A stretch of DNA of 64,000 nt from Xanthostigma xanthostigma (lineage: Eukaryota > Arthropoda > Insecta > Raphidioptera > Raphidiidae), in NCBI GenBank assembly GCA_963575645.1, contig OY754467.1, positions 23,085,001 to 23,149,000 on the forward strand, given 5' to 3'. Made by a program: the position numbers and the translations under genes. The notes under the pieces are model-generated. The model was given only the letters and a program-made list of their open reading frames with translations, was not told where the DNA came from and searched no databases. This document shows, piece after piece, positions 1-64,000 of the stretch (the stretch's first letter is position 1; each line of letters starts with the position of its first letter).

Positions 1-3000
1 ATGTATATAGTCATCTGTCCCGTGTTTAAAAAATCAGTAAGCGTGACAAAGTCGACTAGTCGTCCCATCATAGGCTGAATCTTAACATTTCGGTTGCGTC
101 ACATTTGCATATTTAAAATTTCACTGCATCACACATACTTTTGGGAATTTTTTTTACAGATCAATTCTCAAAAAAAAAAAAACGGTTTCGTAATCTATTT
201 GTAATGTAGGCTGCAACAAAAAAAGACTAAGGCAAATAAAGGCTTACAAGTTGATATCTCAAAAAAAAGTTGTGAATAGAAATTGTTTAATAATGAGGGG
301 AATATATTATGTTGATAAAACGGATTTTCTTCTCGATTGATATACTGAGGTCAAGCCAAAGTCACATTAATGTTTTTAACGCAACCATATGGATTTTTTT
401 ATGGAATCTTGCAGCCGTTATTGAGAATTAAAACGAATCCTACGACCTATGACATAGATTGTTCAAGGTCATAAATAATGAAGTTTTGTAATATGAAATT
501 AACTAATTATTATTAATTATAACGTTACTATCATGCAGCCTTGTTATGATACAATTTGGGACGATCCCAGTGATAGGTAAGCCAGCAATTCTCAGTCGAT
601 GGTTTTAATTGGGAAATCTTTTCCTCACGGAATTTAGCCATAATTTAGCGATCTACAAAGATTGCAAAATCTTTTCCTTTTATAATAGACACCTATTAAA
701 ATTTATTCATTTGATCAATCATCAAATTTAATAATTTGCACTTCTACGTGTAGGTAATGATTAACATTTTATCAGTACATATGTGTTTTAAAAATGTGGG
801 CTAGGCCGTAACTTGTGGTTCTGCAATTAAATCTACAGAACGGTAAGTTTTGATTGCTATATACTCTCATATAAATACACAGATTGATTCAAAAAAGATA
901 TTCATATTCCGTTTCTCAAATTCATATATTTTGTTGAGTGTATTACAAATAAATTAATGAGTATTTAACAACTAGCTTTAAACCAGCCATCAATATATAT
1001 TTTATTAAAAATAACATTTCGGTCTTAAATTTAGTCTTTGTCAGATACAAACATCGAAAAAATAATAAAAATACACCATTCAAAAATAAATCATATCTAC
1101 AAAAAGTTTATTTTTCAATATGCAGGTATTTTTTTTTTATTTGATAACAAACAGACGGCTAGTAATTAAAATCAAACTCATATAATGGGGATTTGAATTG
1201 AACTCTATGTTGTTTCATTTAAAACAACTTTTTTGGTATCGATTTGTACCTTAAGGCAAAAACATTGTGACGCTAATATGTTGAAAACAACAAAACCGTT
1301 TTCAAACGGTTTTGTAGTTCTTGTGGTCTCTTGAGGTCATTTTCAATCATTTATTTAATAGGAAGAATTCATGGGAAACTTTAAAAAAATTGCAACAATG
1401 TATTGCACACGCGTGTTTAACTGATTAGGTAATACTTGAAAATGATCATGTCGAAGACGACATGCTCTTAGCTTTGGATCAGACTGACGACTGTTCAAAA
1501 CCCTTTCCCGCTCATGGATGTTTTGTGATGTTTTAATTTAATGTATTTTTATGACTAGGCACTATTGACATAATATGTCATTTTTATAATTGTCAAATAT
1601 ATTTTTTTCTAAGCGTAGTTCCAATTTCCATTCATACAGCACGACAAATTAAAATTAGAAAAAAAACAATGAAAAATAAATAAACGGCCGCGAATCAGAT
1701 TATATTGAATGAATCAACTTATATATTATTATTGAGGCTTAAGAGTCTCTTGCCCTTCACACAAACAATTTGTGAGTAGTACATAAGATGTCTGTATAAT
1801 ATGAAGTAGCACATTAGATCCCACAAATCAGTAGTTCATACCCACTTATCTAACCTGCAATTATAAAAAGTAGTATTTGTGCGCATTTGTTGAAATGTTA
1901 ATTTATTCAATGATATATTATATTGTTTTGCGTTAAAAATATGGGACATGAAATTCATTTCCTTATTGAATCGAAGATAAGCACACTACAAGTAAATTCC
2001 ATAATATCAACGTTTAAAATGGAAGAGTAAACTTTTTCGCACAAAAAAGATAAAATAACGAAATAAAGAAGGCTGATTAAAGTGGAAATACAGAGAGATA
2101 TATGTTGTAGTTTAAAATAAAGAGACCTATATGTCCTGGATCTAATTACGTACTATTATAAAACTGACAAAAGATTTGTTATAATATAATCAAAGTATTA
2201 AATTGTATTTTTATTTATTTAGTTTATAATTTATAAAAAACGTTTGCTAAAAAATCTCTAATTGCACATATTTACTTATAAAAGAAAGAGGGATAAAGCG
2301 ACAGGACAAGGATGAAATTATTAACCAAAAAAATAAATTAATATTCGTTACGATACAAGAACGTAAGGTTTAAACATACGTAAATAAATAACTATATAGT
2401 TTGCTATTTTATTATGAAACCACCCATTGATAACTTTATTAAAATGTATTTTTCAAACAGCGTCACTGTCCGTACTCAATCCGAATCATTCACTATCGAG
2501 GCGACTGAATTATCATTTATTCTACAGTGGTCAGCGAGAGTAAATAATCAACTTTTTTATAATAAAACATATTTACGTATTTCACGTCCTCAAGTTTAAG
2601 AGTGAATCTAAAGTGAAATTTTCATAATACAATGACACACTATGACTATTTTTATTTGTATAATCAATAGCATATTATACCTACAGTATTAATTTGAAAC
2701 GAGAACTGCGAATAAATTCGTGTTTAAAAAATAAATAAACTTAAAAAAGATTTTAATTTACATCTGAATAATATATTTCTTTTATTTTTATGCTAATAGC
2801 TGGTCAATAACGATATTGAAAAAATAATGTAAACTTTTCAGACAAATTAACATCAAGTATGTTTTTACTAAATATAGAGTTACACACACACGGAGTGGTT
2901 GCCGAAGGGCAGCTGCGTGTGACCTTGATGCTGTTACAAGTGTATGAACCCATGTGGGCAGTCCTCAAGAAAATATTATGCACTTAGCCATTTCCAACGG

Positions 3001-4867
3001 AAATAATATAAACCAGTCAAATCCGACGTTCTCTCTCTTTTCCTTTCTCTCATTCCGAGACAGTTAATACGTTGGCGACAAAGATATTTACAAATTAAAG
3101 CTTTGGCAGAAACGACAAACAATTTGCAGTTTAAGGGTTCATTCTCCTATAATTTAAAACAAAAACTGTCATTGCTAAATGAATAATAATTTATAATAAT
3201 TCAGCAAGAATGAAATGCAATACAATTAAAAGCATTACGTTAGTTCTTAAGTTTCCTATTATAATATTATCAATTGATGACTTGTAGATATACATATATT
3301 ATTCTCAACTCCCAAGTGGTGTGAAATGTTGATTTTAATATGATTGGAATAATTATATGATCTTTTTAAATCATCAAAATATTGTTTTTGCACGACCCCC
3401 TATAAAATAGTTGCATTCATGTCTGTATAGCGATATTAAAATGATCAATTTCGCATTAGTGCCAATTCATTGGTAGTTTCCCTGTCAGTTACCATTTAAA
3501 ACCATATGAGCAATAGAGACAACAAAGTAGGAACCGTCTTCGTAAACAATCCAAATTGATTCCAATATGACAGAACCTAATATATCATTATGAAGTGAAA
3601 ATCAGCTATTTTATAGGAGGTATGTGCAAAAAATGTGGTATTTTGAACGTGATGATTCGTGTGACTGTTAAAACTCGTTGGTCACTCGTTTAAACATAAT
3701 GTCAATCCTCGTGAGTGAAATAATATATTACAAAAAACTATTATTTTCGTTCCAAATCTTCTTGGTTTCGGGGATTTAGGTCGTGATTCAATGATATTTC
3801 TATCAGAGATTTTGTCTACACCCGAAAAGATGAAGATCTAAATCTAAGTAAAACCTGGACACCGGCACTGAGAGATGCAAAACCATAGAGATAACTACGG
3901 CCGAGCAGACAACACTACATGCTGAGCATAAAACGCCAATCGTCGACTCAGTTACTTGTGAGCCGCCTAGAAAGACTCTTCGCTCGCTGCCACATTGCCT
4001 TTGATAATGTGCAGTGATATGCAAAACCTCAGATAGAAATATAAATGGGCAACGACTTCAAACCTGGAAACAAAGAAGTTTTGGAACAACGTCAGTCGTA
4101 AAAGCGCACTCTTAGATTATTTTCGTGTTCAATTACTATCGACTATATACACTAAAGCTTCATTTCTTTACTAACATTTTTAAACTCCATTCTGCACTAG
4201 CTAGTTTGGACCGATAAGCATTTTACTTAAAAATTTCAGATTATTATTAAACATTTCTAATTAGAGTCAAAGCGTGTAATTATACGTTATTTTATTTCCT
4301 TCGCGCTGAAATATCTACTTTAAGGATAAAATTATTGTTTGTATTTAGTTTTTATTTATACATTTGATGATCATTTTATTGGGATATTACTGTAGACATC
4401 GTAATCTTATTAAAGTCTATAAATTTGGAAATGCTATAAAATAATATAATAACGAAATGGTGTATAATTGGTGTTTTATTTTTGGTAGTATATTAATAAT
4501 ACGCTAAATCTGTGATTCTCAACCAAGATATCGTGACGATTTTCAAAAGGTATCGGCTGTGAAATTCACAAAAAAACGACTTTTTTTATATATCGTTGTT
4601 ATCAGCTCATTAAAATAACAAAATCTTGAACTGTGCCATTATTTTTTAGCATCGGAATACGACAACATTCTATACATCACTATTATGTTAAAAATATATA
4701 AATATATTATAATACAGTGCCTTTTTAATAGCACAGAACATGATGTAGTTGTTTTCAATGCACACAAATGCTTTTTTCTAAAAATAAACTATTATACGTT
4801 TCTTAAAATTATAGCGTTTGAAAAGTGTTAGCTACTGTGGTAGTACCCGTAAAAAATCATATATTGT
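1..4867. other. AT-rich non-coding stretch
   Basis: No conserved coding region, tRNA or clear transposon was recognised here. Open frames are short (60-75 codons) and low in complexity, as expected by chance in AT-rich DNA. A perfect 12-bp hairpin at 1290-1315 is listed separately. The segment around 2890-2990 is less AT-rich than its surroundings, but I cannot assign it. Confidence 0.6.
1290..1315. repeat. perfect 12-bp hairpin
   Basis: Two 12-nt arms (1290-1301 and 1304-1315) are exactly complementary around a 2-nt loop. There is no T-run after it, no neighbouring gene and no TSD, so it could be a mini-foldback relic or chance. Confidence 0.55.
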
Positions 4868-5056
4868 TCTGAGAACGAATCTGGTGTATTGGTTAGCGTG
4901 CTGTCTTTTGAATCAAGCTGTCGTGATTTAGAATCCCACCTCGCTTTGAATGATTTGTTGTTGTTTAATTTTATAATTGATGGTGTTATTTGATGTAATT
5001 TAGACGCTAATCATCTAAAATGTCGAGCGTCTGTAGTCTACAATAAATAAACAAAT
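4868..5056 (+). mobile_element. tRNA-derived SINE relic
   Basis: A perfect RNA polymerase III A box (TGGTGTATTGG, 4882-4892) is followed about 40 nt later by a degraded B box near 4926-4936. The 4881-4940 segment reads like a tRNA head but cannot fold as one. It continues into a tRNA-unrelated body and ends in an A-rich CAATAAATAAACAAA tail near 5040-5055. Head, body and A-rich tail in this order are the layout of a tRNA-derived SINE. The damaged B box suggests it is old and silent. No flanking duplication was found. Confidence 0.6.
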
Positions 5057-7791
5057 CCATCATTGTTGGGGAATCGTGAACATTAAAAGCTTGAGAAGCA
5101 CTGTGTTAGATATTATAATACACGATAAAGTAACTGAGTATTAGAAATAAGTAGTATCTTCGGAAAGTATACAAAAGCCGTAAAGCAATAATATACCATC
5201 TCCTATCATGCCGTGTATATATTATATATTCTAATGCATAATTATGCAAACCGCGTTTCAATTTGTTTTATATAATTATCAATTAAATGATTAATGGTAA
5301 AATAAGTCACTAGCATGAAAACAGTTTCGATGTCCTTTTCTTCCAAATGTAAAGAGAGATTCTTATGTATTCTTGATTTAAATAAAAAACGCGTTTATTT
5401 CATGAAAATATCTGTCTTGAAATACCTTCTCAGTGATATTGTTCCTAATTTATATCTATAAGGGAAACGGGTAAGTTGTCAGCGTTCATAAAAAATAAAA
5501 TTTTGGCGGCAATAAAAATGTCTAAAAATAAAAAAAATTAAACATTGTAAAGTTAGGTGAAATTAAATTAAATTTTAAAATAATTTAAATGCAAAAAATG
5601 TATAAACATCAGAAAATATTATGTTGTAGTGACGAAGGCTAAAGAACGTTTCGTTAAAAAAATATATCCACCTACTTTTGACCATGATAGTGGTAGAGCA
5701 TCTGTACACATGATAATTTTATTGCTCTTAATTGCTTATTTAAGGGGCAATTAAATTTTATGCGTATATACACAATCAAACTGTAGATGAATATTTATAA
5801 TAGATTTATTGGTTTAGATATACAAAAATTGTTAAAAAACACGTCAGAAAAAAAATGTAAACGTAGTATTTAGGGAGCATTGTTCGCTTCTAAAAATTCT
5901 TTATACGTGTAAAAACATTCTTTACTTAGATATTTAAAAAGCGTTTTTTTTAAGTTTTAAGGCTCTGATGACGGAGATCCAAAGACAATATTTTCCATAA
6001 ACGTATTCATTTTATGTTTGAAACTTAAAACGTGCTAATGACAACCTTTGTATATACAGAACATTCGTTATTTTCATTTTATCTATTAAACAAATAGGTA
6101 CACTTACTCGTATATCTGATTCCGGCAAGATTTCTAGAAATTTATCTTAATTTATATTATTCTTTATTTTATTTATCTGTATAAACAGATTTCTGAACTC
6201 AAAGAGTCTATAAAATCTTTTTTTGTAATAAATACTAAACATGTAATCGTTATGATTTTTTAATTTTAATTTTACATCTATTGACATATTCTATGCTGTA
6301 AGGCCAATTGAATAAATATATATTCTATTCTATTCTATGTAGAGTGTTGAACTCTAATTTTTGATTACTTATATTAAAGTGATAAGGTCTTCTAATAGCT
6401 AAGAAAATCCTTCCTAAATAAGTACACTGCCTCAGAATATAAACATTTCAAGCATACAGTAGACGTAAATGCAATAAATGATACGGTAGGGAAAATACTA
6501 TCCCGCTTCTACTTCTAAGATGAAATTTGATTGAAGCGAATCGAATATGAAATTAGTGAATTATGACAGTACATTTAAATACGCCAAGTTCTGTACGTAT
6601 ATATATGGAAAGTATTCCGTGATTGTGTTACGCCTTCTTCAGTTAAACTGGAAGTCAGTGAACGTGAAAATGAACACGAGCGATATTACTTTATATTTTT
6701 CTTTGGCGACTTGACATTGTAAATGAATGTTTGCATCAAAAGTCAAGTGCCTTTAAATAGCAAATACAGAAAACGTGTAGGCACCACCTTCAGCAAGAGA
6801 GAAGAGATCAAATCAAAGAAATGGTTCCCTAACAGATCAAGCTTGACTGACTTTTATTTTAAAAGTCACGTTCTTCTCGCTTCAATAATTATAACTTCAA
6901 ACATTGGAATTAGATGATAGTTTACTGAGAGATTTGTGCTCTTGTTGTTGTTGAAGAAGTAAGAGTGACAGAATCAGTGCTCGAATATTTTAAAAATACA
7001 TATATACATGAATGAAACGTTGAGGATTGTTAAATAATGACGGAAATGAAAGTATGTTCCTTAAACCTTAAATATTTCTCCTTTTTCAAGGTCTTTTATT
7101 GGTTTTACACATTTTCTTTTACAAATATCGTCGAAGAAGTTGACAAAAACATAGAACCTCGAAAAGAAATGAAAATAAAAGTAAAACTTGATTTCGTGGT
7201 TGTAAGTTAATTAATAATGGAAATGGGAATGTCTTATTTGAATAGTTTTCTTTGTTTTAGATCTGTTGTTGATTTAGCATAAGTACTTTTGCTTATTATT
7301 ATTATCATTATTGTAAAATATCCCTGTTTTTTAGTAACACATTAAAAGACGACGCTCTAGAAAGGTGAAAATAATAAATTTTATTTGGAATTTTTTTATA
7401 TCTAATAGCAAATTTCAATTATTAGTGGAGTCAAGAGGTGGTTGAATAAAATCGTTTTGTTTGGACACTGAATTACAGAATTTTGTGCCAGTAATTGTTA
7501 GTCACTGAATTCCTGGGTCGGATTTGAAGAAGAAAACAGTACAAAATACCGGCCAAAGATCTTCACAGATTTACCCAAATTGTTTTGTATTTTTTTAACT
7601 TTTTTTTAAAAAATTATGTATTATTACAATTGCACGCTCAAAATGTGGTATTTTCAGATTTGAAGGAGTCATTATTGATGAAAATTCTGATCTTATGTAA
7701 ATTTTGGTCGCATTCTCAAAAAATGATTCGAAATGAAATCACATCAAAAAACGTTTTTTGTATATTTTTGAGAAAATTAAATTTATTGATT
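5057..7791. other. AT-rich non-coding stretch
   Basis: Nothing identifiable. Short frames such as 6723-6917 and 7585-7890 have no recognisable domain, and the latter runs through the hairpin at 7792-7856, which argues against it being a gene. Confidence 0.55.
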
Positions 7792-7856
7792 GTCAGTACG
7801 ACCAGGGCCGAATTTAACGATGGGATATCTTTAAATTCGGCCCTGAGAATACTGAC
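7792..7856. repeat. 65-bp hairpin
   Basis: The arms GTCAGTAC...CAGGGCCGAATTTA and TAAATTCGGCCCTG...ACTGAC are inverted copies separated by about 14 nt. The inner 14 bp are perfect. The arms are richer in GC than the flanks, suggesting an inserted miniature foldback. No clear TSD. Confidence 0.6.
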
Positions 7857-8525
7857 GGATTTTAGTTTAGCCTGTCACGAGAGGAGATAACTTCTTGCAT
7901 TTAGTATACTCGCATAACATGTGTGTATCGGACATAATATTGTATACTGTACAAAGAGTTAATTATTGATGTTTAGAGCGATGATGTAATAAGAGTGCGT
8001 GCAGCATGTTGGCAATAGAACAGCCTTAATGATCGGTCACCGTCTGCCCTGATCCACATGTACTATTACATTGTTGATATACTACAAGAAATGACATCGC
8101 AACCAGACATGTAGATGTTCTACGACTGACCCCGAGACAAAACAGTTTAATTGCAAATGAAAACTGTGTTTATTCTCGTGCACTTATGGCTTTGTATATT
8201 AATAAACGGTATAAATACCGAGTAACTATTAATAATTAGTATTATTAGTACACAGTTTAGAAAAATAACCATGGTTATTGTTGCCTAAAATATCAAATTT
8301 ATGAAACTATATTATTGCCACTGATTTTTGATATTACATTTTTACGAATACTGAAATGTTTGAAGAGAACTTTTGAATTAAATGCGTCATTATAAATTAT
8401 AATTTTTTTTCAATCCACTAGTAGTACAGGTGTGTGTGATCCGTATATTTTTGAAGTATTTAGTTAGAAACCATTTTCGTGGCTTTTTGGATCAAAGAAA
8501 GCAGTACTTTTTTAAAATTTTACTT

Positions 8526-8568
8526 TATTCTAACGTTTCGGCAGCGCTCCTGCCATCCTCAGAGAATA
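8526..8568 (-). ncRNA. hammerhead ribozyme (PLE family 2, copy a)
   Basis: Read on the minus strand, it has the core CTGAGGA, then a 5-bp stem II (GGCAG/CTGCC, loop GAGCG), then GAAA. Stem III is minimal: ACGT, palindromic and effectively loopless, followed by the cleavage position at T of GTT. Stem I is TATTCT pairing with AGAATA. All conserved core bases (CUGANGA and GAAA) are present. Hammerheads with minimal stem III are known in PLEs and often act as dimers. Activity is inferred, not shown. Confidence 0.68.
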
Positions 8569-8769
8569 CAAGCCGTCAAAATAGAAAGTACAGTTAAACG
8601 GAAATTAAATAACAATATTTGATCGAGAAATTTCTTCATACTTCATATGATTAACAATTGATTAAAAATTGTTAGGTAATCATATAAAGTATGAAGAAAT
8701 TTTTTTTCCAAATAAAATATGGTTATCAAATTTCAGTTTAACAAATGTGCTTTCTGTTCTGACGGCTTG

Positions 8770-8812
8770 TATTCCCTGAGGATGGCAGGAACGCTGCCGA
8801 AACGTTAGAATA
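8770..8812 (+). ncRNA. hammerhead ribozyme (PLE family 2, copy b)
   Basis: This is the plus-strand partner of the copy at 8526-8568, with core CTGAGGA (8776-8782), stem II GGCAG/CTGCC with loop GAACG, and GAAA. One change at the base of stem I (TATTCC opposite AGAATA) breaks the first pair, so it may be less active. Stem III is again the ACGT palindrome. Confidence 0.65.
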
Positions 8813-8922
8813 AAGCAAATTTTTAAAGAAGTATGATTTCTTTGATCCAAAAAGCCACGGAAATTGCTCCTTACCTGCAAATACTTCATTATAAATTATC
8901 TGAGATCGTAAAGATGCCTTTA

Positions 8923-9958
8923 TAGTCCAAGAGACGGCTGCAGAAAATGTGTCGTCATATGGTGGACGAACGAAAAAATTAGAGATGATAGTTAAGACCA
9001 TAATTAAGAAAGATCGCTAAGGTTGCCTGCGAAAATCCTGCCGAAACAATGTTTTTTTAATTTGTTTATCAGTTAATAGACCAGTGAAGTTAGCTTTTGA
9101 CAAGGACAAAATTAATAATAGAAAACGAATGATGAGGAAGGGAAGAAACTGCCGTCAGAGATACAGAAACCAAAAATTCAAAAGCGTAAAAGGCCGGAGG
9201 GTTGTAGGGGGTGCATTTTAGGGGTCAAACGCGGTTTTTCGTTATTTCCGGCGAAAGTTGACCTCCAATCGAAAAATGTTGTATGGCAATGTTGTAGGTA
9301 TTAAAAGGATCTACAACTTTTATGAATATAACTTTTTCACATAACCTCAAAGATTCAAAGAAATATTGAAAAAACCGTGTTTTTTGTTTTTAATTTTTTT
9401 CTCCTGCAAATTACAGCTTATTTAGGACATAGAAAGGTAAGTCTCCTGAAATTTCATGAAAAAAAATCATTTTTGCAGGAGAAAAAAATTAAAAACGAAA
9501 AACACGGTTTTTCAATACTTCTTTGATTCTTTAAGGTTATGTGAAAAAGTTATATTCATAAAAGTTGTAGATCCTTTTAATACCTACAACATTGTCATAC
9601 AACATTTTTCGATTGGAGGTCAACTTTCGCCGGAAATAACGAAAAACCGCGTTTGACCCCTAAAATGCACCCTCCACAGCCCTCCGGCCTTTTACGCATT
9701 TGAATTTTTGGTTTCTGTATTTCTGACGGCAGTTTCTTCCCTTCCTTATCATTCGTTTTCTGTTATTAATTTTGTCCTTGTCAAAAGCTTACTTCACTGG
9801 TCTATTAACTGATAAACAAATTAAAAAAACATTGTTTTGGCAGGATTTTCGCAGGCAACCTTAGCGATCTTTCTTAATTATGGTCTTAACTATCATCTCT
9901 AATTTTTTCGTTCGTCCACCTTATGACGACACATTTTCTGCAGCCGTCTCTTGGACTA
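8923..9958. mobile_element. 1-kb palindromic foldback element
   Basis: The left arm (8923-9410) and right arm (9472-9958) are near-identical inverted copies of about 488 bp around a 61-bp spacer. The ends read TAGTCCAAGAGACGG and its complement. Both flanks carry TTA (8920-8922 and 9959-9961). A 3-bp TTA/TWA duplication suggests a PIF/Harbinger-type transposase acting in trans, but the TIR is not one I recognise, so the superfamily is open. The short frame at 9456-9656 lies inside the right arm and is not a gene. Confidence 0.72.
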
Positions 9959-9961
9959 TTA

Positions 9962-10911
9962 TTATTATGAAATTACATTTTTTCAATTTCAGTTACTATT
10001 AGATCCAGATAATCTTGTCAGTTAGGAACCTTTAAATTAATAAAAGATACGTCTTAACTTAACGAAGTAAGTCTAGGTACATATTTGTGCGCGATTTAAT
10101 TTTTTTTCAACCGTTTTTTCTTTTTAAATTCACAATCTACCATGGTTATTTTAATTTAATAACAATATGTAGTCAATTTATTATTGTTAATACCAAATTG
10201 AAAGTTTAACTGATACTTTTTCTAGCTTTTGGATTCGAATCTGGAAATTAAGGGCTAGTAATAAGTTAATAACCGCCGCAAAGACAAAATTACATTCTTA
10301 ACAGTTCGGATATTCTCAAATTCTTCGTTATTTTGGCAGATTTTAGAAAAAATGTATCAGCTGTAAATTTCATAACCAAAAGTCATGCATTTAATTTTAA
10401 TGGCGAAATTAAATGTAAATTCTAAATACAAAATAATGCAAAGAATTATTCACAAGTAAAATTGACATACCCTGCACTTCGCAATATTTTTAATGAGCGT
10501 ACGTGATATTCTTTAAATATTTGACTCATTTCTTAAAAATGATTACATAATTTCAAATGTTTTTTGTTTGCTCAGTATGTCTCAACCGTATTCGGTATTC
10601 GAAAACGGTTATTTTTTGCTGTTCTTTTGTCCGCATGAATATGTTATTAAAACGTTATAATCTAATATTACGAAGTACCTACATTAAATAAACGGTTTAT
10701 ATTCAACGACTTAATAAAATAACGGTGCCTCGTAAGTGTAATATTATTAATACGTTTATATTAAATGATCTAATTAAGTTCGCTAATTTTTTTTTATTTA
10801 TTAGGGTTCTGTGCCAAATTGGTAAAAACAGAAACAAGCCTCTTACTCCTACACGGTTAAACTTAGTATACATAACGTGTTGTAGAATGTAGTAGATATA
10901 ATATAACTAAA
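9962..10911. other. AT-rich non-coding stretch
   Basis: No gene or repeat recognised between the palindromic element and the Helitron-like copy. Confidence 0.5.
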
Positions 10912-11241
10912 TATAGCGATCCCGCCCGGTTTCACCCGGGTGGAAAAGAACGAATAGGGGAAGGGACATGAGTTCATCTTCGTTTATCGAGATGAATGCC
11001 GAATGGTGTGTCCAAATTTCAAGATGATCGGAGTTACCGTTCAAAAGTTTTTGTCGGACGGACAAATTTTGAGTTATATTTTGCAACATTGTTTAACGAT
11101 GCTCCGCTCTTATTGGTCGTAGCGTGATATTATATAGGCTATAGCCTTCCTCGATAAATGGGCTATCCAACAAAAAAAAATATTTCCCTAGATTAGCGCG
11201 TTCAACCAAACAAACTCTTCAGTTTTATATATTAGTATAGA
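10912..11241 (-). mobile_element. non-autonomous Helitron-like repeat, copy 1
   Basis: Shares its whole layout with 35402-35748. On the minus strand it starts TCTATACTAATATATAAA and runs through a GAAGAGTTTGTTTGG block. Next comes a stretch with GTCCGTCCGACAAAAAC, then a CCCGG/CCGGG hairpin shortly before the 3' end. The 5' TC, the 3' subterminal hairpin and the lack of inverted repeats or a TSD fit Helitrons. The 3' tetranucleotide (CTAT rather than CTAG) is imperfect. The frame at 10907-11089 is a shadow within it. Confidence 0.6.
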
Positions 11242-12649
11242 ATATGTATTTCTAGTGCACAGATATTTAAGAGATCATTTTAGAAAAAAAATCTAGCCAA
11301 TTGGGCGACAGGACTATTTCAACTTCAAAAATATTGACATTTGATTCAATTAGTATAATAAAGAGAGTAACATTTCTGATATCGCGTGAGGTGACGCGGG
11401 TAATTGCTAGTATTCAGTATGATATAATTTGCTATTCATTGCCATGGTTACCTAATAATATGTTCCACCTCATGTAAAAGTTAATCAAAGCATGCGTAAC
11501 TTGTTTATTGCTGATAGATCTACAAAACAAAAGTGCAGCTGACTATTTTTTATTTTCAAAATATTTCCGAAACTATGAAGTTTAAAAAAATGTTGATAAC
11601 AAAACTTTCTTGAAAAAATAAATAGAATTATAAACCGTTATGAAAAGTATCCCATTATTATACAGTGTGTCCCCGGATTGAGCTCACAATAGGTGAGATT
11701 GACCAAAAATTTTCGAATTGGAATTTTTTATTTTGGGATTCCGACCTGCTTGGTCTGAAACTTATTTTTTGTTATATTAATCATAAATAATTTTAAACAC
11801 AACATATTTTGTAAACTTTTAACAAAGTAATATATTTCTTATGTTTTTGAAAATTTAAACAAAATTTTCCATTTTTTCACTCAGAATGTTAAAAGTTATC
11901 TTCTAATTAACATACCTAACGAGTTCTAAGTCATTTTCTACGAACGAATGACAGAATGATTAACATTACTTTTTGGGTTGATTTAATATTATCGAAAAAC
12001 AATGTAAATATGGCAGAAAATTACTATTGGATTGAATTTAATAGTCCGGTCACTGAAATGTCATTATTGATTACTTTTAATGTCAACTTAACTGGAATAA
12101 AATAAAAAATACCGAGCACTGTAGCAATTTATGAATCAGGCAGCGTTGAAGACTAGCAATATTTTAATGTTTGGAAACAATGCAATTTTTTAAACATTCT
12201 TCACATAAAAATTTAACGTTGCAGATTTTTAAGATGGTCATATCGAACATTTTTAAAAATAAAGTTGAACTGTGCCAAAAAGGGAAAAATTATTTTTAAT
12301 AATTTTGGTTCATAATTATAAAAGTGTAGGTCGTGAACTATCCATAGAGTTAACAACCCACATTTTTATTATAATTATGGATCTGTATTATTAAAATTAT
12401 TTTTCCTTGTAAAACGTTTTTTTTTTTGTTTTTTTAATTACGTTAATTCAAGTTTATGACGTAGTGTCCAATATTTTAATCAACATTGAAATTATTAAAT
12501 TTTATTTTTTTATTTGGTGGCCTTATGCTGGTAAAAATTTATAATCTGCGGATAGAGATCATTAGCGAGTATTCGAAACATACAAAACTCTACCCTTTCT
12601 AATTTAAAAATATGAAATAATTTATTATATAAAGTTAATTTATAAGCTG
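11242..12649. other. AT-rich non-coding stretch
   Basis: Nothing recognisable. Low-complexity A/T tracts dominate. Confidence 0.5.
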
Positions 12650-12960
12650 TTTTAAATGAGCAGTATCCAGCGAAAAATGATCAAAAAATAAAAACGAAAA
12701 TTCAGTTTAAAGAAAATTCATCTTTTCAGCGGTACTGCAGTAAGCATTTGTTGCAGCAGCCATCAGCTCCGTTTGATTTAAGGAACCTTGATGGTTTCTT
12801 TTTAACCTGCAGCAGCAAATATATAATTGCTAATGTCGCTTTATGGCGCATTTTCCAACTACTAGCCACTTTCTGGTACTGGTTAGACTTCCCTTTGGTA
12901 CTTAATATCGCGCCATCAATCAGCAAGCTGCCATGTAGTGTGACATTGTGTTTCGAAAAA
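12650..12960 (-). pseudogene. possible transposase N-terminal relic
   Basis: On the minus strand, 12926-12726 translates to a segment containing SSWKMRHKATLAIIYLLLQ followed by a basic KKK run and a terminal LLQYR. Past a stop, the same frame continues with DEFSLN. A Leu-rich helix followed by a basic run and an acidic-aromatic patch recalls the start of PIF/Harbinger transposases. The match is by eye and weak. Stops interrupt it and no DDE region follows. It could equally be chance or another degenerate transposon gene. Confidence 0.22.
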
Positions 12961-15900
12961 TCTAGAGTAACGCCTTTTTACATTTGGCCTTTCTATGCAA
13001 TTACTCTGGGAAGCAGCGATTTTCCAAGCTATTTTAGAGCAGCATATTAAAAGAAATGGTCAGTTTTTGTTGGTTTATAAAAATTTTCAAACGGTTTCAT
13101 CTAAAATAATTTGAGAGCCACTAACCTGTAGGACATTGGTCTCTTGTTACGCGGTATTGACGTTTTCAGTAGTAATCTTTTGTTGTATTTATTATAAAAA
13201 CGTACACACATATTACGTGCAGTTACAGTTACGGTCCCTTAAGTATTAGGTATAATAATAATTGTAGAAATTGCAGTACATGTAATAGGTTATTTTCATT
13301 GTTAAACGTTTCATTTGCTTTATACTTTTGTCGTAATCATTTACAGAGGCCGGATATTTTGATACGGTTTTTATTAAATATTATGTGAGTTCATTCATAA
13401 AATAGTGAATACATTTTCGCGGTACGTTTTTGTTTTTATTATTTAGTTCACATTTAGATCACATTTTTTTAACTTCAAGATTAAATTATTGTACCTATAA
13501 TTATTTGCAAAAATAAAATATAAAATAAATTGCAACTAGATATTGAAATAACATAAAAACTATATATTGATTACAATAAACAAAAATAAAAATTATTAAT
13601 TTTTATCAATTTCATGGAACACATTCTGAATCTGCAGTTTAGAAAAAAGAAAATTACAAAAACATACAGTTTTTTCTGATCTAGAAGAAAAGATTTTATA
13701 ATATTTTACAACTATAGCTGGTATACTGTTAATTTCTGTTCTTTTATTATACACGATATTATAATGAACAATTTTTTCTTCTAGATCCCGCTATACACTA
13801 TTGGAAAAATAATTTATAAACTACTTTTCATATATTAAAAAAATGATAGGCGAGATAAAAGATTATGTGTCTAAAAATATTTCCAGGTTCCGTCATAAAC
13901 TCTAGCTAATACTTACTTTTTTTGTTACAGGTATGTTGGCAATATTTTCATTTATTTGGTAAGTTATTTACAGTATATCTTTAGTTATAATACGTAATGC
14001 AGTATCCATTTTAAGTTTTAAACACTTCTTGTCGTTTTTTTAATGTTTAGCGTATTCAGTTAAAAATTCCATTTATTAAAAAAAATAGTTTTTTTCTTAA
14101 ATTCTTCTAAACGCTCTATTTTCAGTACCTAAATTAAAAACTATTTAAAATATTGCATAATCCAGCAACATCTCTCTGGTCGCACAATGGTCACTATTGC
14201 AAACAAAATTGACCATGATAATTTTAGTTTTCATTTAATATTAACAGAAATCTTGATATAAAATTCAGTCTGCAGTATACATTGAATAATTTTCACAAGG
14301 CTAAAATAATAACATGTTCTTCTATTGTTCTGACAAAACAGAATTTATTGGTCTGAGTTTTCAACAATTGCAGACAATAATAATAATTATAATAAATATT
14401 CTGTGTCCACACCTGTTAACAGTTTAATATTTTTTTGTATCTAGTTTATGTAGATAAAACATTTCTATAAAAACAACGTTATATATAGCATATATCTCTT
14501 GCACATGCGCCGATTTTTCCAAAAAAACAATAGAGCTTTTCAGCTTTGCATATCAAACATCCTCCCAAAATTTGGTATCAATCCGTTCATCCGTTTGACC
14601 TGTATCGTGTTTTTCCAAAAATATATGGTTTTTGGATTTGGGGGACCTCAAAACGAAAAAGTATTGTAAAATTTTGAGAAGTGATTTTTGACCTAAACTA
14701 GTATTATATCCCACTAACTTGTGAGCTGGAATGGTAAAATCAAATTATATGCCTAGAAATGACATAACCTAATTGGCAAAAGCTCTAGTGTCTAGACAGT
14801 TTGTTTTTGTACATAACTACTGTCTTATTTCGACAAAACAAGCCCAATGAAATAATACATTACGTCATAAAATTTGCATTAAATTTTGTAGACTATCAGT
14901 ATTTTCAATATTTGGAATCAAAACAAAAATTAATAGTGATAAATATTTTTATTACAAATAACGTCATCAAAAAAATAATAAGGTATCTCCTAAACTTGTT
15001 CAAATAAACGCGGTTCTCGTATATGATACTCGAGTTGGGTGACAAGTCTAATCTGAAGTTTCCTCTTAAAATTTGGAACTACATTAGTTAAACACCGAGT
15101 TCAATGAACATAAAATAACGTTTGTTTTATACAAATAATGATCAAGTTGTGTGCATACATTGATCAAAGTAAATGCACCGACTTGAATTCGTTGTCTAAA
15201 AGTTACGTCTATACAAATAAAATACCTAGCGTATTTAGTTGATGTAATATCGATCTTGAATGATAACCAATGTTTGAAAATTGGTACAAAACAGTAGCTG
15301 AGACAAGCGATTATTTCGGTAAAGTATGTAAGCGTTAAAATTATGATACAACTTTAACAATTAGCAACGGCTGTAAGCAACAAAATACAGAATGTAAAAT
15401 GTACCTATATTATTATTAAAATATAAAACGAACGGTAACGAGTAGTATAGGTATAATTTATATGAAATAAATAAAATAACTAAACTAAATTAAAATTGCG
15501 TCATATCGCAATAAAATTTAAATACTAAACTTACAATATAGCTTTTCTAAAATGATGGTAGGTACTACCTATGTGTATTTATCATAAGCGTTGTTATTTT
15601 TGTATTGTAAAATATACTTAATTCAATCTTATCATAACCGTAGTTAAATTTATAAATTTATTATTATTATTATTAACATGAAATTTTCAAATCATTAGAA
15701 ACAAATGTTTCAAATCCAACATTAACCATGATTCAAGGTAAAACCAACTTCAATTTTGTGCAATATGCATGATATAATTAATAATAAAAATTAACCACTT
15801 TGAAGAATATAATAATGAAAAAAAAGTATGTAACTTAAAAAAACGGTGACAATCTAAGACACAACAGTTTTTATCCCGAATTTGACTTTTTTTGAAATTG

Positions 15901-16887
15901 TCAACAGTTAAAGCTACAGAATAAACAAATTAATTATATATTTCGTGGAACATCATATCTAAGACAAATAACAGCAATACATACAATAGATTTAATAAAA
16001 TATAAAAAGTAGGTTTTCAGTCTTGCAAATAAATTTTTGCCAGTGTAATACAGTATAGGTGAGTATAGTACCTACTATCTTGTCTTGTTTTTATTATTAA
16101 ACAAGTATGAATTAAATATATGTTTTTTACTACACTATCAATATTATATCATATTAATGAAATACACGAAATTGTCGACAACTCGTATATATTTTTTAAA
16201 TTAAGATTGAGTAAAAAAAGGAAGACAAGTGGACAAAAAAAGCAAAAAAAAAAACAAGGTTCTCGAAGATTAAATTTAAAAGATCCAACAGGTTCCATGA
16301 TCCTCTGAAACCTGTTTTGGTCAAGTTTGCCTGCAGGGGTAATCCATATACTTTCTGCAGTCTCTCAAAAAGGTCAATTTAACCAGCTGCAATCAATGAC
16401 CCCATACAAACAGACTATATCTAGTAGATTGACTCGAAATATGCCAAATCCTTATGAGTCTTAATCTAACAAAAACTTTTTTCAAGGATAATTTCTAAAG
16501 CGAATCGGGCTTTTAATAAACGTTTGCATTAAGTTCGTATTTAACAGTGTACCTATGCCAATGAAAAATGGTCCCGTCCGACATTCAACAAAGAGCATCT
16601 TTTTAATAACACTAATAAATTCTAGTTAGTTTTGGATAGAACCTTAACTTGGGACGTTATATAATCTTAATATCTGGACGATCGGGCTTTGATTAAGACC
16701 AGATGGATTCGGCGCAGCCGTTCCGAATTCAATTCGGATTCAATTTTTTTGTGTAAATCAGTTCAGAAAACCGTACTTTTACATAATATATAAAAAACTA
16801 AAAATATTTTTTTAGGTTAAAATACAAAGTTTAAAGATACCTATTATAAATAATTATAAAGTTTTTATCATAATGTGTAATAGTATT
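12961..16887. other. AT-rich non-coding stretch
   Basis: No gene, structural RNA or bounded repeat recognised. 14480-14760 is a little less AT-rich and may be a dispersed repeat, but only one copy is present here. Short T/A microsatellite runs occur near 15660. Confidence 0.5.
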
Positions 16888-16895
16888 GTTTTTAC

Positions 16896-17937
16896 CAGGG
16901 CCCTCGCGCCCTATAGTGCGATGCGTGCGATGCACGCGGGCGGCACATTCAAGGGGCGGCAAATGGCCTGGTTGTGTTATGTTTTTTGTACTGTATAGAA
17001 AAAATATATAACTGATATTATATCAATTTTATTTACATACTCAAGCCTGCGTGAAAACTCTTACGAGTAGTTATTTATTTTTTAATGAAATTCGAATTCG
17101 AAATATTTCGCGCGCAATTTTCGATTCGATAGTTAATTCACATCAGCGCGTAGACAGGGCGCCCCTATCGGGAGACTCCCGCGTATGTTTATATCTTGAA
17201 TTTTCCTGTCGATTCCTGCAAGAGTGCGAGTGAAGTAAAGTATTTTTCAATCAACAAATACTTTTTTACGTAAGACTTGTGCACCTGAATGGTATAATTG
17301 ATAATATATTCTTTCCCTCATGTGAGTGTAGTACGGAAAAAATTGCAAGTTAATTCCAGGGGATTCACATTCAGTCGTAATGGTATTTATGTTTTTATTA
17401 ATTGCACTGGTATTCATTTTTCCTAATTGATAAACTAATGATTATTTTGACTTAATGAATTCTCTCAGCTCAGCGGTGAAACTAAATTTTTCTCTCATTC
17501 ATAAGTAAGACAGGAGAAGAACGCCGTGAAAAATCGCACGGAGTAAACTGTTTTTGTAGAGAACAGTTTACTCCGCGGAGTGATTTTTTTAACTTGAAGA
17601 GAGAATTTTTGAAATTCACTCTGTACGAGTGAATTTTTAAAATTCACTGTTTAATGTGTTTCATTTTAATTGAATATATTTCAGAATAAAATTTAGCTCT
17701 ATGTTTCAATGATTGTGTTTCGTTTGAATTATTTTACATAACAATGTTTAAATATTTTTTTTACAGTTTATTTAAATTTATAAGAAATAAAGTTTCTATT
17801 AATTGCACTTACAGTATTAGTTATTTAGGATTTTTAACGTTTTTCAATTTGAGATATCGTCTAGTGAGTTTATCCCCAATAAGGGGCGTCAATTATGAAC
17901 CCGCACGCGGGCGGCGTGAGGCCTTACGAGGGCTCTG
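16896..17937. mobile_element. hAT-type non-autonomous transposon, 1042 bp
   Basis: It is bounded by an exact 8-bp direct repeat GTTTTTAC (16888-16895 and 17938-17945). The ends are CAGGGCCCTCG and CGAGGGCTCTG, inverted copies with one mismatch. An 8-bp duplication with CAG-type ends is the hAT hallmark. The subterminal parts are GC-rich; the middle is AT-rich and holds foldbacks (17466-17650). The frames at 17051-17233 and 17744-18001 show no BED finger or hAT dimerisation motif, so the copy would depend on a transposase from elsewhere. Confidence 0.75.
17466..17650. repeat. foldback cluster inside the hAT element
   Basis: A hairpin at 17539-17575 pairs CGGAGTAAACTGTT with its complement around a short loop. 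It is flanked by partly complementary GTGAA...TTTTTCTCTC-type segments and by AATTTTT...AAATTCAC repeats near 17600-17650. It lies in the middle of the transposon rather than at an end. Confidence 0.5.
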
Positions 17938-17945
17938 GTTTTTAC

Positions 17946-20900
17946 AAATCATTTTGAAGCGTAAAAAAATTAATTTTTTAAATGATAAAATTCATAAATA
18001 AAAGAATTTTTCTAGGAATAAGGTCTAACAAGATTGAGTTTTTGCCCAACAAAACCTCTTTCCAGTAAATATCAAAATTGTTAGTTATTTTAAGAGAAAA
18101 TTTACATGTAGTACCTATACGTATTATAGAAGATTAGCTCATTTATTAATGTAAGATATAATATTGTCATATTTTTAATATATATTTCTTTAAGAGGATT
18201 CTTTTGTAATTATCTTAGTCCAACGGGAAGTACAAGCCGCCTAAGAATTATTACATTTTTAAACAAGAAATTAATTTGATTATTATTTTGCTAATTTTTA
18301 GGTATTGCACTATAAACACCGACAACTTTTTGTGTAAACATTTTTATATCCTGCCATCATCCTGTTCCTTATTTGTTTTGACTGACAGACGACAATTTAA
18401 TTTTATATTTATTTACCATTTATATTATAAAACCTACTCAATTCACATCAAAGCGCAGAAATCATAAAAATGTTTTCTAGTTCTGAATGAACAGTTTTGC
18501 AGAACATTATTTTTGAATTAGTATAAAAGTTAGTTCTTTTTTGAGTTAACACTAATTTTAAAGTTTTTGTTTATCATAAATACTCTTTATTATTCTATTT
18601 AGGAAACGAAAAATATCATCACTATATTATAAAAATAATATTATTAGACTAAACATTTATTTCAAAAAGTTATCAGTTTTACTGAAATCGAATCTCAAAC
18701 CAATTAAAAGTTTTGTTTTCAGATCACTTACTTCTACCGTGTAACACTTATTATGCGTATGATCAGATAAAAACGGCCTTGGTGTCCAAACAACCTTTTT
18801 TTGGAAAGATCTTACTTTTTTTTATTGTCAAGTGTCAAAATATAAAGCAATCAATTTGTAAGTACCTGTGAAAGAAAAAAAAGCAAAGGAAGTACCAATA
18901 ATGGTCACCTGTACAAATCGGTACATTTTTACGATCTTTTTTAAAGAAAAAAATCATAAAGCCATTGATAAATTTCTTCATATTTCATATCTAGGGGATA
19001 TGCATTGACAACAGAAAGTACGTTAAAGTTGGTTTTAGACGACAACATTTTTCTAAATTCGTTGTCAAACAATTCCCATTACCTATTCTTTGAATTATTT
19101 CTACAAAATAACCACGTAGATTACTGTAACCTTTTTTGTGTATGTTTAATACAAAAGTAAATGAGAAAAATAATAAATCCTCAGCCAAAACCTTAAGTAT
19201 TTTTGTATGATACTACAAAACAGAAAAATTGCTGATTTTTTTTACCAATTATGTCAGCTGCAAAAAAAAAAATGTTTCCGTTTAAAACAAGCTTTAGGCA
19301 TTTCCGAAGAATTTTTTCAAAATGAACAGGTACTAAAAGGCACCCTTTATTCTGAATACGAGACGAGTGCATTTTCCCTTAAGCTATGATATGTAATATA
19401 TCAAGACTGTAAACGTGAGGTGTTTAGTTAGTTCTTCCCACGATAACTGCTCTTTGTCTTCGCCTAAATACACAAATCCACCCTCCATTAGTATGCCATT
19501 AGTTCTTCAAGTTTTGTTGATACAGTATTCTGTAGGACCAGATCCTTCTAAAAATTATTTAACATAACCGAAACCCGTTATTACACTTTATCAATAACAC
19601 ATTTTATTTTCTTTTTCAATAATCATATTTCGTCCTCCTTAAAACGACGCAGATATTGCGTTTTGAAAGTATAGAGGTTAGTTTTCTCTTTAAATAATAA
19701 TATAGTGAACCTATTTATTATGTGTGATTTATTTCTCAAGTAGATTATATTTATTTAAAAATAATAGCCGTACTTAATTATTAATTATCAAAGGACTATA
19801 ATATTTCATAAACAATTTGTGCTGAACATTAAAAATTACACAAAATAGAGCAAAATAACTTACAGTTAATTTGTACACAGCTTAAATACGTTGACAAAGT
19901 GTTTAATTAAAATTAACTGCAATATATTATATTACATCCAGTGTCATTTGCAATTAGAAAATGGTAATTGACCATTTAGTATTATTTATTAATTCAATAA
20001 ATTCATTAACTTTACAAGTTACACATGTCATATAATATCATGAGGTAGGTATGTGATTTTATAAAATACACCTCAGAGAGAAAAATCATTTCTATGATAA
20101 TAATTAATCGCACATGGAAAATATAAAAACTGTTCCAGGTCAAATTTTCAACAATGGTAAACAAAGATTTTAATGTCGTCAGAAGTTCAGAAATCAGATG
20201 TATTCTGAATAATTTGGATAGCATTTCTTTGATGTTAATTAATGTCAATTTATTTTTAAAAAAAGTAATGCCAAGTACTAGATGAAACATACAGATTAAA
20301 AAACGGTAAAGAATAAACGTAATTCATGCGATGTGTTCCGTACATTTTCAATGAAAAAAAATGCCTTGATAAAATAAAGAAGTAAAAAACTATCATCCGC
20401 GGAAAAACACATTTTAAAATAAAAATAATCATTATTCACTACGAAGTAAAATGATTTAAATTCTAGTGACCAAGCTCCTCTAATTTTTGTCAACCTCGTT
20501 GTTCTAGCATACCTAATTTTAACAAAGTATACATGCAATATGTATTCAATATTTAAAAATACGAAAGTTGATGCTCTCAGTTAGTTACGATAATAGGAAC
20601 TAAAAAGCAATAAAAAAATAAAATTCTCACTGCAAAATATTTAACGAAAAAAGATAAATATACAAAGGTTGCAAAGGAACATTACATCCATAAATCATGA
20701 AATGCACAAAAGACGCCTATTGACACGCCAACTTCCTTCGCAGATTAAATATAGGTATATTGTTATCAAACGGAAATATACGCATTCCAAATGTAAAATT
20801 AAACTCGTTTTGCAGAAAAAGTCAATAAACTTTACAACGGATACAGCAGGTTTTAAAATGCATTGACAATTTTAACAAATATTTACAGTGCACTCACTCC

Positions 20901-21497
20901 AAAAAAAAAAAAAAAATAAAAACAAAACCAGCTCTGTAATTAAAAATATTTTATTGGTATGTAAATTAAGCAAATATATTTGTGACGATTTAAAAAGACT
21001 GGTTGTTAACAAGACAACGCGCTACCAAGAGATCTTAAGGATCGATTCAGAATAACGCGATGCTAAGGCGTTGACAGGTGCGCTGCGGCAATAGAGTGGT
21101 GTTCTGAAGTGAGTATAAAACTTTTTTGCCGAAAACATAGCCGAAAATTGCAACGACAATACATTAACAGCATCAACCACAAAAAGTACGCACATCAAGT
21201 GTGAGGAGCACGTAAGAAAGTTCAAGGCTGTATTTTGTACCACGCTGCAAAAATGTTATTACCTGTGATCAGAGAGAGCATTGCGCTGTAGCTAGGGATG
21301 TGGCAGAATTTTATATGCTTTCACGTGGCAGAAAGTTTATTGTAAGATTACAGGCAAAAATTCATTAAGATTTTTGCCAGTGTTGCGAGCACAGATTTAC
21401 CAAACGAATGGCAGTACAATACGCGCCACGGATCTAAAAGGTCCGGAAGTTAGTCACAAACAGCGTCGCAAAGGCTCATTTTAGAGCTGTTGAGAAT
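17946..21497. other. AT-rich non-coding stretch
   Basis: No gene or bounded repeat recognised. An A-run of about 15 is present near 20900. Confidence 0.5.
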
Positions 21498-21759
21498 CCC
21501 ACTACCTCTTAGCTACCTGTACGGAACGTGCGCTCGTCGGTGATTGGCCGTGATCGCTTGTTGCCTTTGTCACTTGTCGCTTTCCTGCTTTAAAGTACAG
21601 TCGAGTACGCTATTGTCAAGCTGTTGTTCCCACTACCTTAGCTAACTGCACGGAACGTGCGCTCGTCGGTGATTGGCCGTGATCGCTCGTTGCCTTTGTC
21701 ACTTGTCGCTTTCCTGCTTTAAAGTACAGTTGAGTACGCTATTGTCAAGCTGTTATTGT
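21498..21759. repeat. 131-bp direct tandem duplication
   Basis: Two adjacent copies (21498-21628 and 21629-21759) begin CCCACTACCT and share almost all their sequence, including GTGATTGGCCGTGATCGC. They differ at a handful of positions. The unit is richer in GC and CpG than its surroundings and contains an inverted CCAAT box (ATTGG). This could be a duplicated promoter-like segment or part of an unrecognised transposon. No reading frame spans it. Confidence 0.75.
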
Positions 21760-22316
21760 TATTATAGTTTTGTTGAGTTACGAGTTTGTAGTTTTTCAAC
21801 AGACTGTAAAGCACATTTTTGACATTAATTTGGTATCATAATAATATAGCTTTGCAAACATATTTAATAAAAATCCTAGCTGCGCTATCGAAGCGGTTGT
21901 GAATTTGTAGTTTAATTACTCAAAAAAAAGCAGACTGACAATTTTGGGTTAGCAGTCTATATTCTGTTCTGCTTTACTTATAATACTTTCGACCCTCTTA
22001 TCACTTAAAATCTATTTGACCCGCACAGTTGCAATTTGGTTATCAACTAATACCACCCCTACCCCTCAATTACTCAGAATCATAGATTTTATAAATAAAA
22101 AAAATCAAGTAGTTTCCCAGATAATGAAGTCCCATTATTTACCGCTATTTTTAACATTCACTGACTGACTCACTCACTCATCAAAAACCTAGACCACTTT
22201 CGATTGACTTACAAACTTGAAATTTGACACGGAGCTATAGGTCACCGTGCACATAACCAATACGTAGTTGAAAAAATGAAGACAATATTATTAGCGCGGT
22301 TACTCTCTTACATGAT

Positions 22317-22686
22317 GAGCCATTACTCACTGTGACTGGTCGCCGGCGACTCGGTCGCTGGCGACTGTGACTTACCACAGTTTAAATAGATGGTTACGCA
22401 CTTGGTCATCGGTCGCCCAGGCGGCTCGTCGCATAATGGCGACGCGCAAAGCGACTGCTGGTCGCCGGCGACGAATAGGGGCACAGCTTCAAATAGAACC
22501 ATTCACACTGCGAGCAACTGTCTCTTCATTATTAGTAGCGCTACTATAGCAGCTTCTTCGACGTCCATTCTGCACGAATGTACTTGGAATACTGTCGCTC
22601 GGCTTGGTCTTCTGGGCCTAGTTGCCTATGTTTTGGTCACTGAGCGACCGAGTCGCCGGCGACCAGTCGACAGTGCGTAATGGCTC
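22317..22686. mobile_element. GC-rich TIR element (MITE-like), 370 bp
   Basis: The two ends are inverted copies of about 50 bp, beginning GAGCCATTAC and including TCGCCGGCGAC palindromes. GC content is far above the flanks, and GGTCGC/GCGACC words recur inside. A second internal CCATTCACACTGCGAG motif resembles the TIR start, so an older copy may be nested. No convincing TSD was found. The frames inside (22367-22549, 22390-22680) cross the inverted repeats and are not genes. Confidence 0.65.
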
Positions 22687-23279
22687 TAATAGTATTAAGA
22701 ATAAAACTACATAAAGTATTGATATCCAAACAAAAACCATAATTATAAGTTATGTACCAAAAATAATTGGCATGTAAGTGGGTGCCCAGTTTTCACTTAG
22801 CACGTTTTACGCGTCGGTCATTTATTTATAAATAAAAACATGGCACGCACTTAGATTTCCATTTTTTTAATCCTTTTATTATTTTTCTTGCATTCGAAGG
22901 AAAATCACGTATTCATGTCATCATAGATAATGGCAAGTAAAAGACGAGAAACTCAGTTGAGAGAAAGAACGCTGCAGAAAGTCCAGAAAACCAGATATTT
23001 GTTTACTCAAATCAGCATTGTTTTGTATCATTAGTTACCATAAAGATAAGGAACTGTTCTCTGTCTGAATTACAGACACATTCGCGGCTCACTCGCGTAC
23101 ACTAATATCTCTATGGTTATTACTTATTAGTAACAATAATTTCATTCTGACGATGTAGCTGGTAACCGCTCGAACTGTAGCTTTTTTGCACGAGAAAATG
23201 TTGATATTACTGTAAAAAGTTGATTTGCGATAAGGTAAATGACACAACGATAACAATTATCTAATCCCTGATCGAAAGG

Positions 23280-23480
23280 TATCGAGTTGTGTAAAGCGGG
23301 AGGGAAGCCGGTCGTATTAGCAGCGCGGCGCGGCCGGAGGTGGAGGGAGCGGACTACTCGCCGGCCCGGCAAGGCCACATGCCATAGCGTTTCAAATAAA
23401 ACAACATTGACGGAGCGAGCAGTTCGCGGGCACCACAACGAGGCACTGTGTTCAACGCTCGGTGCATTATTGCATCTATG
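23280..23480. promoter_or_regulatory. CpG-rich block, possible promoter or first exon
   Basis: A sharp GC- and CpG-rich segment (for example GCGCGGCGCGGCCGGAGG at 23320-23337) sits in AT-rich DNA. Overlapping frames on both strands (23142-23495 minus, 23287-23589 plus) are simply permitted by the composition and show no domain. It could be an island promoter, an untranslated exon or a GC-rich repeat. No TATA box or initiator could be fixed. Confidence 0.3.
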
Positions 23481-23904
23481 TATTGTTGTAATCACACAAC
23501 ATAAACTCCTTTGTAGATGCTTACGTTCGTTTGCAAATGACTTGACATATTTCAGTTCGAATATTAACTATTCATTTCTTCGAAAATAAAATTGGCATTT
23601 CGTTCTCGTACAGACGTATGCACTCGATTTTCATCTGATTTTATAAAATGAATTTAATTGTATTCAACTCATGCGCGTTATTCATGTTTTATTATGCCTA
23701 AAAACCGAACCCTAAATTTACCGACTGGTGACAATTACTTGTCATAACTCAATGAAGATTCCTACTAGCTCGGCCATTGTGGAGTAATGAAAATAAACGT
23801 AACTATTTTCTGAGTCGTAACGAAATAGTAGGTAACAACTCCGTTGTTACCCATTGAGACTAAAATTGAGATGAATAACGCGCAATTGTTGAATAAAATT
23901 ATGT

Positions 23905-24000
23905 CAGCGCGATGTTTTCAGCACGAGTCGTAAGTGCGCAGGCACGAGCGAAGCGAGTGCATACTGCGCACCGGAGACGAGTGCTGAAAACATCGCGCTG
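23905..24000. repeat. 96-bp foldback MITE-like element
   Basis: The ends CAGCGCGATGTTTTCAGCAC and its exact complement form 20-bp terminal inverted repeats. The interior has GAGCGAAGCGAGTGC-type palindromic words. No flanking duplication is evident. Confidence 0.6.
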
Positions 24001-24990
24001 GCACGCCATGAATGACTTAGACTACTAGTTACGCCAATAACTATAAATTCACAGGATTCGATCAAGTTTTGCCTTCTTCGTTGAAATAAATGCATTACTG
24101 CCTTTTCAGAGCCCCAGTTTTAAAAGGATTTAACCTTCGGAAGCGAAATTACATTTGTTTTTAATTTTCTACAGCAAAAGTTATCATGTCGGTATAGAAA
24201 TGCATATTCTAAACAGAACTGATGTAATGTAATAAAGGGTTAAATTGAAAAATTGCTTTTAAAAGCGTAAGTGTGTAGTTTTTGAAAAACTGAAATAACA
24301 GATTATATTTCTAATTGCGTAATGAGATTTCTTACGAGTAATGACAGAATGTAAAAGCGAACGTCAGCGAGTTTTAACAGTTACACACGAGTTATGTTGA
24401 GATAGATCACATTTTAACTATTATACTTTTAGTCGAGACTGTACAGTAAAAAAATATCTTGATTATGGGCTGTACCTACCTTGAAATGGTATCAAAGTGC
24501 AACTATTTAGAATCAATGTCGTCAAAAGAATTTCAAATAGTTCAATGTGAATTCGTAGCTGATTGTTTTTTATTTATTTTTTTTTTGTTAAAATAAAATT
24601 CAGAGCAAAATATGCTGGCTTATTTGTCACGGTTACCGAAAAGCAATTTCTTCACATTCTCTATGTTCTTTGTGTCTTTTCATTCTTTGAAGGTCATCTT
24701 CCACGCCACGCATTAAATCGCAGAATTTCAGGTATGGAAATACTTCTACAGTACCAAAATAGACATGACTTGACTGATTTTTTCACTTATTCTGTGACTT
24801 AAAAATGGTTTAAAATGTCTACCTACTTTAATCATATGTTCACGTTCTTAATTTTAAAAATTTACATAATTTATTTATATATTGTTATGGGCTTATTTAC
24901 AAAATGCAATTAAAATACAAAATAAAATAAAAAATAAAAAAAAACAGCTTAAAGTGTTATGTTTTAGTTCTTAGTATATTTAAATATAGA
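24001..24990. other. AT-rich non-coding stretch
   Basis: Nothing recognised. Confidence 0.5.
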
Positions 24991-25019
24991 GCACATACCG
25001 CTAGTTTAGCAGTATGTGC
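24991..25019. repeat. 29-bp palindrome, copy 1
   Basis: GCACATACCGCTA and TAGCAGTATGTGC are inverted arms with one mismatch. The same palindrome, perfect, recurs at 39192-39220, so this is a dispersed unit rather than chance. Confidence 0.65.
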
Positions 25020-27094
25020 AATTTAATATATCTAACATAGGTATAAGTACTTATACTTATAAAATAAAATACTTATATTTTAATATATTCCGAATAAGCA
25101 TATAGGTTTCAGTAAAATAATAATAAATCTATATATTTTCAAGAAATTAAACACAGCATAAAGTAGAAAATACATTTCTTTCTCTACCACACGTTTAAGA
25201 GCGCGGGGTAGTCACTCTTTTTGTAAACTCATTATTGAATAAAAAATATAAATATTAAAATATTATTGCTATAATGAAACTACGATTCAACAACTTCAAT
25301 TTGTTAAAATCATAACTCTTGGGTAGTAGGACACCAATTTCATCAACCATAATATCGAGGAAATACCATAAAGAGTGAATGTGATTTGAAATATCCTTCA
25401 AAAATGTCAGTAGATTTTTCCAACTGAGTCTAACAACTGTTTCATTTTGTTTTCTTTGATGCACAACATGTACAGACAATAATTATCAAGTACAACATTT
25501 AGATATGTATTGAAGATTTGTAGCAACTGTTGTATTGAGAGTTTGTTCTAATTTTGCATATGTACACTCATGGACAAAATTATAAACTTTTCAGCAGAAT
25601 AAAGTTTGAATTATATAGTTCCTTTTCTGGCGAATAGGCTTGCGATATAAATTTTCGCGAATTTCATTTTCACGTATGTAGGTACTTAGGTACGCAGAGT
25701 CGTGTTAAGCCAAGTGGAGGCTCAGCGGCCTAACTAGCGAAGTAGGATTTTGTGAGATCAGTAATCAATATAATATTATTCAGTCACAAAGAACCCATTG
25801 GTAAGTATTTACAGGGGTGATTCAGATATAGATTCGGAAAAAAATAATGCCTATGTGAACACATTAGCTCATGTTTTAAATATTAATTTTGTTATTTTAA
25901 ATTGTATTTAAAAAAAAAACAGTTTTAGGTTGGAAATTATTTAAGGCCATTTGATTTTTGTTTTTTTTTTCCCTTTCTATTTCTGAATTTTTATATGCAA
26001 CTGAAAGAAACACCAATTTTTTGAGTGTTTCCGAAAATTCGGTTATATATATTAAAACAAAATGGGAAACAATAAATAAAAAAACAACTTTCGAATAGTC
26101 AAATAGTTATATCATATTCTGATTACGGTTAGAAAATGCATTAATAATATTCAAAGAAAAATTATTCTTGTCACCATCAAAATTTAAACCTCAATTCTCT
26201 TATTTCGTGCCAGATGCTTGCTGTTTATTTACCCTACAACGCTGCGACAGTAGACATTGAATGTTTTAACTAACCTAATTAACTATATGACTCTGGCCTA
26301 TTATAAGTCACGAATCGTTATTCGTTTGCTTACACAAATCATTATTTTTGCAATCGCAATACGATAAAATATGAAATTATCACAAATTTTTACTGAAGAA
26401 TTAAATAAAATTACAGACATAATATAATAAGTTGAAGATGTTTTTGTAATTGAAATGATCGAACGGGGTGCTTTTTCTATGTCTGATTGTTTTCGTCTTG
26501 AACTGTATTTGTTTCTGCCACGCACACATGGTTACAATTATTGTGTTATCTGTCAATAGAATCAAATTAAAACAGGTCTTGTTGCATGATTGCATACTAC
26601 GTTTGTTTTCTGCATCTGCAATCTGCATTCTATCCTTGTTTATTTATTTGAGATTACAGGTAACTTAATCATGTTTCCCTTGAATAGTGCACTCAAACAC
26701 AATCTTTGAATTTTTTGTATTTTGTCTGGAGACAGTAATAGTTGTATAGACAGATAATTTCCAATAAAATAAAGTGCCTTAACTTATATTAAAAAGTCTT
26801 AAGTATAATATATTTTTCTGTTTAATTTGAATTGTCATCCCATGCTTGAAACGAAGAAGAGTGGAAATAAGTTAGAATTTATGAAAACTAACTGCTCAAT
26901 GCATAAATATTTACTTCTTTTCCTCTGACTTCATTAATTGTTTCTAAAATGACATTTTTTAATACTGTTACCTTCGTTGAAAGTGTAGCATTTTTGCTCT
27001 TCGATTTTTTCTCCGAATAATCAATAAACCAATCAAGATACTTTTCAAATATTTGATTGACGTCTGATTATATTCTTCATTTTATACAATTTGC
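25020..27094. other. AT-rich non-coding stretch
   Basis: No gene or bounded repeat recognised. Overlapping short frames at 26301-26668 on both strands have no recognisable domain. Confidence 0.5.
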
Positions 27095-27212
27095 GACTAA
27101 TTTTCAGACATGTTTTAAGTTTAGTTCTGAAGAAGATTAAAATCCGGATCAAAACGTCATTGGATTATTAATTAATTTTTGAATGTTTTAATATATTGTC
27201 TGACAATTAGTC
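27095..27212 (+). mobile_element. degenerate hammerhead-bearing PLE relic (family 3)
   Basis: CTGAAGA (27127-27133) is followed by a 4-bp GATT/GATC stem II with loop AAAATCCG, then AAAACGTC where a hammerhead would have GAAAC. The G-to-A change at the conserved GAAA probably kills cleavage. The segment lies between inverted 16-nt arms (27095-27110 and 27197-27212, one or two mismatches). I read it as an old end of another PLE family; no TSD was found. Confidence 0.4.
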
Positions 27213-30200
27213 GTATTGAATAATATGATTTTATCTCCATTAATTTTGACTTCCTCTTGAAAAATGGTTTAATTACTTACAGGATTATTTATACAGTAGA
27301 AAATTTGCTAAAATAGTACTCAAACTAAATGAAAAAATCACAAACAACGTAAAAAAACTTCAGAAAACTAAATAATTGCAATGATGTTTGCAATGCTAAA
27401 ATAAAACTAATGCAATTTCGGTTTTCTGTAATAATCTATATTCTACATTATTAACAATATTGAACAACGACTGTTTGCGTCTATACCTAATCTACAACAT
27501 TCAAAAAAATTTAATCTTAAACATGAATGAAACGTACTTTAGGAATGACTCAGATTTAAACGTATTCTTGCTTATAAAGACATTAAAATATCAAGCATTA
27601 TATGCAAATAAAAATGAAATAATGGTAATTATAGACTGCGCTACCCAAATTTGCCTACGCAGACAACAAATGGTATTTATCTTAAAGCTGTCATAATTTT
27701 TTTAGTGTATATTTCATTGCAAGTATCATTTGTCCAAATATGAAACTGAAACTTGAAGAATTTGATATTTGTGAGTTTTTATAATTTTCAAATAACAAAT
27801 GCACTAAAACTGTTAACAATGTTAATGTTAAAAAAAAGTTAACAGAAATGCCAAAAAACTTCAGATTTTATTTTAAAACTACCAATTACGCTACACTCGC
27901 AACGAATCTGGCAGGGGTAGATGTGATAATACTTTTTTGTGCATCCCCCTATTTCATGTCTGTATACCGATCACATCAACAGCTTCCACTAATAAATAAT
28001 TGCTTCTTGTCCATTGACAGTGAATGCTTAGCATAGCTAACATATTACCTATAATAGTGCTTCTTGACAATGTGTTAATTCAACGATAATTTTTTTCAAA
28101 CTTGGAAGGAGAGCAGCTGCCCCCCTGAATACGTCTTCGGCAGCAATTGAATATATTTTCTAAGAATTCTCAGTAAACACCAGGATACTTCTCAATAATT
28201 TTAATTAAAATTACTAATGTTACCATGACACAATTGAATTATTGCTCTTCGTATTTCAATGTGATATAATAAATCGGTGTAAATAATTAATTTACCAATT
28301 AGTGGTAGTCGTGTTTCTTGTAGCAACATTGGCAAACAATAAATTAATTGCGAAGAGAATTGAACAGCAGGCAACATACGTCTTCAAGTTTATTGGTCGT
28401 AATATCAGCTTGAAGTATGAATCCTGCAAAACAAGAAACAATATAATATCTGGTTGATGGAGCTGCGCCCCAGGTAATTAGCGCTTGCTCTCGATGCACA
28501 ATACCACAAGAGTGTGGAGAACACCAACAAAACATTACTGCTTGACTGATGAAACCCATCTCATTGGACATAATAATGTGGTAATAGAATTAATTCACAG
28601 TCAAGAAAATGAAGAAGTCAACAAAATTAACCGTCAAAGTTTTAAAATATATCAGTTTTAACATTTACAAGCAAATCTTCTTATCTCGATTTGCTTCACA
28701 CTTAACAATTTATTGAAATCTAGAATTTTTCAATTTAAATGTACCTATACAAAGTCACAACGGAACATATAAATAAATGCGTTTGTCCAGAATTTTGAAG
28801 TGTTTTAATTATTAAACTTGAGTTTTAACGTACTTCCGGATGATTCACAATACTTTTTGGATTAAGAAAACTATGAGGAAATATGTTATTGAAAAATTTT
28901 TCATGACCTTGAACAGTTCAATGTAGCAAGAGTCAGCAGATACTACTCAATATGATTATAATTTATAAATATATTATTATGTGTTGATTGCACGTCCGAA
29001 ATAATCGAACATAATGCACGGCGTTGACATAATATTACTTGGTTATCATGTCATGCGAAATTACCGTTTACATGCGCTGAAGAAAACTATCAAAGGTAGG
29101 GCAAAAATGTATATAAAAAATTTATGGAGCAACAAATTTTTTAAAAATGTTATGTTCTACAAAAATTTTATATTCAATTTTGTCCTAATTGATTTCCGAA
29201 AAGCAAAAAATAAACGCAAAAAACCTCACTTTTTCATCGGTTTTTAAATAATTAAATAAAAAAGGTCCGTTTTGAAAGAAAAAATATATATAATAATTTA
29301 TCTCTTTTATCCTTTAGAACCAAAATCAGTCAATCTCTAACGATTAGTCATTTAGGTAGGTAGTTATTGTCTACTCATCTTTTAGAGGGTAACTATAGAT
29401 CGCCTATTAAAAATTAAGTTGAAACTTTTTCCACCCGTCATACGTGCATGTATAATTACGCGAATTATGCGAGGATGAACTAAATTATAACCCCGATACC
29501 AGACACACCTCAAAAAGTTGGTAACCAATAATATTCGTCTCGTCGTTGTTTTAAATTATTACAGGCTGTGCAACTGTAGCCTAAGAAACAACCTCGCCAT
29601 TATTTTTACGAATTTACGGCTTACACAAGTCATTTTTAAATAGGTGCATTTTTTATGCAGTTTTCTTCATTTAGATCTGAAATGGTATAAAATTTTTAGT
29701 CCTTATAATATAGGTACACTTACATGTCGAGACAAAATCAATTTGTGAGAGAAATATAGAAAAGCAAATTAATCATATATCTATTAATTAACTATATGAA
29801 TCATTTCCTATCTACTCAATGTGCGGTGAGTGTCAAGTGAACGCAACAAAGCGTATCGAAAATATATCTGCGTCTCTTTCTTCAAAGTAATTCCCTGATT
29901 TGTTCTAAGCCGTTTACATTTTAGAATTACTTACATTGTATATACTTACCTTATTTTTATTGACTCGTGCATATAGCCTAAGCTGCTGCGCACGTTAATA
30001 ATAATAATAATAATAATAATTTCCCTGATTTCTCCGATGATAGGATTGGTTGATGTACTTGCATTCAATGTGAATAAAGTATCCCTGTTTCAAAAGCTTT
30101 TGGCATAGGAGGAGGCAAATTAAAAATTTCTTAAGCCGGGTCCCCCGTGCTTGTTTTGCCCTCCTGGCGTAAAAAAAGGCAGAAGTATATGTTTGCACCC

Positions 30201-32687
30201 TAATAGTTCGATTGCGATTTTATTCCTATGCTCAGTATAGAATAAAAGTTTATGAAATTAATGCTTGCTAAACATTGCCATGGCCTAAGCCTTTAAGATG
30301 CTAGATTATTTTGATAGTTAATTTAAAATTTTCTATTTTTATATAATATTATATTACTTTCAGAATGGAGTTATTTTTCTTCCAAACGCTGTGATCATTT
30401 TGGTTCCTAAATTTTAAAGTATAAGAAAGTTTAAATGTTATAATAGGTTCATATAATACCTACTACCTGTTTAGTTATATTTGTTACAACAACCGTTATT
30501 TCATTTACTTCTTTTATGTTTTTTATTTGTTTTCATAATTTTTAATACATTTTTTATTTTTTGATGTATTTAATTTTCTGAATTTTTAAAGGTATATTTT
30601 CTATCTAATAGCGAATAAAAAACAAATATTAGTAAAGAAAGCTATTAAAATTCAATAATCCCTGAGGGAAAATAAGAATTATTGATCTCATTTATATTAT
30701 TTAGTTTATCGAGTTTTGAAATACATTCCATAGTTTTACGAGCCAATAAAATAAGTTAAAACTACAAAATGAAGCTCTGAGTCTCTTCACAGATGTAAAA
30801 AAATTTCTTGTAAGAAAATAACTTTTGCTTATTTCACCCCTTGACGTAAACGTTGATCAGTGAAGTATTAAGGAATAATGTGAACAGACAGTGGTTAATT
30901 TATTGCGTAAGTACTTACTTACCATTGCTATACAGTATACACAGCTCATGCAAGTTACTTAGAATAATATATTATACAATATGTATGTATGCAGTACTTT
31001 TAACATCCAGTTTCGATTCAACCAGACATAAAAATTCTAGTCGCCATTTCCCCCACGCGGGCTGACATTGCTCGCTTGCTTTTGTGTACAGAAACAGATA
31101 CAGTGAAGTTTAACAATATTCACAAACATTTTTATCGTACCTGAAAATGCGTAGTCAATACTGATAAATAAGATTTAGAATGTAAAGGGTCGTGTGTTTG
31201 CAATATTGTTTTCTAGAGAGTGGTTAGGGTATTTTGTATGATACCTCTAATGGGAAAACGTATTTTTTCGTTTCTGTTCATGTTGGATAAAACAAAAGTC
31301 TCACTACTGACCCAGGCTTATGCCCAGTGGCGTAACTATACTATCTGAGGCCCGTGGCAAATTCATCGGATGGGAACCTCCCTTGATATAAAAAAACTTT
31401 ACGTTGTAGGTTCATCTTTATAAATCACGAAGTAAAGTAGATATTTGTATAGGTAATTCGTGTATGTTCTTGAGTTAGTACCTAATTTAAATCGGTTAAA
31501 TAATATTTTATAATAATATTTTTTACCAAATTTTGTAATAAATGTAGGTTTCTCCTGTTCTAATGGCCTTTGAAATCGCTATTTTGATTGACCATGCGGG
31601 GTGATATAATACATTAAAATGATTAAACTATTAAAAAACATTCTTTGAAAGAGTCTATACTATTATTGAATATAAAAATACTTTAATGGTGAAATGCGTT
31701 TCAGATACTTAAAAGTCATTACTCATTAGCAAACATGCGATTCATTCCCCGTTGAAGATCCTTGGTACATGGCCGATGGCTTTAATTAGAATAAGAAAAT
31801 GCTCACCTGTTGGCAAAATCACTCATAGTGCAAAAAAACACTATGAATGAACGTAAAATGGTAAAAAATGAGTCGAGAAGCTGTTATATTGGCATCGTCC
31901 TTATTCAGTATTAAACATTCCTGTTTTTAATACAGGGTGTCCTCAGAGGAATCTGCTAAACTTTAGGAGTGTTTCTTAGGTGATTTTAAGGGAAAAAAAG
32001 TTATAACAACATAGGTGGAATTCGAAAAGGTAAGCGAGATATGGCTTTTTAATTTTTTTTTTAAATTAGACAATACTGTGTAACAAAAATTAAATTTGAA
32101 GACAGTTTTTGTGTTATCATCGCAAAAACCGTAAAAGAAATGAACATCTGTATTTATTTCTCGGTAGGATTAAAGGCGTGTTACCTACCAGTTAAGTTAA
32201 CTTATAAGGAACAGCAAAAAAGAAAAGCATTATTTACCCATTGTTTTCAAAGCTTACTTATAATGTTGGGCAGTTGGCTGTTTTCTTCAACAAGCCTTTC
32301 CGAATAAGACCTACATAATATTATACCCATGTTGATATAACTGTTTTGCTTAAAATGACTTATGGAATAGGTACAACAAATTGACAAATTCCTCCTGATG
32401 GGACACATTGTAGTTGCCATCAGCTTGCTTAGTTTTATGAAAAGTTCAGATAACCTGCATGAATGTCTTAAGATTAGATATAATTTATCGGTTAGGACGT
32501 AACTATTTATAATTATTATAAAATCATTACCTATACAAAATACATATATACCTATATACACATATTTTAGTAAAAAAAACATACTTACAAAATCGGTTAG
32601 ATATTTTAATAGTAATTAATTATTAATTACATACACCACCAAATATTCGTTAGTTAAACAATTATTATCAGCGACTTTAATAGTACA
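27213..32687. other. AT-rich non-coding stretch
   Basis: No gene recognised. It contains a (TAA)n microsatellite at 29996-30020 and a CAGTGGCGTA-type transposon-end word near 31327. Short frames lack domains. Confidence 0.5.
29996..30020. repeat. (TAA)n microsatellite
   Basis: About eight uninterrupted TAA units. Confidence 0.9.
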
Positions 32688-33242
32688 AGATCTCGATTTG
32701 ACTCGATCTTCACCCATCGAGTTTTCTAATGAAATTTGGAATTTGATAATATGTATTAATAACGAAAAAAATGATTTGGTTGCCATTCAATTTCTTGGCA
32801 CATCTATTTTTAATAAAAAATTAAAGTTGTTAATTTTATTTTCGAAATGTAGTTATCGAGTTTCTAGATAAAAGAAAATAAAATATATACATAGGTATAA
32901 AATGTCAAAGTTTGATCGACATTTTGATCCCTGGCATAAAACCAGGTAGACAGGCCCCTTCAAATTAGTATTTTGCAGTTATAGGGTTTTCTGTATTTTC
33001 ATAATATGAAAATGTAGATAATTTTATTGCGAGCACGTGGAACATATATATAACCATGGCAACGAATAACAAATATCATAATATTTAATATCTCTAACAA
33101 CTTTGATTTTTTATTATAAATAGCTGTGCCAAGAAATTGAATGACAACCAAATCAGTTTTTCTTTATTAATGCATTATATTATCAAATTCCAAATTTCAT
33201 TAGAAAACTCGATGGGTGAATATCGAGCCAAATCGGAATCTT
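32688..33242. mobile_element. 555-bp foldback element
   Basis: The left arm (32688 to about 32833) and right arm (about 33096 to 33242) are inverted copies of roughly 146 bp with scattered mismatches. Shared blocks include TTCACCCATCGAGTTTTCTAAT and AATTTCTTGGCACA-type words. The centre (about 32835-33095) is unique AT-rich sequence. The level of mismatch suggests an old insertion. No TSD was identified and no coding sequence is present. Confidence 0.68.
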
Positions 33243-33659
33243 AGACTAAAAATGAAGTTTCAAAAACCAAACTTATTGCGTCTTACAGAAATGAATAAAT
33301 TCCTCAACCGTTACAATATATTTATTACAAAACTTACGCACAATTCAATGTAAGATTTAATATCCTAACACAAGGGATGCATGATCGCAGTCTTACGATA
33401 CTAACCGACGCGGACGGCATTATGACTTATGTCCTTGGTACGAATATTTGAAAAACATCCAGTATGCGCTATCACATACCTAGTGCGCAATCTGTTTGAT
33501 CTTGCTACTTGTTTTTCTGCAGATTGTATTTGGGATGCATTAATCATATCGCCTGTACTGAATACAACTGAATGTTCAAAGACACACACTCACTGTCATT
33601 TCTACAAATCACTTAATGTATAATATTGTTTTAATGTACGCTCAAGGATGATACTATAG

Positions 33660-33802
33660 GTTCGTTTCAAGCAGCCAGCAAACGGTTTCGAAACCGTCAC
33701 CCGCATGCGCAGTAGCTAACAAGTATTCTAAAATCGGTCGTTTTACCTACTGCGCAAGCGGGTGACAGTTTCGAAACCGTTTGTTGGCTGCTTGGAACGA
33801 AC
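33660..33802. mobile_element. MITE, GTTCCAAGC family, copy 1
   Basis: Terminal inverted repeats of about 57 bp run inward from GTTCGTTTCAAGCAGCC and its near-complement, including AAACGGTTTCGAAACCGT and GCGCAGTAGCT. A related element lies at 39028-39170: both share the AAGC end, an ACCGTCACC block and the TGCGCAGTAGCT core. The TSD is unclear. Confidence 0.65.
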
Positions 33803-35401
33803 TTTATTATTATAATGCTGGTAATATTTGGTATTTTAAATCGTTCATACTTGACATTTATTGACAGTTGTTGTGTCGCGCTTACCATAAATTAGTGAAT
33901 TAAATTTTAATTGAAAACTTAAGTGATTTTTGAATGCAGGCCAGTCTGTGATCAGTCATACTTTAGAAAACAGAAATTGTGTGAGGCATAAGCTAACAGC
34001 ACATAACGTCCATATTTCGTTTTTCTTAGTGTTTGGTTTTTCTTGCGCGAGCATCTCTGTACTCATTCCAATAGTTCAAAAAATATCAACTTTTTACAGC
34101 ATTTTTCTACTTGTTCTTTGTGCAAGAGGACTATTTAAGGGTGAAACAAACACGACATAGCATACAACCAAGTGGTTCAGAAAATTGGTATTTTCATTCC
34201 CAATTAATGTTGTATCAAAAGCTAGACAATAATTTTGGACGAACAGTCTAGTAATCAAAGGATGAGGAGCCCACGGAGAAACCCGATATACCATAAAAAC
34301 CGATCTATACATTGATAGACTGACTATGGTTCGAATTCAGTTGCCATTCTTTTGTTTTTGTTTTTGGTTCTCAACTATTCCATTTTCTACATAATTTATT
34401 TATACTTATATTATTCCAATTTTTTAGTATAGTTTCTGTTTTATATAATCAAATCAACGATTTTAGAGTTGTTTGTCGAGAGAAGAGAGTTTCTGGGATG
34501 GGGTGTTAATGCGATGGCGTCTTCTGCAAGGTGAAAGGGGCAGGAGTTCAAAAACGTAAGCGGTATGTATTTGTTCAACTGTGCATTTTCGGTGCTCCCC
34601 CCCCCCCTTTGATATCTATAGACTCTTGCGTTATCGGGTGTGTTTTCAGGAGGAAGAGAGATTTTACTGTGTAAAGTGTAAAGCAAAATTATAAACAGTA
34701 GAATAGAATTGAAACTTAAAATAGCTGACTTTCAGATAGGATCAGAATGACATTAGGGGTTTTACCCGACTACGAAAAAGGGCGGGCTGTGCTTTTAACA
34801 GGATATATGGGTCAACATGATGGTTTAAATCTGATATACCTATTTTCATAACCGAGGTGTCAATCTATTCGTGTTTATCATTCTAGTGTTCTAGGCTACG
34901 AAATGTATTTGTTAATTCAAAATGCAGAATTTAGAAAAAGGAAAAGAAAGAATTATTTAAAATTTGTATGAATAAGGCAATTACGATTATACTGTTATAG
35001 CATTAAAATGCATTCTCATAACGGATGTACTAAACTGACTTCATAAATAAAAAGCAGTACATTTTAAAAATTCAATTTGCATGTGATTCAATGTTAGTAG
35101 CGCTTATGCCAAATTTGTCGTATGGCACGTTGTACTAAAATTACCCACTATTTTATACAAATGACAGTCCAAATAGTTCATATAATTCAAGACATTGTTT
35201 TGAAGGTATCGAACACAAAAACAAATTAAATATGCACAAGAAATAAATGGTTTGCTAAAAATAATTTAATGTTGGCAAAATAAAAACAGTGACACGCCTA
35301 CAGAAATGACTGCACGTTTTAAATACTTTGAACCCAGATGTAGTACCTACTCATCGAATATATGTGTTTTATGAAGATAATTGTTTTTATAATATAAGTA
35401 G
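33803..35401. other. non-coding stretch with a poly-C tract
   Basis: A run of 11 C (34597-34607) is the main feature. Short frames on both strands (33930-34160, 34094-34312, 34441-34686) have no recognisable domain. Confidence 0.5.
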
Positions 35402-35748
35402 TCTATATATACTAATATATAAAGCTGAAGAGTTTGTTTGTTTGGTTAGTTGAACGCGCTAATCTCAGGAACTACTGGTTCGAAATGAAAAAAATAATCC
35501 AATTATCGAGGAAGGTTATAGGCTATATAATATCACGCTACGATCAATAGGAGCGGAGCAACAATGAAAAATATTGCAAAATGTAACTCAAAATTTGTCC
35601 GTCCGACAAAAACTTTTGAACGGCAACTCCGATCATCATGACATTTGGACACAACATTCATCTCTGTAAACTAAGATGAATGTACGTACTTATGTCCCTC
35701 CCCCCATTCGTTCTTTTGCACCCGGGTGAAACCGGGCGAGACCGCTAG
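35402..35748 (+). mobile_element. non-autonomous Helitron-like repeat, copy 2 (most complete)
   Basis: It starts TCTATATATACTAATATA and continues AAGCTGAAGAGTTTGTTTG. It ends with a CCCGG/CCGGG hairpin (loop GTGAAA) about 10 nt before CTAG (35745-35748), followed by T. 5'-TC, 3' subterminal hairpin plus CTRR and a following T are Helitron hallmarks. At 347 bp with no Rep/helicase it must be non-autonomous. It gives the reference layout for 10912-11241, 46093-46285 and 50893-51072. Confidence 0.68.
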
Positions 35749-37544
35749 TATATTATATGTCGCAGCCAAATTGTAAATTTAACCGCTTTACAAAGACGCT
35801 GTTTTGTCAAGTTAAAAAAGCAATGCCATAGCTACGCGACGCGGTAATAACAAAATAATAAAATCAGTTTTCACGATCAGTGAATCCAGAATTTTATTTT
35901 CATAAATACGCACATTACGAAAATGATTCGCGCGTTTTCGTACATATATAATTGGTTCATAATTGTATTATCAATGTGCTTGAAATTAGGTCATGTCAAG
36001 TAGTTACGAGAGAAAATGAAGTCAAGATAAGTTAAGAATTTTTATAAAGCTTGATTTTCAAGCCAAGTCAAGTATAGTTACCTACTAAAAACATTAAGCT
36101 AATTGACTTGAAAATAATCCCTAATAATGCTGTACTTGTTCTTTTTCTCATTATTACTTTAAGTTTCATTTTTGATTATTTTTATTCTGACTTCTGAGAC
36201 AAGCAGATTTTTCAAATCCTTGATTTAGAATACCTACAGGTTAATACATACTTGGTCATACTTTTAATTGAATTGCATCCCGGTATTTTAATAACCGTCA
36301 TAACAATTACCGGTTTCATATTGGATTACACAAAAATATTTTCGACAAGTTCGATGAACGCTGCAGGGAAATGTCATGAATCTTTTTATCTCTCTCGCAT
36401 ATCTATAAGCTGTTCTTGTACACATAAAATGAACTCGATGTGGTGTTTATGTTTTTGAATCGGCAAAATATATCATTAGTTACTGTTTACGTTTTTAACA
36501 GTATTGTGAATTAAAGTTGTTTAAATCTTTGATTAACGTTTGAATAGAACTCATCAAATAAATAAATAGTCTGAAAAATTTTTTATTTATTTGTAAAGTT
36601 GTTTAACTTAAATTTTATAGAGTTTCTTCACAGAATTGCAGGAGAAGATCCATATTTTTCAATTTTTGTTTACGTTATTATTTCAACAATGTTTTCCAAT
36701 GATTTTATCTTTTCTACCACTGTGCCCTACGGTCGAAATAAAATAACGAAAATATGTCAAATGCACTTTAAAACATTTGGATCTTTTCTATGTAATAAAG
36801 TTTATTTCTGAACCAAAAAATTACTCACTGTCGAATAGGTATAATAATAACAAAATGATAAAATATTCAAAGGTTTCCCTCTTAACGAATTATTGAAGTC
36901 TCCAACATTTACGTATTTCTTCTACTAAATGAACAAAAATAGAATATTACAAATTTTTCAAAAACGATATGTTAAATTAGTCATTCATTTGCTTCGGAAA
37001 AATTCAGAAGGGCTATTTTACTGATTAAGAAAAATAGAAAATTTTGATTTTCTCGAAAACGAAACAAACAATTTGAATCATATTCCATAAATAAGTATAT
37101 ATACCTAACATTAAAGACCTTACAAGATTGCTTTATTCATTTATTTAGGAAAAATTCAGCAAGATCAACGAAAATTCACTATCACTGCAGCTCAATGAGA
37201 AAGTTAGTGTGGTGGATCCGTCTTTTGTTAAATTTAACTTTTTCCTGGTTGACCTTGAATTCTTACTTTAGAGTTAGGTGGAGCTAGAGATTTCTAGCAT
37301 TAGGCCAGTGGCGTATATACAAATATAACAGCAGAATAAAATATGTCATTGAAAGAATGGTACCTATATTTTAAATATTTATCTTTTTCAAAACAAACGT
37401 TTTTTAAATAAGTTATTAAAAAAAATAGAAAATCTATACAAATAAATAAAATTGACGTGTATGTTTCTAATATCAAAATAACAGCCTTTTACTAAATGCA
37501 TAATATGAATACGGTACTAATAACGAAAAAACAATTTTTTTTTA
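35749..37544. other. AT-rich non-coding stretch
   Basis: No gene or bounded repeat recognised. A CAGTGGCGTA transposon-end word lies near 37310. Confidence 0.5.
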
Positions 37545-37736
37545 AATATTTGTCTTTCTGTCTATCTGTTTGTTCCGGCTAATCTCCGAAACAACTGGAC
37601 CGATTTTGAGAGAAGTTTTACTGGCAAGTAGCTGATGTCACAAGGAGTAACTTAGGCTACTTTTATTTTAGAAAAATAATTAGGGTTCCGGGCAAAAAAT
37701 AAAACCCATGCGGACAAAGTCACGGACAATAGCTAG
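37545..37736 (+). repeat. dispersed insect repeat ending in CTAG
   Basis: The segment holds GTCTATCTGTTTGTTCCGGC, an ACTGGACCGATTTTGAGAG block and a 3' end GGACAATAGCTAG followed by T. The CTAG-T end hints at a second Helitron-like family. Only one copy is present, so the left boundary is approximate. Confidence 0.4.
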
Positions 37737-39027
37737 TTTTTAAATAAATTGATGAATTATTTGAATTAATCACATTATTAACGAGTTAGGTTACTATCGT
37801 AGTCAGGGAGTTGGTTTATTCAATCAAAGGCACTGCGTAACTTGAAGATTTTACGTACACACTACTGCGTCCAAATCTCACTCATACTTCGACAAACATT
37901 CATTCTTCCACCTCCATGCTCGTGTTAGGTAACACCTAACCAAGAACAATATTATACAAGAACTTTAAATGTAAAACAAATTTAAGCTATGAAAATCCTA
38001 TTCTTTTCCGCAACCATATTTGGTGTAATATAAATACGTGCTTCCAGAAATAATACAAATTGATGATATGATTTTTGTTTCATCAAAATGTATAGAACAA
38101 AATTTGTCTAAAACTATCTCCCTTTCGCAAGAAAAAATAACGGGATGTTAACACGAAAGAAAGTAATTTAATGTTACTTATTTTTGATAAATAGATAGGC
38201 TCCATTAATGTAATCGTTATATTATGTGTACCTACTACTTAAAGGGGAAATTAAAACTGATACTCTTCCTGCCAAATTTAAGATGTGGCAAATTTCTCAG
38301 TCATCAAAATTCAAAACGTGAACGGAAGTTAATTTTATCATTGTTTTTATCTTTAGCGCTTCGATGTCCGTTTTTTAACATATTTTTATATTAGTTTTAA
38401 AAGGTTTCGTCAGGAAACTAACCTTATCAAATTACACTGAATCATGTCCGGTTGGTACACCTGCGAAGCATTTTAAGGGAGCTAGACTTACGTATTAGTG
38501 TTTGAAACTTAAGATAGACATATAGATCATGAATGGAATTACCGCGCCCCTCTAAATTCGTATCCCCGTGTTTGATATAACCCAACGTTCCAACCATTCT
38601 TAATGCCGCTTCACACGAGGCTGCTTTTGCCACTAAATTCTCTGTTGATTTCACTGCTAGGTTCCAAGCGTACTGTGGCGCTGGATTTTGTGACGATGCG
38701 TGTTTTGAAGCTGGATTTGGATGACTTTGTTCGATTGTCAACAAAAATGGACGACAACGCCATTACCTCAGAAGTTTATCGTCGAAGAGCCAGCAGAGAA
38801 TCAAGGCCGAAAAATAGCTCTTGTTTTAATTCTGAAATCTAGCCTGTCATCCAGTAAAGGAGCCCGCAGTAACGTCATTTCTATCCTCGCAGCCAACACA
38901 CAAGTCCCAACAGCGATTCCAGCGGAAAATCCAGCCTCATGTGCAATAAGGATTAGAAAAATTCTACGTTAAAGGGAGCGACGTCGCGATTAAAAGCTGA
39001 CAATATTGAAAAATTAAAATGTACTAT
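37737..39027. other. non-coding stretch, one GC-richer patch
   Basis: 38590-38970 is less AT-rich and open in several overlapping frames on both strands (38442-38744 minus, 38603-38842 plus, 38721-38972 plus). None shows a domain I recognise, and no frame is clearly favoured. It could be a degenerate coding fragment. Confidence 0.35.
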
Positions 39028-39170
39028 GTTCCAAGCTATCAGAGAACGGACCTAGAACCGTCACCGTCTTGCGCAGTAGCTCAAAAACTGATACACGCAG
39101 TTTTGTTTTAGCTACTGCGCAGTGCGCAAGACAGTGGCGGTTCTGTGTCTGTTCTCTGGATGCTTGGAAC
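39028..39170. mobile_element. MITE, GTTCCAAGC family, copy 2
   Basis: It is 143 bp with inverted ends GTTCCAAGC...GCTTGGAAC. Inside, AGAGAACGGAC...GAACCG and TTGCGCAGTAGCT are mirrored on the other side. It shares TIR and core with 33660-33802. No clear TSD. Confidence 0.65.
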
Positions 39171-39191
39171 ACACTTAAAATGTATCGTGTT

Positions 39192-39220
39192 GCACATACC
39201 GCTAAATTAGCGGTATGTGC
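39192..39220. repeat. 29-bp perfect palindrome, copy 2
   Basis: GCACATACCGCTA and TAGCGGTATGTGC are exact inverted arms around a 3-nt centre. Same unit as 24991-25019. Confidence 0.7.
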
Positions 39221-39429
39221 TTTATTATCGCTTTGAGCGTCAGAGCTGACTTTCGTTCATATAAGAAGTTATATCTAAGTTAATTTCACACGAAATCCAT
39301 TCAAATTGAAGCTTTTTGAAAAGAGGAGATTCTGATCTATAAAACAGAACCATTTTTAAATCAATTCGAGTTCATAAATACTATTAAAATTGTAATTGAA
39401 AGTTACAAACAGCAGTTGTCGGTTGGTCT

Positions 39430-39479
39430 GTACGTATGTACGGATGTACGTATGTACGGATGTACGTATGTACGTACGT
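39430..39479. repeat. GTACGTAT/GTACGGAT minisatellite
   Basis: Alternating 8-nt units GTACGTAT and GTACGGAT are repeated about six times. The frame at 39396-39590 simply runs through it. Confidence 0.85.
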
Positions 39480-39754
39480 CACGACTCTACAGATCGCAAT
39501 TTTGGTCGGATTGCCTTGGGTTATATTTTATTCACTTTGTTTACTATCAGACCAGAACCCTATTTAAATTCACATAAATGTGTTCAGTAGTTTAATTTTT
39601 ATAAACAGTTTTATTTTATTATTTTTGACAGCTAATAGTTAAAATAAAAAACCTTAAAAAAACAAAAAAATACCTATTACTGTTATTGTAATGTAGTGTA
39701 TTACGTAGAATAACTGCTCCACTTCTATACCATAATAACAACGCAACCTGGGAT

Positions 39755-39829
39755 ATCAGAATGGCCGAGTGGTTAAACGCGTAGTCCAGTAATAGCAAGG
39801 TGCCGAGTTCGATTCCCGCCGACACCAAG
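39755..39829 (+). pseudogene. tRNA-like relic (Leu/Ser-type head)
   Basis: A perfect A box (TGGCCGAGTGG, 39762-39772) and perfect B box (GTTCGATTC, 39807-39815) are spaced as in a tRNA. The D arm wording is of the Leu/Ser type. The acceptor, D, anticodon and T stems do not pair properly, so it is not a working tRNA. Long T-runs follow from about 39834 and would end polymerase III transcripts. It is either a tRNA pseudogene or a SINE head without a body. Confidence 0.6.
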
Positions 39830-42800
39830 TAATATTTTTTTTTTCTATTCCATTTTATTTTTATTTTTTTTTCTATTTTTTTAATTGTTTTTTTTTTAAA
39901 TCTATTTTCTCAATTTTTTTTCATTATAATATGTACAGTGGAAAACTTGCGGGATGTGCACTTTTGGTTTTGCCAACTATTATATTACTATTATCAGTTG
40001 CATGATAATATTGAAGATTAGTGATTTTATTTGTTATACCTACATTATTTTGTTGATAATCTAAATGCAAACCGTTTACGTCCAGTAAAAATTATTTTCT
40101 GCAATTCCTATTTTAACTTTTGAGTTATAAAATAGTATGCACATAATTTTTAAAATTATATAATATGCATCGACATGCGCTGTAAACTTTAGATATCCCT
40201 AAAAATTTAACCACTTTTTTAAGTAATGCGGTCGAAGGTATTATGAACATTTCGGAATCTTTGTTCTTGCAGAATAAAAATATCCTTAACTTGTAATTAT
40301 TATGAAACTCGTAAAAATAAAAGTTATGAAGCGTAAATAACCCAATTTTAATTAGCAGACGAATATAAAGTATGGCGCGACATAAGGTCATAATATATAT
40401 TATATAGAAAGGTTTTAACAGAGGCGGACCGATTAGCGAACAAAAAATGATTTAAGATTTGTGCAGCATTGGATCAGTTATATTTATTTTTAAGTACAAA
40501 TTTTCCGTTACTCGTTGATAAAACTAATTTGTTTCCGTGAAAACTTCTTGGCCAAGTATTTTTTTACATACAAGTTTTTTATTTTTCTGGCTTTCAAATC
40601 CTGATCATTTACTAGTTTAATGGTAATAATTATCTGTCCGTGTGTGCAATTCTAACAAATACAGAAAATAGTGAACCTATAAATTATTTTATCTGACATA
40701 GTACACCTACTTTTTGCGAATGGTGTCATTAGAAATAGAATATAATAGAATAGCAACTGAATGACTTTAGGAATATTGTAAAATTCTTCAGGTCTTATAA
40801 ATAATAAATAGGAATATTAGAGAACTGTTGCTAAATTCCACTTTCATAAATCCACATCCAAAGAGTCCAAATAGAACCCTAAATATTTTTCTCATTATTG
40901 AGTCTGTCACGGCCTTTTAAATCGTCATTGGTTGTCCAAACAGTGAAAAATACAATTTTTTTATTAAAATTATTTTGAGACACCGCCGCACCGTATATTG
41001 AAAATGGGTTTAAAAAATTAATAAAACGTAGGGTGTCTCCGAAAAAAAATTACTCTACAAAACCTATCGAGTGGAGTAAGGAACATTGTTTTCTTTTCTC
41101 AGCAGGTTTGCGACGTTGTGTCTCCCATTAATTGTGTTTGGAAAGTTTTTGAACTAGAAACGTGACATTGCAAACAAGAATCATCAAAATCTTTGAAATA
41201 AGTTCTTCATAAATTCGTGAAACAGGGAACCTTAACAATAATATAGCGATAGCTATGCAATTTGCTATAAAAAATATCTTCACATGTGAAACCCTCAATG
41301 TAAAAACACACAGCAATCTAGAACGATTTACTGTTGTGTTACGTTTATCTATAGGGTTAAAAGTAACTTTATAGATTAGTGTACCTACAGCAATTTATTT
41401 AGGAACTAATTTTTTTGTTTAATTATACAGATTACATATTTATGAACTCTGTACTGAAGTGTTGTCTATTAATAATTTTTTTAATTAATCATAAATGGTT
41501 AGTACTATGAACAGAAATTAATTAAAGCTGGCAACGCTGTTCTACGAACATTATTGTGTTGTCGATCGCCACAGGGTCGCAGTCTGAGTCACAGTTTAAT
41601 GAAACCTGGAATGTGACTTTATTATTATTATTATAGCACACCTGCAGACTGTGAACACCTTGTCTTGCAGACGACTTGTCCAATTCTCCCCTTGTTCTAC
41701 AGGAAACAATATAAACACTATATGCACACTAGACGTAGACTTTTGTATATAGAAGTACGACTGAGTATGATCAAATAAATTACCCGAGTCGAAGTTGCTA
41801 GCTATAGAAATTGTAATCTCTTTTATCTCTGTATGTAAATTCCGGGCAAATATTTGGCAACAATATAAACATATAGATTTGGTGATTAATATTAAACAAA
41901 TTTCCAACTATTAGTGAAAACTTTGCAAAAATCTATTCAACTTGACAATCAACAGAACCTTTTCATTTCGTGATAAAAACTACTTTGTGTTTAGGCCAAA
42001 CATAAAAAATATATGCGTGTAGACTGTGTAATATGAAGTAGAAATAAAAATTGTAAGAGGTTAGAGTGGAATTTATTTCCACACAAATAATCGAAAGTAA
42101 TATTAATAATAGGCACTACCACAACAGAAGGTGACACCGTGAATATGACATTAATGATTTTCAAGCGATCATTTCGTTAAATGTTTAATGTTCGTTTTTT
42201 TGTGTATATCAAATCACGTGGTCTTTTCAATAATTTTAATGCTTATTTATAAATGTCCTACCTACTTAGTATTTTGCTGCTGGCTTACGCAACGTAGACA
42301 TATGTGTGCCCTGCAGAGGTACCTGAAGCAGGCCTGCAGACTGCTTATTTCCTGCTGTAGACTGCACAGTGTCTTACAACAAATTTACACCTTCCACAGT
42401 ATGGCAAGCACTAATTGTATTACTGTTCGAAGGTTCCATCCAACACACATGCTGTTTTTAAGTGTCACACACATCTGCACTGGGGTGAATACAATATTCT
42501 TTATGAAACACTTCACAATCCTTTCATATTCTTATCTAACAGTTAATAGATTCAAATGAAAGAGCGAAACGTTGGGTACAAATTAATAGTGAGATTTGAG
42601 TTAACAGGTACAGAAAATAAAGGTTACGAACATTTTTTAATTATTTTTAAAAAGTAAAGGGAAAAATTGTAACACAGGTACCTACCTACATTCGAGACTG
42701 AATAGTTGAGTTAAACGATGTAAATAAAATTCAACATCAAGATGAAAATGCTACGATTCCATCAATTTATGTTACATTTATGTTACATTACTTTAATAAG

Positions 42801-43476
42801 CGGAATATATTAATTATTAATAGCGGGACACATTCAAATAATCTATTATTATCTTCAAATCAAAACCTTAATTTTGTATCTACTAACCAGTATCACACAT
42901 TTTTCATTTTTATTTTGACTTCTGGCTACACAGTTTTCATATATAAATATATTTACGTTAGCTAATATCTGAGTTATTTTCAGCAATGTTTCTATGCCAA
43001 TCCTTTAGACATTCCTCATAATGCATATATTTCATCTCAGCTCTTGCTATATACAAATGGACAGTATCCTAAAGCTATAAGAAATAATTCTAAGCTTTAA
43101 GAGCAAAAATACCAACAACATAACACATTTATGACATAACTGTCCGCTCGAAACAGCTAAGCTTTTGTTAAAAATTGCGGAACGGCCTCAAGATGCTATT
43201 GAAATGTGCCAGGAACTGACAGTGTTTTAACTATGCAAGTACAACATGTACAGAGCTGAGTAATAATTACCTTTTGTACTAATGCACAAGGCATGCTATT
43301 TACATAACAATAACTTGTCATAACTTGTTTGAACATAACTTCCATTCCATTCCATCGGTGTGTGCCTAGTGTGAACGTGGACAACCAGACATCACACTAG
43401 TGGTCGAGTAAAGTCACTTGATGAATGAACGAGGGACGGAATTTGGTGCATGGCAACAGGACCTGAGTGGATTTTT
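39830..43476. other. AT-rich non-coding stretch
   Basis: It opens with a T-rich low-complexity tract (39834-39930). 42290-42500 is more balanced in composition and is spanned by the frame 42188-42559, but no domain is visible. 41531-41545 contains a CTGGCAACGCTG word similar to a hAT end without a partner. Confidence 0.45.
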
Positions 43477-44030
43477 AAACGCTTTATATTAGCTTGGGTT
43501 GTAAGTAACTATGTATGTATGTATGTAACTAACTACCGTAACGGAATCTTTGAGCATAATTTTCACCAATTTCCCGAAGTCTGATTAATTTGAAACTTTG
43601 CATACGTATCAAGGACCGATGACAATGCAATAATTTGATAACAGTTTCCCATTATCCTTATTAGGACCCCCAGGATTAATAAATTCTTTTATAGATCCTC
43701 TGTAGTAAACGCTTTATTTTCACCAATTTCCCGAAGTCTGATTAATTTGAAACTTTGCATACGTATCAAGGACCGATGACAATGCAATAATTTGATAACA
43801 GTTTCCCATTATCCTTATTATTAAACGCTTTATATTAGTTTGGGTTGTAACTATGTATGTATGTCCGTAACGGAATCTTTGAGCATAATTTTCACCAATT
43901 TACCGAAGTCTGATTAATTTGAAACTTTGCATACGTATCAAGGACCGATGACAATGCAATAATTTGATAACAGTTTCCCATTATCCTTATTAGGACCCCC
44001 AGGATTAATAAATTCTTTTATAGATCCTCA
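43477..44030. repeat. three tandem copies of a ~210-bp repeat unit
   Basis: Units begin AAACGCTTTAT at 43477, 43707 and 43823. They share CCGAAGTCTGATTAATTTG, GCATACGTATCAAGG and CAGTTTCCCATTATCC blocks. The middle unit lacks the ATGTATGTATGT and AACGGAATC part. A fourth copy is at 47897-48118. In both places the unit ends in TTTATAGATCCTC and is followed at once by a foldback starting ACTAAAAAGTGAAAAATAAA, so unit and foldback travel together. Confidence 0.8.
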
Positions 44031-44041
44031 CTAAAAAGTGA

Positions 44042-44267
44042 AAAATAAAATATAGTTTAAAAAAAACTAAAAAACACGCTTTATATCGGACTAAAAAGTA
44101 AAAAATAATTGTTTTAAAATAAGCTTAAAAAGCGTTGGGCGCTCGATGTACGAAAATGTGGAACAAAGCGCCCCACGCTTTTTAAGCTTATTTTAAAACA
44201 ATTATTTTTTACTTTTTAGTCCGATATAAAGCGTGTTTTTTAGTTTTTTTTAAACTATATTTTATTT
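44042..44267. repeat. perfect foldback A (~100-bp arms)
   Basis: Arms 44042-44142 and 44168-44267 are complementary apart from a small bulge near the loop (GTTGGGC against GCCCCAC). The loop region is about 25 nt. Arms contain ACTAAAAAGTAAAAAATAA and AACACGCTTTATATCGG. A sister foldback is at 48131-48355. Confidence 0.8.
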
Positions 44268-44311
44268 AAATATAATTCATACAGTTATAGTTAGGTAATT
44301 TTGCTTTGAAG

Positions 44312-45350
44312 TAGTGATGTCGATTATCGTTACTTTTAAGTATTCGTTACTACTCGGTACTTTGGTATTAAGTAATCATTTCAACTACTTGTTACTTTGA
44401 TTACTTTGATTACTTATACTTAGGTTACATACGTAAAATGTAGTACGTCGTGTCTAATTAAATATAATAGGTAATCGTTTTTTATGCATGCGGCCGTGAG
44501 CTATCGTTTTTTAGGAAGTATGTGTTGCGAATGCGATGTAAAGCAAAACTGTACGAAAAAACGAACTTTTGTTATGTAAAAATTATTTATTTAAATAAAA
44601 AAAATAATCTAATATTTGTTTTAAATAAAAAACGAAACTTAACTTAAGATAAAAGGTAAGGTTCGCAGGAACTTAAGGCGATTAATTTGACTTATATCGG
44701 CTCGCTATACAATAATAAAACTCCCGAATAATCAGATAAAGTACCTAATCAATAGACTAAATTAATACAGTCCGAAATGCGAAACGGCCGAAACGCTAAT
44801 GAATATTCTTATACTCGCATAATAAAATAATCAATAGTAATCAATAATCAATAGTAATCATTGTAATCAATAATCAATAGTAATCGTTGTAATCAATAAT
44901 CAATAGTAATCATTGTAATCAATAATCAAAAGTAATCATTCAAGTAAAAGTAACGATTTACTTTTCGAATCGGTAATCGTTACTTCGGGTATTCTAAAGT
45001 AACGAGTAGTTTCGTATCGTATCGTTACTTTGTCGACATCTCTACTCCCGAATAATCAGATAAAGTACCTAATCAATAGACTAAATTAATACAGTCCGAA
45101 ATGCGAAACGGCCGAAACGCTAATGAATATTCTTATACTCGCATAATAAAATAATCAATAGTAATCAATAATCAATAGTAATCAATAATCAATAGTAATC
45201 AATAATCAATAGTAATCATTGTAATCAATAATCAAAAGTAATCATTCAAGTAAAAGTAACGATTTACTTTTCGAATCGGTAATCGTTACTTCGGGTATTC
45301 TAAAGTAACGAGTAGTTTCGTATCGTATCGTTACTTTGTCGACATCTCTA
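44312..45350. mobile_element. hAT-type non-autonomous transposon, 1039 bp, with duplicated right end
   Basis: It is flanked by an exact 8-bp direct repeat CTTTGAAG (44304-44311 and 45351-45358). The left end TAGTGATGTCGA and right end TCGACATCTCTA are inverted repeats with one mismatch in 12, fitting the hAT end pattern. The inside is full of GTTACTTT/AAAGTAACG and AATCAATAGTAATCA tandem words. There is no transposase frame. The right third is tandemly duplicated (next entry), so the element carries two right ends. Confidence 0.8.
44721..45350. repeat. tandem duplication of the hAT right portion
   Basis: 44721-45044 and 45045-45350 both start CTCCCGAATAATCAGATAAAG and end TCGACATCTCTA. They are nearly identical and differ mainly in the number of AATCAATAGTAATCATTGT-type units. 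Confidence 0.85.
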
Positions 45351-45358
45351 CTTTGAAG

Positions 45359-46092
45359 AACCAATTTATTTTGTGCATATTCTAAAAATAGGAAGTATAC
45401 CTATCTATTCCAACTAAAAACGACATTGCCCAAATCAATTGATAAATTGTGAGAGATTTATTGTCTGACTCAAGTTAATCAACTTTAATTGGGATTTCAT
45501 TTGGTGTACCTATATTTAAAGATGTTATTTTTATAACAATGACCTAAAATGAATATTTTCTGAAAGAATACAATTACCAGTTTTGGTTTTTTAAAACTGG
45601 TGCTATTCTGTATGGCTAATGTGAGATTTTTTGTCACTTTCTCTAACAAATTTAATATTAAAGTGAAAGAAATTTAACACAGCTTTTAATTTTTACATTG
45701 ATCATACAGAATAGCGACATAGGTGATGGTTATCAAACTTTTAGTTTAGTAAAAATTCTGGCATAAACTCACTTGGAAATTTAATAAAAAAACTAGTCAT
45801 GATTCATACTGTTGGGTGTAAGTAAAAAAAAATAACATTGAAGTCCCTGACAAAAGGTTACAGACGCACAGCAGACGCTTTAGCGTCCAATTAATGATAC
45901 TGCAATTAGAAGTGAATAGCACAATGCATGAATTTTATCTTAATTACTAAATTTTCCCTTTATAAATTGTATTGTTATCCAATAGATATATTGGTTTTAA
46001 ACTTGTTAAGACAATAAAAAACCTTTTAGTAAGCACCATTCTCAAAACTTCGTCCATCGAGGCTGATCAATAGCCCGTTTGATTATATTTTA
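45359..46092. other. AT-rich non-coding stretch
   Basis: Contains an imperfect inverted repeat around 45596-45720 (TGCTATTCTGTATG and CATACAGAATAGC-like ends). No gene seen. Confidence 0.45.
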
Positions 46093-46285
46093 CTAGTGGT
46101 CCCGCCCGGTTCGGTTTCGGAGATTATCGCGGCCAAAATTTTGACACGGGAATTTTATATATAGCCTTTCTCGATAAATGGGCTATCTAACGACATTTTT
46201 TTTCAATTCGAACCAGTGGTTCCTGAGATTAGCGCGTTCAACCAAACAAACAAATAAACTCTTCAGCTTTATATATTAATATAGA
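46093..46285 (-). mobile_element. non-autonomous Helitron-like repeat, copy 3 (shortened)
   Basis: On the minus strand it begins TCTATATTAATATATAAAGC and ends in ACCACTAG followed by T, with a CCGAACCGGGCGGG stretch before it. It keeps the AACGCGCTAATCTCAGGAAC and TTATCGAGAAAGG blocks but lacks the GTCCGTCCGAC middle part of the 35402-35748 copy. Confidence 0.62.
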
Positions 46286-47417
46286 CGAATGAAATAAGTT
46301 TTGAGAAGGATTAAAAAGGGTTTCTTAACTTGTAAACTATGAAAAAGTACAGCTCTGAAACACTGCATAGGGTTCTCTGCGTTAGGTAATTTATATATGC
46401 AACAAGTTCATAACGTCAACGTCATATGACGGGCTCTGTGACTTTAATGAAATACATTATCACCAATTAGAATCTTCTGCATTTGTTAACACATCTGTCT
46501 ACCGCTGTGTTTGTTCTATGTCATTTACTCATGTGTCGTTGGTCATCGACATTTCAACTTGGTGATTCCAATATTTCATTAATTGACGTACGAACATCAA
46601 ATTATACTTAACCCTCCATTAGGCGCGTGCATTCTACTCACGCGTATAGGCGCGTGGATTACAATACTAATCCGATTTATTTAGTTCCTGTTAGGCTTTA
46701 CAGAAGAAAAAAAAACATATACCTATACGTACAATATATGTTTTTTTTTATTGTATTTTATGTTTATTTATGTTTAATAGCACACAATACTATATTTAGA
46801 TATACATTTTGCCTTTTTTATTATGAAAAAATTAAAAGAGCTACAAGTGTTTTTTTCATGGCATCATTAGCAGGTTAACCAGAAACAGTTCCAAAACAAA
46901 CTAAAAAATAAAAATAACGAAACTGTTTTTTTTACGTTTTTTAATTTTATAGAATAAACATCTACTTAGACAAACTGATCAGTAAAACAAAATATAAACA
47001 AAAAAACACAAGCCAAATGAGGAGTAATTTTTATCCTGAGAAACATGCGATGTACACATCTCTCATTATGTTCTTTGCATGAATGTTTGCAAAAATTATA
47101 ACAATTTTTTCTTCCCGTTTTATTACAACTTCTCGAGCAAATGTATAAGCAACGACGATTGCAGTTTGCGGGAATATCGACTGGGGAGGAGTAAAATCTC
47201 TTTTAGTCCAAGTAGGTAGTGCGCTCTTGGCCGAATTTCTTTTAGTAAATGGGTGACATGTGTTCAATTTAGGGTTTTATTAGTTCGCAAGCAAACTTGT
47301 CAGACAGATCTTAAAACTTTGTCTTCAGGCGTTAATTCCAGCTACTTATTATAAGTATGTATAGCAAGTCGTAAAATATTACCATTGTCATCGGTTTGTT
47401 GTTCTCGATGCATTGTA
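46286..47417. other. AT-rich non-coding stretch
   Basis: Nothing recognised. The frame 47031-47267 (minus) has no identifiable domain. Confidence 0.45.
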
Positions 47418-47463
47418 TTTTTAACCGACTTCAACAAAAAGGAGGAGGTTCTGTGTTCGTCTG

Positions 47464-47494
<31 letters not shown>

Positions 47495-47754
47495 ATGTAT
47501 GTTCACCGATTTCTCCGTCAATTATGGACCGATTTTCAAATTTTTTTTTTATTCGAAAGAGTGCACTTCCGAGGTGGTCCCATCGGAACCAAGTCAGGAT
47601 CTGATGGTGGATCCCGGAGAAATCGAGGGAAACTCTCAAATTTCAAAGGCATGCATAATGTTTTTTTATGTATGTTCACCGATTTTTAGTGTTAGATTAA
47701 CACTAAAAAGAGAAAAATAAAATATTTTTAACAAAAAAATTGAACCGACTTCAA

Positions 47755-47895
47755 AAAAGGCACTAAAAAGTAAAAAATAATTGCGTATTGAAATGTTTTG
47801 GAGTCGGTGTAGTTCTCGGAATAGATTTCATTTTGACTGACACCGACTCCAAAACATTTCAATACGCAATTATTTTTTACTTTTTAGTGCCTTTT
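47755..47895. repeat. foldback C (~56-bp arms)
   Basis: Arms 47755-47810 and 47840-47895 are exact inverted copies around a 29-nt loop. They contain GGCACTAAAAAGTAAAAAAT and a GGAGTCGGTGT block unrelated to foldbacks A and B. Confidence 0.8.
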
Positions 47896-47896
47896 T

Positions 47897-48118
47897 AAAC
47901 GCTTTATATTAGTTTGGGTTGTAACTAACTAACTATGTATGTATGTATGCATGTAACGGAATCTTTGAGCATAATTTTCACCAATTTCCCGAAGTCTGAT
48001 TAATTTGAAACTTTGCATACGTATCAAGGACCGATGACAATGCAATAATTTGATAACAGTTTCCCATTATCCTTATTAGGACCCCCAGGATTAATAAATT
48101 CTTTTATAGATCCTCAAA
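47897..48118. repeat. fourth copy of the ~210-bp repeat unit
   Basis: It begins AAACGCTTTATATTAG and ends TTTATAGATCCTC, as in the 43477-44030 array. It sits between foldbacks C and B. Confidence 0.8.
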
Positions 48119-48130
48119 CTAAAAAGTGAA

Positions 48131-48355
48131 AAATAAAATATAGTTTAAAAAAAACTAAAAAACACGCTTTATATCGAACTAAAAAGTAAAAAATAATTTT
48201 TTTAAAATAAGCTTAAAAAGCGTTGGGCGCTCGATGTACGAAAATGTGGAACAAAGCGCCCCACGCTTTTTAAGCTTATTTTAAAAAAATTATTTTTTAC
48301 TTTTTAGTTCGATATAAAGCGTGTTTTTTAGTTTTTTTTAAACTATATTTTATTT
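48131..48355. repeat. perfect foldback B (sister of A)
   Basis: Same sequence as 44042-44267 except for at least two sites, changed on both arms so that pairing is kept: CGGACT/AGTCCG is CGAACT/AGTTCG here, and AATTGTTTT/AAAACAATT is AATTTTTTT/AAAAAAATT. Confidence 0.8.
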
Positions 48356-48397
48356 GAAGTCGGTTCAATTTTTTTGTTAAAAATATTTTATTCAAAC

Positions 48398-50892
48398 ATC
48401 TAAATTAATACCGGCCATTTTATTTTCCCTAAAGGTTAGATACACGAAAAAATCCAAAAACAATTAATCACAAAATAAATGCTAATTTACGCAAACACAT
48501 AGACCTCTAAATCCCCCGAACTTGTTACAATATTGCTTTAGTTCTACAACAAAAGGATATAACAATATATTTAATTGCAAAGTAATCAATTTGCAAATGA
48601 TCATAAGTTCAGTCTTTCTTATATAATAATTTGATTTTATTTGGAAACAAAACAACTATCCTGAACCTTCCAACAGTCAAAATTCCAAATTGTGCACCCG
48701 CGACTAAAATTGTACCATATAATTAGGCTCGTGAGTTACAATTGCATTCAGTCGTATTTCATGGCAGGTCATTCAGAAAAAACACACTTTGCCCCATTAT
48801 TTTACACTAAAGAATCGATAACTACTCAAGCGGACGTTCTCATCCCAAATCCCTTTGTTAGTGGGTCACTGCTAAAAAAAGCCTGGATTACATAATATAT
48901 AGCCTAATGGGTGGTTAATATTTATTTGTTTTCAACGATTATACTTCTCTATAAGTTCAGATATAGTTTCTTTCTGTCTAGTTATCTTGTCTCCATATTT
49001 ATTCCTGATTTCTGATTCAACACTTAGGTACTCTTTAATTTTTCAATAGCTACCACGTTCAAACATCGCATTTATTAACAAATGTTTGGTTAACTTTCAT
49101 CACATAGAGTTTCATCTACTTTTATGAATTTAGTGTTATGAAGCAGCTCTTAAATTTTAATTATTTCAATTTATTCACTCACACAAAATACTTAAATAAT
49201 GTATTTTGATATTATTCTTCCAACATTTATATCTATTTTATCAATGTGCATAAATAACGGAAAAGTAGTTCGTAATTTTTAAAAACATCTACTTTTGATA
49301 TAGTATGTAATGTTTGATCAAATAAATAAAAAAGAGCTCAGAATCTAGTTTAGAATAAAAATTGAATTGCAAAAAAACAAACTTAATTTTATGCGTCCAT
49401 AAATACTAATATTTAGAATTGGTTCGTTGACGTTAATAAATTACTTTAAAACCGTAGTAATACTAATTACGAACCAGTTTTCAACTCTATTAAAACAGAA
49501 TTACCAGAAACGGATAGTTGCAATTTTAATGGACTCATTAACAAATATTTTCAACATTTCTTTAAAATATGGAAATTTCGAAGAAAGCAAAATTAAAATC
49601 AATAAAGTTGTCGACTGTTTTATATTAAAATTTAAATATGCAGACAAAATATCTTTAAAACCATCACGTCTAAAAACTGACTGAACTGCTTTTTACGTTA
49701 GACGGCCGTTGGCTTAATACTTCAATATTTATCGTGTATCATAGTATCATTATTACATATTACGTTTATCTTATACAAATGTATTATAAACACATGCTAC
49801 GGTAATTTTTTGCACATGAAATAAGTGATATAACCTCTAAAATTATGAGAATGAATTTTAAAATGTATGTTATTATGACTTCATTTAAAATTCTTTAGCA
49901 AAATTTATGCCTAAAGTCCAAAATAACAAATGTTAATTACATTTTTAATATAGATTGGTATTCTTTGAACATAAAATAAGTAGGTTATTAATATGCATTT
50001 TGATTTTGCTACTAGATAGTTATATTTTCAAATTGACCGTGTGTGGTTTATCTCAGATGGATGATTGATTTCATGGTAAAATATCTTTCAGATATAAAGT
50101 ATGCTTATTATGTCACTAACAAATTTATAAATATTTTTTACAATATTCACATTAATAGAACGGATTTTCATACGGTTCTCACTAATAGAAAGAGCGATAA
50201 ACGAAGAAGCTTTTCATATATAATTTTAAATATTTTGTACAAAATAAGGGTATTTTGTCAAGAAAAACTGTATCCGTATGGTGTAGCGACATCAAGTAGT
50301 CGGGTGCAACTGGTTACGTTCAAATGGCGCGTCATTGTAGTACACCAAGCGGCAACTAGCAGTATGAGCTAGCGGGCACTGCCATCTAGCGGCATCAGCT
50401 CAAAGCTATTAGTTCAGACTTTTCAGCGCTGTAGTCGTTTCTTAATTAAATACATTTTGCAGATTTTTCCGACAACACAAAATCGGGAGGGGCCGCTAGT
50501 ATATTATAAAGTAAAGTTAGCGAACGAGCGGAGCGAGGATGAATTGTATTAATAAATCTGAAATTCGAGATAACGAATATGTAATAACTATTATGTTAAA
50601 TTTGCACCTGGACGAAGCCGAGCCGGATCACCAGTTATCTTAGATTCACATTTTAGATTAAATTAAATGACTGCAATACCTATAATTATATCGATAGAGT
50701 TTGTAGAATTACTTATTTCAGAAATCAAAATGAAAACAACTAAACGTGTTATTTAAGACATAGGTAAGTAGTTCTAATTAACAATCTTGACAAAACGAAA
50801 CATAAATAATTGTTCTCTTGATATTCAACAAATAGAGAAAAAATTATAAAGAATTATTTAAACTAATAATGAGTTTTTTATCTATTATATAA
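48398..50892. other. AT-rich non-coding stretch with one CTAG-ended repeat fragment
   Basis: No gene recognised; frames at 49427-49684 and 50043-50372 have no domain. Around 50280-50509 the composition shifts towards GC. That part ends with a CCGA/TCGG hairpin and then GGGGCCGCTAG-T, a possible 3' end of another Helitron-like family. Confidence 0.4.
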
Positions 50893-51072
50893 CTATAGCG
50901 GTTCGTCCCGGTTTCACCCGAGTGCAAAAGAACGGATGTGGAGGTGGGAACATGCAGAATACGCACATTCATCGTAGTTTACGGAGATGAATGTTGTGTC
51001 CAAATTTCATGATGATCGGAATTACCGTTCAAAAATTTTTGTCAGAGAGACAATATTTGATTTTGAGTTTTG
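50893..51072 (-). mobile_element. non-autonomous Helitron-like repeat, copy 4 (5'-truncated)
   Basis: The 3' half of the family, read on the minus strand. It has the CAAATTTTTGTC/GAACGGTAATTCCGATC region, the CATCTCCGTAAACTACGATG block and CTCGGGTGAAACCGGGAC before CTATAG. The 5' TC end and the GAAGAGTTTG block are missing. Confidence 0.58.
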
Positions 51073-52295
51073 TATTCATATATATGTAATTATAATCTCA
51101 ACTTCAGGAGGATTTTTTTATTTAAGCACATAAGTTATACGAATTGTTTTTTTTTTTTCAATTATCCGCTAGACATATTATATATGTATTATGCGTATAT
51201 AAATATAGTAAGAAAATTCTGGGACAAGTCTACAACAACACTGAATTTCCAGCTGTAGAGTGTAGACTGTAGATATCATATCAATAAATACAAACTCAGA
51301 TGACATGATTACGATGAGATTGCCAATACGTCTGGTGTACACCAACGGAATTAATTAAATTATTATTCATTGTAAGCCATTAATGCATGGCCAATAAATT
51401 CCTTTTCTGTCATTAATTCAGATACATAATTATTTTGCCAACACTAACGTTATTTTTAAATAAATCACAAAAACATGTTTGCGAGTCCTGTAGAATGTAG
51501 ATGATAATTGTTTGATAGGCATGACCTCACGATGTTCATGTTTATGTTTTGAAAAACTGAATCCAAATATCTTTATGCAGCACAATGGTACATGGTATCA
51601 CTATTTTTGCCAGTTCTTTCTTTGAATACAAAAAAAGTAACAAAACATTTTTTCTCGGTGCACGTTTCGCTGATCATCAGGAGATGATCAAAGCTCTTTT
51701 TTAGTTTCGAAGTTTTAGTCATCCAGTGATGCTGATATAATAACATAAAGCTTCATAGCTTCTTTTTTTTATTTTACTTTCTAATGAGACATTTTAATAC
51801 TAAACCATGCTTATTCCCTAGACAAAAATATTTATAACCCAAATTAGTCACATCTGACATTCTTGAATAAATGGCTATAGTTGATACAGTTTTTTGTTTC
51901 ACGTGTTGAATTTGAGAGATTCCACATATGTTTGTTAACTGAGACACATATGTTGGAATTGTTAACTCTGACCGCTATGTTTATGAGTCAGCCACCCTTC
52001 TGTGAATTCAATATGATTCATCCCAGGCCAAAGCGCGCGAGTTTGTTGTGTTGAAAAACGATGCACTAAAGAGAAGATGCACATACAATTGTTTTTTTCT
52101 TCAGTCTAGTTGTACATATTGGAGATAAATAGATATAACATATTCTATTCCGAAAGTGATGTGGATTGATTAAAATCGTCATTCAGTATCATGAATTTCT
52201 AATCGTACTACTTCATACAATAATGGCCATTAAATTGATAGAACAAAATAATATAAATATTGATGTTTAAATAATATTTTTCTTTTTTGTTTTAG
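51073..52295. other. AT-rich non-coding stretch
   Basis: Contains a perfect 8-bp hairpin near 51670-51690 next to a minus-strand GCGAAACGTGC word, which may be the end of a further PLE family. No gene. Confidence 0.4.
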
Positions 52296-52318
52296 ATGAT
52301 GACATCAACAAAAGTCAA
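52296..52318 (+). other. candidate 23-nt micro-exon
   Basis: A long pyrimidine tract ending TTTTTTGTTTTAG is followed by 23 nt and then a consensus donor GTAAGT (52319-52324). The segment begins ATGATGACATC. Strong signals at both sides in the right spacing suggest a small exon, but no partner exon was found, so this may be coincidence. The neighbouring PLE-derived insertion duplicated the donor from its second base onward. Confidence 0.25.
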
Positions 52319-52402
52319 GTAAGTACTGCTTAACAAAAATATTAGGAGCACTGTGGTTTGAATCTAATAAAAAATAGAGAATAGTTACTTCTTACCACAA
52401 CA

Positions 52403-52479
52403 AGTTTATTAGTGGATGTACATTTCGAGAGCTATGCTCTCATCTTCAGCAATACACTTCTTCAGCAATACACTAAACT
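52403..52479 (-). ncRNA. hammerhead ribozyme with 16-nt stem-I insertion
   Basis: Core CTGAAGA, stem II GAGAGC/GCTCTC (loop ATA), GAAA, palindromic stem III ATGTACAT, cleavage after C. A 16-nt direct duplication (TTCTTCAGCAATACAC on the plus strand) separates the outer stem-I strand AGTTTA from the core and duplicates the start of the core itself. It may therefore fold less well than the other copies. Confidence 0.7.
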
Positions 52480-52483
52480 GTTT

Positions 52484-52544
52484 AGTTTAGTGTATTGCTG
52501 AAGATGAGAGTATAGCTCTCGAAATGTACATCCACTAATAGACT
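52484..52544 (+). ncRNA. hammerhead ribozyme (PLE family 1)
   Basis: CTGAAGA (52498-52504), stem II GAGAG/CTCTC with loop TATAG, GAAA, palindromic stem III ATGTACAT, cleavage expected after C52532. The outer stem I pairs AGTTTA with TAGACT through one G-U pair. Confidence 0.78.
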
Positions 52545-52592
52545 TGTTGTGGTAAGAAGTAACTATTCTCTATTTTTTATAAGTACTGCTTA

Positions 52593-53575
52593 ATTATATT
52601 ATGTTGTATTTCGTTAGGCTCATTATATTAGATAAAAAAAAATTAATTGTTTAGATCTGTAAAATGTTCACAGAGTTCAAATAGAATAAATATACAGAAT
52701 AAATTTAAAATTGCAAAAATTTTTTGAGAATAATTGTTGCGGTTAGGGAAAATGACAAAAATAAAATAAAATCTAAAATCTGTGGTTTCAGTATGAGAAA
52801 TTAATTTAATTTATTTTTTTTTTGTTATGCTTCAATTAAATAACAGTTAATTTATCCCAACGTTCGGTTAAAAATACCTTCAACGACAAAATATTTATAA
52901 AAATAGGTAGCCATAATAGAGAAGGCATACATATTTACAATCTACAATTTCAAAATTTAAAAAGCAAAATATAAAGAGACTAGTTTATTTACAACGACGA
53001 TGTTGCTAGGACTTTCCAGTGCTATTGTCGTTGTCTGTGGGTGATTTATGGAGAAGGACAGTCGACCTTTAAACAATTGAAAAAAGAGTGAACGGTGTAG
53101 GATATTAATATACCTACACATAAAAAATAATTAAAAACATCGGCGCATCATTTAATTCAGATTTTGGTTGATAGCATTATTTTAATTATCCCTATTATAC
53201 CAAGAATGGTTTAGGTAGCGTGGGTTTGCAATGACAGTAATTGGATGTATTATTTTGCAAACGAAGTGCCACTTGTTGAATGTCAAGTGGTAGACAGATT
53301 GGCGAAACTGCTTGGTCAAAAGATGATGTGTAACAGTATAATTCTTATACAACTTGAAATTGCAAATTAGATAATTTTAACATTTTCACTTGTCTATCAT
53401 CCGACCGAAATTATTAATTATATTAGTATTCTAGTTTATCTTAACAAATGTGAGAAAGTAATAAATAATTTAAATCGTTAAATATCAGAACACATTACGT
53501 AATTTTGTTATTCAAGTAGGTGTTTTTAAAAGTAGTAATTTTAATAGATTTTAGGTCAACATCTTTTTCACTTAC
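52593..53575. other. AT-rich non-coding stretch
   Basis: No gene or bounded repeat recognised. Confidence 0.45.
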
Positions 53576-53677
53576 CTTCACATTTTGTAAATTTTCATGT
53601 AGACTTCCTCGAGATCTGTGCAAATAATTACTGTCTGTAATCTGTATGATTCAAAGCACCTTCTGTGAACGCCATAA
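53576..53677 (-). other. candidate spliced exon, 102 nt
   Basis: On the minus strand a TTGTTTTTTTTTGCAG acceptor precedes 102 nt that end at a consensus donor GTAAGT (53575-53570). Two frames are interrupted early. The third is open as far as a TGA two bases before the donor, giving a 33-residue stretch with no recognised domain. It may be a non-coding or untranslated exon, or a chance pairing of splice signals. Confidence 0.35.
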
Positions 53678-53874
53678 CTGCAAAAAAAAACAATGATTAA
53701 CAAAAATGTATTTGTAAATATTAAGAGATCAACATTAAGCTTATACGGAAACTTGACCACTTAATAACAGTCTTACAATTGTTGCTGTCGTATTAATATA
53801 TAGAAATTATTATTTTAAAACCGGATCTTTTAGTTTAAAGTTTATTGTTAATTTACGGTTAAATAAAATAAATA

Positions 53875-54170
53875 CAGTAGAACGCCGATTATCCGAACGC
53901 CGATTAACCGAATCGCCAATTATCCGAATCGGTTCTAAGCGTAATATAAAAAATTAAAATCAAGTAATTTTTCAATAAAAACAAGTTTTGTGGGGACGCA
54001 AGAATACAAAAATGCGAGTGACAATTGCCGTGTAGACGCTACAATGGTATCAGCACACGTCGAAGTTGGAACTCGCTGGAGTCCAGATATATTTTAACTG
54101 TTACCAGTCTATGTCCGATTATCCGAATCGACCCCGGTCCCAATTAATTCGGATAATCGGCGTTCTATTG
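53875..54170. mobile_element. pogo/Tigger-like MITE (Tc1-mariner superfamily)
   Basis: 296 bp flanked by TA (53873-53874 and 54171-54172). The ends CAGTAGAACGCCGATTATCC and its near-complement form TIRs of about 25 bp with one mismatch. The CAGT..GAA...GATTATCCG ends and subterminal CGATTA(T/A)CCGAA repeats are typical of pogo-like elements. With no DDE gene, it would be mobilised by a full-length pogo transposase elsewhere. Confidence 0.82.
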
Positions 54171-54172
54171 TA

Positions 54173-54942
54173 ACTGATATTCGATATATTATGTGACATC
54201 AAATTAAAGCTAATATGTTCAATGGTATGAAATGTCATAATTTGATGTAAATTTTTAACTTTTCAACGAATTTATAAAGCTATTCTCCTCGAATTTTACT
54301 TACACTTTTACACATAGTGAAATGTGTATTTATCGATTTTATTATCTTGTAGAGGGGTTGGTTTTGTGTTCTTTCCTTATTTTATCCTCCTAGTAATCAA
54401 GAGTAATTAGCAGTAATCATTATTCAGAAAGACTTTTTTTTATTATAGCAAAGGCAAATAAGACATCTTATTTTCAAAGAACAGGAAACAAATGCCAGTT
54501 TTTTCTCATTGAAAAAACCTTTATTCCCTGACTGCCCTCAGTCTTTTCTCAGCTGTCTCATTATATCTCGAAAAATATTATATTTATAGATCTGCATAAA
54601 CCTTCAAGGTCTATCTTATTACTCGCAAATGACTTTATACAACTTTATGTATTAACAATAAAATAATGCCACCACAATTTCATTTATACGTATATTAACC
54701 CAGCGTTGTTATACAGGTTGATGCTTAACGTATTGATAAAAAATCGTGAAAAAGATGTTTGTCTATTAATTGTATCAAGATCTGTTTATTATAGTTTAAA
54801 CCACATTAACAATTAGATTCAATGCTTAATCGACAAATATTTTCGTTGTTTACACCCCCAATCTGAAATTTAAATCTTCTGTTTTCATGACTCATCTATT
54901 ACAAACCTCCAGTTACCCATTTCTTATCGGAAAACTGGTGAA
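54173..54942. other. AT-rich non-coding stretch
   Basis: Nothing recognised. Confidence 0.45.
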
Positions 54943-55131
54943 CCGATTACATATTACTCGTGCTAGTTGAATAAAGTATTATGTGCGACCATTGATCGAA
55001 GGAGAACATTACACTCGCGTTACCGCACTCGCTACGCTCGTGCAGCAAATTTCACGCTCATGGAAACTTCTCCTTCTCTCACTAGTCGCACATAATACTT
55101 TATTCAACTAGCACGAGTAATATGTAATCGG
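54943..55131. repeat. foldback with perfect 47-bp arms
   Basis: Arms 54943-54989 and 55085-55131 are exact inverted copies starting CCGATTACATATTACTCG. The interior (54990-55084) has CGCACTCGCTACGCTCGTGC-type palindromic wording. A diverged relative of the arm (ATATTACTCACGCGTGTTGA) recurs near 55460, so the whole 54943-55480 block may be one older element. Confidence 0.75.
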
Positions 55132-55253
55132 AGCCCTGATAAAAGAGGGAAAAATAATAAATCACTTCATTTATTGACGTACCCACCACCCTCGATGCAC
55201 ACAAGATGGCCCTGACTTTCGCTGAATTGCGATGCCGTTTTCATATATACAAA

Positions 55254-55383
55254 TCGCTACCGCGTTCCTATTGGTCCAGAAACTATGCAGTAACAATTCA
55301 TTACCGTAAAATTTCGGCTCGCTACCGCGTTCCTATTGGTCCAGAAACTATGCAGTAATACATTATCGTACAGTTTCGTCTCA
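55254..55383. repeat. 65-bp direct tandem duplication
   Basis: Copies start TCGCTACCGCGTTCCTATTG at 55254 and 55319 and share the following AGAAACTATGCAGTAA. Each holds an inverted CCAAT box (ATTGG). Confidence 0.75.
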
Positions 55384-56082
55384 TTATTTAGCACTCTACG
55401 CGTCAACATGCAGTAATTTATTATTTCTCCCGAATTTAGCAGGTCCCCGAAATTATATATTACTCACGCGTGTTGAATAAACCTGAATAACGATATTTAT
55501 ACCAGCATCCTATATATACTTACATTGAGGGTACGTGTGGTGTACTTTATGAACTTATGTAATTAACATTGCTCTCGGAAGCCGTAAATATGTAGATGGC
55601 TTATAGAGACACGGTGTTATATGTGACATGGATGTCACCCAGTGATCGAGCTTGTTAACCCCCCTGTCACCGCACCTCCTGCGCCATTGTGCATGCATGA
55701 TGCCTGACAGTGACATACATACGTCATTCACAATATATTATGTTGTTATGTCTGAAAATCGTCAGGCAGGGATGGATTATTGACTATATATTATGTATGA
55801 TGTGTCAAGCAAAAATTAAATAGTTCCTTATAACCATAGGGAAGAACAAGTGTAATTATGACATTTCAATAATATTTCATCGTAGTTAGGAAGCTGACGC
55901 GCAAAAAAACCATGTCGTCCCAACCTTCTGCCGCTTGGTACATAAGCTATTTAAGTAATTTAGGGCATTTTTTCTTATATTATAATATAAAGGCTGAATC
56001 TGAACCTATTTTAAGATAGGGGGTATAAAAAATTTCAAAGGTGCAGGTAAACAATGGTTAAAATTAAAAGACTATTTCTCGG
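55384..56082. other. non-coding stretch
   Basis: No gene recognised. Confidence 0.45.
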
Positions 56083-56215
56083 CCATTATCATCGGGGAAA
56101 AAAAATGTTCCAACAAAAGTTGTAGAGAAAAAGAATTCGCGTCTGGAACGAGCTTACGCGGATTCTTTTTCTCTACAAATTTTGTTGGGACATTTTTTCC
56201 CCTCGATAATAATGG
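56083..56215. repeat. 133-bp imperfect foldback
   Basis: The arms pair CCATTATCATCGGGG, TGTTCCAACAAAAGTTGTAG and AGAAAAAGAATTCGCG with their complements, with a few mismatches, around a short centre near 56140-56157. Confidence 0.65.
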
Positions 56216-56297
56216 GTTAGTTATGGGGCAAAAACGGCTTTTCCGAAACTTTAAAGCGGCATATTCTCCGCCAACCTCTCCGACATGTGGTCACAAC

Positions 56298-56739
56298 CAG
56301 TGTTGCCAGTCTAGTAAAATTGTACTAGATCTAGTACTTTTTTGTAATTTTCTGTACGCTAGTAGGTACGTTGAAGCAAAAATCTAGTACTTTTTAATAC
56401 CCAATGTCCACACACCCACCACAACAAACGAAAAAAGGGAAATTACCAAAAAAAAGACTTTTTTGTTGTGAAAATAAAAGGATCTTTTTTTTTCGTTCTC
56501 CTACATTGTGCCCATATACAATAAAATTTGTGAAATTAGGTTGTTAAAAAAAAGGTCATCCGTTTTTTTTTTTTTTTCTTTTTTTTGCTCTCCAATTGTG
56601 CACACAACAAAATTATTTAAGCCAGATTGTTAAAAAAAGGTCATTTGTGGTTGGCAAATCTTAAAAAAATTCTAGTACTTTTTTCTACTTTTTTCAACCC
56701 TGATCTAGTACGCAAAACAAAAAAGTTCTGGCAACACTG
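56298..56739. mobile_element. hAT-type MITE, 442 bp
   Basis: Exact 8-bp direct repeat GTCACAAC flanks it (56290-56297 and 56740-56747). The ends are CAGTGTTGCCAG and CTGGCAACACTG, a common hAT terminus in insects. The interior repeats TCTAGTACTTTTT in both orientations and holds long A/T runs. The frame 56641-56844 (minus) crosses its edge and is not a gene. Confidence 0.82.
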
Positions 56740-56747
56740 GTCACAAC

Positions 56748-57600
56748 GTATACCAAAATGTCGCGGGAGCTCGACTCTACAGTTTTTGTAGGAAACATTT
56801 TTCGTTTCGAGACACAGCGGTTTGACATTCCCAATCCACTCCACTATTATGAAAACATATTTTTTATGGTATTAATTTTGCGCTACTACTTCTCTAAACT
56901 GCCGCTCACTAAAATCTGCCACCTTTAGGTATTGGTAAAGGTTAGACACAGAAGCCTGCAGAATCCTTCTCCGTTTCAAAGAAAAAATCTTTTAAAAAAA
57001 TGACAAAATAAAATAACACCGACAGCGAAACCTGTAGTTGATGCATTCTATACCCTCCTCCCCTTCGAAATAAGTTTTCGATCCACGAATGATTTATGTG
57101 AAGGATAGGTTACTTAATTTTGGATTTCCCTATCGTGGAAAGTTTGTCCAAAATTGCTTTTCAAGTTTTATATTGTAACCAACGCTATAGGTATATTTCT
57201 TCGCGGTAACATCTCAGTGTGTTCCGACAGTTATGTAAACCGAGTATTAATATTACACCAATGGCTGACTGACTTCATTATAATACACATGGCGAACGAT
57301 GATGGTTGATCGCCGATCGGTTTCACATTTCACTGACTAATCAAAACTTGCTTGCATCAGCAGGTTGTGTATTTACGTGATAAGTGATAACCTTCAATGT
57401 TTATGGAAACCTAACAGGTTAATGAGGTCTACTTTGTATTATAAATATTAAAATTAAGTTCACTGAGTCGTATTTAATCGAATCAATTATTATATGAAAT
57501 ATTTACCCAATTTGTGAAGTGATTCTAATGTTGGGTTAGATAAGATGCGTTTTCATTCAAATTATTTTAGCTACAATTTAACCATTGGGTGAACTAAAAG
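56748..57600. other. AT-rich non-coding stretch
   Basis: No gene or bounded repeat recognised between the hAT MITE and the left TSD of the Penelope-like insertion. Confidence 0.45.
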
Positions 57601-57685
57601 TATAATCCTGTACTAACAAAAATATTAAGAGCACTGTGGTTTGAATCTAATAAAAAATAGAGAATAGTTACTTCTTACCACAACA

Positions 57686-57746
57686 AGTTTATTAGTGGAT
57701 GTACATTTCGAGAGCTATGCTCTCATCTTCAGCAATACACTAAACT
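57686..57746 (-). ncRNA. hammerhead ribozyme, 3' pLTR of full PLE copy
   Basis: A 61-nt fold on the minus strand: outer stem I AGTTTA/TAAACT, internal loop, inner pairs G-C and U-A, then CTGAAGA, stem II GAGAGC/GCTCTC with loop ATA, GAAA, stem III ATGTACAT, and cleavage expected between 57698 and 57697. Every conserved core base is present. It lies in the 3' untranslated part, about 230 nt past the stop codon of the RT gene. Confidence 0.85.
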
Positions 57747-57978
57747 GAGTTCATTAACAAAAATCTTTACATTATATAGCAATTACAGGTATAAATTAAA
57801 ATAATAATACAGGTACTAAAAATTAACCATTGACTTATGAAAAGTCAGGTAACGTCAATCTGGTATACCCAATATATACCTGAAACCATGTCAACCAAGC
57901 GCTGGTCCGTGTCAATGAAAATTCTGTAAAAAACAAAGGAAACAACAAAACCAAAAAACAAAAATTAACGAACCTCGG

Positions 57979-60327
57979 CTACAAAAGATCGAATAATGCT
58001 GAAAAAGGTATAGGGCCATTATCTGAATTTAAAAGTTTCTGTGTGTCACTCTTGGCTATGTATATACTTTCAAAACTATCCAACTGCTGTTTATTATGTA
58101 CTGTTTTTAGCAAACTTAAGTTATTTATACTAATGTCATGGTTAGTTTCTAAAATATGGTTAGCTACGCTGGATTTGTCCGGTCTACAAAATTTTATATG
58201 GGAGAAGTGTTCTTTCCATCTGGTAGCTATTTGACGTCGGGTTTGTCCTATGTATAATTTGTCACACGTACCGCAATTAATTTTGTATATACCAGACTTT
58301 TCTAAAGTGGGTGTGCTGTCTTTCGGGTTGCCTAGGTGTTTACTAATACTATTTTCATTTTTAAAGGCTTTAATTAAATTAACGTTTTTGAATATATTAT
58401 CTAAGCCTTTAGTAAGAATGGGATCGTATGTTAGGCCAATATATTTTAATGGGGGATTATCTGTAATTAGTGTCGTACTATTTCTAAAATTTAACTTTAC
58501 TTTTTTCTTTTTGAGAATATTCAAAACCATATCTTTAGAATAACCGTTTAATTCAGCTATATTAATTATATTAAGTAATTCTTGATCAAAACGATGCTTG
58601 TTAAGAGGAATAGTTAACAGTCGATGTATCATACTTTGGAAGGTCGCTTGTTTGTGTATTAGGGGGTGATTAGAATGGTTCATAATATATCTGTTATTGT
58701 TCGTCGGTTTTCTATAAATGTCAAATTCTAATGAGTCTATTTTTTTGTGGATCATGAGGTCTAAAAAAGGTATGCTATTGTTGGTTTCAATTTCATGAGT
58801 GAATTTAATGGATGGATATCGACTGTTGAGATCATCAATGAAGCTATTAATATCGTACTTACTAGTATCGAAGATGGCAAAAATATCATCAACGTACCTA
58901 AACCAAACGCGGGGGAAATATTTAAGGTCGTTTTTAATTTCTGATTCTAAGTTACACATAAATAAGTTCGCAATAAAGGGGGAAAGACAATTACCCATAG
59001 CCGTACCAGAGTGTTGTTTATAAAACTTACCGTTGAATTGAAAAAAGTTATTGTACATGCAAGTTTCAGTTAATTTTATGTATTCATTAATACTATCAAG
59101 GTCAATATTATTTAACAAAAGAAAGTTTTTGAGGTGTTTAAGCGTCACCTCTATAGGGATACTTGGGAAGAGAACACAGACATCAAAAGAAACTAATAGT
59201 TCGCTACTTTTTAATTTTATGTCTTTGATCTTGGTTACTAAATCTAAGCTGTTTTTAATTGAAAACTGATCATGGATTTGCTGCATTTTACTAAATTCCG
59301 TAGTTAACCATTTAGATAAAATATAGGTAGGGGAGTCGATGTTATTAACGATCGGTCTCATTAATTTGCCCGGTTTATGGATTTTAGGTAAACAGTACAT
59401 TTTGGGTAAAACTGGATTTGAGGTCACGAATTTTGATACGTCTTTTTTCCGTATCAATAAAGGGCATTGTTTTAAACAATTTTTAACATTGTTAACGAAT
59501 TTTGAAAGTGGGTTCTTGGGAATGTTGATGTACGGTCCTTCTTGGAGTAATTTATTACCTCTATTAAAGTAGTCTTGTTTATCCAAAATCACAACTGTGT
59601 TTCCTTTGTCAGCTTTTAAGTAGAAGCAATCTTTATTTTTAAGGTTTTTCAAAATGGCTAAGTTTTTATTCAAATTTTCCGGTTGTTTGATTTTGGACAA
59701 ATTGTCGGTCAGTCGTAGTTTACAAGCGTTTCTAATATAATTTTTATTTTCATCATTTAGATGTTTTATACCGGTTTCAATATCAGCAATTATGTTAATT
59801 AATGTGGATTTCGCAGGGATGGAATGTTTTAAACCATTTGACAGGAGACTAATTTCTTCGGGATTAAATGCTACCGAGGATTCGTTCTTTACAAAGTTAT
59901 TAATTGAGGGGCTACTATCGGTGTTTTTAAAATTAACTGGTTTTAATTTTTTGAACTTTTTTCTAAGACGGTGTATTTTTGACTCATACTTATTAAAATT
60001 TACTTCATTAACTTTTTGTAAGAATTTATCCCAATCTGATTTTGCCATTAAATTACTTATTTTTAAGTGTAATTGATATAATTCTAATTCCAATTTAGCT
60101 AATTTACCATGTAAAAATTGAATTTCTAAATTGAGCCATTTGGTTTTTGCAGCATCTTTCGCCTTTTTAACGCGTTCGTTAGTAATTTTGTTTTTAAACT
60201 CTGAGATGAACTTAGGGAAAACATTGGATTTTTTACAGTTTATTAAAAACTTAATATCAGCCCGTAAGAATTTTACTCTAAGGTTGTACCTAAAAAATAA
60301 ATTAAGCTCATTTGGCCGAAAAGCCAT
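57979..60327 (-). CDS. Penelope-like reverse transcriptase / GIY-YIG endonuclease, intact
   Basis: A 782-residue protein expected to copy the element's RNA and to nick target DNA. The N-terminal 1-150 is Lys-rich and probably coiled coil. A PLE-type pre-RT block holds KADKGNTVVILDK (238-250). The RT domain follows with LPKIHKPG (313-320), RPIV (324-327), SFD with catalytic Asp382, GTAMG (441-445), YVDD (478-481) and IPFLDL (519-524). A linker leads to the endonuclease: GIY (679-681), YIG (692-694), R697/R698, E706, a CxxC pair (C685, C688) with H724 and H730, and E753. All catalytic residues are present and length is normal for a PLE. The ATG is preceded by a leader of about 89 nt if the transcript starts at the cleavage site of the upstream hammerhead (60416). 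The order RT then GIY-YIG separates it from LINEs and LTR elements. Confidence 0.95.
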   Translation of the reverse strand: MAFRPNELNLFFRYNLRVKFLRADIKFLINCKKSNVFPKFISEFKNKITNERVKKAKDAAKTKWLNLEIQFLHGKLAKLELELYQLHLKISNLMAKSDWDKFLQKVNEVNFNKYESKIHRLRKKFKKLKPVNFKNTDSSPSINNFVKNESSVAFNPEEISLLSNGLKHSIPAKSTLINIIADIETGIKHLNDENKNYIRNACKLRLTDNLSKIKQPENLNKNLAILKNLKNKDCFYLKADKGNTVVILDKQDYFNRGNKLLQEGPYINIPKNPLSKFVNNVKNCLKQCPLLIRKKDVSKFVTSNPVLPKMYCLPKIHKPGKLMRPIVNNIDSPTYILSKWLTTEFSKMQQIHDQFSIKNSLDLVTKIKDIKLKSSELLVSFDVCVLFPSIPIEVTLKHLKNFLLLNNIDLDSINEYIKLTETCMYNNFFQFNGKFYKQHSGTAMGNCLSPFIANLFMCNLESEIKNDLKYFPRVWFRYVDDIFAIFDTSKYDINSFIDDLNSRYPSIKFTHEIETNNSIPFLDLMIHKKIDSLEFDIYRKPTNNNRYIMNHSNHPLIHKQATFQSMIHRLLTIPLNKHRFDQELLNIINIAELNGYSKDMVLNILKKKKVKLNFRNSTTLITDNPPLKYIGLTYDPILTKGLDNIFKNVNLIKAFKNENSISKHLGNPKDSTPTLEKSGIYKINCGTCDKLYIGQTRRQIATRWKEHFSHIKFCRPDKSSVANHILETNHDISINNLSLLKTVHNKQQLDSFESIYIAKSDTQKLLNSDNGPIPFSALFDLL

Positions 60328-60404
60328 CTTAATAACAAAAATATTAAGAGCACTGTGGTTTGAATCTAATAAAAAATAGAGAATAGTTACTTCTTACCAC
60401 AACA

Positions 60405-60465
60405 AGTTTATTAGTGGATGTACATTTCGAGAGCTATGCTCTCATCTTCAGCAATACACTAAACT
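60405..60465 (-). ncRNA. hammerhead ribozyme, 5' side of full PLE copy
   Basis: Same sequence and fold as 57686-57746. It belongs to the 3' pLTR of the truncated upstream unit but acts as the 5' boundary of the full copy. Cleavage between 60417 and 60416 would leave an 89-nt leader before the RT start codon. The distance to the equivalent site downstream is 2719 nt, equal to the tandem period. Confidence 0.85.
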
Positions 60466-60697
60466 GAGTTCATTAACAAAAATCTTTACATTATATAGCA
60501 ATTACAGGTATAAATTAAAATAATAATACAGGTACTAAAAATTAACCATTGACTTATGAAAAGTCAGGTAACGTCAATCTGGTATACCCAATATATACCT
60601 GAAACCATGTCAACCAAGCGCTGGTCCGTGTCAATGAAAATTCTGTAAAAAACAAAGGAAACAACAAAACCAAAAAACAAAAATTAACGAACCTCGG

Positions 60698-61993
60698 CTA
60701 CAAAAGATCGAATAATGCTGAAAAAGGTATAGGGCCATTATCTGAATTTAAAAGTTTCTGTGTGTCACTCTTGGCTATGTATATACTTTCAAAACTATCC
60801 AACTGCTGTTTATTATGTACTGTTTTTAGCAAACTTAAGTTATTTATACTAATGTCATGGTTAGTTTCTAAAATATGGTTAGCTACGCTGGATTTGTCCG
60901 GTCTACAAAATTTTATATGGGAGAAGTGTTCTTTCCATCTGGTAGCTATTTGACGTCGGGTTTGTCCTATGTATAATTTGTCACACGTACCGCAATTAAT
61001 TTTGTATATACCAGACTTTTCTAAAGTGGGTGTGCTGTCTTTCGGGTTGCCTAGGTGTTTACTAATACTATTTTCATTTTTAAAGGCTTTAATTAAATTA
61101 ACGTTTTTGAATATATTATCTAAGCCTTTAGTAAGAATGGGATCGTATGTTAGGCCAATATATTTTAATGGGGGATTATCTGTAATTAGTGTCGTACTAT
61201 TTCTAAAATTTAACTTTACTTTTTTCTTTTTGAGAATATTCAAAACCATATCTTTAGAATAACCGTTTAATTCAGCTATATTAATTATATTAAGTAATTC
61301 TTGATCAAAACGATGCTTGTTAAGAGGAATAGTTAACAGTCGATGTATCATACTTTGGAAGGTCGCTTGTTTGTGTATTAGGGGGTGATTAGAATGGTTC
61401 ATAATATATCTGTTATTGTTCGTCGGTTTTCTATAAATGTCAAATTCTAATGAGTCTATTTTTTTGTGGATCATGAGGTCTAAAAAAGGTATGCTATTGT
61501 TGGTTTCAATTTCATGAGTGAATTTAATGGATGGATATCGACTGTTGAGATCATCAATGAAGCTATTAATATCGTACTTACTAGTATCGAAGATGGCAAA
61601 AATATCATCAACGTACCTAAACCAAACGCGGGGGAAATATTTAAGGTCGTTTTTAATTTCTGATTCTAAGTTACACATAAATAAGTTCGCAATAAAGGGG
61701 GAAAGACAATTACCCATAGCCGTACCAGAGTGTTGTTTATAAAACTTACCGTTGAATTGAAAAAAGTTATTGTACATGCAAGTTTCAGTTAATTTTATGT
61801 ATTCATTAATACTATCAAGGTCAATATTATTTAACAAAAGAAAGTTTTTGAGGTGTTTAAGCGTCACCTCTATAGGGATACTTGGGAAGAGAACACAGAC
61901 ATCAAAAGAAACTAATAGTTCGCTACTTTTTAATTTTAAAATTAAAAAGTAGCGAACTATTAGTTTCTTTTGATGTCTGTGTTCTCTTCCCAA
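60698..61993 (-). pseudogene. 5'-truncated PLE RT/endonuclease, tandem copy
   Basis: It encodes residues 371-782 of the intact protein without change (60698-61936). The N-terminal half and the start of the RT domain are missing. The first 19 codons of the open frame (MGREHRHQ...) are read through the inversion joint from the opposite copy and are not PLE protein. YVDD and the whole GIY-YIG domain remain, but the Lys-rich region and RT fingers are gone, so it should not work as an RT. Its main role may be to supply the upstream pLTR and ribozyme for unit 1. Confidence 0.9.
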
Positions 61994-63177
61994 GTATCCC
62001 TATAGAGGTGACGCTTAAACACCTCAAAAACTTTCTTTTGTTAAATAATATTGACCTTGATAGTATTAATGAATACATAAAATTAACTGAAACTTGCATG
62101 TACAATAACTTTTTTCAATTCAACGGTAAGTTTTATAAACAACACTCTGGTACGGCTATGGGTAATTGTCTTTCCCCCTTTATTGCGAACTTATTTATGT
62201 GTAACTTAGAATCAGAAATTAAAAACGACCTTAAATATTTCCCCCGCGTTTGGTTTAGGTACGTTGATGATATTTTTGCCATCTTCGATACTAGTAAGTA
62301 CGATATTAATAGCTTCATTGATGATCTCAACAGTCGATATCCATCCATTAAATTCACTCATGAAATTGAAACCAACAATAGCATACCTTTTTTAGACCTC
62401 ATGATCCACAAAAAAATAGACTCATTAGAATTTGACATTTATAGAAAACCGACGAACAATAACAGATATATTATGAACCATTCTAATCACCCCCTAATAC
62501 ACAAACAAGCGACCTTCCAAAGTATGATACATCGACTGTTAACTATTCCTCTTAACAAGCATCGTTTTGATCAAGAATTACTTAATATAATTAATATAGC
62601 TGAATTAAACGGTTATTCTAAAGATATGGTTTTGAATATTCTCAAAAAGAAAAAAGTAAAGTTAAATTTTAGAAATAGTACGACACTAATTACAGATAAT
62701 CCCCCATTAAAATATATTGGCCTAACATACGATCCCATTCTTACTAAAGGCTTAGATAATATATTCAAAAACGTTAATTTAATTAAAGCCTTTAAAAATG
62801 AAAATAGTATTAGTAAACACCTAGGCAACCCGAAAGACAGCACACCCACTTTAGAAAAGTCTGGTATATACAAAATTAATTGCGGTACGTGTGACAAATT
62901 ATACATAGGACAAACCCGACGTCAAATAGCTACCAGATGGAAAGAACACTTCTCCCATATAAAATTTTGTAGACCGGACAAATCCAGCGTAGCTAACCAT
63001 ATTTTAGAAACTAACCATGACATTAGTATAAATAACTTAAGTTTGCTAAAAACAGTACATAATAAACAGCAGTTGGATAGTTTTGAAAGTATATACATAG
63101 CCAAGAGTGACACACAGAAACTTTTAAATTCAGATAATGGCCCTATACCTTTTTCAGCATTATTCGATCTTTTGTAG
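61882..63177 (+). pseudogene. 5'-truncated PLE RT/endonuclease, inverted copy
   Basis: A mirror image of the 60698-61993 copy on the other strand, giving an identical open frame. PLE protein begins right after the inversion centre (61937/61938) at residue 371 and runs to the normal stop at 63177. The two copies overlap in sequence across the joint and form inverted arms of about 1.57 kb with no difference seen in the coding part. Confidence 0.9.
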
Positions 63178-63409
63178 CCGAGGTTCGTTAATTTTTGTTT
63201 TTTGGTTTTGTTGTTTCCTTTGTTTTTTACAGAATTTTCATTGACACGGACCAGCGCTTGGTTGACATGGTTTCAGGTATATATTGGGTATACCAGATTG
63301 ACGTTACCTGACTTTTCATAAGTCAATGGTTAATTTTTAGTACCTGTATTATTATTTTAATTTATACCTGTAATTGCTATATAATGTAAAGATTTTTGTT
63401 AATGAACTC

Positions 63410-63470
63410 AGTTTAGTGTATTGCTGAAGATGAGAGCATAGCTCTCGAAATGTACATCCACTAATAAACT
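63410..63470 (+). ncRNA. hammerhead ribozyme, inverted PLE copy
   Basis: Plus-strand equivalent of the other two: CTGAAGA (63424-63430), stem II GAGAGC/GCTCTC, GAAA, stem III ATGTACAT and outer stem I AGTTTA (63410-63415)/TAAACT (63465-63470). Cleavage is expected after C63458. Confidence 0.85.
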
Positions 63471-63521
63471 TGTTGTGGTAAGAAGTAACTATTCTCTATT
63501 TTTTATTATAATCCTGTACTA

Positions 63522-64000
63522 TCTAATAAATAATATTTTTACACATGCATATTAAAAATTCCCCACACAAGACTTTCTAATTTTTGTGCTCATAGAGTGT
63601 TATCCTCATTCCCTATTATTTCTTAACTCCTACTGTGCCATTATGAAAGCAAAGAGTGATATATCGAAGGTAGAACTTGTCCCTGTGAAATGTTTTATGA
63701 CATAAAGTCTTAAAACGAATGTTATAAGCATTATGATTAATAAAAAAAAAACTGTGTAAAGAAAATAATATATCACAGACAGTTTAGAAATTAGTAATAC
63801 GCTGTTACAGAGTTCTTGACAGTAAAGCACAAAAATAAAAATACCTGTAGGTATTATTAAAACAACGTTATTTGCTCAACTAAGTTATCGACATTTGCGC
63901 GTAATTATGCGATTTGTGTCAAGTTTAAACGTACGCCACTGTATTTACTGTATAGTATAAGTCTGTCACCATATAATAATGCATTAGATATGCATTCTTT
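63522..64000. other. AT-rich non-coding stretch
   Basis: No gene recognised. A TACGCCACTG word (complement of CAGTGGCGTA) lies near 63931. Confidence 0.45.

Follow-up and report, generated by a model that had tools for sequence, protein, structure and literature searches.

The window, i.e. the 64-kb stretch of DNA analysed here, holds a recently inserted endonuclease-bearing Penelope-like element (PLE) that entered in a single event, in which, most probably, both target strands primed reverse transcription, one per RNA site, and the two cDNAs were joined head to head. The features of this insertion and of a second, short one of the same family are as follows:

52331..52583, no strand, second short two-armed insertion, tail arm left, tail-less arm right
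57601..57615, no strand, left target site duplication (TSD) TATAATCCTGTACTA, 15 bp
57614..60332, minus strand, full-length unit of 2719 nt, with the ORF and a 3′ region with the pLTR end
57614..57648, minus strand, 'tail', unit 2685-2719, outer end of the direct arm
57687-57745, minus strand, further copy of the hammerhead-like motif
57979..60327, minus strand, RT-endonuclease ORF, 782 aa, no internal stop
58042..58296, minus strand, GIY-YIG match, residues 678-762, E 1.1e-05
58822..59382, minus strand, RVT_1 match, residues 316-502, YVDD inside, E 2.9e-11
60333..61938, minus strand, 5′-truncated tandem unit of 1606 nt, unit positions 1114-2719, the upstream 'pLTR'
60406..60464, minus strand, putative hammerhead-like motif CUGAAGA..GAAA..AUC, laid out as in PAc RNA
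60463..60467, minus strand, Inr-like TCAGT, unit 2585-2589, predicted transcription start at its A, 60465
60492..60497, minus strand, TATA box TATATA, unit 2555-2560, in the tandem unit, putative promoter role
61937..63508, plus strand, inverted truncated arm that spans unit positions 1114-2685; its tail-less end corresponds to RT start site 2
63411-63469, plus strand, further copy of the hammerhead-like motif
63507..63521, no strand, right TSD, identical copy of TATAATCCTGTACTA, 15 bp

Anatomy of the window insertion

The sequence TATAATCCTGTACTA occurs exactly twice in the 64-kb window, as a perfect 15-bp repeat that, just as the initial annotation had it, brackets a minus-strand full copy, a tandem truncated copy and an inverted truncated copy; the element ends can be placed to within 2-3 nt, a few bases being common to the element and the TSD. 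The identity of the three units, previously claimed at the protein level, extends to the DNA: 57614-59219 equals 60333-61938 over 1606 nt with 0 mismatches, the palindrome arms 60367-61937 and 61938-63508 match over 1571 nt (1572 aligned) with 0 mismatches and no spacer, and all three units are thus 100% identical. The proposal of a single, recent PLE insertion event is supported. The outer (left) end of the full-length unit is the tail end and corresponds to RT start site 1, and the inverted arm lacks the final ~34 nt (the tail) of the direct arms at its outer end. Both arms end at the identical unit position 1114, with a 2-nt overlap at the head-to-head junction 61937/61938. The three units are better read as two cDNA arms, of 4.3 kb (1.6 units) and 1.6 kb. 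The tandem and inverted anatomy behind the earlier label 'composite' is real, but the label misleads because a partial tandem plus an inverted arm is the already described anatomy of PLE insertions (PMC3846280, PMC8969392 and PMC11167929, in their accessible text), not an unusual one.

RT-endonuclease gene, classification and genomic copies

The intact RT-endonuclease gene annotated at the outset was verified as a stop-free ORF of 782 aa with both domains above their Pfam cut-offs, i.e. RVT_1 at 43.9 bits (cut-off 29.6) and GIY-YIG at 26 bits (cut-off 22.6), and a CxxC can be read between GIY and YIG. The RT and a C-terminal GIY-YIG thus lie in a single ORF, as in endonuclease-positive PLEs; the family likewise has partial tandems giving pLTRs, a frequent inverted arm and short TSDs, and its 3′ tail is found at one end only in all 57 two-armed insertions with readable ends. 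The window element is an endonuclease-bearing PLE, a new representative of a known kind, because the partial tandem 'pLTR', the inverted arm and the one-sided tail have all been published. A LINE or non-LTR identity was rejected, since GIY-YIG was the sole endonuclease match at E 1 and element 3′ ends lie on both sides. Searching solved structures with the 782-aa protein gave weak matches only (group II maturase RT, E 0.019; I-TevI, E 0.15), its AF2 single-sequence model was unusable (pLDDT 34.9), and no relative was confirmed in viral and prokaryotic contigs.

Searching the genome retrieved dozens of sister copies with the same anatomy and differing flanks. Among the 59 listed matches in the 623-Mb genome (58 of 1561 first-look candidates scored), the window copy is the only full-length stop-free one of its family, and this element may be active at present. 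The assertion that intact PLEs are far rarer than relics accordingly holds for the window family but not for the genome, in which other PLE families have 8 listed matches with stop-free frames of 741-844 aa. Inverted repeats were also confirmed in other PLE families (L049, L050), that of L049 being a 100% palindrome with a 1-nt spacer. An exact pLTR pattern matches 961 sites genome-wide, a small part of which was typed. The second insertion in the window has its own 14-bp TSD, TAAGTACTGCTTAA, at 52320-52333 and 52580-52593.

Tailed and tail-less ends are strictly paired

In all 57 two-armed insertions of this one family in this one genome for which both outer ends are readable, one tail end (unit 2717-2719) is paired with one tail-less end (2681-2693); on the RNA, site 2 lies ~34 nt upstream of site 1. 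These comprise 11 insertions from the window and protein-found loci, 18 from a DNA search that is biased to tailed arms because its query includes the tail, and 28 from the first 35 listed sites of contig C1, found by an exact pattern not overlapping the tail (7 of the 35 being one-armed or unclear). L034 was included by BLAST, having been missed by the TSD pattern script, and the pair 2689/2719 was entered for L051, where the final segment in the list (2566-2592) overlaps the tail end and no TSD was found. Left out were L010, with a decayed second arm; L046 and L048, which have no second readable outer end; the one-armed L009, L012, L014, L016, L017, L019, L024-L026 and L028; and also L071, L072, L075, L077, L080, L084 and L085.

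TSDs of 10-16 nt (median 13) were detected in 28 of the 30 loci examined by script, a result that says nothing on end pairing because the script required both end types. For the short two-armed insertions, the outer flanks share a word of at least 10 nt in 43 of 46, versus 3.7% of shuffled pairs (self-pairs included). Among one-armed insertions with a TSD of at least 10 nt, 4 of 6 retain 5-10 nt of tail cDNA beside the TSD, partly overlapping the arm; no such remnant was found in L016 and L026, which have TSDs, and no 10-nt TSD at L009, L017, L025 and L028.

Arm heads, putative promoter and hammerhead-like motif

Of the 92 arm heads in short copies, 58 fall at unit 2582-2590, i.e. at the TATA/Inr-like start site, and the tandem unit is predicted to carry the promoter of the intact ORF. 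The 46 short copies display 36 distinct head/head/gap combinations, so arm pairs mostly arise anew. Head-to-head junctions show 0-9 nt of overlap or a short filler; in the window/protein set, heads lie ≤10 nt apart in 4 of 11 insertions (permutation p 0.0004) and ≤2 nt apart in 2 of 11 (p 0.0095). A single extra base at mirrored centres may reflect either cap copying or one further templated base. As for the hammerhead-like motif, an Rfam search for a hammerhead in the window element gave no match even at E 10, and the minimum-energy fold, which retains both helix II and the outer stem, pairs part of the would-be core otherwise, with z values of -1.51 and -0.32 that are not significant.

Proposed two-ended priming and its alternatives

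Beyond the observed anatomy, we infer the order of cuts, the promoter use and the way of cDNA joining as follows. The RNA would start at the TATA/Inr promoter of the upstream pLTR, here supplied by the tandem truncated unit, and the RT-GIY-YIG protein would make staggered cuts, ~13 nt apart, in the two target strands, so that both exposed 3′ ends could prime reverse transcription. The tail arm would come from a primer acting at RNA site 1, a U-rich site immediately ahead of the ORF, and the tail-less arm from one acting at site 2, which lies ~34 nt further upstream. Each cDNA would extend to the end of its template or to the point where it leaves it; the two cDNA 3′ ends would then be joined via the overlap or filler, and the TSD would result from gap filling. 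For the window insertion, a tail arm of 4.3 kb would have been copied, across the whole unit into the next, which would account for its holding the intact gene and the upstream promoter. Somewhat more tentatively, we favour the view that PLE integration as a rule proceeds by two-ended target-primed reverse transcription, with fixed strand roles of sites 1 and 2 and every complete insertion tailed at one end and tail-less at the other, and that premature run-off at the RNA 5′ end has yielded hundreds of short inverted-repeat (MITE-like) insertions.

What counts against two-ended priming is that both window arms halt at one internal nucleotide, 1114, since two independent cDNAs would rarely share a halt point unless they had a common RNA 5′ end; the near-coincident heads (4 of 11) also partly fit fold-back self-priming, whereby the 3′ end of the target-primed cDNA bends back and primes the copying of that cDNA into a head-to-head arm. 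Also against two-ended priming are L016 and L026, with their TSDs but no tail remnant, the four one-armed loci without a 10-nt TSD, the 7 one-armed or unclear C1 sites and the anole start sites, which did not appear to differ between strands. Fold-back was at first favoured as the general source of inverted arms, the large insertion of the window and the one at 52331-52583 both being mirrored. Consistent with it are the window insertion, mirrored exactly at unit 1114, the near-mirrored L018, L027 and L023, the mirrored short insertions, a 5-bp stem with a 3-nt loop sketched by eye for the L027 junction, the L049 palindrome of another family, and palindromes at inverted junctions reported in the accessible part of PMC3846280. 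However, the tail arm is shorter than its partner in L013, L015, L020 and L022, and by at least 10 nt in 11 of the 46 short insertions; each arm therefore contains sequence absent from its partner, and simple fold-back is excluded in those insertions. Nor does fold-back account for the other arm's ending at start site 2 in all 57 insertions, and the mirrored short copies are also explained by run-off at a shared RNA 5′ end. Fold-back is thus excluded as the sole mechanism and was rejected as the general one on the unequal arms of own-genome copies, and overall we regard it as unlikely. L011 was dropped as evidence against fold-back, its long arm containing a second, tandem piece with a tail.

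It is less likely still that an older composite locus was copied whole as one long RNA, the tandem, inverted arm and asymmetric ends being inherited. Though 14 of the 46 short insertions have a head/head/gap combination common to another (8 being 2582/2582/-9), the 36 combinations and the differing junctions of larger insertions argue against such copying; the unit-1114 break is in no other of 20 fetched protein-found loci, and of the 11 genome matches (exact only) to a 30-mer beside the palindrome centre of the window insertion, two face each other, 20 nt apart, solely in the window. Some libraries typically give rise to perfect zero-spacer palindromes as artefacts, and a fold-back read or assembly chimera could be suspected here, yet such an origin is highly improbable because the mirror stops at 63508 beside the TSD, with unlike flanks beyond, and the same anatomy recurs with its own TSD at 52331-52583 and, with different flanks, at dozens of loci.

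Significance and comparison with known PLEs

This young family, with its one intact gene copy and exact matches to a pLTR pattern at 961 sites, preserves individual insertion events as a natural record, and because its two start sites are strictly paired, two-ended priming can be tested directly with purified protein. The family also suggests how one class of short inverted-repeat elements, which annotation could confuse with DNA-transposon MITEs, may originate. By description, the window element resembles Drosophila virilis Penelope, of the same class, with its tandem or inverted terminal repeats.

Like Adineta vaga Pen2a and related Penelope families, as far as the available text of PMC3846280 describes them, the window element carries an inverted pLTR in addition to the two direct pLTRs that flank its ORF; Pen2a-type insertions have a 9-bp TSD and a 31-bp tail on one inverted pLTR. 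Pen2a arms measure 181-218 bp, whereas the window arms are of 1.6 kb, and self-priming on an antisense template was proposed there, whereas own-genome data here favour two-ended priming. PAc, a Penelope/Poseidon-type PLE of Anolis carolinensis, shares the RT and C-terminal GIY-YIG in one ORF, a tandem arrangement of pLTRs and a pair of adjacent RT start sites that delimit the tail, and its hammerhead layout CUGANGA-U-helix II-GAAA resembles that of the putative motif in the window element (PMC11167929, available parts). The purified anole protein cuts and extends both strands in vitro from those sites, in keeping with two-ended priming, according to the same parts of that paper. In the window element the tail directly precedes the ATG, and the start sites of its family are U-rich, whereas the PAc tail lies ~110 nt inside the ORF and its sites in an AC-rich stem-loop; and while the anole start sites show no apparent top/bottom strand difference in vitro in the accessible account, the two sites of the window family are strictly paired, one per end.

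The main insertion and its gene

The initial annotation described a Penelope-like element (PLE) insertion in which one target site duplication (TSD) encloses a full, a tandem truncated and an inverted truncated unit, and this arrangement is present in the window as follows.

57601-57615 and 63507-63521, TSD of 15 bp, enclosing all three units
57614-60332, minus strand, full unit, 2719 nt
57979-60327, minus strand, ORF of 782 aa, inside the full unit
60333-61938, minus strand, truncated tandem unit
61937-63508, plus strand, inverted truncated unit

The asserted identity of the shared parts also held at the DNA level (tandem, 1606/1606 nt; inverted, 1572/1572 nt). With 0 differences in the ~3.2 kb compared, the 95% upper bound of arm divergence is ~0.1%; since insects mutate at ~3e-9 per site and generation, a general figure that may not be the host's, the insertion would, if gene conversion is disregarded, be younger than about 160,000 generations. 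Judged by its arms it is not uniquely young, because five other loci (L011, L013, L020, L021 and L022) likewise had 0 arm mismatches, over shorter overlaps.

RVT_1 (residues 316-502) and GIY-YIG (residues 678-762) were both above the curated Pfam cut-off, and the translation shows YVDD, GIY and YIG, with a CxxC between GIY and YIG, which we take to be the motifs of this protein. Solved structures gave weak matches alone, and the AlphaFold model, built without an alignment, was unusable.

The initial annotation lacked a second insertion of this family, short and two-armed, at 52331-52583, with its own 14-bp TSD; it is probably older than the main insertion, since 3 of the 95 nt aligned between its arms are mismatched. 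The window also holds an inverted repeat at 8922-9959 (478-nt arms, 95% alike, 82 nt apart) and, at 43523-48358, related repeats (43.5-44.3 kb and 47.9-48.4 kb; spacing ~4.1 kb) that are 88-98% alike and carry 101-nt hairpins.

PLE copies across the genome

A protein search of the genome (623 Mb, 28 contigs; 58 of 1561 first-look candidates scored) listed 59 matches, of which 31 by our count belong to the window's family (83-100% identity), several being pieces of one insertion. Among these 31 the window's is the sole full-length stop-free copy; two near-full-length ones have stops, and the remainder are truncated. The other 28 matches represent other PLE families (29-37% identity); in 23 of them the matching part is stop-free, and eight keep uninterrupted open frames of 741-844 aa. 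Thus, the view that intact PLEs are far rarer than relics stood for the window's family among the listed matches and failed genome-wide, because of these eight frames.

Among other families, one copy (L049:921-5947, ~35% protein identity) forms a 2513-nt perfect palindrome with a 1-nt spacer and sits in a 165-bp tandem satellite, and another (L050:1410-8607) has tandem and inverted arms both 99.8-99.9% identical. A ~1.2-kb insert, inverted-repeat-element-like by eye, lies within a copy of the window's family (L019:1592-2799).

Strict pairing of tailed and tail-less ends

Two-armed insertions have head-to-head arms, each with its own outer end, which is either tailed (start site 1 of the RT, keeping the last ~34 nt of the unit) or tail-less (start site 2, ~34 nt upstream). 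Of 20 protein-found loci of the window's family, nine were two-armed with both outer ends readable, ten one-armed, and one (L010) had a decayed second arm. Together with the two window insertions, 11/11 pair an end at unit 2717-2719 with one at 2682-2691. Querying the genome with the last 147 nt as DNA, which favours tailed arms (60 matches listed; of 1578 candidates, 40 scored), gave 20 short loci; both ends were readable in 18, and all 18 had one end of each type.

To avoid this bias, the pattern chosen next was 31 nt of the tandem-repeat end (pLTR), lying upstream of the tail; it had 961 exact matches genome-wide (reversed control, 0), most of those listed being in short, MITE-like head-to-head inverted pairs. 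Counted by eye, the 100 places listed, all on one contig, comprised 74 in 37 head-to-head pairs, 25 unpaired and one extra copy beside a pair, with no tail-to-tail pair among them. Taken from the top of the list, 20 pairs and 15 unpaired sites were typed. Of these, 28/35 were two-armed insertions, and 28/28 combined a tailed end with a tail-less one; 7/35 were one-armed or unclear. Pooled, 57/57 two-armed insertions with readable ends (11 + 18 + 28) pair one of each.

Target sites, one-armed copies and arm heads

TSDs were found in 28/30 loci tested (10-16 nt, median 13). A word of 10 nt or more was common to both outer flanks of 43/46 short two-armed insertions, versus 3.7% of shuffled pairs, a control set containing some self-pairs; the script scored L036, L051 and L057 below this length. 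Nine of the one-armed protein-found copies lack the tail and the tenth has it; six of the ten have a TSD of at least 10 nt. In 4/6 (L012, L014, L019 and L024) 5-10 nt of tail cDNA adjoins the TSD, whereas L016 and L026 had no such remnant beside it. Many one-armed copies with a TSD thus look as if priming took place at both ends here too, the tail arm being very short.

Arm heads, i.e. inner ends, lie at unit 2582-2590 in 58/92 cases in short insertions, which reads as cDNAs running off the 5′ end of the RNA, near a putative TATA/Inr promoter:

Unit 2587 (window copy 60465, minus strand), A of TCAGT, putative start
From unit 2555, TATATA, ~30 nt upstream of the TCAGT A

Apparent heads at 2582 trace to a quasi-palindrome, AACT-N-AGTT, where two run-off ends meet, plus one extra base. 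The short MITE-like pairs are accordingly readable as PLE 5′-end run-off products. In the window, the truncated tandem unit places a candidate promoter 138 nt ahead of the intact ORF, and the outermost candidate pLTR starts, at 57746 (minus) and 63410 (plus), are directed outward into the flanks.

Two-ended priming versus fold-back

Head-to-head arms could arise if both target strands prime RT, or if one cDNA folds back, the second arm copying part of the first. The tailed arm is, however, the shorter one in L013, L015, L020 and L022, and shorter by at least 10 nt in 11/46 short insertions; fold-back alone is thus ruled out for these insertions, because one arm has the tail and the other upstream sequence, each lacking the other's. 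Two-ended priming fits these insertions and the TSD. It is odd under two-ended priming that the arms of the window insertion mirror each other exactly at unit 1114; both cDNAs may have copied one 5′-broken RNA, or this single event may be fold-back. Near mirrors are in excess (heads within 10 nt of each other in four of the 11 window and protein-set insertions; permutation of heads, p 0.0004), so some template sharing or fold-back occurs. Centre overlaps reach 9 nt, and filler at some centres looks like several jumps. Inheritance of the window's centre from an older copy was not supported: the exact 30-mer beside it has 11 genome matches, with a mutually facing pair in the window alone.

Both RT start sites are U-rich (AUUUUUUAUU and AUUUUUGUUA); a small hairpin that extends to the start codon is predicted around site 1 (z -1.85).

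Comparison with known PLEs

Downstream of the putative transcription start lies a hammerhead-like motif (CUGAAGA, U, helix II GAGAGC/GCUCUC, GAAA, tiny loop, AUC; flanks UUAGUG/CACUAA), and its layout is the same as in the anole PLE RNA printed in the available text of PMC11167929. The copy at 52484-52583 has a C-to-U change in helix II that keeps a G-U pair. Three results speak against a hammerhead: Rfam gave no match to the motif, some of the presumptive core is base-paired in the minimum-energy fold, and the folding energy was unremarkable (z -1.51 over 60 nt and -0.32 over 136 nt).

The PLE class, pLTR tandem, inverted arm and one-sided tail are already described in the accessible parts of PMC3846280, PMC8969392 and PMC11167929; strict two-start-site pairing across many insertions was not found in the literature searched, whose coverage of key PLE papers is incomplete, and no priority is claimed. 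Two-ended priming agrees with the in vitro work in the available text of PMC11167929, where purified anole PLE protein cut and extended both strands and began copying at two neighbouring positions that delimit the tail. There, however, the start sites did not seem to depend on the strand, whereas the window's family strictly pairs a tailed with a tail-less end.
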